64,000 nucleotides of DNA, from NCBI RefSeq assembly GCF_019443085.1, contig NZ_JAHZIL010000004.1, forward strand, positions 372,001 to 436,000. The letters are read 5' to 3'. The DNA is from Marinobacter sp. F4218 (GTDB lineage: Bacteria > Pseudomonadota > Gammaproteobacteria > Pseudomonadales > Oleiphilaceae). Both the position numbers and the translations under genes were made by a program. Of this stretch, positions 1 to 64,000 are shown in pieces (within the stretch, counting starts at the first letter, position 1; every line of letters begins with the position of its first letter). The notes under the pieces were generated by a model that saw nothing but the letters and a program-made list of their open reading frames with translations, had not been told where the DNA came from and made no database searches.

Positions 1-1050
1 AACAATGGTCTGCAGCATGGAAGGAATCACCGCCTTGATCATGGACACCTCCTGCAACGCACCACCAATGCCCTTGGTATCCAGGGCCCAGGCACATTTC
101 AGCGTCAGCAGCCGCGCCTGTTCTATCGCCATGCGCGCATTGGCAATGATATCGGGGTTTCCGCCGAGCTTGGCAATGGGCCGGCCAAAGGCCTCGCGTG
201 TTGTCGCCCGCTTGATCAGCAGTTCCAGGGTGCGTTCGGCCGCGCCGATAGCCCGCATGCAATGGTGTACGCGGCCGGGCCCCAAACGGCCCTGGGCAAT
301 TTCAAAACCGCGCCCCGGGCCGGCGATGAACGCGCTCTTGGGCAGGCGGACATCCTCAAAAACCACCTCGCCGTGACCATAGGGCTCATCGTATTCACCA
401 AACACCGGCAGCATACGCTCGATTCGCACACCCGGCGCATCCAGAGGTACCAGAACCATGGAATGACGGCGATGTTTCTGCGCGTCCGGATCCGTCAAGC
501 CCATGAAGATCGCCACCTTACAGTCCGGGTGGCCGATGCCGGTGCTCCACCACTTGCGACCGTTCAGCACGACCTCGTCGCCTTCGACGACCGCAGTAGC
601 TTCCATGTTGGTGGCGTCGGAAGAGGCCACGCCCGGTTCGGTCATGCAGAAGGCCGAGCGGATTTCGCCACTCATCAGCTTCGGCAGCCACTCGGCTTTC
701 TGCTCGTCGGAGCCGTAGTGGATCAGCACCTCCATATTGCCGGTGTCAGGCGCGTTGCAGTTGAAGATTTCCGGGGCAATGAAGCTACGCCCCGTCTCCT
801 CGGCGATCAGGGCATAATCGGAGTTCAGCAGGCCACAACCATGCTTCTCATCCGGGAAAAACATGTTCCACAGCCCCCGGGCCTTGGCCTTTTCCTTCAA
901 TTCCTTGATAACCGGCAATACTACCCAGCGATTTTCCAGGGAGGCCAACTCCCTGTGATACTGCTCCTCGATGGGAAAAATCTCGTCCGCCATGAACTTT
1001 TTCACGCGGTTGAGGTAGTCCTGACCTTTTTCGGAAATAGCGAAATCCAT
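1..1050 (-). CDS. acyl-CoA dehydrogenase family protein (C-terminus cut by window edge)
   Basis: Flavin-dependent acyl-CoA dehydrogenase, expected to oxidise an acyl-CoA to the enoyl-CoA and pass electrons to ETF. The visible 350 residues have the N-terminal helical domain, then the flavin/substrate segment CMTEPGVASSDATN and NGRKWWSTG, then the start of the C-terminal helical domain (RATTREAFG). The segment FNCNAPDTGNMEVL is typical of the ACAD10/11-like branch, whose substrates vary, so chain length cannot be assigned. The ATG ending at 1050 is preferred over the ATG six bases upstream because GAGG lies about 8 bases before it. The frame is open to base 1, so the C-terminus is outside the window. 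It is divergent from a LysR regulator that may control it. Confidence 0.9.
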   Translation of the reverse strand, partial: MDFAISEKGQDYLNRVKKFMADEIFPIEEQYHRELASLENRWVVLPVIKELKEKAKARGLWNMFFPDEKHGCGLLNSDYALIAEETGRSFIAPEIFNCNAPDTGNMEVLIHYGSDEQKAEWLPKLMSGEIRSAFCMTEPGVASSDATNMEATAVVEGDEVVLNGRKWWSTGIGHPDCKVAIFMGLTDPDAQKHRRHSMVLVPLDAPGVRIERMLPVFGEYDEPYGHGEVVFEDVRLPKSAFIAGPGRGFEIAQGRLGPGRVHHCMRAIGAAERTLELLIKRATTREAFGRPIAKLGGNPDIIANARMAIEQARLLTLKCAWALDTKGIGGALQEVSMIKAVIPSMLQTIV

Positions 1051-1130
1051 CGTCATACCCTCACTGAAAAAATCACAATGATTGCAGTCTAGGGACGAGC
1101 CAACTATTACGCGACTGAATTATTCTTATC

Positions 1131-1148
1131 GTTTATCATTACCGAAAC
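1131..1148. promoter_or_regulatory. possible LysR-type binding site between divergent genes
   Basis: The short intergenic region between the acyl-CoA dehydrogenase and the LysR gene contains the dyad GTTT-N10-AAAC, which includes a T-N11-A pattern as favoured by LysR-family regulators. The surroundings are AT-rich. Position fits autoregulation and control of the divergent gene, but the motif is short and could be chance. Confidence 0.2.
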
Positions 1149-1173
1149 TAATTCACAGACCCGGATCTTCGAC

Positions 1174-2067
1174 ATGGCCCTGAATCGCCTGGACCTGAAC
1201 CTTCTGCATGTTTTTGACACGATCTATCGGGAGGGTAGCCTGACCCGTGCAGCCCGGGCCCTGCACCTGACACAGCCGGCGGTCAGCCATTCGCTGTCGC
1301 GGCTGCGGGACCATTTTGACGACCGCCTGTTCACCCGCCAGGGCAACCAGATGGTGCCCACGCCGCTGGCCCGGCGTTTCCTGGAATCCATGCGCCCCGG
1401 ACTCACCCAGATCCAGAGTGCAGTCAACCAGTTCCACGCTTTTGATCCGGCCAACCAGAGAAAGACTTACTCGCTGGGACTGCGGGACATCCTGGAATCA
1501 ACCTTCCTGCCACAACTGATGAGGCGACTGGATCCCTACCCGAATCTCGAAATTTTCAGCCAGCGTATTGCCCGGCGAGAGATGGAGACCCAACTGGCGG
1601 CTGGCAAGCTGGATTTTGCCGTGGACGTGCTGTTACCGGTGAGCGACCAGACTGCCCACGAGCTGCTCCGGCGGGACCGGCTGGTCGTGCTTGCGAGGAC
1701 GGGGCATCCGTTGGCGGACGGGGGACTGTCGATGGAGGATTACCTGACCGCCCGACACGTTCTGGTGTCGTCGCGGACGGAAGGACCGGGCATTGAGGAT
1801 TTCGAACTCTCCCGGCTTGGCGTTCAACGCAGCATCCGGCTTCGTTGCCAGCACTACTACGCGGCATGTCGGGTTGTGGAAAAAACCGATCTGCTGCTGA
1901 CCATGCCGGAAGCCTATGCCCGCATCATTGCCCAGAGAGCGAACATCGTCATCATGGATCCGCCAGCGAACCTGCCGTCAATTGACGTGCATCTATACTG
2001 GCACAAAGCCTATGAACGGGAACCGGCACTGATCTGGTTCCGGGAACAGTTGCGGGAAATCAGTTGA
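1174..2067 (+). CDS. LysR-family transcriptional regulator
   Basis: 297 residues, the normal LysR length. The N-terminal winged helix-turn-helix covers about residues 5-63 (SLTRAARALHLTQPAVSHSL), and the rest is the periplasmic-binding-protein-like effector domain. The effector is unknown. The gene is divergent from the acyl-CoA dehydrogenase with about 120 bases between the starts, the usual LysR arrangement, so regulation of that gene is a reasonable inference. The ATG at 1174 has a weak GGA-type ribosome site. It converges on the next gene with a gap of only 9 bases. Confidence 0.9.
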   Translation: MALNRLDLNLLHVFDTIYREGSLTRAARALHLTQPAVSHSLSRLRDHFDDRLFTRQGNQMVPTPLARRFLESMRPGLTQIQSAVNQFHAFDPANQRKTYSLGLRDILESTFLPQLMRRLDPYPNLEIFSQRIARREMETQLAAGKLDFAVDVLLPVSDQTAHELLRRDRLVVLARTGHPLADGGLSMEDYLTARHVLVSSRTEGPGIEDFELSRLGVQRSIRLRCQHYYAACRVVEKTDLLLTMPEAYARIIAQRANIVIMDPPANLPSIDVHLYWHKAYEREPALIWFREQLREIS

Positions 2068-2076
2068 GGGTGTCGC

Positions 2077-2433
2077 CTAGTAGGCGCCCACGGCCATCAA
2101 GAACCCAAAGAAGCCAATGGCGGTAATGCCCAACGCGGCCACCACGATCCCGAACCCCCACCAGATGGCAGCCCCGTCGGAAACATCAACGTTGTGCCCA
2201 CGCAACGTGCGATAGAACGCCCAGGGGCCGAGAATGAAGGCACCGACCACAGCGAAGACGAGCCCGACACTGATGCCGGCAAACGTCCAGGTAGCCAGTG
2301 AAGTGGCCCGATCCGAGACCTGATCGGTGACGCCGTGGTGCTCAAGAAATTTCTTGCAGAAAAACCACAACAGCGCGAACAGTGCGGCAACAAAAACCAG
2401 TCCGCCGACGAAAGTAATTATTCGATAGAGCAA
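2077..2433 (-). CDS. small membrane protein of unknown function
   Basis: 118 residues with three hydrophobic stretches, at about residues 5-26, 47-70 and 90-115, separated by a charged segment (KKFLEHHGVTDQVSDRA). I do not recognise the family. It probably sits in the inner membrane. The start is TTG at 2433, supported by AGGA seven bases upstream; no ATG fits. It lies 28 bases downstream of the EAL gene on the same strand and is probably cotranscribed with it. Confidence 0.7.
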   Translation of the reverse strand: MLYRIITFVGGLVFVAALFALLWFFCKKFLEHHGVTDQVSDRATSLATWTFAGISVGLVFAVVGAFILGPWAFYRTLRGHNVDVSDGAAIWWGFGIVVAALGITAIGFFGFLMAVGAY

Positions 2434-2461
2434 AGGAATATCCTGTCAGGTAAAGGCTGCC

Positions 2462-3226
2462 TCACACCGGAAAAACCGGCTCTGGCAGACATTCGAATCC
2501 GGGTTTGGCGAACAGGAAGCCCTGGTAGAGGTGAATCCCCTGAGAGCGCAACCAGAAGTACTCTTCCCTGGTCTCCACGCCTTCCGCCACAATCCGCCCC
2601 CCCAACTGTTTCATCATGCTGATGATGCCGTTGACAACAGCTTGCTTGTTGGGTTCATTGTGAATATTTCGAACCAGTCCCATATCCAGTTTCAGCAGGT
2701 CCGGGGGACTCGCCATCATAATGTCATAGCGGGAATAACCGGCACCAAAATCATCGATGGCAGTACTGAACCCCATTTCCTGATAGGCCTCGATGATTGA
2801 GGCCAGGTGCTCCACTGATGTCAGCTTCTCATTTTCCGTCAGCTCGAAAATGATCTTCCGGGTGTCGAAGTCGTAGGTTTTTGCTGCCGCCAGTGTCGTT
2901 CGGATACAGTACTCCGCCTGATAGACCGCGTTCGGCATGAAATTGATGCTGAGCATGGTATCCATGTTGAGACGGGAGGCAAGTTTTACGGCTTTGACCC
3001 GGCAAACCTGATCAAAGGAATACTGGTTGGTCTCGTTCACCTTTGACAGGATGTGTGACGCCCCTTCTCCATCCAGCCCCCGGACCAGGGCTTCATGGGC
3101 AAAAACAGACTTGTTTATGACATCGACAATGGGCTGAAAGGCAAACGTGAAGGAAAAACCCAACCCTTCACCACACGCACATTGATCACAATGAGACTCA
3201 TCAAAAAGGACTGCGGGCTGGTTCAC
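2462..3226 (-). CDS. stand-alone EAL-domain c-di-GMP phosphodiesterase with Cys-rich N-terminus
   Basis: About 254 residues, almost all one EAL domain that would hydrolyse cyclic di-GMP to pGpG. Catalytic motifs look intact: HEALVRG, SINFMPN, FELTENE, AIDDFGAGYS, LLKLD, VAEGVET and YQGFLF. A short N-terminal lead carries the cluster CDQCAC before the domain; it could bind metal or respond to redox, but this is inference. There is no GGDEF, PAS or membrane segment, so it should be cytoplasmic. GTG at 3226 is chosen because AGGAG lies five bases before it; another GTG at 3232 overlaps that site. It leads a probable two-gene unit with the small membrane protein. Confidence 0.85.
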   Translation of the reverse strand: MNQPAVLFDESHCDQCACGEGLGFSFTFAFQPIVDVINKSVFAHEALVRGLDGEGASHILSKVNETNQYSFDQVCRVKAVKLASRLNMDTMLSINFMPNAVYQAEYCIRTTLAAAKTYDFDTRKIIFELTENEKLTSVEHLASIIEAYQEMGFSTAIDDFGAGYSRYDIMMASPPDLLKLDMGLVRNIHNEPNKQAVVNGIISMMKQLGGRIVAEGVETREEYFWLRSQGIHLYQGFLFAKPGFECLPEPVFPV

Positions 3227-3420
3227 TTCCACTCCTGAACATCACTCTGAACTGTTTACTGCGCCGATCAGACAGACAACTTCATTCACTATAGCTTTCG
3301 GACCCGCTGCGACACAACGCTCGAACGCTATTACCTTGATTTTGGTGGCATCCCCACGCTAGAAGACTAAACTGGGACACTGGTGCACCTACGAGCCAAT
3401 TGAATAAAGGAGTCCCCCGA

Positions 3421-4575
3421 ATGGCCGAAACTACCCGCATCGCAATCACCCCCGGCGACGGCATTGGACCGGAAGTGGTTGGCGAAGCTGTACGCTGCCT
3501 GGAAACCCTGCGCGCCAAGCACGGGCTTGCCATGGAGTGGACCCGATTTCCCTGGCCGTCCCACGCTTGGCATGAGGAGCACGGCGACTCCATGCCGGAG
3601 GATGCTCTGAAGCAACTTCAGGCCTACGATGCGATTCTCCTCGGCGCCTTGGGAGACCCGGGGCCGATGGACGACCCTGACCGGTACCTGCTGCCGGACA
3701 GCATTTCCCTGGCACCTCTGCTGGATATGCGCAAGGGCTTCGATCAGTGGGTGTGCGAAAGGCCCGCCCGCCTGTTGCCGGGCGCGCGCCAGTACCTTGC
3801 CGATGAGCGGGCGAAGGACATAGACATGCTGGTCATTCGCGAAAACTCCGAAGGTGAGTATGTGAGCCAGGGTGGCCGCTTGCGCAAAGGCACCGCCGAT
3901 GAAGTAGCGACACAAATGGAAGTGTTCACCCGCAAGGCGACTGACCGGATCATCCGATATGGCTTTGAGCAGGCCCGGATTCGTGCAGGGGAAAGGGTGA
4001 AAGAGGGGCGAACGCGTAGTTTCCGCACCCTCGACGGCCGGACCTGTGAGAGCCAGGTGTGCCTTGTAACCAAACGCAACGCGCTCCGCTACTGGGGCGA
4101 CATGTACACCGAGGCGTTTGAAGAGATCGGCAAGGAGTTTCCAGACGTGGCGACCCACCACGAACTGGTGGACGCCGCCTGTATGAAATTCGTGCAAAGC
4201 CCCTGGGCCTTCGATGTCGTGGTCGCCAGCAACCTGCAGGGCGATATCCTGACCGATCTGGCCGCGGTATTATCGGGAGGCATGGGGGTTGCCCCATCCT
4301 GCAACCTGAACCCGACGGACCCGACGATGCCGTCGATGTTCGAGCCCACCCACGGCAGTGCGCCCGACATTGCCGGCCAGGGCCTCGCGGACCCGACCGC
4401 CATGCTGTTCACCACCGCACGCATGCTGGAATGGCTGGGCCGCAAGGATCCGACGCTTGCCGCCGCAGGCAAGGAGCTGTTCGAGGCGGTTGCGGCGGAC
4501 CTGGCGGAGAACGCAGGGAGCCAGCGCGGTACCCGCGAGATCGGGGCGGCTATCTGCAAGCGATTGACCGCCTGA
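3421..4575 (+). CDS. isopropylmalate/isocitrate/tartrate dehydrogenase family protein
   Basis: 384-residue NAD(P)-dependent beta-decarboxylating dehydrogenase of the IPMDH/IDH superfamily. Visible motifs are ITPGDGIGPEVVGEAV at the N-terminus, LLGALGDPG, the substrate/metal segment VIRENSEGEYVSQGG, NLQGDILTDLAAVLSGG with the metal-binding aspartates, and the cofactor loop FEPTHGSAPDIAGQG. No leu genes are nearby and the substrate loop differs from leuB, so tartrate/D-malate-type activity is more likely than leucine synthesis, but the substrate cannot be fixed. The ATG at 3421 has AAGGAG eight bases upstream; a TTG 21 bases earlier is rejected. It appears monocistronic. Confidence 0.8.
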   Translation: MAETTRIAITPGDGIGPEVVGEAVRCLETLRAKHGLAMEWTRFPWPSHAWHEEHGDSMPEDALKQLQAYDAILLGALGDPGPMDDPDRYLLPDSISLAPLLDMRKGFDQWVCERPARLLPGARQYLADERAKDIDMLVIRENSEGEYVSQGGRLRKGTADEVATQMEVFTRKATDRIIRYGFEQARIRAGERVKEGRTRSFRTLDGRTCESQVCLVTKRNALRYWGDMYTEAFEEIGKEFPDVATHHELVDAACMKFVQSPWAFDVVVASNLQGDILTDLAAVLSGGMGVAPSCNLNPTDPTMPSMFEPTHGSAPDIAGQGLADPTAMLFTTARMLEWLGRKDPTLAAAGKELFEAVAADLAENAGSQRGTREIGAAICKRLTA

Positions 4576-4586
4576 TACACGCCATC

Positions 4587-4619
4587 AGCGGCGCGCGATC
4601 AGTCCAATAGCGCGCCGCT
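4587..4619 (+). terminator. hairpin downstream of the dehydrogenase gene
   Basis: Perfect 10-bp inverted repeat AGCGGCGCGC / GCGCGCCGCT with a 13-base loop, starting 12 bases after the stop codon. It is followed by CGGTTGATTTGG rather than a clean T-run, so termination may be weak. It lies between convergent genes. Confidence 0.55.
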
Positions 4620-4648
4620 CGGTTGATTTGGCTTCCACCACAGGGGGC

Positions 4649-5221
4649 TCACTGGTCCGCCATGACGAATTCGAGACGTCCCGGCGCGACACGCACATCC
4701 ACCGGCATCGCTCCGAACATTCGCTGGGCAAAATCGGTTTCATCCAGACGGTAAACCGGCATGGTTTCCAGCATTTGGGCCACCGCTCGCATGACAGTGT
4801 CGGTCACCGGTTTCAGATCTCCCTTGAAATAGGGGGATTCAATATTGCTTTCAAGCAACTGAAGCCGACGGATGAAGATGGCTTTTTCCGTGCTGTCGTA
4901 TACCGGCGCACCCTCGACTTTCAGAGCAATATCGACCGGCAATTTGGCCAGCAAGGCGTTCACAGCGATCTGGCCCTTGACGTCAATCACGGCAACATCC
5001 CGCCCATCGGGGCCAAGGGTAATATCGGCGTCGTTCAGGCTCAGGCTGAGCGGCGAACCACTCTGCAACTGCTGACGATCAAAATCCCTCACCACATCCT
5101 GAAGGTGCCGTTCCAGCTCCCCCTCGGAAATGGAATACGGCGAGAAACTGGCACAGCCACTGGTCAATCCAACAACCATGAAAACCAGCGCCCACAGGCC
5201 TGTCTTGGGTAATTTAAGCAT
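4649..5221 (-). CDS. DUF1439-type outer-membrane lipoprotein
   Basis: 190 residues. The N-terminus is a lipoprotein signal peptide with a hydrophobic core and LTSGC lipobox (Cys23), so the mature protein should be lipid-anchored. The body (YSISEGELERHL, a central beta-rich segment, LESNIESPYFKG) resembles the DUF1439/YceB-like family, whose members are probably lipid- or hydrophobe-binding envelope proteins. Function is unknown. The ATG has GGAG eight bases upstream. It is downstream of the aminotransferase and Cys-rich genes on the same strand, about 97 bases away. Confidence 0.75.
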   Translation of the reverse strand: MLKLPKTGLWALVFMVVGLTSGCASFSPYSISEGELERHLQDVVRDFDRQQLQSGSPLSLSLNDADITLGPDGRDVAVIDVKGQIAVNALLAKLPVDIALKVEGAPVYDSTEKAIFIRRLQLLESNIESPYFKGDLKPVTDTVMRAVAQMLETMPVYRLDETDFAQRMFGAMPVDVRVAPGRLEFVMADQ

Positions 5222-5318
5222 TGGTTTATCTCCGTAAAGTCGGCTTATATCCTGCGGCAGGGCGGCAGCGGGGGCAAGGTGGGCAGATTAAGGATTGGTC
5301 AGGATAGCGCCGGGCCGG

Positions 5319-5510
5319 TTACTCGTTCTCGGCCCGGACATCCACATGAGGAGTCAGGTCGTCGTCGAAAGTTACGTGAATCAGAATGGGACGACAGCAG
5401 ACCTGGCAGTCCTCGACGTACTCCTGCTCCGGCACCGACGGGTCGACGCTGACATCCAGCGTCTCCCAACAGTAGGGGCATTGCACGAGGACCGACTCCA
5501 GGGCAGACAT
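5319..5510 (-). CDS. CPXCG-motif Cys-rich small protein
   Basis: 63 residues with two cysteine pairs (CPYC near residue 11, CQVCC near residue 37), giving a probable zinc-ribbon fold. It matches the family annotated as CPXCG-motif-containing proteins, which is widespread in gammaproteobacteria and lacks a known role. It starts only 9 bases after the aminotransferase stop, so the two are almost certainly cotranscribed. The acidic C-terminus (HVDVRAENE) is noteworthy for such a small protein. Confidence 0.8.
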   Translation of the reverse strand: MSALESVLVQCPYCWETLDVSVDPSVPEQEYVEDCQVCCRPILIHVTFDDDLTPHVDVRAENE

Positions 5511-5519
5511 GACGTCACC

Positions 5520-6746
5520 TCAGAACTGTTGCTTCGCCATCCAGGGAATGATGCGATCGAACGCTTGCTCGAGTTTCTCGCAGGTTGTTGAGAAACTGAT
5601 TCGAACGGCGTTGGTGGATTCCTCACCGAAGGCATCGCCCGGCACCACACAAACCCCGGTTTCCTTGAGCATTCGCAATGCCAGGTCCGAACCGTCCACA
5701 TGAGGCGGCAGAGCCGGAAAGGCGAAGAAGGCACCGCCGGGCTTGTAGCCAGTCATGTGCGGCGTCTGCTCGATCAATTCCACCGTTTTGTCGCGACGCT
5801 CGCGGTAGATATTCACCATGTCCTGGACACACTGCTGATCACCGGTAAGTGCGGCCACGCCAGCGAACTGGGACGGCGTGTTCGCCACGGACGTGGTGAA
5901 CATGTGATAGCGCCGCAGGGACTTGATCGCGGCCTGGCTCGCGATCACCCAGCCAACCCTCAGACCGGCCATGCTGTAGGTTTTGGAAAAACTACTGATG
6001 CACATGATGTTGTCCAGGTCCATTGAGCAATTCAGGACACTGGCAAAATCATCATCATCGAAAATCAGGTGGTCATAGACTTCGTCCGCGTAGACCTGAA
6101 TGCCCCGATACGCGCATTCTTCAAGTATGGTTTCTACGGTACTGCGCGGATAGACCGCCCCGGTCGGGTTGTTGGGATTGTTGAGAATCAGTGCAAAGGT
6201 GCGCGACCCCATGGCCCGGATGACTTCATCCGGATCAAGCTGGTGGTCGTTCTCCGCCCGCGTCGGAACAAACTTGACCTCACCGCCATTCATCCGGATC
6301 AATGGGGCATACAGCAGGAACGACGGATCGGTCACGATGAATTGCCGACCCGGTGCCGACGTCGCCGAAATGGCCAGGTACATGGCCTCGGTCGCACCAC
6401 TGGTGATCAGGATATTGTCACGGGTCAGCTTCCGGTTGTAGCGCTTGCCGTAATAGTCTCTGAGCGCAACCAGCAACTCGGGGAGCCCGGCATCCATGGT
6501 GTAACCGGTCTGCCCGGCATTCAGGGCATCAATATAGGCATCGATGACGTGCTTGGGCGTCGGCAGGTCCGGCTGACCGATGGAAAGATGGATAACATCT
6601 TTCATGGTGGCCGCCATATTCACCATGCGACGAATGCCCGGCACCGGAATCGCCTGCATGGCAGGGTTCCAACTGGCCTTGTTTTTCCGGTACTTCACTT
6701 TACGCGGTCTGGACTGGCCGGTTTCGTGGTTGGCGGCTTCTGCCAT
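5520..6746 (-). CDS. pyridoxal-phosphate-dependent aminotransferase, class I/II
   Basis: 408 residues, fold-type I aminotransferase. Motifs are the substrate arm IGQPDLPTP, TSGATEAMYL, the conserved asparagine/aspartate segments ILNNPNNPTGAV and YADEVYDHL, and the Schiff-base lysine in SSFSKTYSMAGLRVGWV. Family members transaminate aspartate, aromatic or other amino acids; the substrate is not determined here. The start is the ATG at 6746 because AGGAGGT lies directly upstream at good spacing; an upstream in-frame codon at 6770 has no such site. A basic N-terminal tail (SRPRKVKYRKNKAS) precedes the domain. Confidence 0.9.
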   Translation of the reverse strand: MAEAANHETGQSRPRKVKYRKNKASWNPAMQAIPVPGIRRMVNMAATMKDVIHLSIGQPDLPTPKHVIDAYIDALNAGQTGYTMDAGLPELLVALRDYYGKRYNRKLTRDNILITSGATEAMYLAISATSAPGRQFIVTDPSFLLYAPLIRMNGGEVKFVPTRAENDHQLDPDEVIRAMGSRTFALILNNPNNPTGAVYPRSTVETILEECAYRGIQVYADEVYDHLIFDDDDFASVLNCSMDLDNIMCISSFSKTYSMAGLRVGWVIASQAAIKSLRRYHMFTTSVANTPSQFAGVAALTGDQQCVQDMVNIYRERRDKTVELIEQTPHMTGYKPGGAFFAFPALPPHVDGSDLALRMLKETGVCVVPGDAFGEESTNAVRISFSTTCEKLEQAFDRIIPWMAKQQF

Positions 6747-6973
6747 AAACACCTCCTGCAAACGGGGCAAAAAAACCTACCCCTGCAGGTTAGCCAGTAA
6801 CACCCGGCCACACAAGGCAAAAACTGAGAAAGATGCGGCGCTTGAAACCACCATCAGGATCGCTTTTCCGGAAGCTCAGGAGTAACAGCAAGTTGACCGC
6901 ACTGCACCGGCATACCAGACTGTCGTGAGGCCCACACAGACGATCGTCAGTCACACACACAGGCGGAGGTTCA

Positions 6974-7957
6974 ATGACACAGCCAAGCAAGCCCGTTGTA
7001 ACCGTTCTCACTGCTCCGGGGGAGCCGGAGCCACCGGGAATGGATGCTCTCAGGACACGCGCGGAAGTACGGTTTGCCTGTGACGAACAGACACTGAGGG
7101 ACACCCTTCCCGGCACCGATATCATGATGGTAACGGACTTCCGAACCGAAGCTCTGGAAGCCGCGTGGCCATCGGCGGATAAGCTGCAGTGGATTCATGC
7201 CACCAGCGCGGGCGTGGATGCCCTGATGTTCCCTGCCCTGATCAAGGGCGATGTGGTGGTGACCAACGCCCGCGGCATCTTTGATCGCACCATTGCCGAG
7301 TACGTGCTGTGCACTATCCTGATGTTTGCCAAGGATTTCCCGGGTTCAATCCGGCTGCAGATGAAGCATCAGTGGAAACACCGGGATACCGAGCGGGCCG
7401 AGGGCAAGCAGGTGTTGGTGGTCGGAGCCGGATCTATTGGTCGGCAGATTGGCCGGCTGGTTGCCGCTGCCGGCCTGAAACCCCATGGTATTGCCCGCAC
7501 GCCCCGTCACGACGACCCGGATTTTGTGAAAGTCCACGGCAATGACGAACTGTTCGAACAGTTAAGCCATGCCGATTTCGTGGTGATTGCCGCTCCGCTG
7601 ACGCCGCAGACCGAGGGCCTGTTTGATGAGAAGGCCTTCAAGGCCATGAAAAACACGGCACGACTGATCAACATCGGCCGAGGCCCGATCGTGAAGACCG
7701 ACGATCTAATCACGGCGCTCCAAAACGGCGAGATTGCCGGCGCTGGCCTCGATGTCTTCGAGGAGGAGCCGCTGCCGGAAGGCCATCCGCTCTGGGACAT
7801 GGAAAATGTCACCATGACGGCCCACATGGCCGGTGATTTCATTGGCTGGAAACGCGCCCTCACCGACCAGTTCCTGGAAAACTTTGATCGTTGGCACAAA
7901 GGCGAGGACCTGTTCAATTTCGTGGACAAGGAACTCGGCTACGCCGGCAGCAAATAA
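6974..7957 (+). CDS. D-2-hydroxyacid dehydrogenase (NAD-binding)
   Basis: 327 residues in the D-isomer-specific 2-hydroxyacid dehydrogenase family, which interconverts 2-keto and D-2-hydroxy acids. The Rossmann motif VVGAGSIGRQIG starts near residue 154. INIGRGPIVKTDDL, AGLDVFEEEPLP and a terminal TMTAHMAG segment, where the catalytic His is expected, follow. The N-terminal half is short and diverged as in the glyoxylate/hydroxypyruvate reductase-like subgroup. The ATG has GGAGG four bases upstream. It is divergent from the aminotransferase and closed by a strong terminator. Confidence 0.88.
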   Translation: MTQPSKPVVTVLTAPGEPEPPGMDALRTRAEVRFACDEQTLRDTLPGTDIMMVTDFRTEALEAAWPSADKLQWIHATSAGVDALMFPALIKGDVVVTNARGIFDRTIAEYVLCTILMFAKDFPGSIRLQMKHQWKHRDTERAEGKQVLVVGAGSIGRQIGRLVAAAGLKPHGIARTPRHDDPDFVKVHGNDELFEQLSHADFVVIAAPLTPQTEGLFDEKAFKAMKNTARLINIGRGPIVKTDDLITALQNGEIAGAGLDVFEEEPLPEGHPLWDMENVTMTAHMAGDFIGWKRALTDQFLENFDRWHKGEDLFNFVDKELGYAGSK

Positions 7958-7972
7958 AGCCGGTCAAGATAG

Positions 7973-8001
7973 AAAGGGTGGGCCTCGGCCCACCCTTTTT
8001 T
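7973..8001. terminator. strong bidirectional rho-independent terminator
   Basis: The palindrome AAAGGGTGGGCC-TC-GGCCCACCCTTT is followed by a T-run on the plus strand and preceded by A residues. It sits between convergent genes and can serve the D-2-hydroxyacid dehydrogenase and the desaturase. Confidence 0.9.
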
Positions 8002-8015
8002 CATCTGGTTCGGAG

Positions 8016-9101
8016 TTAACGGTTACTGGCCGCGTACTGCTTTTGCAATGGAAGCAGATCAACCACCCGCCCGGGGTTGTTGGGATCGACCAGTTCCGTG
8101 GCTGAACGGTAAACCCGCGGCGTGCTATACAGCAGCTTCAGTGCCGTGGAGTGCGGCATCGCCACGTAGCGATCGCCATGGTGCTGCTCCAGCCAGACCC
8201 GCACCCGCGGCGCCTTGTTGGAAGACATCTTCGGAAAGAAATGATGCTCCACATGGTGACTGAACCGGAAATGCAGACGATCCAGCACCGGATGGCTTCG
8301 CAGACTCATGGAGTTATCCAGCGGGTTGTTGGTCGCGGTCTGGGGTCGCAGGAAATGGTTGGTCAGGATGTAACCCTGCCCCAGGGCGTTCGCCACCATA
8401 AACGGCACCAGCACGGTGAAAACCACCAAAGGGCCGGACAGCACCGCAAGCACGCCCCAGGCCGCCACGCAGACAAACGATTGCCGAATTGCCTTGCCGC
8501 GGTCGAAGCCCTTGAAGGGCTTCCGCTTCCTGGCCTGGAACCACAGCACCAGCTGTGCGTGAAAGGTAAACGAGTAAACCAGAAACAGATAGCTGTACCA
8601 GGTACCCGATCCCGGCGCCAGTCGGGTGAATCTCTTCTGTTTGGGGTCCGCCTTGTAGCGACGCAGTGTGCCGAAGCTGTCCGGATCGGCATCACCGGCA
8701 TTGGTATTGCCGTGGTGAACCACGTTGTGCCACTTTCGCCAAAACTCAGGCGGCACCACAAACGGACCAAAGCCCAGCCAGCCAAAGAAATTCTGCCAGC
8801 GCCGGCTCATGCCCAGTGCACCGTGTAGTACCTCGTGCGCCAACAGCGCCTGGCAACCAATGCTGTGCCCGACCACCAATGCCAGCGTTAGATTGCCATA
8901 CCAGGGCAGGCCCGCCAGCAGAATCACGGCCATCCCGCCCCAGATGAGCATCTGCAGCGGCAGGAACCAGATCACCCGCCAGGTCTGAGCCCTGAATGTG
9001 TCCGGCGGCAGCTCTCTCTTCATTCTGTCCCGAAGCTCACGTTCATCGGGTTTCCCATATACGGTCTCACCCAAGATGTCGGAGTTCACAGCTACATTCA
9101 T
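8016..9101 (-). CDS. membrane fatty acid desaturase
   Basis: 361-residue di-iron membrane desaturase. All three histidine boxes are present: HEVLHG (HX3H), HNVVHHG (HX3HH) and HHVEHHFFP. Hydrophobic segments at about residues 45-85 and 195-235 would anchor it in the inner membrane. It should introduce a double bond into an acyl chain on a lipid or acyl-CoA; regiochemistry and electron donor are not evident. The start ATG has AAGG six bases upstream. Three palindromic elements lie between about 45 and 117 bases upstream of it, which suggests control by lipid-responsive repressors. Confidence 0.9.
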   Translation of the reverse strand: MNVAVNSDILGETVYGKPDERELRDRMKRELPPDTFRAQTWRVIWFLPLQMLIWGGMAVILLAGLPWYGNLTLALVVGHSIGCQALLAHEVLHGALGMSRRWQNFFGWLGFGPFVVPPEFWRKWHNVVHHGNTNAGDADPDSFGTLRRYKADPKQKRFTRLAPGSGTWYSYLFLVYSFTFHAQLVLWFQARKRKPFKGFDRGKAIRQSFVCVAAWGVLAVLSGPLVVFTVLVPFMVANALGQGYILTNHFLRPQTATNNPLDNSMSLRSHPVLDRLHFRFSHHVEHHFFPKMSSNKAPRVRVWLEQHHGDRYVAMPHSTALKLLYSTPRVYRSATELVDPNNPGRVVDLLPLQKQYAASNR

Positions 9102-9145
9102 CGGTCACCTTCGCCTTCCTGACATTTGAACTCATACATATCGCC

Positions 9146-9161
9146 ACTCCTATTTAGGAGT
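9146..9161. repeat. 7-bp inverted repeat in the desaturase promoter region
   Basis: Perfect inverted repeat ACTCCTA-TT-TAGGAGT, overlapping the FabR-like palindrome next to it. It may be part of a compound operator; there is no T-run, so it is not a terminator. Confidence 0.5.
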
Positions 9162-9174
9162 ACAGTTGTACGCT
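9157..9174. promoter_or_regulatory. FabR/DesT-like operator upstream of the desaturase
   Basis: GGAGTACAGTTGTACGCT is centred about 64 bases upstream of the desaturase start. From memory, FabR-type TetR repressors of unsaturated fatty acid synthesis bind palindromes with TACA..TGTA cores flanked by AGCG/CGCT; here the right half matches fully and the left half partly. No fabR or desT gene is in the window. Confidence 0.5.
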
Positions 9175-9195
9175 GAAGTTAACCAATTAAGACAG

Positions 9196-9218
9196 CAATA
9201 ACAATGGCATTGTTATTG
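9196..9218. promoter_or_regulatory. perfect 23-bp palindrome upstream of the desaturase
   Basis: Arms CAATAACAATG and CATTGTTATTG around one central base, a perfect 11-bp dyad. It lies 95-117 bases upstream of the desaturase start. Its length and exactness suggest an operator for a dimeric regulator. It is not followed by a T-run in either direction within 10 bases. Confidence 0.55.
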
Positions 9219-9303
9219 TTTCTCGACACAGAAATAGTTATACAAAACAGATGTACCGTTTTTTAGGGATGGAGGCGGGCAGATGACGATGGTCTGGAGG
9301 GAT

Positions 9304-9328
9304 AAAAAAAGGGAGCCCGGAGGCTCCC
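9304..9328 (-). terminator. rho-independent terminator of the acs/response-regulator unit
   Basis: On the minus strand GGGAGCC-TCCG-GGCTCCC is followed by seven T residues, 31 bases after the response-regulator stop codon. The plus strand also carries a T-run after the hairpin, so it could work in both directions. Confidence 0.9.
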
Positions 9329-9358
9329 TTTTTCCTATTCGCGGACTAGCGCTGGCAT

Positions 9359-10024
9359 TCAGCTACCCGACAGCGACTGATCCGAAGGATCGATCTCCAT
9401 CTGCTGAATGGCAATCACGGCCTGGGTGCGGTTGCGAACCCCAAGCTTACGGAACACCGCGGTGATGTGAGCCTTGATGGTAGCCTCCGACACGTCCAGA
9501 TCGTAGGCGATCTGCTTGTTCAGGAGCCCCTCGGCCAACATCCCCAGCACCCGGAATTGCTGCGGCGTCAGTGAGGCCAGCTTTTCCGAGAAATCGGTGG
9601 CGTCCGAATGCATTCGCTCAATCTTGTCGGCCACCCCATCGGGCAACCAGACATCCCCTTCCAGGACTGCCTGAATCGCCTCGGTGATGGTGGGCAACGG
9701 GGCGGACTTCGGGATGAAGCCGGACGCCCCGTAGTCGATTGAACGACGCATTACCTGCAATTCTTCCGAGCCTGACACAACCACGACGGGAAGCCCCGGA
9801 TACTGGCCACGCATGAACACGAGTCCGGAGAAGCCATGGGCACCCGGCATGTTCAGATCCAGAAGAACCAGATCCGCGTCCGGGTGCGACTCTACCGCCG
9901 CCTGCAGTGCCTTGATGCTGTCGACCTCTACGGTCTCCGCATCCGGAACCGCCTGACTGACCGCCTGTTTCAATGCTGCCCGAAACAGCGGGTGATCATC
10001 GGCGACGATAATTGTTTGTGCCAT
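9359..10024 (-). CDS. LuxR/NarL-type response regulator (ErdR/CrbR-like)
   Basis: 221 residues: receiver domain at about 3-120 with DD at 9-10, phospho-acceptor Asp56 in LLDLNMPG and Lys in PKSAP; LuxR-type helix-turn-helix at about 148-210 (GLLNKQIAYDLDVSEATIKAHI). It lies 41 bases downstream of acs on the same strand and shares a terminator. In Vibrio (CrbR) and Pseudomonas (ErdR) a LuxR-type regulator of this kind activates acs during growth on acetate, and the direct linkage here supports the same role by inference. The cognate sensor kinase is not in the window. AAGGAA precedes the start. Confidence 0.85.
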   Translation of the reverse strand: MAQTIIVADDHPLFRAALKQAVSQAVPDAETVEVDSIKALQAAVESHPDADLVLLDLNMPGAHGFSGLVFMRGQYPGLPVVVVSGSEELQVMRRSIDYGASGFIPKSAPLPTITEAIQAVLEGDVWLPDGVADKIERMHSDATDFSEKLASLTPQQFRVLGMLAEGLLNKQIAYDLDVSEATIKAHITAVFRKLGVRNRTQAVIAIQQMEIDPSDQSLSGS

Positions 10025-10065
10025 TCAACAGTTTCCTTAACAGGTTTACGTTGGGTACTGAGATC

Positions 10066-12015
<1,950 letters not shown>

Positions 12016-12185
12016 TGTGCTCCCCCTTTAGTCAGAGTCTGTTGTCATTGTCGGTTATTGGAATACAGAGCGAAGAGGCCTTCGTTGGCCTTTAAGACGG
12101 ATAGCCGTAGTTCAACATGTGAGCGACTGAACAATGAATTAGACTAACGTCCTAATGTGCCTGAACTTTTAGCCGAAACGTCTCG

Positions 12186-12200
12186 GCAACCTGCACGCCA
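12186..12200 (-). promoter_or_regulatory. sigma-54-like promoter upstream of acs
   Basis: On the minus strand TGGCGTGCAGGTTGC has GG and GC elements at the exact sigma-54 spacing (GG-N10-GC) and differs from TGGCACG-N4-TTGC at two positions. A transcript would start about 160 bases before the acs ATG. No sigma-54 activator is encoded nearby. Confidence 0.35.
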
Positions 12201-12330
12201 CCAACAGCATATTGTGTGGGATAAGAAGCTTTTTTAAGGATAGACCTAAAGGACCTGTTCGCAACCAGGCTCATGTAACGGAGGAGCAGCTTCCACGCTG
12301 GGCAATGCCCGGAAAGGAACGTTAAAGGAA

Positions 12331-12352
12331 GCCCGGTCCGGATGGACCGGGC
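12331..12352 (-). terminator. hairpin after the fatty acyl-CoA reductase gene
   Basis: Perfect 9-bp stem GCCCGGTCC / GGACCGGGC with a 4-base loop, 14 bases after the stop codon. On the minus strand it is followed by TTCCTTTAA, an imperfect T-run. Confidence 0.7.
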
Positions 12353-12366
12353 GTTGAGGGTTCGGC

Positions 12367-13905
12367 TTACGCCGCTTTTTTCCGGGCCTTCGCCGAACGC
12401 AGGCTGTACAGTTTCCGTTCCTTGAGGGCATAGCGGTTCAGACCGGCCAGGTGGATCTTGCGGAGGTAAACACTCCAGTCGATCTGGCGGGCGTCCACCG
12501 GAAACAGAACCTTGTCGACCTCGCCCATCCGGGAAGAGAGGGACAACAGCTCGTCATTCCGGAAAATGTAGTTCGGCGCCGTATAGAAACCGAAGATCGT
12601 GGCGAGCGACCGGGTGGTGTCCAGATTCTTCAAAACTTTCAGCTCGCGATTGTGCCCGAGCATTTTCAGGACCCGGCCGGTGAGGCTGAGCGGTATTCGC
12701 ACACCGCCGACCACTGCATCAAACAGCTTTCGGTTAACTGCCACAAAGGGCTTCGTCGGCTGCCGATAGAACAACTGGTCATACTCTGCGTAACTGGCCT
12801 TGGCTTCAACCATCAGGTGATCGATAAATTCACCGAGGGAAATCGGATTCGAACTGCCGCTGCAACACTGGTAGATCCGCTGCCCTACAGGCTCGGAAAG
12901 TGCTTCGGCCAGGGACAGAATAATGGCATTGGCAACCAGGTCCACCGGAATGACATCAATGACGCCTGAGCGCTTACCCGGAAACAGAGTTACCTTCTCG
13001 CGGGCGTAGGCAAGGATAATGGCATCAGCCACCTTCACGCCCTCAATCCAGCCCGGCGCAGGTTCCTCCAGCGCACTCTCTATAATTGAGGGACGAACTA
13101 TGGTCAGGGAACGGCCAGACAGAGCTTTCATGAGCAACTGTTCCCCCAGCCACTTGGTGAAGGTGTAGGTATCGCTCCAGCCATAACGGTTGGCTTCCCG
13201 AATGCCCAGGTCCACCAGTTTTTTCTCCAGTGTCTTGCCGGAATACCGGGAACGCACGTCCGCAATCTTGTCTTCCAGCAAGCGGACCAGCTCATCAATC
13301 TCGTAGTAGCCCTCCGGGCTGCAGGGAATGTCCTCTCCGGCGGGCTTGATGATGGATTCGGTAACCTGGCCGGAATTAATCCCGTTGACGTAACAGGTGG
13401 ACACCTGCAGAACCGAGAGCTCCCTGTTCTGACGGGCCAGTTCGGCGACATTATCGAGGCACCGGGTGTTGATGGCGAGGGCCTTATCCAACTCCTCCCG
13501 GAAGTTCACACTGGCGGCGGAGTTGATAACGGCATCAATCCCTTTGGCCAGGTTGCGGAACTGGTCGGGAGAAAGGCCGAACAGGGGCTCAGTTACTTCG
13601 CCGGTGACACAGTGAACCCGCTCTTCCACGAAGGTTTCGAAGGCTTCGTTGTCGTCGTGGCGCAAACGCTCAAATACCGAAGACGTTGCTATTTCATCCA
13701 GAAAGCGACCGCGGGCATCTGGGTGTCGTTTGTTCCCCCGGATCAACAGGTGAATGCCGCCAATATCCGGTACCGCCCGGATCAGTTTTTCAAGTACAAC
13801 TTTGCCCAGGAATCCGGTCGTGCCGGTGATAAGGACATGTTTGCCTCGGAGCTGTTCAAGAACATTTGACGACGACTCTCCGGATTTCAACTGCTGTGCT
13901 GCCAT
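12367..13905 (-). CDS. fatty acyl-CoA reductase (alcohol-forming), wax-ester pathway
   Basis: 512 residues, closely resembling by memory the 512-513-residue Marinobacter reductase that converts fatty acyl-CoA, through the aldehyde, to fatty alcohol with NADPH. An extended SDR domain comes first: GTTGFLGK (residues 28-35), NSAASVNF, and the catalytic YTFTK segment. A C-terminal FAR_C (male-sterility) domain follows, with FGFYTAPNYIF and a basic tail ending KARKKAA. The alcohol would be esterified by a wax synthase, not present here. GAAGGAG lies before the ATG. Upstream are a perfect TATAAT and a palindrome (separate entries). It appears monocistronic. Confidence 0.93.
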   Translation of the reverse strand: MAAQQLKSGESSSNVLEQLRGKHVLITGTTGFLGKVVLEKLIRAVPDIGGIHLLIRGNKRHPDARGRFLDEIATSSVFERLRHDDNEAFETFVEERVHCVTGEVTEPLFGLSPDQFRNLAKGIDAVINSAASVNFREELDKALAINTRCLDNVAELARQNRELSVLQVSTCYVNGINSGQVTESIIKPAGEDIPCSPEGYYEIDELVRLLEDKIADVRSRYSGKTLEKKLVDLGIREANRYGWSDTYTFTKWLGEQLLMKALSGRSLTIVRPSIIESALEEPAPGWIEGVKVADAIILAYAREKVTLFPGKRSGVIDVIPVDLVANAIILSLAEALSEPVGQRIYQCCSGSSNPISLGEFIDHLMVEAKASYAEYDQLFYRQPTKPFVAVNRKLFDAVVGGVRIPLSLTGRVLKMLGHNRELKVLKNLDTTRSLATIFGFYTAPNYIFRNDELLSLSSRMGEVDKVLFPVDARQIDWSVYLRKIHLAGLNRYALKERKLYSLRSAKARKKAA

Positions 13906-13974
13906 GGGTGGAACTCCTTCTCAACTTTCAAATCTACGACCGGTCGAACACCTTGCCGGCGGGGAAAATGTGTT

Positions 13975-13989
13975 TGTGAATTGCTCACA
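13975..13989. promoter_or_regulatory. TGTGA-N5-TCACA palindrome in the reductase leader
   Basis: TGTGAATTGCTCACA lies 70-84 bases upstream of the reductase start and just downstream of the predicted transcription start. It resembles a CRP half-site pair but has a 5-base rather than 6-base spacer, so a different dimeric regulator is more likely. Confidence 0.4.
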
Positions 13990-14002
13990 GGAAAGAAGTT
14001 GC

Positions 14003-14008
14003 ATTATA
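14003..14008 (-). promoter_or_regulatory. -10 element for the fatty acyl-CoA reductase
   Basis: Perfect TATAAT on the minus strand about 98 bases before the start codon. No good TTGACA-like element is seen 16-18 bases upstream, so the promoter may need an activator. Confidence 0.45.
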
Positions 14009-14142
14009 CGGGCCACCGCCGAACCCCATGATTAATATTTGCACACTATTCGTGACAGAGCGGTGACACACTGCAAAATTACGCCACAAAAGGTGCTAAT
14101 AAAATGACAGGGAACTGGGCAGGTTTTTTAGGGGATCCGGGG

Positions 14143-15444
14143 TCATTTCCGGTCATTGCCGGCCAGGGAGCGCAACAACTGATCCAGTGAAATCTCCGCC
14201 GGCTGCTCCTTGAGCGCCCTCACCAGGCGGTCCTGCTCACCGAAGCTGACACGATCATAGACAGGCTCTGCCTGACCCGGGCCCGTCGATACCGGGGCCG
14301 TATCCGGTCCCTGTTCCGGAGCGATCTGGTCGGCCAGGTGCCTCAGGTGCATGGCCAGATGACGTTTCTTCTCATCACTCAGTTTTTCCCATTCGAGGGA
14401 GCCAAGCCCGGTCTGGATAATTTCAATGGTGTCACTGTCCGGCGTGCTCCCAAGAAGTGCAAAAAGCCGGGTAAATGCTTCATAACGCAGCATTGCATTG
14501 TCGGGCGTTTGCGCCAGCGTTGCCTCAAGATCACTCACGGCATTCAGGCAACGCTGACGTGGATTCGCCGGTTCGACCAATCCCGCTTGCACCGGCCTGG
14601 CCTCCAGCTGCTGGCGCGAAACCCGGTGCCAGTAGGCGGCGATTCCGGTCTTTCTCGGCGGCGACTGAGAGAGGCGAACATTGAGCATGTCGGCAAGGGT
14701 ATGAAACTGACGACAGGAGGGATCGCCAACCGGCAGCAGTGCAACCGGTTTCTGGTTGAGCACCGACTGCCGCAGGGTTTCGTCTCTCCAGATCCCCCCC
14801 ATGTAGTGAAGGGTCAGGTCGAGATGACGCCGGGCGGCCGAATCCAGGCGCTGGAATACAGACCGGGCCTGACTGGCGCCCTGAGCCATGTTGACCAGGA
14901 CACTTGGAACCCGCTTGTAGCCCCGACGCCGGATGACTTTGATGAGCGAAAATGCATCGGTCAGTGAGGCCGGATCCGGGGTCACAACAATACAGGCCAG
15001 CTCCGCCGCCGCGATCATGTGCAGGCTCGGCGCCTGCAGCCCGGCCGCAGTATCCGTAATCACATAGTCGTACCGGCTTTCCAGCTGAGAGAGCGCCCGC
15101 AGAATACGCAGGCTATCGGAGGGGCTCATGTCCATGCACTCCTGAACGCCAGAAGCGCCGGGGACAATATGCAGGCCATAGTCCGTCTCGAGCAGGGTGT
15201 CCTGTAACCGGCATTCACCGGCAATCACGTTGGCCAGGGTTTTCTCGGGATAAAGACCGACCATGATGCTGACGTTGGCAAGGTCAGTGTCGCCATCAAG
15301 TAACAGGACTCGTTTACCCTGGCGCGCCAATGTAAGCGCCAGGTTGAGAGCAACCGACGTTTTGCCGACCCCGCCCTTACCGCCGGTAACGGCAATGGTT
15401 CGAGGTTGGTTCGATTTGGGCGTGCCAGATTCTTCTACGGTCAT
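14143..15444 (-). CDS. MinD/ParA/FlhG-like ATPase with extra C-terminal region
   Basis: 433 residues. Residues 15-255 are a MinD-type deviant Walker ATPase: GGKGGVGKT at 21-29, LLLDGDTDLANVS as switch region, and VITDTAAGL as Walker B. The arrangement resembles FlhG, but no flagellar gene is nearby. The last 150 residues are helical and polar (ALLGSTPDSD, SDEKKRHLAMHLRHLADQ) and match nothing I recognise. No amphipathic membrane-targeting helix of MinD type is obvious at the C-terminus. It is divergent from the HDOD-kinase gene with 223 AT-rich bases between, which suggests coordinated control. Confidence 0.75.
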   Translation of the reverse strand: MTVEESGTPKSNQPRTIAVTGGKGGVGKTSVALNLALTLARQGKRVLLLDGDTDLANVSIMVGLYPEKTLANVIAGECRLQDTLLETDYGLHIVPGASGVQECMDMSPSDSLRILRALSQLESRYDYVITDTAAGLQAPSLHMIAAAELACIVVTPDPASLTDAFSLIKVIRRRGYKRVPSVLVNMAQGASQARSVFQRLDSAARRHLDLTLHYMGGIWRDETLRQSVLNQKPVALLPVGDPSCRQFHTLADMLNVRLSQSPPRKTGIAAYWHRVSRQQLEARPVQAGLVEPANPRQRCLNAVSDLEATLAQTPDNAMLRYEAFTRLFALLGSTPDSDTIEIIQTGLGSLEWEKLSDEKKRHLAMHLRHLADQIAPEQGPDTAPVSTGPGQAEPVYDRVSFGEQDRLVRALKEQPAEISLDQLLRSLAGNDRK

Positions 15445-15667
15445 GACCGGAGCTCTACGTCCCTGATTGTAAGGAATCCGCCATTTTAACCTGTAAAAAT
15501 TCTACACATATCACAAGACAGATAATATACTGCTTAAAAATACACCAATAAGTATTTAATAACGACGGATTATTGTCTAAGCTCCATTGCAACAACAACT
15601 ACGAATACCCCGTCATGCGTGAACCGACGACGGCATGACACCGAATTAGGCGCGACAGGTAAGCTCT

Positions 15668-17647
15668 ATGGATTTAGCTCCTGATCTACAGTTACCGAGT
15701 CTCCCGGAGGTTACCCTCCGGGCACTTGAGGCCTGTCACCAGGACGAGAGCTACCGAACCATCAGCGAGATCGTGTCCGTGGACACGGCTCTCGTTGCCA
15801 GAATCCTGGCGCTTGCCAACTCCGCACTCTATCGCCCGGCCACACGCATTACCTCGGTGGACCAGGCCTTGTTGAGACTTGGCACACGTCGTTTTCAAAC
15901 TCTGGTGTTGACGGCCGCCCTGCGCCAACTCCTGTTCGAACTGGGGGGCGACGAATGGCAGCAGCTCAGGGATTTCTGGCGACACTCACTGACCACGGCC
16001 CTGACAGCCCGGGCTCTGGCCACGCTCACGCGTTACCGGGAACCCGACGAAGCGTTCATGTTGGGCATGGTCCACAACATCGGCGAACTGATCGCCATCA
16101 AGACGCCCGCACCCGACGCCAAGCAGTACTTTATCACTCACCAGTCCGACATAGCTGCAGAGCTGGTGACGGCCTGGGGCCTCGGCCCTATGGCCGCAGA
16201 CGCCATGCGCTACCAGCAGGCGCTTCCCCACGAACTCCGGGACGCCGGACACCTGGTCAAGCTGATAAGCCTCGCTACACGACTGGCACTGTCCGATGCC
16301 GGGGGTATCGCCGCAGCAGCTACGGTTTTTGGCCTGAGTGAAGAACTAACAAGGGAGATAAACCGGCGAATCTCCCACGAAGTCTCCGGCATGGCCGCGT
16401 CATTGGGAATTCCCCTGGACAACGAATATGACGGTGAAACCGCCACCCGGAAACTGAAACAGACGATCCTGCGGCAGGCGATGGCCAACCAGTCGCTCGG
16501 TTTTGCCAATCTGCATGGCCCGGTCGACGACGTTCTCTCGGAGACCGTAAACAGCCTGACGCTGGTTACAGGCCTGCCCGCGCTCTGTTTCGGGCATAGC
16601 GACGATAACCTGGTTCTTTTGTCGGGCACCACCGGCGCGGTTCCGGAGCTTGCGGTTTCCGCCAACCCCGGCGGCAGCGTGCTGACCGATGCCTTCAGTT
16701 CGGGCAAGCCGGTCAGCCTGGCCGACCGCGCGCCCACGGTTCTCGATCGCCAACTGCTGACCCTGCTGCGGACCCCCTCGCTGCTCGCTGTGCCAGTAGT
16801 CACAGGTAACGACCGCCCCGGCGTGTTTGCTCTGGGCACCGATGAAAAAGACCCGACGACCACATCCGAACTCGCCACTCTGTTCGCCCGCCAACTGTCG
16901 GTGGTCCTCGAGGACCGATCGCAGACCCCCGATGCGGATGGCCAGCAGGATGCCATCCAGCAGGAAGTTGCTCGCGAAATGGTTCGAAGGCAGGTTCACG
17001 AAGTCAGCAATCCCCTGACAATCATCCGCCAGTATATTTACCAGCTCAGGAATCGGCTTGAGGACTCGGACGTTCAGCGGGAGCTGGACGTTATCCGTGA
17101 CGAACTCGATCGTGCCGGCAATCTCCTGCTGCAGATGGGGCACACCACCACAGATGACGATGCCGAGGGCGCCGAGCTCAATGCCGAACTCAAAAGCCTG
17201 TCACGCATTCTGGAGGACAGCCTGTTCACGGACGGCAAACGTCAACTCAACGTGATAATGTGCAGGCAGCCGACGCTGCTGACGGTGGGTGCGGCACCCA
17301 TTCGCCAGATCGTCATCAACCTTGTACGCAATGCCGTGGAAAGCCTGCCCGAGAAAGGCGGCAAGGTTGAGATACGGACATCGGCCCCGGTCTGGCAGAA
17401 CAACCGGACCTGGGTGGAACTGGAAATAACGGATACCGGGACAGGAATTCCCGACGAGATCCGAAGTTCCCTGTTCACCCCGGTGAAAACCACAAAAGGA
17501 AAAGGCCACAGCGGATTGGGCCTGAGCATTGTGAAACAGCTAATTGATGACATGGAGGGCATCATTGCTTGTCGCACAGGGCAGGAAGGCACAGCCTTCA
17601 GGATTCTGCTTCCGGCGGCCAACCACAACAAGAACGAGACCGACTGA
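15668..17647 (+). CDS. HDOD-GAF-type sensor histidine kinase
   Basis: 659 residues with an unusual domain order. An N-terminal HDOD domain (about 8-210; LPSLPEVTLRALEA, VDTALVARILALANSALY, GMVHNIGELIAI) is followed by a GAF-like sensor region (about 290-420) and a C-terminal kinase. The phospho-acceptor His444 lies in RRQVHEVSNPLTII. The ATPase part has VINLVRNAVESL (N box), DTGTGIPDE (G1) and GHSGLGLSIV (G2). No membrane segment is seen, so it senses a cytoplasmic signal. The response regulator begins 24 bases later, making a two-component pair whose output is probably cyclic di-GMP turnover. Confidence 0.85.
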   Translation: MDLAPDLQLPSLPEVTLRALEACHQDESYRTISEIVSVDTALVARILALANSALYRPATRITSVDQALLRLGTRRFQTLVLTAALRQLLFELGGDEWQQLRDFWRHSLTTALTARALATLTRYREPDEAFMLGMVHNIGELIAIKTPAPDAKQYFITHQSDIAAELVTAWGLGPMAADAMRYQQALPHELRDAGHLVKLISLATRLALSDAGGIAAAATVFGLSEELTREINRRISHEVSGMAASLGIPLDNEYDGETATRKLKQTILRQAMANQSLGFANLHGPVDDVLSETVNSLTLVTGLPALCFGHSDDNLVLLSGTTGAVPELAVSANPGGSVLTDAFSSGKPVSLADRAPTVLDRQLLTLLRTPSLLAVPVVTGNDRPGVFALGTDEKDPTTTSELATLFARQLSVVLEDRSQTPDADGQQDAIQQEVAREMVRRQVHEVSNPLTIIRQYIYQLRNRLEDSDVQRELDVIRDELDRAGNLLLQMGHTTTDDDAEGAELNAELKSLSRILEDSLFTDGKRQLNVIMCRQPTLLTVGAAPIRQIVINLVRNAVESLPEKGGKVEIRTSAPVWQNNRTWVELEITDTGTGIPDEIRSSLFTPVKTTKGKGHSGLGLSIVKQLIDDMEGIIACRTGQEGTAFRILLPAANHNKNETD

Positions 17648-17671
17648 CGCAGAAACGACGGACATAGAGCG

Positions 17672-19846
17672 ATGGCACCTGAACTCACTGATCAGCTTCT
17701 CAGTAACGAGTTAACGGCACGCATCCTGGTGGTGGACGACGAACCCCGCCTGCTGGATTCACTCGCCGCCCTGCTACGTGACAGCGGTTATCAGGTCACC
17801 GAAGCCCACGGAGGAAAACGCGCCTGCGAGCTGGCGGATTCGCAGTCGTTTGACCTGGCCTTGCTTGACCTCAGAATGCCGGACGTGGATGGCTTCGATG
17901 TCATGGCTCATCTGGCCGACGTGCAGCCCGACTGCGGTGCCATCGTGGTCAGTGGCGAGAGCTCGTTCAGCGCCGTCAGCCGGGCCCTGCGGCGGGGTGC
18001 GCTGGATTACATCCGAAAGCCCTTCGATCCGGAAGAATTGCTGGCAACGGTTGCCAGCGTGACCAACAAGCAGTCCCTGCTCAAGGCCCACGAACATATC
18101 CAACTGCGCCTGGAAAAATCCGAGGCGCTGCACCGCTACATCGTCAACAGCTCACCCGATATCGTGTTCATGCTCGACGACGACGGCCACTTCTGTTTTG
18201 TGAACAGCAAAGTGGAAAGCCTGCTGGGCTACCCGCCCTCCGAACTGTGCGGGCATCATTTCCGCCATATCCTGGATGACCGGGACGTCACTCGGGGCAT
18301 GTATGCCCTGAACGGACCCAACATAACCGCCGATAACCCGCGAACTCTGGAGGTCCGGCTGAAGACCAGGGGCAGCCGGCGAGCTACCCGCCATTTCGAG
18401 ATCACGGCGTTTCCAATTGACCCGCAGACCTGGCCATATTCCCATGCCACGCAAGGCGGAGGGAACGGCCAGACCGCCCGCTATTACGGTACCGCCCGCG
18501 ATGTCACGGAACGTAAGGAAGCAGAGGCGTTCATCAACTTCCAGGCGTACCACGATCTGCTGACACGACTGCCCAACCGGGCCCTGTTCAAGGACCGTCT
18601 GGAGCTTGCCATTACCCACGCCCGCCGCAGCGACCAGAAACTGGCGGTCATGTTTTTGGACCTCGACCGGTTCAAGGTGGTGAACGACACCCTCGGGCAC
18701 GCCATGGGTGACCGGCTGCTGCAGGCAGTCACGCACCGGTTGGAAAAATGCCTCCGCAAAGGCGATACCCTGTCCCGCTTCGGTGGCGATGAATTCACGC
18801 TTCTCTTGCCATCCATCCACAGTCATGAGGATGCGAGACAAATCGCAAAGAAGTTGATCAATGCGCTGCGGGCGCCTTTCCAGCTCGGCGACCACGAGGT
18901 GTTCGTGGGAGTCAGCATAGGTATTTCAATCTATCCGGAAGCTGGCGACAGCATGGACCACCTCATCCAGAATGCCGACATCGCGATGTACCATGTCAAA
19001 GCCAGAGGCAAGGACGGCTACCGTTTCTACTCCGAAAGCATGAGTATCGATTCCGCCAACCGCCTCAACCTGGAACGGGATCTGCGCTTGGCACTTGAGC
19101 GGGACGAATTACGGGTGTTCTATCAACCCCAGGTGTGCTCAACGACCAATCGCATTGTCGGACTTGAGGCTCTCGTTCGCTGGCAGCATCCGGAGCGCGG
19201 ACTGCTCTATCCGCGGGACTTCCTGCCACTGGCCGAGGAAACCCGCCTGATCGGCCAGCTCAGTGAGCGCGTCCTCGACCAGGCATGCCAGGACGTCGGA
19301 CTGTGGATTCGATCGGGGCATTCCGACCTGCGACTGGCGGTCAATCTCTCGCCGGTTCAGGTCGAACATCCGAAGTTTGTGGATACACTCATGCAACGGG
19401 TGAGAGCCCACCGCTTCCCTGCCCAGAACCTGGAAATCGAGATCACCGAAAACGTGATCATGAACGATCTTGAGCAAATCAGCCAAAAGCTCCGGGAACT
19501 GGCCGCCCTGGGCGTGCGCATAGCCATCGACGATTTTGGTACGGGTTATTCATCCCTGAACTACCTGCACCGGCTTCCCATCCATACCCTGAAAGTCGAT
19601 CAGTCCTTTGTCAAAGCGATCCGCAGCGGTGACGACGGCGCCTGCATCGTCAACGCCATTGTTGCCATGGCCCACGGCCTCAAACTGGAAATCGTCGCGG
19701 AAGGGGTTGAAACCGACGAACAGCTCGAATACCTTCGAAAGCTGGGCTGTCATCAGGTTCAGGGTTTCTACTATGGCCCCGCTCGACCGGCGGAGCATAT
19801 CTCCAGAACCCTGGCGTTTCCGACAGCCCAAGCAGCCTCCATCTGA
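17672..19846 (+). CDS. response regulator with PAS, GGDEF and EAL domains
   Basis: 724 residues. REC domain at about 16-130 with DD at 22-23, phospho-acceptor Asp66 in LLDLRMPD and KPFDPEE; PAS at about 145-285; GGDEF intact at 371-375 (RFGGDEFTLLL); EAL intact at 499-501 (EALVRWQHPERG) with NLSPVQVE, IEITENVIM, IDDFGTGYSSL, LKVD, AEGVETDEQ and QGFYYGP. Both cyclase and phosphodiesterase motifs look competent, so net activity cannot be read from sequence. It is cotranscribed with the HDOD kinase, which is its likely phosphodonor. Confidence 0.9.
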   Translation: MAPELTDQLLSNELTARILVVDDEPRLLDSLAALLRDSGYQVTEAHGGKRACELADSQSFDLALLDLRMPDVDGFDVMAHLADVQPDCGAIVVSGESSFSAVSRALRRGALDYIRKPFDPEELLATVASVTNKQSLLKAHEHIQLRLEKSEALHRYIVNSSPDIVFMLDDDGHFCFVNSKVESLLGYPPSELCGHHFRHILDDRDVTRGMYALNGPNITADNPRTLEVRLKTRGSRRATRHFEITAFPIDPQTWPYSHATQGGGNGQTARYYGTARDVTERKEAEAFINFQAYHDLLTRLPNRALFKDRLELAITHARRSDQKLAVMFLDLDRFKVVNDTLGHAMGDRLLQAVTHRLEKCLRKGDTLSRFGGDEFTLLLPSIHSHEDARQIAKKLINALRAPFQLGDHEVFVGVSIGISIYPEAGDSMDHLIQNADIAMYHVKARGKDGYRFYSESMSIDSANRLNLERDLRLALERDELRVFYQPQVCSTTNRIVGLEALVRWQHPERGLLYPRDFLPLAEETRLIGQLSERVLDQACQDVGLWIRSGHSDLRLAVNLSPVQVEHPKFVDTLMQRVRAHRFPAQNLEIEITENVIMNDLEQISQKLRELAALGVRIAIDDFGTGYSSLNYLHRLPIHTLKVDQSFVKAIRSGDDGACIVNAIVAMAHGLKLEIVAEGVETDEQLEYLRKLGCHQVQGFYYGPARPAEHISRTLAFPTAQAASI

Positions 19847-19895
19847 CACCCAATTATCAATTGTCCGACACTCCTAACTAAAACCTTGATGCGGT

Positions 19896-19913
19896 TTGCA
19901 AAGTATTGCAAAG
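19896..19913. repeat. tandem TTGCAAAG direct repeats, 10-bp period
   Basis: Two exact copies of TTGCAAAG start one helical turn apart in the 235-base gap upstream of the methyltransferase gene. Such phasing suits cooperative binding of a regulator. Nearby, CCCGAC-AGGCC-GTCGGG near 20012-20028 can form a small hairpin without a T-run. Confidence 0.35.
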
Positions 19914-20081
19914 CGTTATTTTTTGTATCCCGAAATGCGTAGTGCTGCACATAAATCCCCACCCCTGTTCTCTAAGCTCGAGATCGTTAGGCGTTGATCA
20001 CCGGAATCCCGACAGGCCGTCGGGCAACAACGACAAAAACGGTGACAACATCCCGAGGAACAAGAACAGGCAGCAGTCATC

Positions 20082-20735
20082 ATGCGCGACAAGTACAAAT
20101 ACATTGGCCCGGTTTACGATTTCCTGAGCAATTTATACAGCGGCAAGAACATACATCGCTGCAAAACCGCCATGCTTGATGTAGAAACCGTTCAGCCCGG
20201 GGATCGCATCCTTTTTGCCGGAGTCGGCCATGGCAGAGACGCCATCCGCGCCGCCGAGCTGGGCGCTGACGTAACCGTTGTCGATCTTTCCGAAACCATG
20301 CTGCGCAAGTTTGGAGAAGCCCAGGAAAAGAAGGCGCCAAACCTGGCCATCCGCCGCATCCACAGCGACATCATGAAGGTGGAAGAGTTCGAACAGTACG
20401 ACATGGTGGTAGCCAACTTCTTCCTGAACGTGTTCGACGAAGACATGATGGTCCGGGTCCTGGAACATCTGATCCGCCTGGGCAAGTCCGACGCGCGGGT
20501 CGTGGTTGGAGACTTCTGCTACCCCACCGGCAATATAGTCGCCCGCATGTTCAAGAAGCTCTACTGGTACATGGCGGTCTTTACCTTCTGGCTCTTTGCC
20601 AACAACGCCTTCCATAAGATCTACAACTACCCCGAGCACATGCAGCGTCTGGGCCTGCAGGTCACCGAAAAGAAGCATTTCAAGCTTCTGAACATGGACT
20701 GCTACTGGTCCATCCTCGGTCGCAAACAGGCCTGA
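20082..20735 (+). CDS. class I SAM-dependent methyltransferase
   Basis: 217 residues with a Rossmann-like methyltransferase core: motif I ILFAGVGHGRDAIRAAELG (about 43-61), acidic loop TVVDLSETML, and motif IV region MVVANFFLNVF. The N-terminus (YKYIGPVYDFLSNLYSGKN) resembles quinone or phospholipid methyltransferases. The stretch LYWYMAVFTFWLFANNAFH is hydrophobic and could rest on the membrane. The substrate is unknown. The DUF2156 gene starts 43 bases later, so the two probably act on the same, perhaps lipid, target. Confidence 0.8.
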   Translation: MRDKYKYIGPVYDFLSNLYSGKNIHRCKTAMLDVETVQPGDRILFAGVGHGRDAIRAAELGADVTVVDLSETMLRKFGEAQEKKAPNLAIRRIHSDIMKVEEFEQYDMVVANFFLNVFDEDMMVRVLEHLIRLGKSDARVVVGDFCYPTGNIVARMFKKLYWYMAVFTFWLFANNAFHKIYNYPEHMQRLGLQVTEKKHFKLLNMDCYWSILGRKQA

Positions 20736-20778
20736 GTGCCGCAGCCATCCAACCAACAATAAACCGGGGAGCAGAGAC

Positions 20779-21786
20779 ATGTCGGATCAGATTCTTGCAC
20801 TGGACGGACTCCGTGAACTGGCAGACAACTCATTTACCTTCGCGGAACGGGTTGGCTACCTTAAGAAATACGGGCTCCACTCCCAGTCTTTTTCAACCCT
20901 GCAGCCCGGCATGCAGTACTTTGACGTTCCCGGGATCGGGTACCTGGCTTACATGCGCAAATGGGGTGGAACCTTTGTGCTGTCGGACCCGGTCTGCGCC
21001 CCCGAGAACTTTTCGGTGATTCTCGAGCATTTTCACAACCGTTTTCCCAATGCCTGCTACATTCAGGTTTCCAAGCCCGTGGTGGATTTCCTGCACCTGC
21101 GGTTCGGCCTGTATGGCACGCAGTTTGGCAGCGAATCGCGGATCGACCTGAGGAAGTGGTCACTGGCCGGCAAGAAAAAACAGATCCTTCGCACCGCACT
21201 GAACCAGGCCGAGAAGAGCAACATCACGGTGAAAGAGCGGTTCAGTGATGACCACACCCGGGAGATTTCCGAAGCCTGGATACGGACCCGGAAGTGCAAG
21301 AGCAATGAGATCCGCTTTCTGATTCGCCCGATGGAGATGGAGTACCGGGAAAACGAGCGCCATTTCTACGCCTATCAGGGGGACAAGGCCGTCGGCTTCA
21401 TCTATTTCGACCCGATTTACCGCAACAATGAAATCATCAGCTACGTGCCGAACATTTCCCGGGCCAACGCCGATTTCCGCCAGGGCATTTTCTACACCTT
21501 GATGGCACACGCCATGGACGTGTTCAAGGCCGAGGGGGTTCCCTACCTCGACCTGGGCCTGATTCCACTGTCACTGGATGCCACCACCGAACACCAGGAA
21601 AGCCGGTCGCTGAAACGACTCCTGCACCTGGTCTACGAGAAGGGGAATTTCCTATATAACTTCAAAGGCCTGGAATTTACCAAGTCGCGTTTCCGGGGGG
21701 ATGGCTTCAAAACCTACTGCTGCCACAAACGCGCGATCCCTGCCCTCGAATTCTTGGCCATGTTCAAACTGACGCGGCTGTTGTAA
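20779..21786 (+). CDS. DUF2156 (MprF-like GNAT-fold) protein
   Basis: 335 residues matching the DUF2156 family, the soluble aminoacyl-transferase-like domain of lysylphosphatidylglycerol synthases, with two tandem GNAT folds. Recognisable pieces are GTFVLSDPVCAPEN, the central TRKCKSNEIRFLI segment, VGFIYFDPIY, YLDLGLIPLS and the C-terminal FRGDGFKTYCC. There is no membrane domain, unlike full MprF. It may transfer an aminoacyl or acyl group to a lipid; this is inference. GGGAG lies upstream of the ATG. Its last 23 bases overlap the convergent murI gene. Confidence 0.75.
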   Translation: MSDQILALDGLRELADNSFTFAERVGYLKKYGLHSQSFSTLQPGMQYFDVPGIGYLAYMRKWGGTFVLSDPVCAPENFSVILEHFHNRFPNACYIQVSKPVVDFLHLRFGLYGTQFGSESRIDLRKWSLAGKKKQILRTALNQAEKSNITVKERFSDDHTREISEAWIRTRKCKSNEIRFLIRPMEMEYRENERHFYAYQGDKAVGFIYFDPIYRNNEIISYVPNISRANADFRQGIFYTLMAHAMDVFKAEGVPYLDLGLIPLSLDATTEHQESRSLKRLLHLVYEKGNFLYNFKGLEFTKSRFRGDGFKTYCCHKRAIPALEFLAMFKLTRLL

Positions 21787-22624
21787 CCGGACGGGGTTGC
21801 GCGGGCCAGTCAGCAAGAACTGATCTTGGCGCCAGGCCCAGAGCTTCCATGAATCCGGCCACTCCCTCGGGAGCCGGGCCGGAAAAGAGCGCAGCCCGCA
21901 CCGGTTGGCTATTTGCCGGGTTTTCCCGACTCGCGTCAGGCGCCTTCCCCAGCTCCTCGAGCAAAACCGCCACCCGCCGGGCGATGGCTTCTCCAGAGTC
22001 CACCCAGAATTCAACGTCGGGCAGGACTTCCCTCAGAGCATCCAGCAATAAGGGGTAGTGTGTGCACCCCAGAACCACGGTGTCCACCTCCGCCTGATGA
22101 AAGCCCGCGACCGCTTCGGCCAGTTCATGGCGGGGCACATCCGCACCACTCACCGACTCTTCCACCCAGCGCACCAGATCCGGGTGCCCGATACGCTCGA
22201 CCTGGCAGTGTCCGGCGAACTCGTCGACCAGGTTGTCCAGATAAGGTCGGCGCACCGTGGCCGGGGTTGCCAGCAGACCGATACGACCATTCCGGGTTTT
22301 GGCGGCAGCCGGTTTGATAGCGGGCACCACGCCAACCACCGGTGTCGATGTCATGGCCCGGAGATGGGGCAGAACTACCGTACTGGCGGTATTGCAGGCG
22401 ACGATGATGACGTCGCAGGGATACTGGGCCAGCGACTCGCCAATCAACCGGCAGCAGCGCTCAATAACTACCGACTCTGGCTGGTCACCATAAGGAAACC
22501 CGGCATTGTCGGCCAGATAGACGAGCTCCGTTCCCGGCAGATGCTGGATGACGCTGGCCGCAATACTGAGGCCACCGACGCCGGAATCGAACACCAGAAC
22601 CCGAGGGGAAGAATCCGTCTTCAA
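21764..22624 (-). CDS. murI: glutamate racemase
   Basis: About 286 residues. It makes D-glutamate for peptidoglycan. Motifs are VFDSGVGGLS at the N-terminus, first catalytic cysteine in VACNTASTV and second in LGCTHYPLL. Upstream in-frame codons lie inside nudC and add an unlikely 35-residue extension. I choose TTG at 22624, whose second base begins the nudC stop codon; AGAGGA is eight bases before it. Translational coupling to nudC is likely. The 3' end overlaps the convergent DUF2156 gene by 23 bases. Confidence 0.9.
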   Translation of the reverse strand: MKTDSSPRVLVFDSGVGGLSIAASVIQHLPGTELVYLADNAGFPYGDQPESVVIERCCRLIGESLAQYPCDVIIVACNTASTVVLPHLRAMTSTPVVGVVPAIKPAAAKTRNGRIGLLATPATVRRPYLDNLVDEFAGHCQVERIGHPDLVRWVEESVSGADVPRHELAEAVAGFHQAEVDTVVLGCTHYPLLLDALREVLPDVEFWVDSGEAIARRVAVLLEELGKAPDASRENPANSQPVRAALFSGPAPEGVAGFMEALGLAPRSVLADWPAQPRPVTTAASV

Positions 22625-23448
22625 GACGCTGATCCTCTCGGAGAAATAGCGCTCTCCATGGCCCGGATCAGGCGACCGGCAATGGTCGTTTGAGGCGGAA
22701 CCGGGGGAGTGTCGCCCGGCACAAACCAATCCGCATCGGCCAGCTCGTCTTCCTGGAGTACAAGATCGCCGCCGGCGTAGTCAGCAAAGAACCCAACCAT
22801 AAGCTGGTGCGGGAACGGCCACGGCTGGGACGATTGATACCGGACGTTGGTCACGTCCAGGCCAGTTTCCTCTTTAACCTCACGGACCACGGCTTCCTCA
22901 AGACTTTCGCCCGGCTCGACAAAGCCGGCAATCAGACTGTAGAAGTGATGACGGGCCCGGGAAGACCTGGCGAGCAACAGGCGGTCATCCCGCCGAATCA
23001 CCACGATTACACAGGGCGCCAGTCTCGGGTACCAGGGAATCCCGCAGGGTCCGCACCATTTTGCCCGCTCGTGTGGATGAAATTCGGTTTCCTGCCCACA
23101 TCGCCCGCAATAGCGATGATCCCGCCACCACTGCCATACCTGGAATCCGGTACTCAACAATTCGGCAGGAGCCTCCTCCATCATCAACAGGGCATCCCTG
23201 AGGGGCACGGGTTCCAGCCCGCCCCTGACAGGGTCCGGCAATTCCGTGACATAGACGGGCTTACCGTCCACGATACCAAGGGAGACAGGCTCACAGTCGA
23301 TTCCCTGGTGCACGTCAGAACCCCATAAAAGAAACCAGCCCTCTTCCGGCTTGAGAATGGCCGAGCCGGAAATCGCCAGCAAACGGTCTCCGGCCTGTGG
23401 CGGGTTCGTGGTCCAGCCCGGAGTCCAGTCTGTGTTCGAGATTGCCAT
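22621..23448 (-). CDS. nudC: NAD+ diphosphatase (NudC), Nudix hydrolase
   Basis: About 275 residues. NudC splits NAD(H) to NMN(H) and AMP and can remove NAD caps from RNA. The four-cysteine zinc ribbon (CGRCGQ, CGPCGI) lies in the middle, followed by the Nudix box GFVEPGESLEEAVVREVKEE and the NudC signature SQPWPFPHQLMVGF. The ATG at 23448 (MAISNTDW) is chosen over a codon 48 bases upstream because it fits the family length, though the ribosome site is weak. Divergent from plsB; overlaps the murI start. Confidence 0.92.
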   Translation of the reverse strand: MAISNTDWTPGWTTNPPQAGDRLLAISGSAILKPEEGWFLLWGSDVHQGIDCEPVSLGIVDGKPVYVTELPDPVRGGLEPVPLRDALLMMEEAPAELLSTGFQVWQWWRDHRYCGRCGQETEFHPHERAKWCGPCGIPWYPRLAPCVIVVIRRDDRLLLARSSRARHHFYSLIAGFVEPGESLEEAVVREVKEETGLDVTNVRYQSSQPWPFPHQLMVGFFADYAGGDLVLQEDELADADWFVPGDTPPVPPQTTIAGRLIRAMESAISPRGSAS

Positions 23449-23589
23449 TAACTGTCCACACCTGCGTGATGAATGGGCCAAGCTGAAATGTACCACACTG
23501 AATGACGGGGCAAGTAAGAGGAGTGACTTTCCGCACCGTACTCAACCAAGTAAACTTGGCCCCTATCTGATTCACCGGAGCAACAGTTT

Positions 23590-26058
23590 ATGCGACTTTA
23601 CCAGGGCATTCGCAGCCTGATCCTGACCATTCTCCGCAAGATGCTGTTCCTTTGGGTCAGGACCGACGTCAGCGGGAATAGCCTTGAAGCTCTGGGACTG
23701 GATCCGGACAAGCCCGTCTGTTACGTGCTTCAGTACAGCAGTCTGTCGAGCCGGTTGGTACTGGAGCAGGAAGTCATCCGCGCCCACCTGCCCGGTGCCA
23801 CCGATTCGTTGCCGGTAAAAAACGGACCGTCCCACTCGTTCTTCTTTCTCTACCGTCGCACCGGCGGTCTGTTTCGCCGTCGGCAGACCCCAGTACTGAC
23901 CACCGAGTTCGAGGCATTGATTCAGTACGGCCTCGAGCATCCGGACGAGGATGTCCAGATCGTGCCGGTATCCCTGTTCTGGGGTCGCTCGCCGGACAAA
24001 GAGAAATCCCTGGTAAAATTGCTGTTATCCGATACCTGGACCGTGGCAGGGCGGCTACAGAAGTTACTGATCATCATGGTTCATGGCCGCAACACCTATG
24101 TGCAGTTTAATCAGCCCCTGTACCTGAAGCAGGTCATCGATGAATACCGGCACTCCGAAGAACGTGCGAGACGCAAACTTGCGCGCATTCTGCGCACCCA
24201 CTTCCGACGCGTTCGTCAGGCTGTTCTCGGACCGGACCTGTCCCACAGGCGAACCCTTGTCGGCGGATTGGTGCGCACCCAGGCGGTCAAGGAAGCTATC
24301 CGGGAAACCGCTGCAAAGGATGATATTCCGCCCGAGAAGGTTCGCGCCAAGGCCTGGAAATACGCGGACGAAATTGCCGCCAGCATGTCGATCGTTACCA
24401 TCCGGTTCCTGGAAGTGGTATTGGCCTGGCTCTGGAACCGCATCTACAACGGCATTGCCATCAACAATATTCGTGTGGCCAAGGAAGTGGCCCAGGAAAA
24501 CGCCGTGGTATATGTGCCCTGCCACCGGTCACACATCGACTACCTGCTGCTGTCCTACGTACTGTACAAGAACGGCCTGATGCCACCCCACATTGCCGCC
24601 GGCATCAACCTTAACATGCCGATTGTAGGTCCGATCCTGCGCCGCGGCGGCGCTTTTTTCATGCGCCGGAGCTTCAAGGATAACCCCCTTTACGCCACCG
24701 TATTCAACGAGTACATGCATGTAATGTTCTCCCGGGGGTACTCCGTTGAGTATTTCGTCGAGGGAGGTCGTAGTCGGACCGGTCGCATGCTGCAACCACG
24801 GCCCGGCATGCTGTCGATGACCGTTCGCAGTTTCCTGCGCGATCACCGCAAGCCGATCGTCTTTGTGCCGGTCTACATTGGCTACGAAAAGGTGATGGAA
24901 GGCCGCTCCTATCTGGGCGAACTCCGGGGCAAGAAAAAGCAGAAGGAGAACGTGTTCGCACTTGCCAAAACCGTTCGCAAACTGAGCAACTCCTTCGGCC
25001 GCGTGGCAGTCAACTTCGGCGAAGCCATCCCGCTCGCCGACGTGCTTGATGAGGTTCACGACAGCTGGCGGCAGGAAGCCTACGATTCGGAATATCGCCC
25101 GCCGTGGCTCAAAGAGGCGGTTGACCAACTGGCGTTGCGAGTGGCCTCCAATATCAACGCCTCCGTTGCGGTCAACCCCATCGGGATGACCGCAACGGTC
25201 CTGCTCGGAACCGATCGTATGGCCATGGACGAAGGCCAACTGATTCGCCTGATGGATCAGTACTCTGGCCTGCTCAAAGCCTATCCTTACGCCGAAACAG
25301 TGACGTTGCCGGAGGGATCTGGCAAGGACTGGGTTGCCTACTGCGAGAACATGGGGCTGATCACGCGGCAGCCGCAGAAACTGGGCGATATCATCGCACT
25401 GGAAGGCAGCAATGCCATCCTGATGACCTATTACCGCAACAACATACAGCACCTGTTCGCGTTGCCGTCACTGGTCGCCAGCCTGTTCGAGAACACGGAT
25501 TCGCTGCGACGGGACAAGGTCGTGTTCCTGGCCAGCGTGGCCTACCCCTACCTGCGGTCTGAACTGTTCCTCAAGTACCAGACGGAGGATGTGGAAACCG
25601 TCATCAATCGCTGGATCGATGTGCTGATCGAACAGGGGCTGCTGGAAAGTCTGGATGACGATCGCATTGGCCGGCCCGAGGAAGGCACGGAGGCCATGTT
25701 ACGACTGAGGGTACTGTCGCACTTCATCATCCAGACCCTCGAGCGCTATCACATTGCCCTGGGCATCCTGCGCAAGTACGGCTCGGGCAAACTCAGCGCA
25801 GCCGAGCTCGAAGAACAGAGCACACTGCTGGCCGAACGCATGTCAATCCTGTTTGGCCTGAATGCCCCCGAGTTCTTCGACAAGAGCCTGTTCCGGAATT
25901 TCATTGCCAACCTGCAGAAGAACGGCGTCATTACCACCGACGAAACCGGATTGATCTGCTATGGCAAGGGGCTCGATGACGTCGCCGAAGACGCCCGACT
26001 GGTGCTCAGCGTTGAGAAACGGCAGGCGATCCAGCAGGTCACGATGCTGGGAGCTTAA
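23590..26058 (+). CDS. plsB: glycerol-3-phosphate 1-O-acyltransferase
   Basis: 822 residues, the length of PlsB. It catalyses the first acylation of phospholipid synthesis at the inner membrane, using acyl-ACP or acyl-CoA. The acyltransferase blocks are clear: HRSHIDYLLLSYVL (HX4D), GAFFMRRSFKDN, FVEGGRSRTGRML and VFVPVYIGYEKV. GGAG lies upstream of the ATG. Only six bases separate its stop from the convergent rsmJ stop, and no terminator is seen between them. Confidence 0.97.
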   Translation: MRLYQGIRSLILTILRKMLFLWVRTDVSGNSLEALGLDPDKPVCYVLQYSSLSSRLVLEQEVIRAHLPGATDSLPVKNGPSHSFFFLYRRTGGLFRRRQTPVLTTEFEALIQYGLEHPDEDVQIVPVSLFWGRSPDKEKSLVKLLLSDTWTVAGRLQKLLIIMVHGRNTYVQFNQPLYLKQVIDEYRHSEERARRKLARILRTHFRRVRQAVLGPDLSHRRTLVGGLVRTQAVKEAIRETAAKDDIPPEKVRAKAWKYADEIAASMSIVTIRFLEVVLAWLWNRIYNGIAINNIRVAKEVAQENAVVYVPCHRSHIDYLLLSYVLYKNGLMPPHIAAGINLNMPIVGPILRRGGAFFMRRSFKDNPLYATVFNEYMHVMFSRGYSVEYFVEGGRSRTGRMLQPRPGMLSMTVRSFLRDHRKPIVFVPVYIGYEKVMEGRSYLGELRGKKKQKENVFALAKTVRKLSNSFGRVAVNFGEAIPLADVLDEVHDSWRQEAYDSEYRPPWLKEAVDQLALRVASNINASVAVNPIGMTATVLLGTDRMAMDEGQLIRLMDQYSGLLKAYPYAETVTLPEGSGKDWVAYCENMGLITRQPQKLGDIIALEGSNAILMTYYRNNIQHLFALPSLVASLFENTDSLRRDKVVFLASVAYPYLRSELFLKYQTEDVETVINRWIDVLIEQGLLESLDDDRIGRPEEGTEAMLRLRVLSHFIIQTLERYHIALGILRKYGSGKLSAAELEEQSTLLAERMSILFGLNAPEFFDKSLFRNFIANLQKNGVITTDETGLICYGKGLDDVAEDARLVLSVEKRQAIQQVTMLGA

Positions 26059-26064
26059 GGGAGA

Positions 26065-26898
26065 TTACCGGGCGGGCAGCGCTTTGAGAGAATAGATGTC
26101 GTAGCGACTGCTCTTGCCCTCTATCCGTGTTGCGGGCTCGGGGCCGGCGATCGTCGGAGCCTTGCGGGGACGCTTGACGACGACCCGGTAGGTCGCGCAT
26201 CCAAGTGCCGCTTCCAGGAGCGCTTCGGCGTCGGTGTCGTCACCCACCACCGACCGGAATACCTGCATTTCCTTTTTGACCAGGGCTGACTTGTCCCGAT
26301 GCGGGAACATGGGATCCAGATAGATTACGTCTGCCGAACCCGGCGCTGCAGCCTCCAGCCACGTTAGACTGCTGCCTTCCTTGAGCGACATGCGCGCGAT
26401 AATGGGCGCGCAGTCCACGTTGAGCGATGCCCTTGCCAGGCCGTCGGCCAGCAGGGCATGAATCACGGGATTACGCTCGAACAGGGTCACCTCACATCCC
26501 AGACTGGCGAGCACAAAGGCGTCCTGACCAAGGCCGGCAGTGGCATCGACCACGCGCAAGGTCGCGCGGGTTTTCTGCAAACCCACGGCTTTTGCAACCA
26601 TCTGCCCGGCCCCGCCGCCGTGCTCTCGGCGATAGCCCATTTTCCCGGTGACAAACTCCGCGCGCACCGGCCCTGGGGCGCCTTTACCGGTCACCTGCAA
26701 ACCCAGCCCGTTCTCATCCAGATACAAAACCATCGCGAAGTCCCGGATCTCCTTCGGGCGAACGATGCCAAGGTTTTCGATGGCCAGGGACTGGCTCAGT
26801 GCGACAGCCTGTTCGGCATCCCCGAGCGGACTGCGCCCCACCGCTAACGCACTGGGCATGTCAAAATCATGGGCGGGAAAGGAAGGGAGATCGGTCAT
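26065..26898 (-). CDS. rsmJ: 16S rRNA (guanine1516-N2)-methyltransferase
   Basis: About 277 residues. RsmJ methylates G1516 of 16S rRNA. Motif I is [19 protein letters not shown]; the active region [19 protein letters not shown] is diagnostic. The start ATG at 26898 shares one base with the stop of the upstream hypothetical gene (TGATG), so translation is probably coupled. A TTG directly before it is not needed. Convergent with plsB. Confidence 0.93.
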
Positions 26899-27260
26899 CA
26901 AACCAGAATATCAATGCCGGCAAGCGTAGCGTCGCCGCCGGACGCCTGCCCTGCGGCTGCAACCGCTGCAAACGTCGACAGCGCCCGAGCCGTCGGCAAC
27001 GGCAGGTCGTCAGCCCGAAAGCGCTCCAGGCGGGCATCTTCCGCGGCCCGGCGGGCCTCTACCCGTCGTTCCAGACTGGTATCGGGGACACACTCAATGG
27101 GGGTAAGCGAACGGCCATCGGCCAGATTACGGCGTGCAGACTCGGTGGACTTCTCCGGGGAAGACGCCGGCGCACGGGCAACATCGCTGCGCTCCCGGGC
27201 CGGACTATTGTTTCCGGGCTGGTAGCCGTAACCGTTTCCTGAATGAATACCACCGATCAT
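26898..27260 (-). CDS. hypothetical protein upstream of rsmJ
   Basis: About 120 residues that I do not recognise. The N-terminus is Gly/Asn/Ser-rich ([18 protein letters not shown]). The middle is charged and helical ([19 protein letters not shown]). The C-terminus is Ala/Gly-rich and hydrophobic ([18 protein letters not shown]). The ATG at 27260 is chosen over a TTG at 27287 because GAGA precedes it at seven bases. The gene overlaps the rsmJ start by one base, which supports its being real. Confidence 0.6.
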
Positions 27261-27340
27261 GAACTGATCTCGCTGGCTCAGTGACAAAGATGTAGAAGGA
27301 AAGTATGGAAGAATCCCGCCGGGATTAAAAGCGCCTGATG

Positions 27341-28039
27341 TTATTCACGACCCGGCAGTTTTTTCCAGGCAACCTCATCCCGGATATACACCGGCTGCGC
27401 CTGGTCGGCAGGAACCGCCTGACCCTCCCGGTATCCGGTTTCCGCCAACCTGGCGACCCAGGCTGCCCGCGGGACCAGAGTGTCGTCGACAGACGCAACC
27501 CGGGCCAGCACCTCTGCGGGCATATCATCCCGCAAGCGCCAGCCCTGCCCTGCTCCCACCCAGTGCCCGAAATCGCCTTCGAGGGCAACCAGGGCAGGTG
27601 GACATACCCTTTCTTCGCCCAGCAATACCGGGAGTCCGTCGCGGCGGGAAAAACAGCCCCAATAGACCTCTCCCATACGGGCATCGAACGCCACGGCAAC
27701 TGCACCATCACCCTGCAGGTCCATGGACTCCATCGCTCCAAGCGCTACGGCCGCCAGCGAGGACACCGGCACCACCGGCACATCCAGTCCCCATGCAAGG
27801 CCCTGAACCACGCCCGTCGCAATCCGAATGCCGGTGAAGGAACCCGGACCACAGGCAAAGGCCAGCGCATCCAGGTCCTTGGGCTCCAGACTTTTTTCAG
27901 CCAGGAGCTCCCGCACCATGGGCATCAACAGCCGGGTGTGGCCGCGGGGCGCAATCTCGAAACGTTCGGATATCTCGCCATCAAGAAGAAGGGCTGCCGA
28001 GCAGCCCTCCGATGACGTATCCAGTGCAAGCAGTTTCAC
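27341..28039 (-). CDS. tsaB: tRNA threonylcarbamoyladenosine biosynthesis protein TsaB
   Basis: 232 residues. TsaB is the pseudo-protease/ASKHA partner that works with TsaD and TsaE to make t6A in tRNA. The N-terminus LLALDTSSEGCSAALLLDGE and the segment FACGPGSFTGIRIATGVVQG are diagnostic. The start is GTG at 28039 with GAGGG upstream. It follows adk by 35 bases on the same strand. The tsaB-adk-ppc order is also found in Pseudomonas. Confidence 0.95.
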   Translation of the reverse strand: MKLLALDTSSEGCSAALLLDGEISERFEIAPRGHTRLLMPMVRELLAEKSLEPKDLDALAFACGPGSFTGIRIATGVVQGLAWGLDVPVVPVSSLAAVALGAMESMDLQGDGAVAVAFDARMGEVYWGCFSRRDGLPVLLGEERVCPPALVALEGDFGHWVGAGQGWRLRDDMPAEVLARVASVDDTLVPRAAWVARLAETGYREGQAVPADQAQPVYIRDEVAWKKLPGRE

Positions 28040-28074
28040 GGACGTGAAAACCCTCGGGTCGGGATATCGTTGAT

Positions 28075-28749
<675 letters not shown>

Positions 28750-28841
28750 TCATTATCGTTTGAAAAGTTATGGCAAAAGCCCTTGCCTTTGCGACAACCT
28801 CTCGGTATCGAACGGATGTGCGCCAGGATCGGCGAACGCGC

Positions 28842-28847
28842 ATTATA
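28842..28847 (-). promoter_or_regulatory. -10 element for adk
   Basis: TATAAT on the minus strand, with TTTCTC 17 bases upstream as a weak -35. The leader would be about 105 bases. It lies between the end of the YbaK-HDOD gene and adk. Confidence 0.45.
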
Positions 28848-28929
28848 CGAAGTCAGCCTGCCCAGAGAAAGTCGACCTCCGTATCATGAACTGCGAATGG
28901 GCATTTCGGGCCCGGAACGCCCGGCGGAC

Positions 28930-30300
28930 TCAGGATGACAGGGATGTGGCCAGTGCGTCCAGATCCGGGGCAACACGATCTATCTCGAGCTCGAGATCGT
29001 CTACCACCGCAGGAGAGAGCCCGAGTCCTTCAAGAAGAGAGGGGATATCGTCAGCGTTGAATTCGTCACCAATTCGCCGAGCCTTGAGCAGGGCGTTGGC
29101 CAGTTGAACCATCAGCACATACTGTTCATCGTCGCCGTGATACCCCGCATGCTGGTGCATGCCGGCTGACTTGATCACTGGATCGGGCAGCTGCCAGAGT
29201 CGGTGCAGGATGCCGCCAATTGCACCGTGACCGACGGCAAGAACCTGCTCATTGCGGGCATGCCCGAACACCTGCTGCTCCAGGGAATACATGCTCGCCT
29301 CCGGATTGGCCTCGCGCAGGGCGTTCAATTCCTCGAATTCGGCAGGGAACAGGTGTCCTACCAGCAACAGGCCAAAGTTGTGCAGCAGACCGCACAGGTA
29401 GGCCAGCCCCTTATCGACGCCACAATAGGGCGCCAGGCTCTGACACAGGAACGCGCAATAGAGGGAGTGGCGCCAAAAATTGTCCATGCCCAGCATGCCC
29501 TTGCGCGGTATATCGAAAGCTCGCACCGAGGCGATACCCAGGGCGATGTGAGCCACCCGGTCAAAGCCCAGCACCCGCGTTACCGCCTCCTGGACCGAGT
29601 TGACCTGCCCCGGGTAATTGAACAGGGCCGAACGGGCGTAGCGCATGATCTGGGCGGTCAGGCTGGGATCAAATTCGATCAGTTCGGCCAGCTCCCGGGC
29701 GGTAGCTTCGGTGTTGGCGGTCAGGCGCAGAATACGCAGGGCCAGGGCAGGCATGGGCGGGAGTCGATACAACTGCTGCAGCTTGTCGGCGACCTCATCC
29801 AGAGTCAGCGCGGCACGATTGCCGTTGCCCTGCCCCCGGATGACGAGATGCCCACCACGGCTTCCCGCCAACGCCAGCCTCAGGTGACACCCTTCCATTT
29901 CAAGCACCCCGTGGTCGGATCCACCGGTAAACAGAACCCGCTCCGCCCGGGACACGTCTTCGTCCACCAGTACGGGCAGCTCATAGGCCGCACCAATCGG
30001 TGGAACGAAGCCCGGATCGCAGTCACTGAACAATCTCATGGTCTGACGGGCGGTCAGCAGTTGCAGATTGCGACCAGTGAGGTGATGGACCGCATCCAGA
30101 TCCAGAGAACTGTCGAATTTGTGCACTGCCATGACGGCGCCGCCCATATCGATCAGCAGGGTTGCCTGAATGAAGTCCGCCTGTGGCTGTCCGGAGGCCC
30201 TTACCGCTGCGTCGAGGTTCGCCGCCTGGTCGATCCGGAGATCCGCGTAGGGTATGGCCTTTCGGGCCAGAAATCGTTCCAGTCGCGCAGCTAGAGCCAC
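28930..30300 (-). CDS. YbaK/aaRS-editing-like domain fused to HDOD
   Basis: 456 residues in two parts. Residues about 1-160 resemble the YbaK/ProX aminoacyl-tRNA deacylase fold: FIQATLLIDMGG, LFSDCDPGFVPPIGA and VLFTGGSDHGVLEM. Residues about 170-430 are an HDOD domain: LYRLPPMPALALRILRL, FDPSLTAQIMRYARSALF, YLCGLLHNFGLLLVGH. HDOD proteins are signalling scaffolds without the catalytic HD pair. The fusion suggests that the deacylase-like part binds a small ligand or charged tRNA and reports to HDOD; this is inference. GTG start at 30300 with GGGAG six bases upstream. Confidence 0.8.
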   Translation of the reverse strand: MALAARLERFLARKAIPYADLRIDQAANLDAAVRASGQPQADFIQATLLIDMGGAVMAVHKFDSSLDLDAVHHLTGRNLQLLTARQTMRLFSDCDPGFVPPIGAAYELPVLVDEDVSRAERVLFTGGSDHGVLEMEGCHLRLALAGSRGGHLVIRGQGNGNRAALTLDEVADKLQQLYRLPPMPALALRILRLTANTEATARELAELIEFDPSLTAQIMRYARSALFNYPGQVNSVQEAVTRVLGFDRVAHIALGIASVRAFDIPRKGMLGMDNFWRHSLYCAFLCQSLAPYCGVDKGLAYLCGLLHNFGLLLVGHLFPAEFEELNALREANPEASMYSLEQQVFGHARNEQVLAVGHGAIGGILHRLWQLPDPVIKSAGMHQHAGYHGDDEQYVLMVQLANALLKARRIGDEFNADDIPSLLEGLGLSPAVVDDLELEIDRVAPDLDALATSLSS

Positions 30301-30361
30301 AGCCTACTCCCGTTCTTATTTATTGGCGCCAGTACAGACCACCGGTTTTATCGAGCCTAGC

Positions 30362-33007
30362 TTAACCGGTGTTGCGCATACCCGCAGCAATTCCCGCCAT
30401 GGTCACCTTGAGCGCCCGTTCGACAAGCTCGGGCACCTCACCCTTGCCCTCACTTTCACGATTGCGCCGAAGCAGCTCGGCCTGCAGGTAATGCAGGGGA
30501 TCCGTGTAGGGGTTGCGGACCCGCATGGAGTGGGCGAAAACCGGCTCGCCCTCCAGCAGATCTGTCTGCTCTTTCAATTCCAGCAGGCGCTGGATACATC
30601 GCCGCAGGCGGTCACGGAGATCGGCGCCAAGAGCCTGCAGTTTCTCGTCGTCCAACAGGGTTTGCTCGTAGTAGCTGGCAATTCGAAGATCCGACTTGGC
30701 CAGCACCATTTCCAGCATATCCACGTAGGTCCGGAAGAATGGCCACCCCTTCATCATGTCCCGTAACACCGGCAGGCGATTGTCCTGGGCCGCCTCTTCC
30801 AGCGCCACGTCACTGCCCAGCCAACTGGGCAGCATCAGCCGCATCTGGGTCCAGGCGAAAATCCAGGGAATGGCGCGCAAACTTTCGACGCCGCCCGTGG
30901 CTTTGCGCCGTGCCGGTCGGCTGCCAAGCGCCAGTTTGCCCAATGCCTGCTCGGGCGTGACCTGACGGAAGTAAGGCACAAAATCCGGATTTTCACGGAC
31001 CACCTCTCGATAGGCCTTGAGGGACCGTTCGGTCAGCCAGTCCATGGTTTCGCGCCAGCCGGACTCCGGTTCCGGTGGCGGCGCCAGGGTCGCCTCAATA
31101 ACCGCCGTGGTGTAAAGGGTCAGACTTTGCACCGCCAGGTGCGGCAGACCGAATTTAAAACGAATCATTTCACCCTGCTCGGTGATCCGGAAACTGCCGT
31201 TTACCGACCCCGGCGGCTGCGAAAGGATCGCCCGGTTGGCAGGACCGCCGCCCCGACCAACTGTGCCACCACGGCCGTGGAACAGGGTCAGGTGCACACC
31301 GTACTGGTTGGCAACCTCAGTGAGTTTTTCCTGAGCCTGGTATTGCGCCCAGGCCGCCATCAGCTGACCGGCATCCTTGGAAGAATCGGAATAACCGATC
31401 ATGACTTCCTGACGCCCCTGACAGTACTCCCGGTACCATTCGACTTCGTAAAGTGACGCCATGCTGTCTGGCGCGCCCCGGAGGTCATCCAGGGTCTCGA
31501 ACAGGGGGACGACCCGCATCGGGTACTTCATCCCGGATTCCCGAAGCAGCAGAATGACGCTGAGCACATCCGAAGGTTTGCTCGCCATGGAGATTACATA
31601 GGAACCCAGAGCCTGAGGCGTCTGTTGCGCTACCACTTCACAGGTTGCCAAGACCTCGCGAACTGGCTCCGACGGTTCCCAGTTGCGTGGTACGAGAGGC
31701 CGGCGCCCTTGAAGCTCGTTCACCAGAAACGCCTGACGGTCAGCTTCCGACCAGGACAGGTAGTCGCCCAGGCCAAGGTAGCTCACCATTTCGGCCACCG
31801 CCTCGGCATGTCGGGAGGCCTCCTGGCGAATGTCCAGACGAATCAGTGGCAAGCCAAAGGTGTGGGCGCGGCGAATGGTATCGAGCAGTGGACCGTTGGC
31901 GATCGATTCCAGCCCACAGTCCACCAGCGAGCGGTAGCACAGCTCCAGCGGCGCGGTGAGGTCTTCATTCTCGAACAGAATGTCCGTGGCATCGGCAGCC
32001 TCGCCATTGACACTGGCCTCCGCCCAGTCACGGGTTTTGACCAGACGTTCGCGCAGCTTTGCCAGCACCTGACGATAGGGCTCGCGGGTATCGCCGACGT
32101 GCTCCCGGAGCTCGTCACTGGCCTGCCACATGGACAACTCTGCCCGTAACGCCTGAATGTCCCGCAGGTAAAGGTCAGCCGCCATCCAGCGGCCAAGCAG
32201 GAAAACCTTTCGGGTAACCTGGTGAGTGACGTTGGGGTTGCCGTCCCGATCGCCACCCATCCATGATGCAATGCGGATGGGTGAGGCCTGCAGCGGCAAC
32301 CCCCGACCGGTCGAATCGGCCAGGGCCGCATCGAGACTGCTGAGGAAACGTGGCAGGGCCTGCCACAGACTGTTCTCAATAACCGCAAAGCCCCACTTGG
32401 CCTCGTCCACGGCCGTTGGTCGCTCGTAGCGAATCTCGTCGGTGTGCCAGGCCTCGGTCACGAGCCGGGAGAGCTGATCGACAATTTCCTCGCGCTCAGC
32501 CGGCATAAGGTCGTCGTGATCCAGTCGCGCCAGGCACTCGGACATCTCGTCGTACTTCATGATAAGAGTCCGGCGCGCGACCTCGGTCGGATGGGCCGTC
32601 AGTACGAATTCAATGCGGAGGTTGGCCACCCGCTCGTGCAGCTCCTCGGGACTGACGCCGCCCGATTTCAGACGACCAAACACCTCTCCCAGGGACTCGA
32701 CCATCAGGTCTGACTGATGGCCGCGTTTACGACGAATACCGTGGTACTGCTCGGCCAGGTTGGCGAGGTTGAGAAACTGGTTGAACGCCCGGGTAACCGG
32801 CAGCAGTTCATCGTCGCTCAGCTTGCGCAGCAGGCTGACCAGGCGCTGGCCAGAACCACTCTCCTGACGCCGATCGCCCTTGGCCGCAGCGCGCACCTCC
32901 TCGATCAGTTCGTAACATTCCAGCCCGGGGTAACGCTGGATGCTCTGGCCCAGCAGTTCCCCCAGCAAACGCACGTTCTCTCGAAGATCGGGATGTAGCT
33001 CGGTCAC
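30362..33007 (-). CDS. ppc: phosphoenolpyruvate carboxylase
   Basis: 881 residues, full length for the bacterial enzyme. It fixes bicarbonate onto PEP to form oxaloacetate. Catalytic segments are VLTAHPTEVARR with the key histidine, MIGYSDSSKDAGQLMAAW, and the glycine-rich FHGRGGTVGRGGGP. The C-terminus ends GIAAGMRNTG, the conserved ending needed for activity and aspartate inhibition. GTG start at 33007 with AAAGGA seven bases upstream. Divergent from the small gene at 33112. Confidence 0.98.
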   Translation of the reverse strand: MTELHPDLRENVRLLGELLGQSIQRYPGLECYELIEEVRAAAKGDRRQESGSGQRLVSLLRKLSDDELLPVTRAFNQFLNLANLAEQYHGIRRKRGHQSDLMVESLGEVFGRLKSGGVSPEELHERVANLRIEFVLTAHPTEVARRTLIMKYDEMSECLARLDHDDLMPAEREEIVDQLSRLVTEAWHTDEIRYERPTAVDEAKWGFAVIENSLWQALPRFLSSLDAALADSTGRGLPLQASPIRIASWMGGDRDGNPNVTHQVTRKVFLLGRWMAADLYLRDIQALRAELSMWQASDELREHVGDTREPYRQVLAKLRERLVKTRDWAEASVNGEAADATDILFENEDLTAPLELCYRSLVDCGLESIANGPLLDTIRRAHTFGLPLIRLDIRQEASRHAEAVAEMVSYLGLGDYLSWSEADRQAFLVNELQGRRPLVPRNWEPSEPVREVLATCEVVAQQTPQALGSYVISMASKPSDVLSVILLLRESGMKYPMRVVPLFETLDDLRGAPDSMASLYEVEWYREYCQGRQEVMIGYSDSSKDAGQLMAAWAQYQAQEKLTEVANQYGVHLTLFHGRGGTVGRGGGPANRAILSQPPGSVNGSFRITEQGEMIRFKFGLPHLAVQSLTLYTTAVIEATLAPPPEPESGWRETMDWLTERSLKAYREVVRENPDFVPYFRQVTPEQALGKLALGSRPARRKATGGVESLRAIPWIFAWTQMRLMLPSWLGSDVALEEAAQDNRLPVLRDMMKGWPFFRTYVDMLEMVLAKSDLRIASYYEQTLLDDEKLQALGADLRDRLRRCIQRLLELKEQTDLLEGEPVFAHSMRVRNPYTDPLHYLQAELLRRNRESEGKGEVPELVERALKVTMAGIAAGMRNTG

Positions 33008-33111
33008 ATTGACGTCCTTTTAAATTGACGGAGGCGAAGTAAACTTACGATACTAAGGAATAGTCGAGAAAGTCTATTGGCGTTTCAAGCCTTTGGCCGC
33101 AAGGAGTATTC

Positions 33112-33345
33112 ATGAAAGTAACTGATCTGCCCAAGCACTGGGAAAAGCAAAAAGAACCCGTGGAGCGGACCCACGACTACAACCTGCGCCTGCCGTTGGA
33201 GGACGCAGCACGGATTGCCGCCCTGGCAGAACTGTATCCGGACCGCAGTGAAAGCGACATTCTCAACGACATGATTGGCGCGGCCCTGGACGATCTGGTC
33301 CGCCAGAGTCCGCTGAAAGACAAGCTGGAAAACAAAGACAAGTAA
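33112..33345 (+). CDS. small conserved protein, paralogue of the facing gene
   Basis: 77 residues beginning MKVTDLPKHWEKQ. The middle (LRLPLEDAARIAALAELY, SESDILNDMIGAALDDL) has the beta-helix-helix rhythm of ribbon-helix-helix proteins, though DNA binding is unproved. The tail is Lys/Asp-rich. The start and the ALYP..S..DL..D.I.AALD pattern are shared with the convergent gene at 33452-33796, so the two are probably paralogues. AAGGAG lies upstream of the ATG. Function unknown. Confidence 0.75.
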   Translation: MKVTDLPKHWEKQKEPVERTHDYNLRLPLEDAARIAALAELYPDRSESDILNDMIGAALDDLVRQSPLKDKLENKDK

Positions 33346-33393
33346 GAATCCCGAAACACCGGGCAGGAAATACAGAGCGTAGGGCGTAGGTTC

Positions 33394-33413
33394 GGAGTGG
33401 CGAACGCCACTCC
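33394..33413. terminator. perfect hairpin between convergent small paralogues
   Basis: GGAGTGGCGAACGCCACTCC, a 9-bp perfect stem with AA at the centre (8-bp stem with a 4-base loop when folded). No T-run follows on either strand, so terminator activity is uncertain; an operator or processing signal is possible. Confidence 0.5.
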
Positions 33414-33451
33414 GTCAATTCGATCGGGACAGGCCTTGGGCTGTCAACCGG

Positions 33452-33796
33452 TCAGGCGACCGATTCCAGCTGACGGGCCTTGAGACGCTGGATATGCTTC
33501 TGGCTCAGACTCACGAACCTGGGGGTCAGCCCTTGGTCCTCATAGATTTCAAAGCCGTCCTCATCATAAGCCACCACCTTGGTACCCTGAACATAGGGAA
33601 AACTGGTTTCCATTTCGTCCAGCGCAGCTGAAATCAGGTCACGCATCAAATCCTGCGGTGATTTCATCGGGTAGAGCGCTGCCAGTTTTTCCAAACGCTT
33701 GTGATGCTGGTCGGACAACGCCATAAAGTAGGCGTCGCGGGTCAATCGTCCGCGCGCATGTTTGTCCCAGTAATTGACCAGATCCTTGATTTTCAT
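33452..33796 (-). CDS. small conserved protein, longer paralogue of the facing gene
   Basis: 114 residues. MKIKDLVNYWDKHARG matches the start of the 33112 gene, and LEKLAALYPMKSPQDL plus MRDLISAALDEME match its core. An extra C-terminal part (VVAYDEDGFEIYEDQG and a basic LSQKHIQRLKARQ segment) is absent from the shorter paralogue. The ATG at 33796 has AGGAG ten and GAAGG four bases upstream; the longer in-frame extension runs into mazG and is rejected. It follows mazG by 133 bases. Function unknown. Confidence 0.8.
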   Translation of the reverse strand: MKIKDLVNYWDKHARGRLTRDAYFMALSDQHHKRLEKLAALYPMKSPQDLMRDLISAALDEMETSFPYVQGTKVVAYDEDGFEIYEDQGLTPRFVSLSQKHIQRLKARQLESVA

Positions 33797-33929
33797 GGTG
33801 CCTTCACTCCTGCATCTTATTGATGGCGCACGGCGCACGGAATCAGTGCGTCCGTTCCCCGAAGTGTAGACGAAGCGGCTGCGGCGGGAACCTGGTAATT
33901 GGTAACGGATTGTACTTACCGTTGCCCTA

Positions 33930-34784
33930 TTATCTGTTCCCGGAGCTCCCCTTTTCCACGCCCTTGACCGCTTGCCACACGGCGTCCAGCGCTTCGAGGG
34001 ATTCCTCGTCCATGTCGCGGCCTTCTCGCGTGAGCACCCTCTCAATCGCCCGGAACCGGGCATCAAATTTGTGATTGGTGCGCTTGAGGGCCTGCTCGGG
34101 ATTAACCTTCATGAAGCGTGCCAGATTCACACACACAAACAGCAGGTCACCCAGCTCATCCTCGACCGCATCCGGATCACCGGTTCCGCTCTGGGCGGCA
34201 TGCCAGGCTTCCTTGAGCTCATCGATTTCCTCGTGGAGCTTGTCGAATACCGGGCCAATTTCCGGCCAGTCGAAACCGTGCCTGGCCGCCCGCTTCTGAA
34301 GCTTTTCTGCGCGCGCCATCGCCGGTAGGGTCCGGGCGATGCCATCAAGCCGACTGACGGGCGCATCCGAAGGCGGAACCAGTGCTCTCTCCTCGGCTTT
34401 AATACGCTCCCAGCTTTCCTTGATCCAGGACTCATCGGGCCGATTGTCCGGATCGATCCGACTGTCCAGCGTACCCTCTGGAAACACGTGGGGGTGGCGC
34501 CGGACCAGTTTGCGAACCAGGTTGTCGACCACGCCATCGAAATCAAAATGCCCATCCTCCTTCCCCATCTGGGTATAGAAGATCACCTGAAACAGCAAAT
34601 CCCCGAGTTCATCCTTGAGATGGGGGTAGTCCTCCCGCTCGATGGCATCGGCGACTTCATAGGCCTCCTCCAGCGTGTGCGGAACAATGGTTCCGTAGGT
34701 CTGCTTTGTGTCCCAGGGACAGCCGGTTTCCGGATCCCTGAGACGCGCCATCAGGGTTTTCAGGTCGTCTATGGAATAGCTCAT
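33930..34784 (-). CDS. mazG: nucleoside triphosphate pyrophosphohydrolase
   Basis: 284 residues with two MazG domains. It hydrolyses NTPs and dNTPs to the monophosphate and, in E. coli, lowers ppGpp. The N-terminal domain has CPWDTKQTYGTIVPHTLEE and the metal-binding ELGDLLFQVIFY; the C-terminal domain has EEIDELKEA and a second ELGDLLFVCVNLARF. The start ATG overlaps the relA stop by four bases, which links it to the stringent-response gene. Confidence 0.96.
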   Translation of the reverse strand: MSYSIDDLKTLMARLRDPETGCPWDTKQTYGTIVPHTLEEAYEVADAIEREDYPHLKDELGDLLFQVIFYTQMGKEDGHFDFDGVVDNLVRKLVRRHPHVFPEGTLDSRIDPDNRPDESWIKESWERIKAEERALVPPSDAPVSRLDGIARTLPAMARAEKLQKRAARHGFDWPEIGPVFDKLHEEIDELKEAWHAAQSGTGDPDAVEDELGDLLFVCVNLARFMKVNPEQALKRTNHKFDARFRAIERVLTREGRDMDEESLEALDAVWQAVKGVEKGSSGNR

Positions 34785-37018
34785 CCGCGCTTGCGCCTCA
34801 CGTCGATGATATTGGGCAGGTTGCGAATCTGTGCCAGCAGCCGGGCCAGTTGTTCGAGGCTGGATATCTCCACCGTCACCGTCATGGTTGCCGTGTTCTC
34901 ATCCTGGTTGGTCAGGGTATTAAGGGCCAGGACATCACTCTTTGAAGCCGAGAGCACTTGGGTAATGTCCCGCAACAGCCCGGAGCGATCATAGGCCTCG
35001 ATCTGAATATCCACCGGATACACGGCCGCGGGCTGACCGCCCCAGCTGACTTCGATAATCCGGTTGGGCTCAAACTCCCGAAGGTTCAGAAAAGTCAGGC
35101 AATCCTGACGGTGCACAGTCACCCCCCGGCCGACGGTGATGTAACCACCAATGGGATCCCCGGGAAGTGGCTTGCAGCATTTGGCCACCTGGGTCTTGAG
35201 CTTCCCGACGCCCTGTATCTGGATATCGGTTGCGGTGTCGTAGGGCTTGTGGCGTTGGGCACTGAACTTCAGATCCAGTTGCTCGGATTTGGGCTCCAGC
35301 ATCTGCTGGGCAACATGCGCGACATGGGCCGGCCGGAGATCACCGGCGCCGATGGCGGCAAACATGTCCTCCGAACCGTGATAGTTCACCTTTTCCGCCA
35401 GATCGTTCAAATTGACGTCATACAGTGACAGCCGCTTGAATTCGTCCTCAAGAATGGCTCGCCCATCGATGACATTGCGACCGCGGTCTTGCTGTTTGAA
35501 CCAGTGGGTCACCTTGGCCCGGGCGCGGGACGTCTGAACGTAACCCAGGCTCGGATTCAGCCAATCCCGGCTGGGTGCCGGGTTGTTCGAGGTAAGGATG
35601 AAAATCTGATCGCCGGTTTTCAGCGGGTACGTCAGCGGCACAATCCGGTTGTTGACCCGCGCGCCGCGGCAGGCGTGACCGATCTCCGTGTGAACCCGGT
35701 ACGCAAAGTCGACCGGTGTTGCGCCCTGGGGCAGATCCACCACGTGTCCTTCCGGGGTAAACACGTAAACCCGGTCCGACGCGACATCCGATTTCAGGTG
35801 GTCGGCAAGGCCCGAGAGGTCTCCCAGATCTTCCTGCCATTCCAATACCTGACGCAGCCAGTTGATCTTGGCGTCGTAGCCGGTAGATTTGTTCCCCCTG
35901 TCGGTGCCCTTGTACAGCCAGTGAGCACAGACGCCCAGCTCTGCTTCCTCATGCATTTTATGGGTACGGATCTGGACTTCCATCACCTTGCCCTCGGGGC
36001 CAATCACGGCGGTGTGCAGCGACTGGTAACCGTTTTCCTTGGGATTGGCGATGTAATCGTCAAATTCGTTGGGGATATGGCGCCACAGACTGTGAACAAT
36101 CCCCAGTGCGGCGTAGCAGTCGCGGACCTCGGGCACCAGAATCCTGACCGCTCGCACATCGTAGACCTGGGAGAAGTCGATGCCCTTGCGCCGCATTTTC
36201 CGCCAGATGCTGTAGATGTGCTTGGCCCGGCCCGACAGGTCCCCGACGATACCGGAGGCGTCCAGTTCCTTGTGCAGAGCGTCAATGACACGTCTGATGT
36301 AATCGTCCCGATCCAGCCGCTTTTCATCCAGCAACTTGGCGATTTTCTTGTAGGCAGTCTCGTGCAGGTACCGGAAGGACAGGTCCTCCAGTTCCCACTT
36401 GATATGACCAATCCCGAGTCGGTGGGCTAGCGGGGCGTATATGTCGAACACCTCGCGCGCCACCCGCATACGCTTTTCTTCCGGCGCATTCTTCACCGCC
36501 CGGATCGCGCAGGTACGTTCAGCGAGTTTGATCAGGGCAACCCGAACGTCGTCGATCATGGTGACCAGCATTTTGCGGACGTTGTCGAGCTGGCCCTCAC
36601 TCTGCCCCAGGACATTGCCCTTGAGCGGATGATGGATGGACGAGATGGCCGCCATCTGCTGGACACCGTTGATCAGCCCGGCAATTTCGTCGCCGAATTC
36701 CTTGCGCACGTTATCCAGCGGCACCCGCTCCTCGCGAACGGCCCGGTAGAGAATCGCGGCAACCAGGCTGGCCTGGTCCAGGTGCAACTCCGCCAGAACC
36801 TGTGCCATTTCAATGCCGATTCGGAAACTGCTGGACCCCGGTGCCCAGAGTCGGTCCTCGCGAAATGCCTGAAGATCAATCTCCGCCGCCTTTTCGCAAG
36901 CTTTGCGAAACTGATCGACATCGTCCAGATGGGTCTGAGCAGCGATTGTCTGGACCCATCTTTCGATGTCCACCTCGCCGTCACCGGTTAATGCATAATC
37001 TTCGCGAACTTTTACCAT
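34781..37018 (-). CDS. relA: GTP pyrophosphokinase RelA
   Basis: 745 residues. RelA makes (p)ppGpp on stalled ribosomes. The pseudo-hydrolase domain comes first: where SpoT has the HD pair this protein reads ILYRAVREERV, so it should lack hydrolase activity. The synthetase part has HIYSIWRKMRRKGIDFSQ and FDDYIANPKENGYQSLHT. TGS (VYVFTPEGHVVDLPQGATP), zinc-finger (KCCKPLPGDPIGG) and C-terminal ACT (DRSGLLRDITQVL) domains follow. I choose ATG at 37018 (MVKVRED) by comparison with family length; the ribosome site is poor. An ATG 36 bases upstream is the alternative. Confidence 0.95.
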   Translation of the reverse strand: MVKVREDYALTGDGEVDIERWVQTIAAQTHLDDVDQFRKACEKAAEIDLQAFREDRLWAPGSSSFRIGIEMAQVLAELHLDQASLVAAILYRAVREERVPLDNVRKEFGDEIAGLINGVQQMAAISSIHHPLKGNVLGQSEGQLDNVRKMLVTMIDDVRVALIKLAERTCAIRAVKNAPEEKRMRVAREVFDIYAPLAHRLGIGHIKWELEDLSFRYLHETAYKKIAKLLDEKRLDRDDYIRRVIDALHKELDASGIVGDLSGRAKHIYSIWRKMRRKGIDFSQVYDVRAVRILVPEVRDCYAALGIVHSLWRHIPNEFDDYIANPKENGYQSLHTAVIGPEGKVMEVQIRTHKMHEEAELGVCAHWLYKGTDRGNKSTGYDAKINWLRQVLEWQEDLGDLSGLADHLKSDVASDRVYVFTPEGHVVDLPQGATPVDFAYRVHTEIGHACRGARVNNRIVPLTYPLKTGDQIFILTSNNPAPSRDWLNPSLGYVQTSRARAKVTHWFKQQDRGRNVIDGRAILEDEFKRLSLYDVNLNDLAEKVNYHGSEDMFAAIGAGDLRPAHVAHVAQQMLEPKSEQLDLKFSAQRHKPYDTATDIQIQGVGKLKTQVAKCCKPLPGDPIGGYITVGRGVTVHRQDCLTFLNLREFEPNRIIEVSWGGQPAAVYPVDIQIEAYDRSGLLRDITQVLSASKSDVLALNTLTNQDENTATMTVTVEISSLEQLARLLAQIRNLPNIIDVRRKRG

Positions 37019-37075
37019 ATCGGTTTTGCCATTTCTGCTGGTTCCCGCACCCATCCCTGGGACATATCTGTTCCG

Positions 37076-38425
37076 TCAGCCGGAATCCCGCTCAAATAGG
37101 GCGATGGATTCAACATGAGTGGTATGGGGGAACATGTCCATCACACCGGCACGCACAAGCCGATAGCCGTTGCGCACCATAACTCCCGCATCCCGTGCCA
37201 GGGTTGCCGGGTTGCACGATACGTAGACGATCCGGTTAGCTCCAAACGCGGTCAGGTATTTGCAGATTTCTTCCGCACCGGAACGCGGCGGGTCAATCAG
37301 GATCTTGTCAAACCCCTCTTTCGCCCAGCTCTGGCCGGTGAAGTCCCCGTGCAGATCGGCACCGTGAAAAGCCACGTTTTCCAGGCCGTTCAGTGCCGCA
37401 TTTTCCCGGCCGCGAACCACCATCGCATCATCCCCTTCCACGCCGACGACCTGACCACCTTTTCGCGCAAGCGGCAGCGTAAAATTGCCGAGTCCGCAGA
37501 ACAGATCAAGCACCCTTTCTCCGGGCTGGACATCCAGCCATTCGACAGCCCTGTGTACCATGGTGCGATTGATACCTGCATTGACCTGGGTAAAGTCCAT
37601 GGGATGAAATTTCATGGTCAGGTCGAATTCGTCAAGCCGGTAACTGAGGCGCTCGTCTTCATGGCCCGCGGATACAGGCCAGATCCGGTGCACCGTATCC
37701 GGCCCCTTCGGCTGCAGGTAGATATGCAAATCGTGGGCCTGACCAAACGCGACAAGCCGGCTCCGGTCGTCCTCGCTCAGGTCGTCCATGTTGCGAAAGA
37801 CCATGACTGCCTCGTCATCACCGCACGCCACTTCGACCTGCGGGATGCGATTGTAGGCATCGAGGCCGTGGAGCAGTTCGCGCAGCGGCAGAATCCGTTC
37901 ACCAATTCGGGGATCCAGAACGACACACCGGTCTATGTCAGTGAGGAAGCTGTTCCGCTTCTCGCGAAAACCTACCAGCACCGACTCCCGCGCCGGAACG
38001 TAACGGACGCCCAAACGGGCCTTTCGGCGGTAGCCCAGAGTGTTTTCCGAGCGCATCGGAGCCACCCACTCTTCCGGCTCTATGCCTCCAAAATGGGCAA
38101 AATGTTCCCGCAGCGTATCCTCCTTGAACCGGATCTGGGCGTCGCCGCTCATGTGCTGAAGGCTGCAGCCACCGCACAGATCGGCAAAGTCACATGGGGG
38201 CGTCTGGCGTTCCGCAACGCTCTCAAGCACCTCCAGGGTTCGCAGCTCGTCAAACTTGCTGCGGGTGCCCACCATTTTGGCCATGACGGTTTCACCCGGC
38301 AGGGCGCCGTCCACGAACTGGGTTTTGCCGTCCTGACGGGCAATACCCCGCCCATCGTGACTCAGCTTCTCGATGTCGCAGCGCACGGGCTCTTTGGGAA
38401 GAGCCTTCCGGCGTCGTCTACTCAT
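37076..38425 (-). CDS. rlmD: 23S rRNA (uracil1939-C5)-methyltransferase
   Basis: 449 residues. TRAM domain at the N-terminus (about 12-70), then the iron-sulfur cysteines [15 protein letters not shown], then the methyltransferase core with [16 protein letters not shown] and [11 protein letters not shown]. The catalytic cysteine lies in [12 protein letters not shown]. It sits between cysM and relA, an order shared with Pseudomonas. A basic N-terminus ([12 protein letters not shown]) precedes the TRAM domain. The gap to cysM is 29 bases. Confidence 0.96.
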
Positions 38426-38454
38426 ACTGGTTACTCTTGATGAAAGGGTCCGGT

Positions 38455-39348
38455 TCAGGCGCCCGGGAAGACGCCGGTGGACAGATAGCGGTCGCCGCGA
38501 TCACAGATGATGGCAACGATAACGGCGTTTTCAACCTGTTCGGAAAGTTTCAGTGCTGCGGCGATGGAGCCCCCGGACGACACGCCGCAGAATATCCCTT
38601 CCTCCGAAGCCAGGGCACGCATGGTATTCTCCGCCTCTTCCTGGCCGATATCGAGCACCTGATCCACCCGCGTGGCGTCGTAGATTTTGGGCAGGTATTC
38701 CTCCGGCCAGCGACGGATTCCGGGGATGGCCGCTCCTTCCTTCGGCTGCAGCCCGATAATGCGGATATCCGGGTTGCGCTCTTTCAGGTACCGGGAAACC
38801 CCCATGATCGTCCCGGTCGTACCCATGGAACTCACGAAGTGGGTTACCCGGCCCTCGGTCTGGCTCCAGATTTCCGGCCCCGTCGTGCGGTAATGAGCGA
38901 GGGGATTGTCGGCATTGCTGAACTGGTCCAGCACCTTGCCTTTACCCTCGACTTCCATCTGCAACGCCAGGTCCCTGGCCGTCTCCATCCCTTCTTCCTT
39001 GCTCACGGTAACGATTTCCGCGCCATAGGCCCGCATGGAGGCCCGCCGTTCTTCACTCATGTTCGCCGGCATGATCAGCACCATCCGGTAGCCCTTGATG
39101 GCGGCGGCCATGGCAAGTGCAATACCGGTATTACCGCTGGTTGCCTCGATCAGGGTGTCGCCCGGCTTGATCTCGCCACGACGCTCGGCTTCCTGGATCA
39201 TACTGATCGCCGGCCGGTCTTTCACGGAACCCGCCGGGTTATTGCCTTCGAGCTTGGCGAGAATCGTGTTGGAGGTCTCACCGGGGAGACGTTGCAGGCG
39301 AACCAGTGGGGTATGCCCGACATAATCTTCAATCGTGGGGAAATTCAT
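38455..39348 (-). CDS. cysM: cysteine synthase B
   Basis: 297 residues. CysM makes cysteine or S-sulfocysteine from O-acetylserine and sulfide or thiosulfate. The PLP lysine is in [12 protein letters not shown], with [12 protein letters not shown] and [16 protein letters not shown] binding PLP phosphate and substrate. The shorter length and VRLQRLPGE start fit CysM rather than CysK. It is first in the minus-strand run cysM-rlmD-relA-mazG and divergent from gacS. Confidence 0.95.
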
Positions 39349-39380
39349 ATCATTACCCTGTGGTACACTTTTGCGTTCGC

Positions 39381-39410
39381 ATGATACTCGTTATGACCGC
39401 AGTCTCCCAA
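39381..39410 (-). promoter_or_regulatory. candidate sigma-70 promoter of the cysM-rlmD-relA-mazG run
   Basis: Minus-strand TTGGGA (39405-39410) and TATCAT (39381-39386) are separated by 18 bases. The transcript would start about 25 bases before the cysM ATG. Matches are 4/6 and 5/6. Confidence 0.4.
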
Positions 39411-39572
39411 TACAGCTTCTAGCTATATCCATGACCCGTGGCTATAACCAAATCACGATATCAGGTGGCCGTGGGACTAATACCTCAGTCAATGGCCTCC
39501 GGATCATCTATTCTGACAGGGACGTGACTCCGGAATTGCTCCCGGGGCCGAGGCAATAAATCAGGAACAGGT

Positions 39573-42449
39573 ATGCGACGCTGGGGCATTCGCAAAAAAG
39601 TACTGGTAGTGACGCTGGTCCCTACCCTGCTCACCACACTCATGCTGGGTATGTTTTTTACCTACAGCTGGGTGAAAAACATCGAGAGCCTGCTCAAAGA
39701 CCGGGGAGAGTCGCTCTCCCGCCAGTTGGCTGCCGGCTCCGAATACGGTCTGTTCACCGCCAACCGCAGCCTCTTGAGCAGCCTTTCCAATGCCCTGCTG
39801 GAAGAGCAGGATGTCCGCTCCATTACCTTCTTCGGCAGCGACGGTGCCAGGCTTCTGCATACCGGGCCAGGCAGCTCCGATTCCATCACGGCGGACGAAC
39901 TGCCGACCGAAACGGCGACCAGCGTGCGCCGGGAAAACAGTACCCGATTTGTCACCCCGGTCACGCTGCAAGACCTGATGCTCGAAACCATTCTCGACCC
40001 CGATGCCCGGGAATCGATGGCCCAGCCAGACGCTCCATTAGGCTGGGTAGCGGTCGAGATGTCCCACGTCCGGACCGAAAAGGAAACTTACAAGGCCCTG
40101 TTGATTTCGCTGTTGCTGGTGCTCGGGGGGGTGGTCATCAGCCTCGCCATCGCCCTCCGGCTCAGTCGAGCCTTCACCAACCCGGTCTTCGAACTGAATG
40201 AAGCCGTGGCCAAACTCAAAGAGGGCAAGCTCGATACCCGGGTATTCACCGGGGCCGGCCCCGAATTCGAGCAACTCGAATCCGGTCTGAACGCCATGGC
40301 CGAGGAGTTGAGCAAGGCCCAGGCCGAGATGCAGCAGAACATTGACCAGGCAACGGAAGATCTCCGGGAAACTCTCGAGACCATCGAGATCCAGAACATA
40401 GAGCTGGACTTTGCCCGCAAGGAGGCGCTCGAAGCCAGCCGAATCAAGTCCGAATTCCTGGCGAACATGTCCCATGAAATCCGCACTCCGCTGAATGGCA
40501 TCATCGGGTTCACCGAACTGCTTCTCAAAAGCCCACTACCCCGCCAGCAACGGGACCATCTGAGCACCATCCGCAAGTCCTCGGAGATTCTGCTGACGAT
40601 CATCAACGACATCCTGGACTTCTCCAAGATTGAGGCTGGCAAGCTGATCCTTGATCGCGTCCCCTTCCAGCTTCGCGATATTGTCGAAGAAGTGATGGTC
40701 ATGTTGGCGCCGGCAGCCCACGCCAAGAACCTGGATCTGGTGCCTCTGGTATACAACGACGTGCCCGACAACATCATGGGAGATCCGTTGCGGGTGAAAC
40801 AAGTGATTACCAACCTGGTCAACAACGCGATCAAGTTCACCCAGACCGGTGAAGTGGTGCTTCGGGCAAGCCTCGAAGAAGAGGAAAAAGACAGCAACCG
40901 GGTCACCCTCAAGCTGAGTATCACCGATTCCGGCGTGGGACTGTCCCGGGCCCAGCAGCAGTCCCTGTTCAATGCCTTCAGCCAGGCCGACGCATCCACC
41001 GCCCGGCAGTATGGAGGCACCGGCCTCGGGCTGGCCATTTCCAAACGGCTGGTGGAGGAGATGGGCGGCAAGATCGGTTTGGAAAGCGAACTGGGCAAGG
41101 GCTCCACGTTCTGGTTCACCCTGACCTCCGAGCTTTCCGCCACCGGCGAAGCCATTGCCCCCAGGGACGCCCTTCGTGGCGAGCGGGTTATCTATCTCGA
41201 GCAACAGAAAACCACGGGCCTGGCGGTAGAGCACCTGCTCAAGGACTGGGGCATGACCGTTGACCGGGTGGCTTCACCCGCTGCCATGCAGGAACAGATT
41301 GAAGAGGCCCAGAAGAGCCAGGCCGGGTACGCCCTGGCCATTATCGGGATTACCCGGCACCTGCTGAATTCCAGCCAGTACTGCGGGCTGGTACGCACCC
41401 TCGAGATCGAGCGGGATTGCCGCACCCTGCTGCTGACCCCCACCCTTGAGACCCACGACAGCGCACTCTCCGGCCTCGCCAGCGGCCACCTGAGCAAACC
41501 TGTCTGCCGGGATGCATTCTACGAGGAACTGCTGCTCCTCGTGCACGGCATCAGCTCCGGTGGGCGAATGGCGCTGGACTACGACAGTTCGGTGGCCCGT
41601 CTTCCAGCAGGTAACGTGCCCAGAGTATTGGCGGTGGACGACAACGACGCCAACCTGAAACTGGTGATGACCCTGCTGAACGACTTTCAGATTGAAGCCG
41701 AGGGCGCATCCAGCGGATTCGAGGCGTTGAGCAAGGCCCGGCAGAAACCTTTTGACCTGGTCTTCATGGATCTGCAAATGCCGGGGATGGACGGCGTGGA
41801 AACGACCTCCCGGTTGCGTGACATGGACCCCACCTCTCACCGAACTCCAATCATTGCCCTGACGGCCCACGCCCTCGCCGACGAACAGGAGCGCCTGATT
41901 CAGCAGGGTTTTGACGGCTACATGCCGAAACCCATCAGCAGCGCCCAGTTGACTGACATCATCCGCGATTACACCGGTTATGTATGCACCAGGCCCGATC
42001 GCGAAGACCAGATTCTGGTACCCGAGGTTCGGGATACCCGGCGCGCCATGCGGCCATCCACACGCAAGATGCAGCAGGACTGTGTCAGTATCCAGGAAAG
42101 CATTCAGCTCGCCGCCGGCAAGGCAGATCTTGCCGAGGAGCTGTTCAGCATGCTGCTTGAGCAGATGCGAAGTGACCAGTCGAGGGTGGAAGGGTTCTGG
42201 AACAACGGCGACCTGGACGGCCTGCTGGAGTGCGTGCACAAGCTGCACGGGGCAACCCGCTACTGCGGGGTTCCAGAGCTTCGGGCCGCCGCGAACCGTC
42301 TTGAAACAGCGCTGAAATGTTCGGCGCCGGACATCGAGCACCAGAAAGACCAACTGGTCTCAGCCATGGAGCGCCTGCAGATCTGGAGCGACCAGACCGA
42401 CTGGCAACTACTCTTCCGGGAACAGCATCAGCAAACGGAAACGACCTGA
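39573..42449 (+). CDS. gacS: hybrid sensor histidine kinase GacS/BarA
   Basis: 958 residues in the tripartite GacS/BarA layout. Two membrane segments (about 10-30 and 172-195) flank a periplasmic domain. HAMP and coiled coil follow, then His301 in FLANMSHEIRTPLNG, the ATPase domain (QVITNLVNNAIKFT, DSGVGLSR, GGTGLGLAIS), a degenerate receiver (about 530-670), a functional receiver with Asp733 in FMDLQMPG, and a C-terminal HPt domain with His889 (CVHKLHGATRYCG). It would control the GacA-Rsm post-transcriptional cascade. Position beside cysM-rlmD-relA matches Pseudomonas gacS. AGGAAC lies just before the ATG. Confidence 0.93.
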   Translation: MRRWGIRKKVLVVTLVPTLLTTLMLGMFFTYSWVKNIESLLKDRGESLSRQLAAGSEYGLFTANRSLLSSLSNALLEEQDVRSITFFGSDGARLLHTGPGSSDSITADELPTETATSVRRENSTRFVTPVTLQDLMLETILDPDARESMAQPDAPLGWVAVEMSHVRTEKETYKALLISLLLVLGGVVISLAIALRLSRAFTNPVFELNEAVAKLKEGKLDTRVFTGAGPEFEQLESGLNAMAEELSKAQAEMQQNIDQATEDLRETLETIEIQNIELDFARKEALEASRIKSEFLANMSHEIRTPLNGIIGFTELLLKSPLPRQQRDHLSTIRKSSEILLTIINDILDFSKIEAGKLILDRVPFQLRDIVEEVMVMLAPAAHAKNLDLVPLVYNDVPDNIMGDPLRVKQVITNLVNNAIKFTQTGEVVLRASLEEEEKDSNRVTLKLSITDSGVGLSRAQQQSLFNAFSQADASTARQYGGTGLGLAISKRLVEEMGGKIGLESELGKGSTFWFTLTSELSATGEAIAPRDALRGERVIYLEQQKTTGLAVEHLLKDWGMTVDRVASPAAMQEQIEEAQKSQAGYALAIIGITRHLLNSSQYCGLVRTLEIERDCRTLLLTPTLETHDSALSGLASGHLSKPVCRDAFYEELLLLVHGISSGGRMALDYDSSVARLPAGNVPRVLAVDDNDANLKLVMTLLNDFQIEAEGASSGFEALSKARQKPFDLVFMDLQMPGMDGVETTSRLRDMDPTSHRTPIIALTAHALADEQERLIQQGFDGYMPKPISSAQLTDIIRDYTGYVCTRPDREDQILVPEVRDTRRAMRPSTRKMQQDCVSIQESIQLAAGKADLAEELFSMLLEQMRSDQSRVEGFWNNGDLDGLLECVHKLHGATRYCGVPELRAAANRLETALKCSAPDIEHQKDQLVSAMERLQIWSDQTDWQLLFREQHQQTETT

Positions 42450-42471
42450 AGACCGGGGTTACCGGCGCCAG

Positions 42472-43212
42472 TCAGATTCTGCCACGGGCCTGATCCAGAA
42501 TCGCCTTCATATCACGGACCGCTTCTTTCAGCCCGGTAAACACGGCCCGGGCGATGATGGCGTGTCCGATGTTGAGCTCGTTGATTCCGGAAATCGCAGC
42601 CACCCGCTCGGTGTTGTGATAGTGCAGGCCATGACCTGCATTGACGATCAACCCCTTTTTCCGGGCGTAGGCCACGGCGTCGGCGATAACCTTGAAGGCG
42701 GCTTCGGTTTCACCGGCGGTCTTCGCTTCCGCGTATTCACCGGTATGCAGCTCGACAACCGGTGCGCCACAACGGACGGCTGCATCGATCTGGATCGGAT
42801 CCGGGTCGATGAACAGCGACACTTCCGATCCGAGTCGGGCAAGACGCTCGCACGCCTTGGCCACCCTCGTTTCCTGACCTTCGACATCCAGACCGCCTTC
42901 GGTGGTCAGTTCCTCGCGTTTCTCCGGCACCAGGCACACACATTCCGGCCGGACCTGCTCGGCAAACGCCAGCATGGCGTCGGTCACCGCCATTTCGAGG
43001 TTCATCTTGGTCTGCAGTGTCTCCCGGAGCAGGAGCACATCCCGATCCTGAATGTGACGCCGATCCTCTCGAGGATGGATGGTGATGCCGTCTGCGCCGG
43101 CTTCCTCCGCCACCAGTGCGGCCTGAACCGGATCCGGGTAGCGCGTCCCCCGAGCCTGGCGCAGTGTGGCCACATGATCGATGTTGACGCCGAGTAGGAC
43201 TCTAGGATTCAT
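42472..43212 (-). CDS. pdxJ: pyridoxine 5'-phosphate synthase
   Basis: 246 residues. PdxJ condenses 3-amino-2-oxopropyl phosphate with deoxyxylulose 5-phosphate. Diagnostic segments are [49 protein letters not shown] and [11 protein letters not shown]. It is last in the lepA-lepB-DUF4845-rnc-era-recO-pdxJ operon and overlaps recO by 11 bases, implying translational coupling. Convergent with gacS, 22 bases apart. Confidence 0.97.
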
Positions 43213-43930
43213 GCCGTTCTCCCCGAAGGTGACTGAATAAACTGCGACTGTGCAGGGGCCGTCCCTGCAGAAGATAATCGGTTAGTACCCGCATTACCCG
43301 CTTGGCGGTACGCCGGGACGAATCCGATTCCAGATCCCCCGACGCCAGGGCCAGTAACACGTCCCCGGACAGGTTCTGCAGCCGGGTGCCCGGCCCCGGA
43401 GACGCCACAATACCCTGCTCGGGGTCATAACAATACGGCTGGCCCGGCTCGACGGTTCGTCCGGTATCCGTTACCAGGTCCCAGGCAAAATCAAAGCCGA
43501 GCGCGGCCGCAAAGGCGCGCTCAAATCGACGCAACACGGGTTCAACGTCGGTCGTTTCGGCCAGTTCCGCGAGTGCATCGATGTAGGCAGCAAACAGTGT
43601 CGGATGCGGATCCACCGCCGGCATGACGCGCTGCAGAAGCTCATTCAGGTAAAGACCGCTATAGAGCGAAGCCGTGCGATGCAAGGAAGGCCCGCTGCGC
43701 ACTTCAACATTGGTGAGCGTCTTCAGGTCCCCTCGTCCGGTCCAGTCCAGCATTAATGGCTGGAACGGCTGCAACTGAGCCTTTAGGGGACTCTTGGCGC
43801 TGTTGGCACCGCGGGCGATGACCGTCATACGCCCACGGTTGAGGGTGAACACGTCCACCATAAGACTGGTTTCCCGCCAGGGCCGGCGGTGAATCACGTA
43901 GGCGGGCTCCTGCTGCTCCGGCCCCCTCAT
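43202..43930 (-). CDS. recO: DNA repair protein RecO
   Basis: 242 residues. RecO loads RecA in the RecFOR pathway. The N-terminal OB fold holds [19 protein letters not shown] and [17 protein letters not shown], followed by a helical domain ([10 protein letters not shown]). No zinc cysteines are seen, as is common in gammaproteobacteria. It starts 7 bases after era and overlaps pdxJ. Confidence 0.95.
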
Positions 43931-43937
43931 AGACGCC

Positions 43938-44855
43938 TCAGAGGTCGTTCATCCCGAGGCTTTTCAGGGCCCGGTCGCTGTCGGCCCAGCCCCTCTTGAC
44001 CTTGACCCAGAGCCGCAACATGATTTTGCTGTCAAACAGCCGCTCCATATCGGCCCGGGCTTCCTGGCCAATCCGGCGCAGGCGCTCTCCCTTGTCACCG
44101 ATCATGATCTTTTTCTGTCCTTCCCGCTCGACCAGGATCAGTGCAGAGATATGCAGGGTCTTACCTTCGCGCTTGAATTCCTCAATCTCCACCGCAACGG
44201 AATACGGCAGCTCGGCGCCCAGTTGGCGGGTAATCTTCTCACGCACGATCTCCGACGCCAGAAAACGCTCGCTACGGTCGGTGATCTGATCATCGGGATA
44301 GAAGTGGACACTTTCCGGCAGAAACCGGCCAACGGCTTCTTCCAGTGGCTCCAGGTTGTTTTCCTTCAGCGCGGACAAGGGAATGATCTCCGCGAAATCG
44401 CGCTTCTTGGACAGCATGTCCAGGTGCGGCAACAGGGTTTCCCGCTTCTCAATCTTGTCAACCTTGTTCACCGCGAGGATGACCGGGCATTTGAGCTTGC
44501 TGAGTTTCTCCAGAACCAGTTCATCGGCGGTCGTCCAGTACAGCTGGTCGACGACGAAGATCACCACATCGACATCAATCAGCGCAGACGTCGCGGCCTT
44601 GTTCATGTAACGGTTCAAGGCCCGGGGCTCTTCCTCGTGCATCCCCGGCGTATCCACGTAGACGGCCTGCACGGGTCCCAGGGTCTTGATGCCCAGCACC
44701 TGATGGCGGGTGGTTTGGGGCTTGCGCGAGGTGATACTCAGCTTCTGGCCGAGAATGTGGTTGAGCAATGTGGATTTGCCCACATTGGGTCGACCGACAA
44801 TCGCCACAAAACCGCAGCGACTGTCCGGGTTTTCCGGACGGGTGATATCGTTCAT
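43938..44855 (-). CDS. era: GTPase Era
   Basis: 305 residues. Era is needed for 16S rRNA processing and 30S assembly. The GTPase domain has [15 protein letters not shown] (G1), DTPGM (G3) and NKVDK (G4). The KH domain near the C-terminus contains [20 protein letters not shown]. Its ATG shares one base with the rnc stop codon (TAATG), so translation is coupled. Confidence 0.98.
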
Positions 44856-45544
44856 TACTGGTTCTCCACGCCCAGCTCTTGCAGGGCGTTACGGGCTGCC
44901 TGTTGCTCGGCGACCCGGCGACTGCTGCCGGTTCCGGTCGTCTTACGGTCCAGCGAAGGCAACGCACAGGATACATGGAAAGTCTGGTTGTGGGCTTCGC
45001 CATCAACAGAAATAACGTCATAACGCGGTAATGGGAACTGACGGGATTGCAGGTACTCCTGCAGGCGGGTCTTCGGATCCTTCTGGGTATCCTGAAGGTC
45101 CAGTTTCTCGAGCCGCTGTTCAAACCATTGCAGAACCTTTTCCCGACAGGTATGGAAATCGCTGTCGAGATAAATCGCACCGATGATTGATTCCACCGCA
45201 TCGGCGAGGATGGACTCCCGGCGGAAACCACCGCTTTTAAGCTCGCCCGAGCCCAGACGCAGGTAGTTGCCCAACTGGAACTCCCGCCCGATCTCGGCGA
45301 GAGTCACCCCCTTGACCATACGAGCACGCAACCGGCTCAGTTGGCCTTCCCGGGCCTTTTCAAAGTGCAGAAACAGGTACTCGGCAATCACCATGTTCAC
45401 AATGGAGTCGCCCAGAAACTCCAGGCGCTCGTTATTCTGATTGCCATAACTGCGATGGGTAAGCGCCAGCATCAGCCGCTCGGGCGATTTGAACTGATAG
45501 CCTATGCGGCGCTGTAACTGATCCAGATCCGGTTGCGAACTCAC
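44855..45544 (-). CDS. rnc: ribonuclease III
   Basis: 229 residues. It cleaves double-stranded RNA, including rRNA precursors. The catalytic signature [19 protein letters not shown] and a second acidic cluster ([13 protein letters not shown]) make the nuclease domain; the dsRNA-binding domain occupies about 155-225 ([28 protein letters not shown]). GTG start overlaps the DUF4845 stop (GTGA). Confidence 0.98.
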
Positions 45545-45930
45545 TTGCCCTTCATCTCGTATTCATGCTTGAAGTGGACGACCGTATCCACATTACGGAA
45601 AAGATTGTTGCGGACTTCGTAGTCCACCAGGATCACAACGAACTCGCCGTTCTTTTCGACGGAGATATTCTTGGCATCAAAACCGCGCACGTTGTTCACA
45701 CTCAGACGCTTGTTTATCAAGGTGCGCACCTGAGCCGGCCCCATGTTGGACAGACCTTCCGTCCCGTCCAGGCTTTCCAGTGCCTCCTGAATGGTGATGT
45801 CATCCAGGTAAACCGGGCCCAGCTTGATCAGCAGTGTCAGCAGGCCGCCGAAGAACAGCACCATGACCATGACCGTCAAAGCCGAGGCGCCGCCCTGTCG
45901 CCCCATGGCGGAGAGTTTGTTTTTCTTCAT
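45541..45930 (-). CDS. DUF4845 single-pass membrane protein
   Basis: 129 residues. A basic N-terminus ([13 protein letters not shown]) precedes one transmembrane helix (about 18-40) and a soluble domain with [19 protein letters not shown] and [15 protein letters not shown]. The family is regularly found between lepB and rnc in gammaproteobacteria; its role is unknown. The topology resembles a type II signal-anchor protein. The stop overlaps the rnc start. Confidence 0.85.
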
Positions 45931-45957
45931 TGTTACTGCACTCCAGACTCGTTCGAA

Positions 45958-46758
45958 TTACTCAATGCCGCCTACTCGATCAAAGGATGGCAGACTGGTA
46001 AGTGATTTCCAGTGCATCCAGATGCCGAAGGCCTTGCCCACCACCAGCTCGTCGGGAACCATGCCCCAATAGCGGCTGTCGTTGCTGTTATCGCGGTTAT
46101 CGCCCATGACAAAGTAATGGTCCTGCGGCACGACCCATTCACCCTCGCCGGCCGCACCGGGACGGCCCATGGTCAGGAAGATATCGTGCTCCACTTCGCC
46201 GAGGTCTTCACGGCGCAATTCCACGGGAGGCAGACGGGCGACAAACCGGGTTTCGACCTTCTCACCGTTTATAAACAGCTGCTTGTCCCGGTAGCGAATC
46301 CGGTCGCCGGGCATCCCAACCACCCGTTTGATGTAGTTGGTCTCGCCGTCCTTCGGGTAGCGGAACACCATGACATCGCCGCGTTCCGGGTCGCCCACTT
46401 CCAGAACCTTGGTACCGGCAACGGGAAGGCGAAGACCGTAGGCATACTTGTTGACGAGGATGAAATCACCGACTTCGAGCGTCGGCAACATGGAACCGGA
46501 TGGAATCTGGAAGGGCTCAACCAGAAACGACCGGAGCACCAGAACGATTGCCAACACCGGAAAGAACGACCGGCTAAGGTCAACCAGGTAAGGCTCCTTC
46601 GGCTCCTCAGTCTCGTCCGTAACCGCATCTTCGGCTGTCGTGCCGTTGGCGCGCGCCGCAGCCAGGCGGCGCTCTCTCAAGAACAGTTTGTCCGCCAGCC
46701 AGATCAGACCTGTGGCAAAGGTCAGAACAACCAGAACCAGGGGAAAATCAATATCCAT
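45958..46758 (-). CDS. lepB: signal peptidase I
   Basis: 266 residues. LepB cleaves Sec and Tat signal peptides at the periplasmic face. Two membrane helices (about 4-24 and 62-80) with a charged cytoplasmic loop between. Catalytic Ser89 is in PSGSMLPTL and Lys144 in YIKRVVGMPGD; the C-terminal box GDNRDNSNDSRYWG is present. Positions are one less than in E. coli LepB. It follows lepA by 11 bases. Confidence 0.97.
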   Translation of the reverse strand: MDIDFPLVLVVLTFATGLIWLADKLFLRERRLAAARANGTTAEDAVTDETEEPKEPYLVDLSRSFFPVLAIVLVLRSFLVEPFQIPSGSMLPTLEVGDFILVNKYAYGLRLPVAGTKVLEVGDPERGDVMVFRYPKDGETNYIKRVVGMPGDRIRYRDKQLFINGEKVETRFVARLPPVELRREDLGEVEHDIFLTMGRPGAAGEGEWVVPQDHYFVMGDNRDNSNDSRYWGMVPDELVVGKAFGIWMHWKSLTSLPSFDRVGGIE

Positions 46759-46769
46759 CCAGGTGCCTT

Positions 46770-48572
46770 TTATTTATCCACTTGCAACACGGCCAGAAAC
46801 GCTTCCTGAGGCACCTCGACATTACCCAGCTGCTTCATGCGTTTCTTACCCTCTTTCTGCTTCTGGAGCAGCTTCTTCTTCCGGCTAACGTCACCACCGT
46901 AACATTTGGCCGTTACGTTCTTGCGCAATGCCTTGACCGTCACCCTTGCCACCACCTGAGTGCCAATCGCAGCCTGAATGGCGATATCAAACATCTGCCT
47001 CGGGATCAGTTCCTTCATCTTGTCGATCAACTGACGCCCTTTGTAATGAGCCTGCTCCTTATGGACGATCAAGGCCAGGGCATCCACCCTCTCACCATTG
47101 ATCAGGACGTCCAGACGGACCAGGTTGGCTGGCTGGAAACGCACAAAATGGTAGTCCAGCGAGGCAAAGCCCCGACTGGCCGATTTGATGCGGTCAAAGA
47201 AGTCCATCACCACTTCCGCCATCGGCAGCTCATAGGTGAGCTGCACCTGGGTGGACATGAAGTGCATGTTCTTCTGTACGCCCCGCTTTTCCTCACACAG
47301 TGCGATGACGTTACCCAAGTGCTCCTGGGGTACCAGGATGCTGGCCTCGACAATGGGCTCGCGCATTTCTTCGATGGACCCAATATCCGGCAGCCGGGAC
47401 GGGTTGTCTACCGAGAGTGTCTCACCCTGCTTGGTAACCACCTCATAGATTACGGTCGGCGCCGTGGTAATCAGGTCAATGTCGTACTCGCGCTCAAGCC
47501 GTTCCTGGATGATTTCCATGTGCAGCATGCCAAGGAAGCCGCAGCGGAAGCCAAAACCAAGCGCATCGGAATTCTCGGGTTCAAAGAACAGGGAGGCATC
47601 GTTCAGGGTCAGCTTTTCCAGGGCATCCCGGAAATCGTCGTAATCGTCGGCACTGACCGGGAAGAGGCCCGCGTAGACCTGAGGCTTGACCTTCTTGAAC
47701 CCCGGCAGCATCGGTGTTTCTTCGGCAAACTTCTGGTGTACGATGGTGTCGCCCACCGGAGCCCCGTGAATGTCCTTGATGCCCGCCACGACGAAGCCGA
47801 CGTCGCCAGCTTCGAGAATATCGGTATCCTTGGGTTTCGGGTTAAAAATCCCGACCTTGTCCGCATTCCAGCTTTTGCCGGTGGACTTGATCACGATCTT
47901 GTCACCCTTTTTCAAGGTGCCCTCGGTCACCCGCACCAGCGACACCACACCCAGGTAGTTGTCGAACCAGGAATCAATAATCAGCGCCTGCAGCGGCGCC
48001 GCTCGGTCGCCCTTGGGCGGCGGAATCCGCTTGATCAGATCCTCCAGCACATCCTCCACACCGAGGCCGCTCTTGGCACTACAGCGCACGGCTTCTACCG
48101 CCTCAATCCCGATAATGTCCTCAATCTCTGCGGCCACGCGCTCGGGTTCGGCCTGGGGAAGATCCATCTTGTTCAGAACCGGAACCACCTCCAACCCCTG
48201 CTCGATCGCGGTATAACAGTTGGCCACGGACTGGGCTTCAACGCCCTGGCCGGCATCAACCACCAGCAAGGCGCCTTCGCAAGCGTAAAGGGAGCGGGAA
48301 ACCTCGTAGGAGAAATCCACGTGTCCCGGAGTGTCGATAAAGTTCAGTTTGTATTCGTGACCGTCCTTCGCCGTGTAGTTGAGCGTCACGCTCTGGGCCT
48401 TGATGGTGATCCCACGCTCCCGCTCCAGATCCATGGAATCCAGGACCTGTTCGGCCATTTCCCGGTCCGTCAGGCCACCACAAATCTGGATAAAGCGATC
48501 TGCAAGGGTAGATTTACCATGGTCAATGTGGGCGATGATGGAGAAGTTACGGATTCGGCTCAGTTCAGTCAC
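46770..48572 (-). CDS. lepA: elongation factor 4 (LepA)
   Basis: About 600 residues. LepA is a translational GTPase that acts on ribosomes and in initiation. G1 [16 protein letters not shown]3 [12 protein letters not shown] and G4 [10 protein letters not shown], then domains II and III and the LepA-specific C-terminal region ([29 protein letters not shown]). Two starts are possible: GTG at 48572, which gives the usual family length, or TTG at 48578, which has a better-spaced GAG. First gene of the lepA-to-pdxJ operon. Confidence 0.97.
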
Positions 48573-48676
48573 AGACAATGAATACTCATATAAGACGTAG
48601 GATTGAGCCCGGAAGGGCCGCTACCGGGATCCGGGAACGGCGTGATTTTACCGGTTACCGGCTGTCATTGCCATGA

Positions 48677-51400
48677 TCAGGACATAAGCGGCTTTTCATA
48701 CTGACGGATCAGGAAGCCGATCAGCGCGTCCTCATCCAGTGGATAACTGAACAGATTGCCCTGACACTGGGCGCACCCGGAGGACTTGAGGAAGCTGAGT
48801 TGCTGCGGTGTTTCGACACCTTCCGCCACAACCGTCAGGTGCAGTTTTCGGGCCAGGGCGATGACCGCAGACGCCACATCCGTGGCACTGACGTTGTACG
48901 GGATATCGCGGATAAACCGATGGTCAATCTTGATCACATCCAGCGGTAGCTGCTGCAGCGACACCAGTGAACAGGACCCCGTCCCGAAATCGTCCAGAAT
49001 CAGACAGACACCGAGATCGTGCAGGGCAATCAGCAGCTCCCGGAGCGTCCGGGGGTCCTCATTCAGCAATTCCGCCGGCATTTCCAGTTCCAGCCGCTCC
49101 GGCGACACCCCGGTCTCGGTGATAACCTGCCGGATCATGTCCAGGAAACCGGAATCGGTGAGCTGCCGGACCGACAGGTTAACGGCCATCTTGAGGGATT
49201 CGAAGCCCGCCCGCTCAAGCGCCTGCACCTGAATACAGGCCTGGCGCAACGCCATTTCGCCCAGACGCACAATCAGACCGGTTTCCTCCGCGAGACCGAT
49301 GAACTGCTGGGCCGATACCAGCCCCTTTTCAGGATGATGCCAGCGCAGGAAGGCCTCGACCCCAATCACCCGATCGGTCGCCAGATCCACCTTGGGCTGG
49401 TAATGCAGCACGAAGCGATCACCCTCCAGCGCCGTCGCCAGCTCTTCCTGCTGAAGCAGCCGGCGCGCGGCCTTGATGTTCATGGCGGGGGTAAAGAACT
49501 GGTAGGTGTTTCGACCCAGCTCCTTGGCCCGGTACATGGCCAGGTCGGCATACTTCATCAATGTCCCCGAATCCTCACTGTCGTGGGGAATCATGGTGAT
49601 GCCGATACTGACGGTAATTCCGACTTCGTGGTCATTCAGGCGAATGCGCTGGCACAGACGACGCAGAATGGTCTCCGCCACCTTGCCTGCGGCATCGGGC
49701 CCGCTTATCCGGGACAGCAAGACTACAAACTCGTCCCCGCCCAGCCGGGCCACGGAATCCTCCTCACGCACGCAGCCCTCCAGCCACTCGGCCACCTGAC
49801 ACAGCAGCTCGTCTCCGGAGTCGTGGCCCAGGGTGTCATTGATTCGTTTGAAACCATCAAGGTCGAGGAGCATGAGCGCCGCGGGCTCGCCACTGCGACG
49901 GCTGCGACGCACGACATGATTGAGCCGATCACGGAATAGCTGGCGGTTCGCCAGCCCGGTCAGGGGATCGTAAAACGCCAGTCGGTGAAGTTCGGACTGG
50001 GCCGCTTTCAACTGTGTCAGATCCCTCAGGCTCAGCACCACACCGTTGACCCCCGGCACAGTCAACATGGCAGTGAACGTTCCCTCCATATCGCGCCACT
50101 GGCCACCCGCATCGCGGATCCGGGCACGAATCACCGGCATCTGTTTGCCCGGGGCCGCGATCGACTCATCAAACCCCTTCAGCAACTGAGGCCAGTCGTC
50201 GGCGTGCGCGAGGGATTCGAGCGCGAGTGCCTGCAACTTACCCGGATCAAAGCCAAGAATATCGAAACTGGACGGGCTGGCGTAGATGGCGTTCCCGCTC
50301 CGGTCCATGACCAGCGTAACGTTGGCGGCGCCCTCGGTAATCGCACGGTAGCGACCGGCGCTGATCTGCGCCATCAGGCGGGAGCGAATCAGCGCCAACA
50401 CAAACAGGAACAGGAGCACGCTGATCACCAGACCGCTTCCCAGTACAATGGGGGGACGCGGGTCCGACGCCAGGAAATCGAAAGCCGGTGTTGAACGTGT
50501 CTGCAGAAGCCAGTCCCGACCACCGGCGGTAACCGTCTGGCTCATCTCGAAACTGAACTCGTTGTCCAGTGACCCAAGGTTGGAGCCATACATCAGGGTG
50601 TCCCTGCTGACCACGCCGTTGTCGTAGATGCGCACGTCGAGGAAGGGCGAGATTAACCCGACAATGCCATCAATCAGGTTATTCATCCGAAAGGCGCTGA
50701 ACACATACCCGGCCAGCATCATGCGGCGCTCGGCCCGGATTTCCGGGACATTTCCTCCCTGATAGACCGGGTAGTACATCAGGAAACTCGCCTGATCCTC
50801 CGCAAGCTCCTCCTGGACCAGCACCACCTTGCCGGTCACCGTCGGGATCGCGTCATCCCGGGCCTGCTCCATGGCACGACGGTGGACCGGGTCACTGAAA
50901 GCATCATAGCCCAGAGCCCGGCGGTTTCGGTCAGTACCGGGCTCAAGGTACACCATGGGATAGTAATATGGGCCGGAACCCAGCGGGCTCACCAGATAGT
51001 TGTGGACACCGTCGGCACGGACTGACGCAATGTGGTCGGCCATCTGCCGCACACCAATACGCCGGACATAGCCAATGCCCTGAATGCCGGGGTAGTAACG
51101 GTTGATATCGACCTTGTCGACGTATTCACGCCATTGCTCCCGGGACACGTCTCCGGCTACTGCAAACAGGCCGGCACTACCCGCGAGCACCTGCTCGTAG
51201 TTCAACAAACGTTCTTCGATGGCGGTTTTGAGCTGCAGGGACTGGGTCCGGAAACGGGCCTGGGTCCGGTCGTCCACCAGGCGAATTGACACCTGCCAGA
51301 GCAATGTCGTGACCGCAATCACAACGGCAAAAACAAGCCACGCGACCCACGCGTTCCGAAATTCCAACAGCTGTCGGAGGGGTAGATCCTTTTTGTTCAT
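48677..51400 (-). CDS. membrane CHASE-PAS-GGDEF-EAL protein with degenerate EAL motif
   Basis: About 907 residues. A membrane helix near the N-terminus is followed by a periplasmic CHASE-type sensor (YYPGIQGIGYVRRIG, YPMVYLEPGTDRNRRALG), a second helix (VLGSGLVISVLLFLFVLAL), PAS, GGDEF (RLGGDEFVVLL, intact) and EAL domains. The EAL signature reads EAFLRW, the usual TE after LELE is replaced by PA, and DDFGTGYSS reads DDFGTGSCS. Lys of IKID, EGVE and QGN remain. Diguanylate cyclase activity is likely; phosphodiesterase activity is doubtful. ATG at 51400 chosen for GGAT seven bases upstream; a much longer frame start is rejected. Confidence 0.85.
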   Translation of the reverse strand: MNKKDLPLRQLLEFRNAWVAWLVFAVVIAVTTLLWQVSIRLVDDRTQARFRTQSLQLKTAIEERLLNYEQVLAGSAGLFAVAGDVSREQWREYVDKVDINRYYPGIQGIGYVRRIGVRQMADHIASVRADGVHNYLVSPLGSGPYYYPMVYLEPGTDRNRRALGYDAFSDPVHRRAMEQARDDAIPTVTGKVVLVQEELAEDQASFLMYYPVYQGGNVPEIRAERRMMLAGYVFSAFRMNNLIDGIVGLISPFLDVRIYDNGVVSRDTLMYGSNLGSLDNEFSFEMSQTVTAGGRDWLLQTRSTPAFDFLASDPRPPIVLGSGLVISVLLFLFVLALIRSRLMAQISAGRYRAITEGAANVTLVMDRSGNAIYASPSSFDILGFDPGKLQALALESLAHADDWPQLLKGFDESIAAPGKQMPVIRARIRDAGGQWRDMEGTFTAMLTVPGVNGVVLSLRDLTQLKAAQSELHRLAFYDPLTGLANRQLFRDRLNHVVRRSRRSGEPAALMLLDLDGFKRINDTLGHDSGDELLCQVAEWLEGCVREEDSVARLGGDEFVVLLSRISGPDAAGKVAETILRRLCQRIRLNDHEVGITVSIGITMIPHDSEDSGTLMKYADLAMYRAKELGRNTYQFFTPAMNIKAARRLLQQEELATALEGDRFVLHYQPKVDLATDRVIGVEAFLRWHHPEKGLVSAQQFIGLAEETGLIVRLGEMALRQACIQVQALERAGFESLKMAVNLSVRQLTDSGFLDMIRQVITETGVSPERLELEMPAELLNEDPRTLRELLIALHDLGVCLILDDFGTGSCSLVSLQQLPLDVIKIDHRFIRDIPYNVSATDVASAVIALARKLHLTVVAEGVETPQQLSFLKSSGCAQCQGNLFSYPLDEDALIGFLIRQYEKPLMS

Positions 51401-51455
51401 CATCTGATCCGGTCCGTTCCATGGCCATGCTATTTTTTTGTGTCGCGAAAGTATA

Positions 51456-51500
51456 ACAAAAGCCTCCGGACGTGTCGTTTTCAACACGCACCGGAGGCTT
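51456..51500 (-). terminator. long hairpin terminator after mucD
   Basis: Outer 10-bp stem AAGCCTCCGG / CCGGAGGCTT with an inner CGTGT / ACACG stem, followed on the minus strand by TTTTGTT. It begins 24 bases after the mucD stop and isolates the GGDEF-EAL gene downstream. Confidence 0.88.
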
Positions 51501-51523
51501 CGTTTATGACTTGATTGGCCCGA

Positions 51524-52999
51524 TCAGGGCTTCATGACAAGATAAACCGCTCGGCCCTGGCGAACCACCCGGACAGACACCGCACGATCTTTCGGAAGCG
51601 ACTCCACGACGTCTCTGAACTCTTCGACCGACGCCACCGACTTCCGGTTGATCTCGGTAATCACATCGCGAGGGCGAATACCCGCTTCAAAGGCAGGCCC
51701 ACGGCTAACGTTGGTAACAACCACACCACCGTCAACTCCCAGGGAATCCGCCAACTCGGCCGGAATGGGCTCAACAATCATCCCCAGAGGGGCCGAAGAC
51801 GAACTGTCACTCTCAGAGGGCTGAGCCTGCTGCTCGCCGCCCTGCTCCGGCAGCTTGCCAATTTCAACATCCAGCGTCATTTCCTCGCCACCTCGGAGGA
51901 CGGTCAGACTGGCAGTTTCACCAATGGGTGTTCTGCCCACCATGGGGGGCAAATCGGATGACAGCTGTATCTCCTCACCGTCGTACTCAAGCACGATATC
52001 GCCGGACTGAAGGCCCGCTGCCTGCGCCGGTGATCCGTCCATCACCTCCGCAACGAGAGCACCCCGAGGACGCTTCAGGCCGAAAGATTCAGCCAGATCC
52101 CGGTTCACTTCCTGAATCAGGACACCAAGCCAGCCGCGGGCAACCATGCCAGTATCCCGGATCTGACGAAACACGTTCATGGCGTCGTCAATCGGGATGG
52201 CGAAGGAGACCCCCATGAACCCACCGGAGCGGGTGTAGATCTGGGAGTTGATCCCGACCACGTCACCGTCGAGGTTAAACAGTGGACCGCCGGAATTGCC
52301 CGGGTTAATGGCGACATCCGTCTGAATAAACGGCACGTAGTTCTCGGTCGGCAGCGACCGGCCCAGAGCACTGACGATGCCTGCCGTAACGGTGTAGTCA
52401 AAGCCGAACGGCGAGCCGATGGCGAATACCCACTCGCCGACTTTCAGATCCCGGGAACGCCCGATCTCCACCACCGGCAGATCATCCCCGTTTTCAATCT
52501 TGAGCACCGCCATGTCTGAGCGGGGATCCGTCCCCACCAGTTTGGCTGGCAATTCCCGCCGATCATTCAGTCGAACGATAATTTCGTCTGCACCCTCAAC
52601 CACGTGGTTGTTGGTGAGCACATAGCCATCGCGGGATACGATAAAGCCCGACCCCATTGAGCGACGCGGCTCGGCGTTGCCTGGAGCCCCACCGAAGGGG
52701 GATTGAGGGCCGCGGAAGAAATCCTGGAAGAATTCTGGCAACTGTTCGAGCTGACGCTCACTGAAGGGCGATCCATTTCCGGCGCCACTCGCGGCCTTTG
52801 GCGTGCTGGTAGTACTGATATTCACCACGGCACCGGCATTATCCTCCACCAGTTCGGTGAAATCCGGCAGGTTTCTCGCTCCCGCGCCCTGACTCCAGAA
52901 AACCGACACCATGACGGACAGCATCAGCAGAGCACCCAGTATTTTCCTTGCCCGCACGGCAGGATCTGGCTGGGCAACCTCTGTCAGTATTCTCGGCAT
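51524..52999 (-). CDS. mucD: periplasmic serine endoprotease MucD (DegP/Do family)
   Basis: 491 residues. An N-terminal signal sequence (LGALLMLSVMVSVF, with a likely cut after GAGA) precedes a trypsin-like domain with NNHVVEGADEI (His), RSDMAVLKIE (Asp) and GNSGGPLFNLDG (Ser), then two PDZ domains (RGWLGVLIQEVN, and the C-terminal GVVVTNVSRGPAF). MucD degrades misfolded envelope proteins and dampens AlgU. AAGGGGG lies before the ATG. It follows mucC by about 90 bases in the algU operon. Confidence 0.96.
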   Translation of the reverse strand: MPRILTEVAQPDPAVRARKILGALLMLSVMVSVFWSQGAGARNLPDFTELVEDNAGAVVNISTTSTPKAASGAGNGSPFSERQLEQLPEFFQDFFRGPQSPFGGAPGNAEPRRSMGSGFIVSRDGYVLTNNHVVEGADEIIVRLNDRRELPAKLVGTDPRSDMAVLKIENGDDLPVVEIGRSRDLKVGEWVFAIGSPFGFDYTVTAGIVSALGRSLPTENYVPFIQTDVAINPGNSGGPLFNLDGDVVGINSQIYTRSGGFMGVSFAIPIDDAMNVFRQIRDTGMVARGWLGVLIQEVNRDLAESFGLKRPRGALVAEVMDGSPAQAAGLQSGDIVLEYDGEEIQLSSDLPPMVGRTPIGETASLTVLRGGEEMTLDVEIGKLPEQGGEQQAQPSESDSSSSAPLGMIVEPIPAELADSLGVDGGVVVTNVSRGPAFEAGIRPRDVITEINRKSVASVEEFRDVVESLPKDRAVSVRVVRQGRAVYLVMKP

Positions 53000-53090
53000 G
53001 TTATTCCCCCTTGCGTTCGTGTCACTAATCGAAATTTTGAGATGCTGAATGCGATTTTCAACTTACAAAACAGTAGGGTTTGCGTAGAGT

Positions 53091-53540
53091 TCAGGTACAG
53101 GCTTCAGACACGATGCGATTCACCCGAAGTAGCCGTGGTTCAAACTGACCTTCCTTTCGGGCCTGCATCCGACGGCTTAATAGAAAGCCCGACAACAACC
53201 CCACCACGGCACCCAGGATGGCCCCGGGATCGGAGCCACCAGACAACTGATGCCCGACAATGCTCGCCAATACCATCAGAAGCAAAGGCAGGGCATACAC
53301 GATCAACGAAGCCCCCAGCAGTGCCTGTTCGTCAATGCCTATGGTCACCTCGTCGCCGACCTGCGCCCTGACAGTATTCTCGACCAGCACCTGATTGGCG
53401 CGACCGCCGGTGGCCGAAGCCAACACCCGCTGGCCGCAGCCGCTGCGCGCGGAACAGCTCTCGCAGGCACTCTGACGAATGGTCTGGACCCATACCCGAT
53501 CATCCTTCAAGGCGACGACCGTTCCGTTTTCCGTAATCAT
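53091..53540 (-). CDS. mucC: RseC/MucC family positive regulator
   Basis: 149 residues, inner-membrane protein. The N-terminal part holds the cysteine cluster CESCSARSGCGQRVL typical of RseC, which may bind iron-sulfur. Two membrane helices follow (about 72-94 and 103-125), with a basic tail. Its start codon overlaps the mucB stop by four bases. Members modulate sigma-E activity and redox control in other species. Confidence 0.92.
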   Translation of the reverse strand: MITENGTVVALKDDRVWVQTIRQSACESCSARSGCGQRVLASATGGRANQVLVENTVRAQVGDEVTIGIDEQALLGASLIVYALPLLLMVLASIVGHQLSGGSDPGAILGAVVGLLSGFLLSRRMQARKEGQFEPRLLRVNRIVSEACT

Positions 53541-54574
53541 GACCCACCCGAATGCTGCGCAAGAGCGTCACCGATCTGGACGGATTCGGCAACCTGGCGG
53601 GCGGTCTTGGGCGGTATTTCGCCAACCACGGTGACCAGAAAACTGCCACTGCCAGCTTTCAGCTCTCGCATATAGACCGTAGTGGCACCGATTCGGGACG
53701 CACCTATGGGCATCCGGACCTTTCCCTGCGGCTCGACGAAGACCGAGAAAGCGGCAACCCCATCGGAAAATGCCACCGCCTGCCCCCGGCCGGATCGGGG
53801 TGCCGCGGCGGGAACAAACCCCTCCGGATGCCAGCCAAGATTCCAGCCGTCCATGGACGACCGCTCCACAGGCTCGCCGGAGGCGACATCCTCCAGATTT
53901 CGGGTAATCTCACGACCCTCCGTCTGGATTTCAAACTCCCCGTCCGGAATATGGTCCGTGATTTCGAGGCTGGTGAACTGGAAATGTTCAAGCACCTTGC
54001 CGCCGGGTTCACCCACATGACTCTTGACCAGCAGACCGGAATTTTGCTCCAGCCAGAGACGGTGACTGTACCGATGCGAATCTTTGGCGGTAAGCGCAAT
54101 AATCACCACGTCATAACCGGCAATACGGTCCTCGCCCACCAGCTCGGCCTGATACCACCGACTGACGGGCACGAGCTCGTTGGCGAACGCTTCCGCAAAC
54201 GGCCCTGAGGGAATCACCTGATCCAGCCTGATCCGGCCTCGTTCGGGCAGCACGCACACCACGTTCATGCCCTTTCGAACGATCTCTCCGTCACCACCAT
54301 CCTGGAGCACCAGACGCTCCTCAACCATGCCGTTATGAAAACGGTGGGCAATGCGCATGGAGTGAACGCGGTCCCCCCGGGCATATACAAACACCCCCCG
54401 GTACGTGGTCATATTGAGGGCAGGGCCCATCCGTTCCAGCCACCGGGTTGCCTCGGCATCTTCGGCCGCAACCGGCCGGACCACCAGTAGTATGAAAACG
54501 ATCATCAGGAGCGATGACAAGGCCGCTTGCCGGGTGCCATTGCCCGATCCAGACGAGGAAATTCGGCCGTACAT
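53537..54574 (-). CDS. mucB: sigma-E regulator MucB/RseB
   Basis: 345 residues. A signal peptide (SSLLMIVFILLVVRPVAA) precedes the periplasmic MucB/RseB domains: WLERMGPALNMTTYRGVFVYARGD in the LolA-like N-terminal part, and a C-terminal domain from about residue 230. MucB binds the periplasmic part of MucA and shields it from proteolysis; lipopolysaccharide or mislocalised lipids release it. It begins two bases after mucA. Confidence 0.94.
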   Translation of the reverse strand: MYGRISSSGSGNGTRQAALSSLLMIVFILLVVRPVAAEDAEATRWLERMGPALNMTTYRGVFVYARGDRVHSMRIAHRFHNGMVEERLVLQDGGDGEIVRKGMNVVCVLPERGRIRLDQVIPSGPFAEAFANELVPVSRWYQAELVGEDRIAGYDVVIIALTAKDSHRYSHRLWLEQNSGLLVKSHVGEPGGKVLEHFQFTSLEITDHIPDGEFEIQTEGREITRNLEDVASGEPVERSSMDGWNLGWHPEGFVPAAAPRSGRGQAVAFSDGVAAFSVFVEPQGKVRMPIGASRIGATTVYMRELKAGSGSFLVTVVGEIPPKTARQVAESVQIGDALAQHSGGS

Positions 54575-54576
54575 AA

Positions 54577-55134
54577 TTAGTAACCGCTGCCCGAGGCACT
54601 CACCAGCCGCGCATAGCCGACGGAACCCCGGCCAGCCCCCACACTGTTATGCTGGGCATGTTCCAGGAGGTAGCGGCTCATGTGCTCCCACTGCTGCTCA
54701 TCGAGTCCCTGGAGTGCAATTTCATTGACCGGCTGCGCGGTCGTTTGATCAACCGGCTGCGTGGCTGCAACCGGGGCACCGACTGTGCCATCCACTGATT
54801 CCCAGCCGGCACCGGCACCAAAACCGATCAGAAGCGCCATGGTCACCATGGCGACGGCCGGCCATTGCCAGCGAGCCGCAGGCTTCGGATCCGTCACCAT
54901 GTGGTCACCGGTCTGTCTGGCCCGCCCGTCCAGCACTTCCCGCACCGCCACACTGACATCGACGCCGTCTGCCGGTGAGTGGCTGCTGTGCATCAGCCCA
55001 CGTACCTGCTGCCAGCGCTGCCACTGCTCGCGCACCTCATCCTGTCCGCCATGGGACAGTAGGCGCCGAACCGCCAGCTCATCGGCCTCGTCGTCCATCA
55101 TGGCTGAAAGTGTTTCTCTGAGACGATCGTCCAT
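54577..55134 (-). CDS. mucA: anti-sigma factor MucA/RseA
   Basis: 185 residues. The cytoplasmic anti-sigma domain starts LRETLSAMMDDEADELAVRR and continues to about residue 75. One membrane helix (about 88-108, WPAVAMVTMALLIGFGAG) is followed by a periplasmic tail for MucB binding. ATG at 55134 has GAGGG eight bases upstream; a TTG 15 bases earlier touches the algU stop and is rejected. The C-terminus ends with VGYARLVSASGSGY. Confidence 0.93.
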   Translation of the reverse strand: MDDRLRETLSAMMDDEADELAVRRLLSHGGQDEVREQWQRWQQVRGLMHSSHSPADGVDVSVAVREVLDGRARQTGDHMVTDPKPAARWQWPAVAMVTMALLIGFGAGAGWESVDGTVGAPVAATQPVDQTTAQPVNEIALQGLDEQQWEHMSRYLLEHAQHNSVGAGRGSVGYARLVSASGSGY

Positions 55135-55149
55135 AGGATGCACCCTCAA

Positions 55150-55767
55150 CTACGTCACTGAATTATTAAGCAAAGGCCCGAGGTGCCGGTCAACCGCATC
55201 CCGCGCCCTGAAGATCCGGGAGCGCACGGTACCGATCGGGCAGTCAAGTATCCGGGCGATGTCCTCATAACTGAGGCCGTCATACTCCCGCAGCAAAAAT
55301 GCCGAACGTAACTCCTCCGGCAGTTGCGTAATCGCCTCTGACAGCGCTTTCTGGAGCTCTTCGCGCTGCAGCAGTCGCTCCGGAGAGGCGACGTCCCTGA
55401 GGCGACCGCCGTCATCAAAATTTTCAGCCTCGACCACATCGGCACTGCCCTGGGGTCGACGCCCCCGGGATTCCAGGTAGTTCTTGGCGGTATTCACGGC
55501 GATCCGGTAGAGCCAGGTATAAAAGGCGCTGTCCCCACGGAACCGGTCCAGGGCCCGGTAGGCTTTGACGAAGGCTTCCTGGGTCAGATCCATCACTTCC
55601 TGACTGTCGTAGACGTATCGACTGATAATCGATGCGACCCTGGACTGATACTTGACGACCAGCAAATCAAAAGCCGCACGGTCCCCATTCCGCACCTTGC
55701 GTACAAGTTGCAGATCGGTTTGGCTGTCGGAACTTTCACCCTGTCTCTGGTCTTGGTCAGGAGTCAT
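55150..55767 (-). CDS. rpoE: envelope-stress sigma factor AlgU/RpoE
   Basis: 205 residues, ECF sigma factor. Region 2 covers FDLLVVKYQSRVASII and DLTQEAFVKAYRALDRF with FYTWLYRIAVNTAKN; region 4 has LREYDGLSYEDIARIL and GTVRSRIFRARDAVDR. It directs transcription of envelope-repair genes and probably of its own operon. The ATG at 55767 (MTPDQDQ) matches family length; several in-frame codons upstream would add up to 52 residues without a better ribosome site. First gene of algU-mucA-mucB-mucC-mucD. Confidence 0.94.
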   Translation of the reverse strand: MTPDQDQRQGESSDSQTDLQLVRKVRNGDRAAFDLLVVKYQSRVASIISRYVYDSQEVMDLTQEAFVKAYRALDRFRGDSAFYTWLYRIAVNTAKNYLESRGRRPQGSADVVEAENFDDGGRLRDVASPERLLQREELQKALSEAITQLPEELRSAFLLREYDGLSYEDIARILDCPIGTVRSRIFRARDAVDRHLGPLLNNSVT

Positions 55768-55905
55768 GGACTGTGTGCCGGGCTTCCCTGTTTTAACGGC
55801 CAGTTGACCGATCTTCGCTAGGTTTCGATGCGTCATTGTTGCTGTCCGGCGTCCATTCATTGAACGGGTCGAGCTACCCTTTCGGAGGCTTACCCTGTCA
55901 GGCCA

Positions 55906-55933
55906 AATAGACAGCACGTCCAAAGTTTAGTTC
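55906..55933 (-). promoter_or_regulatory. candidate AlgU-dependent promoter of the algU operon
   Basis: Minus-strand GAACTA (55928-55933), 16-base spacer, TCTATT (55906-55911). This is close to the sigma-E/AlgU consensus GAACTT-N16-TCTGA. It lies about 140 bases upstream of the algU ATG, as expected for autoregulation. Confidence 0.5.
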
Positions 55934-55949
55934 AATAGACCTCCACATT

Positions 55950-57575
55950 ATGGCCCGCGATCACGACCCAATGCCACAGTCCTACGAATTCGATGTCCTC
56001 ATTATCGGCAGTGGTGCTGCCGGCCTTACCGTGGCGCTCAATTTGCCGGAGCACCTGCGCATCTGCGTTCTCAGCAAGGCCGAAATTTCCAGTGGGGCGA
56101 CGCTTTGGGCCCAGGGAGGTATTGCTGCCGTTCTGGATGACGACGACTCCATTGAGGATCACATCCAGGATACGCTTGCGGCCGGCGCCGGGCTCTGCCA
56201 TGAGGATGCGGTCCGGTTCACTGTTGAACATGGCCGGGAAAGTATCGACTGGCTCATCAATTCCGGCGTCGACTTCACCAAAGACGAGAACGCCCATTAC
56301 CACCTGACCCGTGAGGGCGGGCACAGTCACCGCCGCATCATTCATGCCGCCGATGCCACCGGCCATGCGGTATCCACCACGCTCACGGAGCAGGCCCAGG
56401 CTCGCCCCAACATTGAGCTAATGTCCAGCCGGGTTGCCATCGACCTGATAACAAACCGCAAGCTGTCGCTACCGGGCAACCGCTGTGTCGGCGCCTACAT
56501 CCTCAACCTTGAGGACAACCACGTTGAGCTGTTCCGGGCCCGGTTTACGGTGATTGCCACGGGCGGCGCCTCCAAGGCCTATCGCTACACCACCAATCCG
56601 GACGGCGCCTCCGGCGACGGGATCGCCATGGCCTGGCGTGCGGGCTGCCGGGTCGCCAACATGGAATTCAATCAGTTCCACCCGACCTGCCTGTATCACC
56701 CGCACGCCAAATCGTTCCTGATTACAGAAGCCGTACGCGGTGAAGGCGGACTGCTGAAGCTGCCCGACGGCAGCCGCTTCATGGACCGGTTCGACGAGCG
56801 GGCCGAACTGGCACCGCGGGATATCGTGGCTCGAGCCATTGACCATGAAATGAAACGCCTGGGTGCCGACCATCTTTATCTGGACATCAGTCATAAACCG
56901 GCTGACTTTATTAAGCACCACTTCCCGACCATCTACGAAAAATGCCTTGGTTTCGGCATCGACATCACCCGGGAACCTCTCCCGGTCGTGCCAGCCGCCC
57001 ACTACACCTGTGGCGGAATCATCACCGACGAACGCGCCCGCTCAGACATCAACGGCCTCTATGTGGTCGGCGAGGCCGGTTTTACCGGCTTGCACGGCGC
57101 GAACCGGATGGCCAGCAACTCCCTCCTGGAGTGTCTCGTCTATGGCCGTTCCGCCGCCCAGGACATCGCCCGCCGGGAAGCCGATATTCCACCACCGCCG
57201 GAAGCACCGGACTGGGATGAAAGCCAGGTGCGGGACTCCGACGAGGACGTGGTCATTTCCCATAACTGGGATGAGTTGCGGCACTTTATGTGGGACTATG
57301 TCGGTATTGTCAGGACCACCAAACGACTGCAGCGGGCGAAACACCGCGTCGACCTGCTGTCCCGTGAAATTGGTGAGTTCTACAGCAACTACCGGGTCTC
57401 CAACGACCTTCTGGAACTGCGGAATCTGGTGACCGTGTCCGACCTGATTATCTGCTCTGCTCTCCAGCGGAAGGAAAGCCGGGGGCTGCATTACACCCTT
57501 GATTACCCGGGCCTGACCGGTGAAGCCAAAGATACTGTACTGGTTCCGACGACCTACCGTACGCTGTCTCCCTGA
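55950..57575 (+). CDS. nadB: L-aspartate oxidase
   Basis: 541 residues. NadB oxidises L-aspartate to iminoaspartate with FAD, the first step of NAD synthesis. FAD-binding motif [19 protein letters not shown] at about 14-32; substrate-pocket segments [26 protein letters not shown] and [14 protein letters not shown]-terminal [16 protein letters not shown]. The start could be the ATG at 55950 or at 55971; neither has a clear ribosome site. Divergent from algU, an arrangement shared with Pseudomonas and E. coli. Confidence 0.96.
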
Positions 57576-57624
57576 GCTGCGGTTACTTTTACCATTGACT
57601 CACACCACACCAACGGAATCTGCT

Positions 57625-57897
57625 ATGCCCGAACACGCTGCTCCCTCAGACAACTCCGAATTCAATCGACTATGGTGGCATAGCCGCCGCGGCATGCTGG
57701 AACTGGATGTCCTGCTGATCCCCTTTGTTGAAGAGGCTTACCGAGACCTGCAAGCCGAAGACAAGGCGCGTTACCAGAAGCTGCTAAGCTGCGAAGACAC
57801 CGACATGTTCGAGTGGTTCATGCAACGCAGCCGGCCCGAAGATCCCGATCTCCAGCGCATGGTTGATATGATTCTGAATCGTGTCCAGCCGGATTGA
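57625..57897 (+). CDS. sdhE: FAD assembly factor SdhE
   Basis: 90 residues. SdhE helps attach FAD covalently to succinate dehydrogenase SdhA. The diagnostic motif is [17 protein letters not shown] with the RGxxE core, followed by FEWFMQ. ATG at 57625 with GGA upstream; an upstream extension is rejected as it lacks family similarity. The next gene overlaps it by 17 bases. Confidence 0.93.
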
Positions 57898-58363
57898 ACT
57901 GACCCTCATTCCATCCGTTGCCACCGGCCTGTTGGCGATCGCCCCCTGGCTGGTCCTGCTTGGCTTCCTGGTAGCCGCGGCGTACGGGGACAAACCGTGG
58001 CTGCTGGCTGGCCTGCCAATAATGCTGGCGGGTGCCGCCGTTCAATACCGGCGCGCCGGTCGGCTCAGAGGCCGCTCAGCCGTCAACGCACTGATCGTTG
58101 AACATGGTCAGCTGAGCGCCCGACTTGGCGACGGCCGACAAATTTCCGTAAAGGCAGCCAGAACGAGCCGGCTTGGCGCTCGCCTCGCCCTCTTGAAACT
58201 CCACCCCTGCGACACCACAGTCAAAGCGTATTCTGCCATTCTTCTGGCCAACACAGCCTGCCTTAAAGGCAACGTGCCGGAAGACGAATTTCGTCGCCTC
58301 AGGATGTGGCTTAGACTGGGACAGCCCCAATCAACATCCCGGCGACGCCCTGATCAGGAGTAA
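57881..58363 (+). CDS. YgfX-like small membrane protein
   Basis: 160 residues. Two hydrophobic segments in the first half (about 12-33 and 40-55) then a soluble C-terminal part with [17 protein letters not shown] and [18 protein letters not shown]. Position directly after sdhE matches ygfX (cptA), proposed in E. coli as a toxin partner of sdhE or as a membrane factor; that role is disputed. The GTG start lies within sdhE. Confidence 0.75.
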
Positions 58364-58366
58364 TGC

Positions 58367-59380
58367 ATGACCGACCCAGTCACACCAGTCTCCGGCGCTA
58401 CATCCTCGGTTCTCACGACTGCCGCAGCCCCCTTGCCCGAGGCCGGCTGGTCTAAGCTAAGCAACCGCATGCTTGTGCGCGTCAGCGGCCCCGGTACCGA
58501 CAAGTTCCTGCAGGGCCAGTTCAGCCAGCACCTCGATGAGGTTGTCGCAGGATACTCACCCCGGGCCGCAGCGGCCACACCCAAGGGGCGCGCCTACTGC
58601 CTGACCCGTTTGGTACGGGATGGTGCCGACATTGTGATGGATCTGGACACGGCACTGGCAGAGTCGACCCTTGCGCACTTGCGCAAGTATCTGATGTTGT
58701 TTCGGGGCACCTCCGCAGACCTCATCGCAGACGGTTGCATCTTTGGTCTGCTTGGCGACTCAGACGCGCAAAAGTTGGCGGGGGAGGCGGTTTCAGACCT
58801 GAAACGCCCGGGCGATTCGCTGGCACTCGACCACGGTTTCCTGATTCGTGTGGAACCCACCGCCGAGGGCCTGCCCCGGTTCGAATTCTGGCAAACCGAC
58901 GATTCCACGACGGGCCTGGACACCCGAGATGAGCGCAGTCTGACCGACTGGCAGGCATCAGAGATTGCTGCCGGTATCGCTGCGCTGACAGAACAGACCA
59001 AAGAGGCTTTCGTACCCCAGATGCTGAACTGGCAGCATGTCGGTGGCGTGCACTTCAAGAAAGGCTGTTACACCGGCCAGGAAATCATCGCCCGCATGCA
59101 TTTTCTGGGTCAGCTCAAGAAGAGCCTGTATCGCTTCCGGCTCGAAACGACCGTGCCCCCCGAACCCGGCAAATCCATCCTCGCCGGTGAACGGTCGGTC
59201 GGCAGCGTGGTCAATTCCGTGGCGTTGCAGAACGGCACCTGCGAGCTGCTGGCAGTGGTCAGGCATGACGCGGCGGACGATGAGCTGACGGTCGACGGAC
59301 TGGACGGCCGGATGCTGGTCCAGCTACCCCTCCCCTACGCCGTGCCCGAGAGGGAAAAAAGCCCACAGACAGATACATAA
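58367..59380 (+). CDS. ygfZ: tRNA-modifying/Fe-S maintenance protein YgfZ
   Basis: 337 residues, GcvT-like folate-binding fold. The signature KKGCYTGQEIIARM contains the essential Cys234. Family members bind tetrahydrofolate and help iron-sulfur enzymes such as MiaB. The N-terminal domain has FLQGQFSQHLDEV. It starts three bases after the YgfX-like gene and likely belongs to the nadB-sdhE-ygfX-ygfZ run. Confidence 0.93.
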   Translation: MTDPVTPVSGATSSVLTTAAAPLPEAGWSKLSNRMLVRVSGPGTDKFLQGQFSQHLDEVVAGYSPRAAAATPKGRAYCLTRLVRDGADIVMDLDTALAESTLAHLRKYLMLFRGTSADLIADGCIFGLLGDSDAQKLAGEAVSDLKRPGDSLALDHGFLIRVEPTAEGLPRFEFWQTDDSTTGLDTRDERSLTDWQASEIAAGIAALTEQTKEAFVPQMLNWQHVGGVHFKKGCYTGQEIIARMHFLGQLKKSLYRFRLETTVPPEPGKSILAGERSVGSVVNSVALQNGTCELLAVVRHDAADDELTVDGLDGRMLVQLPLPYAVPEREKSPQTDT

Positions 59381-59497
59381 GTTGACAGGCAAATCGATCG
59401 TAATTTGCTATAAAGTAACTCACTTATATGATTTTTATGGTTGCTGGCGACCGCTGTACGCCGGCACCAAATCCTGTCAATCGGACTGTTGCTGACC

Positions 59498-60331
59498 ATG
59501 TCGAATATCGTCGAAACCATAAAAACTGATCTGATCACCGCCATCGAAAATGACAAACTCGTCCTCCCGACACTGCCGGAGGTGGCCCTGCAGGTCAGGG
59601 AAATCGCCGAGTCGGAAGACTCCGCAATTGCCGATCTGGTCAAGGTGATCAGCAACGACACCGCGCTCTCGGCTCGCATCATCCGGGTCTGCAACAGCCC
59701 GCTTTTTCGGGGCAGTCGCGCCATCGAGAACCTGAACATGGCGTTAAGCCGTCTGGGCATGGCGTACACCAGCAACCTCGCGATGGGCCTCGCGATGGAA
59801 CAGATGTTCCAGGCCACGTCTGACATGGTCGACAAGCGTCTGCGGGCCACTTGGCAGACCAGCACTGAAGTGGCCGGCGTCTGTCATGTACTGGCTCAGC
59901 ATTACACCAAGCTGAAGCCGGAGCAGGCGACACTGGCGGGCCTGGTGCACCAGATCGGTGTCTTGCCGATCCTGCGTTACGTCGAGGATCAGGATATCCA
60001 GATCAGCAGCATCATGCTTGATAACGTGATTGATGAGCTCCATCCCCGACTGGGTGTGGCGATCCTGAAAAAGTGGGATTTCCCTAAAGAACTGCAGAAC
60101 GTGCCCCTGGACTATGCGAAGTTCCAGCGACAAGCGCCAGCCGCCGATTACGCGGACCTGGTGATGGTTGCTAACCTGCAGTTGGTTGCCGGCAGCGGCC
60201 ACCCATGGAACGAGATCGACTGGAACAGTATCTCCGCATTCGACCGCCTGGGGCTCGATCCCAACATCGACATGAGCGAGGAAGAAGACCTGAATGCCGA
60301 GATGGAAGCGGCAATGGCGCTGCTTCAATAA
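59498..60331 (+). CDS. HDOD-domain signalling protein
   Basis: 277 residues, essentially one HDOD domain: LPTLPEVALQVREIAES, SNDTALSARIIRVCNSPLF, GLVHQIGVLPILRYV and LHPRLGVAILKKWDFP. The acidic tail (MSEEEDLNAEMEAAM) is distinctive. No output domain is attached, so it may act as an adaptor. The start ATG at 59498 (MSNIVETIK) is chosen by homology; the ribosome site is weak. It ends three bases before the convergent ung and uses a terminator inside ung. Confidence 0.88.
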   Translation: MSNIVETIKTDLITAIENDKLVLPTLPEVALQVREIAESEDSAIADLVKVISNDTALSARIIRVCNSPLFRGSRAIENLNMALSRLGMAYTSNLAMGLAMEQMFQATSDMVDKRLRATWQTSTEVAGVCHVLAQHYTKLKPEQATLAGLVHQIGVLPILRYVEDQDIQISSIMLDNVIDELHPRLGVAILKKWDFPKELQNVPLDYAKFQRQAPAADYADLVMVANLQLVAGSGHPWNEIDWNSISAFDRLGLDPNIDMSEEEDLNAEMEAAMALLQ

Positions 60332-60334
60332 GAC

Positions 60335-61066
60335 CTACTTCTGGTAGCGGGCAATCAGCTCGGCTTTCGAGGGCAGCGTCCAGTCAATGGATGGCTGCCC
60401 TTTTTGTCGCAACCAGTCGTTAGCGCGGGAAAAGTGCCTGCAGCCAAAGAATCCGCGATATGCACTGAGTGGTGAAGGGTGTGGGCCCTCCAACACCAGA
60501 TGCTGGTTGCGGTCTATGTGCCGGCCTTTCTTTCTTGCGTAGCTGCCCCAAAGCAGGAAAACCACACCTTCCCTTTCCCGGTTGATGGTTTCAATTACCT
60601 TGTCGGTGAAGGTTTCCCAGCCCTTGCCCTGGTGCGCACCTGCCTGCCCCTGAACCACCGTAAGTACGCTGTTAAGCAACAGCACACCGTCTTCGGCCCA
60701 GGGCTGTAAGCAGCCGTGATCGGGGGCTTCGATATTCAGATCGCTCTGGATTTCCTTGAAGATGTTGACCAGTGACGGCGGTGGCGTAACGTCCGGCCTG
60801 ACGGAAAAGCACAAGCCATGGGCCTGCCCGGGGCCATGATAGGGGTCCTGCCCGAGAATCACTACGGAAACCTTATCCAGGGGCGTGCTGTTCAGCGCAT
60901 TGAAGCAATGCTGGCTGGCGGGAAACAGGACCTTCCCGGCCTGCTCCTCTTCGGCAAGGAATTCCGCGAGCGCCCGCATGTAGGGCTGACGGAATTCGTT
61001 GCCGAGATGATCGGACCAGCCCCGGTCAGGCCTGAGCTGGCTAGCCAGTACCTCAGCCGGGTGCAT
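60335..61066 (-). CDS. ung: uracil-DNA glycosylase
   Basis: 243 residues. Ung removes uracil from DNA. The catalytic Asp74 lies in [20 protein letters not shown]; the uracil-pocket and DNA-intercalation segments are LLLNSVLTV and [18 protein letters not shown]. It begins three bases after the lysS stop, so it is probably the last gene of prfB-lysS-ung. Confidence 0.97.
60370..60405 (+). terminator. terminator for the HDOD gene, embedded in the ung coding region
   Basis: GGGCAGC (60371-60377) pairs with GCTGCCC (60394-60400), followed by five T residues on the plus strand. It begins 38 bases after the HDOD stop and lies wholly within the 3' end of the convergent ung gene. Confidence 0.75.
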
Positions 61067-61069
61067 GGT

Positions 61070-62611
61070 CTACGCCTCGTCGCCTGCGTCGTGGTGGTCG
61101 GAACGGTGCTCCGGGCGCATGTGCGGGAACAGGATCACGTCACGAATAGACGGGGAATCGGTCAGCAGCATGGCCAGACGATCGATGCCGATGCCTTCGC
61201 CGGCGGTCGGCGGAAGGCCATACTCCAGCGCCATTACGTAGTCCTCGTCATAGAACATGGCCTCGTCATCGCCGGCATCCTTTTCAGCTACCTGGGCCCG
61301 GAAGCGCTCAGCCTGATCCTCGGCATCATTCAGCTCCGAGAAGCCGTTGGCAAGCTCGCGGCCACCCACGAAGAACTCGAATCGTTCCGTCACGAACGGA
61401 TCGTTGTCCTTGCACCGGGCCAGCGGAGAAACCTCCTTGGGATAATCGGTGATGAAAGTGGGCTGGATCAGCAAGTGTTCCGCCGTCGCTTCGAAAATTT
61501 CGATCTGCACCTTGCCCAGGCCCCACGTATCCTTGAGCTGAATGCCAAGATGGGCGGCAACGCGACGGGCACTGGCTTCATCACCGAGCTGACCGGCCTG
61601 GATGTCGGGGTTGTGTTCAAGGATGGCCTCAACGACCGTCATGCGCCGGAACGGCTTACCGAAATCGTATTCGACGGTTTCCTGCTCGCCGTTGGAGAGC
61701 TCCCGGGTGTTCACCACGGTCGTGGTGCCCAACACCTCCCGGGTGACCTGGCGCAACATATCCTCGGTCAGATCCATCAGGTCGTTGTAGTCGGCGTAGG
61801 CCTGGTAGAACTCGACCATGGTGAATTCCGGATTGTGCCGGGTCGAGAGACCTTCATTCCGGAAGTTGCGGTTGATCTCGAACACCCGCTCGAAACCGCC
61901 AACCACCAATCGCTTGAGAAAAAGCTCGGGGGCAATGCGCAGATACATGTCGATGCCCAGCGCGTTGTGATGCGTAGCGAACGGACGCGCCGTTGCACCA
62001 CCCGGGATCACCTGCAGCATCGGCGTTTCGACTTCCATGAAGCCGCGGGCATTGAAATAATTCCGCATGCTGCTGATCAGGCGGGTGCGGGCCATGAACA
62101 CCTTGCGGGTATCTTCATTCACCATCAAATCGACGTAGCGATGACGGTAACGGGCCTCCATGTCGGTCAGCCCCTTATGCTTCTCCGGCAAAGGACGCAG
62201 CGACTTGGTCAGGAGCACGTACTCATCCATGGTTACGTACAGGTCGCCCTTGCCCGACTTGGTCAGCGTGCCGCGAACACCCACGATATCGCCCAGATCC
62301 CAGTGCTTGGTGTCCTTCTGGACATGCTTGGTGGCGTAGATCTGGATCCGCCCGGTCATATCCTGAACAACCTTGAACGCCTTGCGGTCGAGCATCATGC
62401 GGCCGGCGATGGCCACCTTGATGTCCAGCTTTTCCAGCTCTTCCTTGCTCTTCTCACCGTATTTTTCCTGCAGTTCAGCAGCAGTGCTGTCACGGCGGAA
62501 ATCATTCGGGAAAGGATTGCCTTCGGTGCGCAGCTCGGCCAGCTTGGCACGGCGCTCGGCAATCAGCTTGTTGTCCTCGTGCTGGGTGGCGCTGTGGGTT
62601 TGTTCAGTCAT
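61070..62611 (-). CDS. lysS: lysyl-tRNA synthetase, class II
   Basis: 513 residues. Anticodon-binding OB fold at about 70-175 ([20 protein letters not shown]), then the class II catalytic core: motif 1 around [15 protein letters not shown], motif 2 [22 protein letters not shown], motif 3 [20 protein letters not shown]. Order prfB-lysS is conserved with E. coli. The gap to prfB is about 52 bases. Confidence 0.98.
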
Positions 62612-62663
62612 GTTGGCTCACTAAAGATCGGGAATTATCCGGGTTTTGGTTTGATGGCGCGGG

Positions 62664-63759
62664 TTACAGCGCCATCTTCAGACTGGCTTCGATGAACTTG
62701 TCGATATCACCATCCAGTACCGACTGGGTATTGCTGGTTTCGACCTTGGTGCGCAGATCCTTGATACGGCTGTCATCGAGCACGTAGGAGCGGATCTGGC
62801 TGCCCCAGCCGATGTCGGCCTTGGCGTCCTCGGCCTTCTGCTTCTCGGCATTACGCTCCTGCATCTCGCGCTCGAACAGCTTAGCCTTCAGCTGCTTCAT
62901 CGCCTGGTCTTTGTTCTGATGCTGGCTTCGGCCGGCCTGACAGGCAACCACGATACCGGTCGGGTTGTGGGTCAGACGAACGGCCGACTCGGTGCGGTTG
63001 ACGTGCTGACCACCGGCGCCGGAGGCGCGATACACATCGACGCGCAGGTCGGCAGGGTTGATTTCAATCTCGAAGCTGTCATCCACCTCCGGAGACACGA
63101 AGACAGATGAGAACGAGGTATGGCGACGGTTGCCGGAATCGAACGGCGACTTCCGGACCAGGCGGTGAACACCGGTCTCAGTGCGCAACCAGCCGTAGGC
63201 GTAATCACCCTGAATGTGGATAGTGGCGCTCTTGATACCCGCCACATCACCTTCCTGCAGTTCGACGATCTCAGCCTTGAAACCACGACGCTCGGCCCAG
63301 CGCAGGTACATGCGAAGCAGCATGTTCGCCCAGTCCTGGGCCTCGGTGCCACCGGAACCGGCCTGGATATCCAGGTAGGCATTGTTGGCATCCATTTCAC
63401 CGGAGAACATCCGGCGGAACTCGAGCTTCTCAAGCTCCTTGTCGAGACCGTCAAGATCCGCCTCGATCTCGGCCACCGTTGCCTCGTCGTCTTCCTCAAC
63501 CGCCATGTCCAGCAGACTCTCGGCGTCGCCCAGACCACTGGTGAGGTTGTCGATGGTTTTGACGATCAGTTCCAGATCCGCCCGTTCCTTGCCCAACCCC
63601 TGGGCCCGCTCGGGATCTTCCCAGACCGTGGGCAATTCCAGTTCACGCTCTACCTCGACCAGACGTTCACTGCGCTGGTCGTAGTCAAAGATACCCCCTG
63701 AGCGCTTCAGTACGCTCACGAAGCTCTTTAATCTTCGTCACAATGGGATTAATTTCCAT
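62664..63759 (-). CDS. prfB: peptide chain release factor 2, with programmed +1 frameshift
   Basis: About 364 residues after frameshifting. The first 24 codons ([20 protein letters not shown] to RGYL) start at the ATG ending at 63759, with AAGGG four bases upstream, and stop at TGA 63685-63687. Translation shifts +1 into the main frame ([12 protein letters not shown] onward). The stop-codon-reading SPF tripeptide is in [11 protein letters not shown] and the catalytic GGQ in [16 protein letters not shown]2 recognises UGA/UAA, and low RF2 favours the shift, giving autoregulation. It follows recJ and precedes lysS. Confidence 0.97.
63685..63699 (-). promoter_or_regulatory. prfB programmed frameshift site
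   Basis: On the minus strand AGGGGGTATCTTTGAC contains the internal Shine-Dalgarno AGGGGG, the slippery CTT codon (63688-63690) and the in-frame TGA followed by C, which favours slow termination. This is the canonical RF2 recoding arrangement. Confidence 0.95.
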
Positions 63760-63805
63760 GAAACCCTTACTCGCTCTAGAAAATGGTGAGTAAAACAGTG
63801 GCGGG

Positions 63806-63811
63806 ATTCTA
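63806..63811 (-). promoter_or_regulatory. possible -10 element upstream of prfB
   Basis: TAGAAT on the minus strand, 47 bases before the prfB ATG, with only a weak -35. prfB may also be read from recJ. Confidence 0.25.
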
Positions 63812-63898
63812 CCGGAATTCTGTACTTAAATCAGCCGGGGAAACCGTAACGCCAATCACGGCAGTGGGGCCTGCAGCCATTCTCATGCAGCTCGGTGG

Positions 63899-64000
63899 CT
63901 AGTTCAAAGGCTCGAGATAATCCACCAGGAGCTGTAGATTGGTGCGGCCCCGAAACGTATTGGCATCCGGCTTGTACACGACCCGGGCCCCCGTGCGGGT
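63899..64000 (-). CDS. recJ: single-stranded-DNA exonuclease RecJ, C-terminal end only
   Basis: The last 33 residues of a gene entering from the right edge: ARVVYKPDANTFRGRTNLQL and onward to LEPLN before TAG. The pattern (VVYK.D.N.FRGR..LQLLV) matches the C-terminus of RecJ, and recJ lies directly upstream of prfB in E. coli. Too little is present to judge completeness. It ends 139 bases before prfB. Confidence 0.75.
   Translation of the reverse strand, partial: TRTGARVVYKPDANTFRGRTNLQLLVDYLEPLN

Follow-up and report, generated by a model that had tools for sequence, protein, structure and literature searches.

What does an HDOD domain control when it is part of a histidine kinase, and does such a kinase act on the c-di-GMP enzyme encoded next to it? 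HDOD domains are common signalling modules, for which we know of no established ligand. The window, a 64,000-nt stretch of Marinobacter sp. F4218 (NZ_JAHZIL010000004.1) in whose positions all coordinates are given, encodes both proteins. ORFs and Pfam confirm the pair described in the sequence-only reading, an HDOD-GAF kinase and a REC-PAS-GGDEF-EAL regulator, on the same strand (+) with 24 nt between the called ORFs. A FleN-like ATPase gene upstream of the kinase was overlooked in that reading. The features of the locus are as follows.

14143..15444, strand −: divergent FleN/FlhG-like (MinD/ParA family) ATPase, 433 aa (conserved third gene)
15445..15667, no strand: intergenic region with two conserved blocks, possible divergent promoter region (alignment)
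15668..17647, strand +: HDOD-GAF-HisKA-HATPase histidine kinase, 659 aa (ORF, Pfam, hydropathy)
15692..16126, strand +: HDOD domain, aa 9–153 (Pfam; HD dyad is H136-N137)
16523..16912, strand +: GAF domain, aa 286–415, differing among relatives (Pfam, alignment)
16997..16999, strand +: His444 codon, predicted phosphorylated histidine in HEVSN (sequence; H444 in 101/101 aligned homologues)
17297..17620, strand +: HATPase_c catalytic domain, aa 544–651 (Pfam)
17672..19846, strand +: REC-PAS-GGDEF-EAL response regulator, 724 aa (ORF, Pfam)
17723..18052, strand +: REC domain, aa 18–127 (Pfam)
17867..17869, strand +: Asp66 codon, predicted phosphoacceptor (sequence, alignment)
18143..18517, strand +: PAS domain, aa 158–282 (Pfam)
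18545..19012, strand +: GGDEF domain, aa 292–447, with GGDEF codons at 18782–18796 (Pfam, alignment)
19076..19780, strand +: EAL domain, aa 469–703, with intact catalytic residues (Pfam, alignment)

By its sequence, the first protein is a HisKA-class two-component histidine kinase, with the H, N, G1 and G2 boxes all present: H444 lies within HEVSNP, the N box at 551, G1 at 589 and G2 at 613–620. The HisKA match (aa 437–487) reaches 22.3 bits, below the cut-off of 26.9, though the H-box is intact. Like H444, the residues N551, D589, G591, G593, G616 and G618 are seen in 101/101 aligned homologues. N448 and N555 are each seen in 100/101, the remaining residue at N555 being X. Such conservation, at least 100/101 for each catalytic residue checked, is far beyond chance in this alignment, from which rows L082, L096, L097, L103, L105, L106, L110, L113, L196, L199 and L200 were excluded for the motif counts. 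The hydropathy maximum of 1.63 over 19 residues suggests no membrane span, and the kinase is predicted to be soluble and cytosolic.

On the input side, the HDOD domain matches PF08668 with an E-value of 3e-36 (125 bits, cut-off 22.9). The GAF domain matches PF01590 with 24.1 bits (cut-off 22.4), and GAF_2 with 27.1 bits, slightly below the cut-off of 28.6. The structural model of the kinase is of moderate confidence (mean pLDDT 69, pTM 0.36) and was used for domain folds only; in it, the HDOD region superposes on 3m1t (Z 17.6) and 3i7a (Z 16.7), with rmsd 3.6–3.7 over about 220 residues. The same two chains are retrieved by phmmer with the HDOD region. The Pfam match and the modelled fold thus both identify an HDOD domain. 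It was also considered as an HD-type phosphohydrolase, and this was rejected: in place of the conserved metal-binding HD dyad stands H136-N137, in 65/65 close rows, and in the 36 other rows the dyad columns contain H in 18 and D in 16.

Among 64 close-relative rows, mean identity to the window is 78% for HDOD, 70% for DHp, 64% for the ATPase domain and 54% for GAF. HDOD is the best-conserved domain of the kinase and a nearly constant input, GAF is variable, and HDOD is retained in relatives where GAF is missing. In L198, a kinase core without a Pfam HDOD match adjoins a regulator with an intact REC, so HDOD is not strictly obligatory. Where present, HDOD may set phosphorylation of the regulator.

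The second protein carries D22, D23, D66, S94 and K116. The acidic pair, phosphoacceptor Asp, Ser and Lys of a REC domain mark it as a response regulator. Its GGDEF motif is at aa 371–375, immediately preceded by an intact inhibitory I-site RxxD (RKGD, aa 362–365). The EAL motif is at aa 499–501, and the further EAL residues N558, E590, D620, D621, K641, E677 and Q697 are intact. The regulator is predicted to be a dual c-di-GMP enzyme, diguanylate cyclase and phosphodiesterase. The residue check agrees with the earlier claim that H444, the ATPase boxes, D66, GGDEF and EAL are all intact. Regulator rows L055, L082, L097, L106, L110, L113, L191, L195 and L199 were excluded from motif counts.

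Kinase and regulator may be cotranscribed, because the gap between them is short and conserved (median 23 nt, range −11 to 107, in the 63/71 named loci where both genes are more than 90% covered). In an alignment of 14 Marinobacter intergenic regions, the blocks conserved upstream of the kinase are at about 15488–15515 and 15550–15585. Consensus scans did not exceed shuffled sequence clearly, with 3 promoter-like sites between 15400 and 20100 against 1.5 ± 1.3, and 4 terminator-like sites against 4.2 ± 1.9.

The sequence-only reading would have been refuted by genes unlinked in most relatives; they are adjacent in nearly all kinase loci. The regulator directly follows the kinase in 70/71 named Marinobacteraceae loci, the sole miss being a contig end, and adjoins it in 40/40 loci outside the genus. 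In the order sample, 34/244 genomes have a kinase match and 33 of these a regulator match; the 34th is cut by a contig end. In the class sample, the kinase is seen in 11/234 genomes and the regulator in 11/11 of these. Adjacency persists amid otherwise different flanking genes, including those of L091. These sequence comparisons support the pairing of kinase with regulator. Some loci are irregular. Among named loci, frames are interrupted in L055, L082 and L097, and in the latter two several genes are broken and sequencing errors are suspected. L106 (Marinobacter sp. S6332) has all three genes truncated and was unused, artefact and decay being indistinguishable there. Outside the genus, L116 has a more divergent regulator, REC-PAS-PAS-GGDEF-EAL, contig ends interrupt L195 and L243, and L191 is split. 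G436 has its kinase match and regulator match on separate contigs.

Adjacency is also compatible with a regulator that works constitutively as a c-di-GMP enzyme and depends on PAS for localisation or gating, with REC phosphorylation minor and the neighbourhood due to shared ancestry. Genomes in which the kinase is missing bear on this. Beside the kinase, D66 is kept in 107/107 assessed regulators (103/103 rows and 4/4), and D23, D66, S94 and K116 in 103/103 kinase-adjacent rows, even where regulator identity falls to about 42% (31% for L116). Of 11 genomes that lack the HDOD-GAF kinase, 9 have lost the phosphoacceptor, 3 by deletion of REC and 6 by replacement of the Asp; these regulators retain GGDEF and those EAL catalytic positions that were checked. 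In the tree, the three REC-less rows are a single clade inside Marinobacter and six f198 rows that lack the kinase have the kinase-bearing L197 as sister, so these losses are derived. Orthology is less sure for f198 and G203, whose kinase-less regulators share just 36–43% identity with that of the window. D66 is kept in kinase-less G401, where the set is whole but for Glu at D23, and in G335, where Ser94 is changed to Ala. It is also kept in G436, whose unlinked kinase homologue has no recognised HDOD or GAF. G155 was rejected as a further REC-less regulator: its regulator lies at the end of a 7332-base contig and its kinase at the end of one of 3486 bases, and a REC piece sits on the kinase's contig. 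An assembly break was assumed, and G155 was left out of the count.

A constitutive enzyme would fit the three Marinobacter genomes that keep PAS-GGDEF-EAL with intact motifs but lack the kinase, the ATPase and most of REC, and the f198 genomes with decayed REC but intact GGDEF and EAL catalytic positions. The three Marinobacter genomes indicate that phosphorylation would be dispensable for any minimal role of the regulator. REC residues are nevertheless invariant beside the kinase and decay where it is missing, and adjacency outlasts changes of flanking genes; the constitutive reading is distinctly improbable. Because kinase-less relatives have usually lost the phosphate-receiving part, kinase and regulator are very probably one switch, and the co-loss independently supports kinase-to-REC signalling.

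It is very improbable that the pair is cross-wired, the kinase mainly serving a different regulator. Any support for this is indirect: covariation in 97 paired rows (APC-corrected mutual information, effective number about 50, L116 excluded by choice) did not single out the DHp-REC interface. Among the 100 best-scoring pairs 4 are DHp-REC (1.8-fold), and among the best 500 there are 15 (1.4-fold); GAF-REC pairs are more enriched (3.2-fold and 2.3-fold). The genes are adjacent, however, and it is precisely the acceptor of this REC that is lost in kinase-less genomes.

The third gene could be a further partner of the switch. The FleN-like ATPase is found in 69/71 named Marinobacteraceae loci and 24/36 testable loci outside the genus, being absent from 12, and one clade of Marinobacter has lost it along with the kinase and REC. 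The genes are nested: in the neighbourhoods examined, the ATPase is seen only with the kinase and the kinase only with the regulator. Neither an ATPase match near the regulator of a kinase-less genome nor a kinase without regulator was seen there. In Marinobacter profundi (L094) the ATPase has a degenerate P-loop. Its nearest solved relatives are FleN/FlhG (5j1j, 8p53, 4rz2); the match to 5j1j has an E-value of 1.2e-53 by sequence and a TM to target of 0.88 by fold, the Foldseek matches spanning the ATPase part without the C-terminal extension. This extension, mostly helical and about 170 aa long, and a locus distant from the FleN gene distinguish it from the genome's own FleN, to which it is 36% identical over residues 10–236. 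It was rejected as FleN proper, as that separate gene is far nearer to FleN (5j1j, E 5.1e-134).

Resemblance to FleN and FlhG could mean a module dedicated to the polar flagellum, in which the ATPase would govern the number or placement of flagella and the c-di-GMP enzyme would affect motility only. This looks unlikely. The genome carries a separate FleN, two Marinobacter genomes without a flagellin match (G002, G424) retain all three genes, and flagellin is seen in 28/34 kinase-matching against 153/210 other genomes of the order sample, where a hand tally of the profiles gives no clear association. The likeliest role of the ATPase is on the input side of the kinase. It can be speculated, tentatively, that HDOD reads the ATPase and turns its nucleotide-dependent dimer or cell position into kinase/phosphatase activity. 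If so, a MinD-type positional cue would set c-di-GMP.

Gene order, intact motifs, linkage including the ATPase, and co-loss with output domains kept are the observed basis for the following scheme. It is highly likely, as far as sequences can tell, that the locus encodes a cytosolic two-component system in which the kinase, with the ATPase on its input side, retunes the dual regulator from His444 to Asp66. HDOD, plus GAF where present, would set the kinase/phosphatase balance of the HisKA/HATPase core, into whose input the divergently encoded ATPase would feed. Phosphate would pass from His444 to Asp66 of REC and be relayed via PAS to shift the balance of GGDEF, synthesising c-di-GMP under product inhibition at the I-site, against EAL, hydrolysing it. 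We infer the phosphotransfer, the bifunctionality of the kinase, the direction of output and the role of the ATPase.

Kinases paired with GGDEF-EAL regulators are already known. In Legionella, the kinase Lpl0330 is paired with the bifunctional GGDEF-EAL regulator Lpl0329, with no HDOD input to our knowledge. CfcA is, as far as we know, unlinked to cfcR and without HDOD. FimX has the domain order of the window regulator, REC-PAS-GGDEF-EAL, with degenerate motifs, unlike the intact ones here. Membership in the FimX family was rejected: FimX-labelled chains score 90–100 bits against the window regulator, far below the motility regulator (4rnh) and diguanylate cyclase (5m3c) chains at about 400 bits.

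By description, a close likeness in signalling is CfcR of Pseudomonas putida, a response regulator with GGDEF and EAL; for diguanylate cyclase activity it depends on a GAF-containing histidine kinase and on phosphorylation of Asp65 in its REC domain. CfcA is a CHASE3/GAF hybrid kinase, unlike the HDOD-GAF kinase of the window (PMC6849547). In the order sample, the regulator matches at E 1e-150 include none from family f20, which is perhaps Pseudomonadaceae. A precedent for the output, again likened by description, is the kinase/regulator pair ArrS/ArrR of Aeromonas veronii, in which phosphorylation inhibits the c-di-GMP phosphodiesterase (PMC11841396). Among the papers listed in the literature searched, which is thin in subscription journals, none describes, judged by title, opening of the abstract or passages, a GGDEF-EAL regulator with an HDOD kinase as its partner, or the neighbouring FleN paralogue.

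Effects on motility or biofilm are described for other HDOD proteins, among them SadB (PMC8262913), PSPTO_4229 (PMC11813219) and GsmR (PMC4114195). Unlike in these, the HDOD of the window is fused to a histidine kinase, as the nearly constant input of a kinase whose predicted output, c-di-GMP, is measurable in culturable marine bacteria. Natural variants exist in relatives without GAF, without the ATPase, or without kinase and REC, and with these and a measurable output HDOD sensing is directly testable. As a candidate for what HDOD senses, the locus points to an ATPase of the FleN/MinD type.

The kinase and the regulator lie 24 nt apart, and a FleN/FlhG-like gene is divergent from the kinase. 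The three genes are referred to as the module:

14143-15444, minus strand, FleN/FlhG-like ATPase of the MinD/ParA family
15668-17647, plus strand, HDOD-GAF-HisKA-HATPase kinase, 659 aa, predicted phosphorylated residue His444
17672-19846, plus strand, REC-PAS-GGDEF-EAL regulator, 724 aa, predicted phosphoacceptor Asp66 (D66)

Both ORFs of the pair are found in the window sequence with all the domains and motifs claimed in the sequence-only reading, and their spacing suggests cotranscription. The search for related loci gave 72 named loci, nearly all from Marinobacter. One of them (L113), a kinase fragment with 33% identity from a Sphingomonadales genome, was set aside. Outside the genus, 40 kinase genomes of the same class were compared (loci L114-L120, L243, L260-L263, and L174-L202 except L199). 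The proposed pair holds together in both sets. The regulator is downstream of the kinase in 70 of the 71 named loci, the sole miss (L110) being a contig edge, and a REC-type GGDEF-EAL regulator adjoins the kinase in all 40 outside loci, where the flanking genes vary. In L091, the seven other checked neighbours are absent from its 22 kb, yet the three module genes are together. The regulator frame is interrupted in L055, L082, and L097, and truncated in L106. Among the outside loci, L191 is split, L195 and L243 are truncated at contig ends, and the regulator of L116 is more divergent (REC-PAS-PAS-GGDEF-EAL). At L106:9075-12369 (Marinobacter sp. S6332), the ATPase is truncated, the kinase lacks the kinase core and the regulator lacks EAL, which reflects either decay or an assembly artefact.

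Sample counts are lower bounds, as few candidates per genome were scored in samples so large. In the order sample, the kinase is seen in at least 34 of 244 genomes, the regulator in at least 41, and both in at least 33; in G350, a kinase genome outside the 33, the regulator is cut by a contig end (L195). The profile search of the class sample found the kinase in at least 11 of 234 genomes, the regulator in at least 12, and both in at least 11. In the phylum sample, at least 6 of 398 genomes contain the kinase, and no kinase matches were found outside the class among these 398. Within the genus, leaving out the window's own genome, a kinase match at E 1e-60 is seen in at least 30 of 36; the match in G029 covers the kinase core only.

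The kinase is probably a cytosolic sensor, because no stretch is hydrophobic enough for a membrane span (19-residue hydropathy maximum 1.63). In its HDOD domain the HD dyad reads H-N, which makes a phosphohydrolase role unlikely. Among close relatives (64 rows), identity to the window kinase averages 78% for HDOD, 70% for DHp, 64% for the ATPase domain, and 54% for GAF. As the most conserved domain, HDOD is the nearly constant input, and it probably has a conserved ligand. Pfam detects it in 16 of the 17 outside-genus kinases tested (L114-L120, L190, L192, L194-L197, L198, L201, L202, and L260). The 781-aa kinase L198:4588-6933 (G057) has no Pfam HDOD match but adjoins an intact REC-PAS-GGDEF-EAL regulator; it is a possible input swap, so the kinase input may be exchangeable. 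In G029, of the same genus, an HDOD-HisKA-HATPase kinase (L131:9786-11330) without a GAF match adjoins a complete regulator. N448 is nearly invariant (100 of 101 aligned kinase rows), and H444-E-x-x-N448 matches the kinase/phosphatase motif of the HisKA class.

Among 114 aligned regulators, D23, D66, S94, and K116 are kept in all 103 rows beside a kinase; rows are loci rather than independent genomes, the locus sets overlap (L203/L059), and many rows are related. D66 is also kept in four further kinase-linked loci, L260-L263. Eleven genomes contain a regulator homologue without a full-length kinase-model match. In ten, a sensitive search gave HDOD hits and kinase hits only apart from each other; in G203, no kinase match was found in the class search at E 1e-60 or on its 9.5-kb contig. 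G436 (L199) was left out of these eleven and dropped from the outside set: it has an intact REC plus an unlinked kinase homologue, in which Pfam matches neither HDOD nor GAF and which has no adjoining regulator.

D66 is lost in 9 of the 11 kinase-less genomes and in none of the 107 kinase-linked regulators (Fisher p 6e-12, relatedness ignored). Three Marinobacter genomes (G005, G013, and G030) lack the genes for the ATPase and the kinase, along with most of REC, between the same two flanking genes, and retain PAS-GGDEF-EAL. In family f198, D66 is replaced by N, M, A, R, and R in G370, G429, G475, G496, and G535, respectively. G203 has Glu at this position, and D66 is kept in G401 and G335. Tree and taxonomy indicate at least two, perhaps four, separate losses (G203 is outside the tree, and G335 is on a long branch). 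GGDEF and the EAL catalytic positions (E499, N558, E590, D620, D621, K641, and E677) are intact in all 11. In six f198 kinase-less genomes, however, the EAL motif is EAY or EAF, and G203 has EVL together with a changed I-site Arg.

The closest solved relatives of the ATPase are FleN and FlhG. FleN proper of this genome is another gene, whose neighbours resemble a flagellar and chemotaxis cluster in their sizes and order. The ATPase is upstream on the opposite strand in 69 of 71 named loci, and the misses (L096 and L105) are contig edges. Four of the 40 outside loci end too close to judge; among the 36 testable, 24 have the ATPase near the kinase, two of them (L179 and L243) as pieces at contig ends, and 12 lack it. 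In L260 the ATPase follows the regulator, on the same strand. The match in L263, about 2.7 kb away, is weaker (213 bits; true FleN scores 171) and is less surely this ATPase. The kinase-less loci gave no ATPase match near the regulator. Such nesting, and the deletion of the ATPase jointly with the kinase and REC, would place the ATPase on the input side, although one contiguous deletion alone would explain the joint loss in Marinobacter. The ATPase is dispensable: its P-loop is degenerate in Marinobacter profundi (L094:8409-9632), where the kinase and regulator are kept. The distribution of flagellin does not follow that of the module (28 of 34 kinase-matching versus 153 of 210 other genomes; hand tally of the order sample).

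The ATPase-kinase intergenic region contains two blocks conserved among 14 Marinobacter sequences, 15488-15515 and 15550-15585. The latter includes TCTAAGCTC, which resembles an RpoS-type -10. Behind the regulator, methyltransferase and LPG_synthase_C genes (20082-21786) were not found in the module-bearing Marinobacter loci L060, L090, L109, and L112, and therefore are probably not part of the module. In seven loci (L175, L177, L178, L180, L182, L184, and L185), the ATPase is followed on the same strand by a gene that matches GGDEF and is predicted to encode a further module-linked c-di-GMP enzyme; the two tested by Pfam (L175 and L180) are DUF484-GGDEF. Genes with similar starts are near the regulator at L176:1563-2807, L181:615-1847, and L183:11319-12533. 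The L176 gene, the only one tested by Pfam, contains EAL and HDOD; it is an HDOD protein distinct from the kinase and encoded next to the module. At L213:9751-11910, L215:9126-11306, and L197:1956-4133, the regulator adjoins a gene of roughly 720 aa whose product ends in an acetyl-CoA hydrolase/transferase domain. In f198 this gene type occurs whether or not the kinase is there; ORFs of 719-737 aa, known by size and position, occupy the same place in the remaining five kinase-less f198 loci.

Lpl0330/Lpl0329 is reportedly a kinase paired with a GGDEF-EAL regulator. By both sequence and fold, the domains of the module belong to known families. CfcA/CfcR (PMC6849547) is a kinase with a GGDEF-EAL/c-di-GMP regulator, and ArrS/ArrR (PMC11841396) a kinase with a c-di-GMP regulator. 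The window kinase is paired with its regulator as in these three systems, and this type of pairing is already known. The HDOD input, the class-wide adjacency, and the FleN-like neighbour appear to set the window module apart from CfcA/CfcR, ArrS/ArrR, and Lpl0330/Lpl0329.
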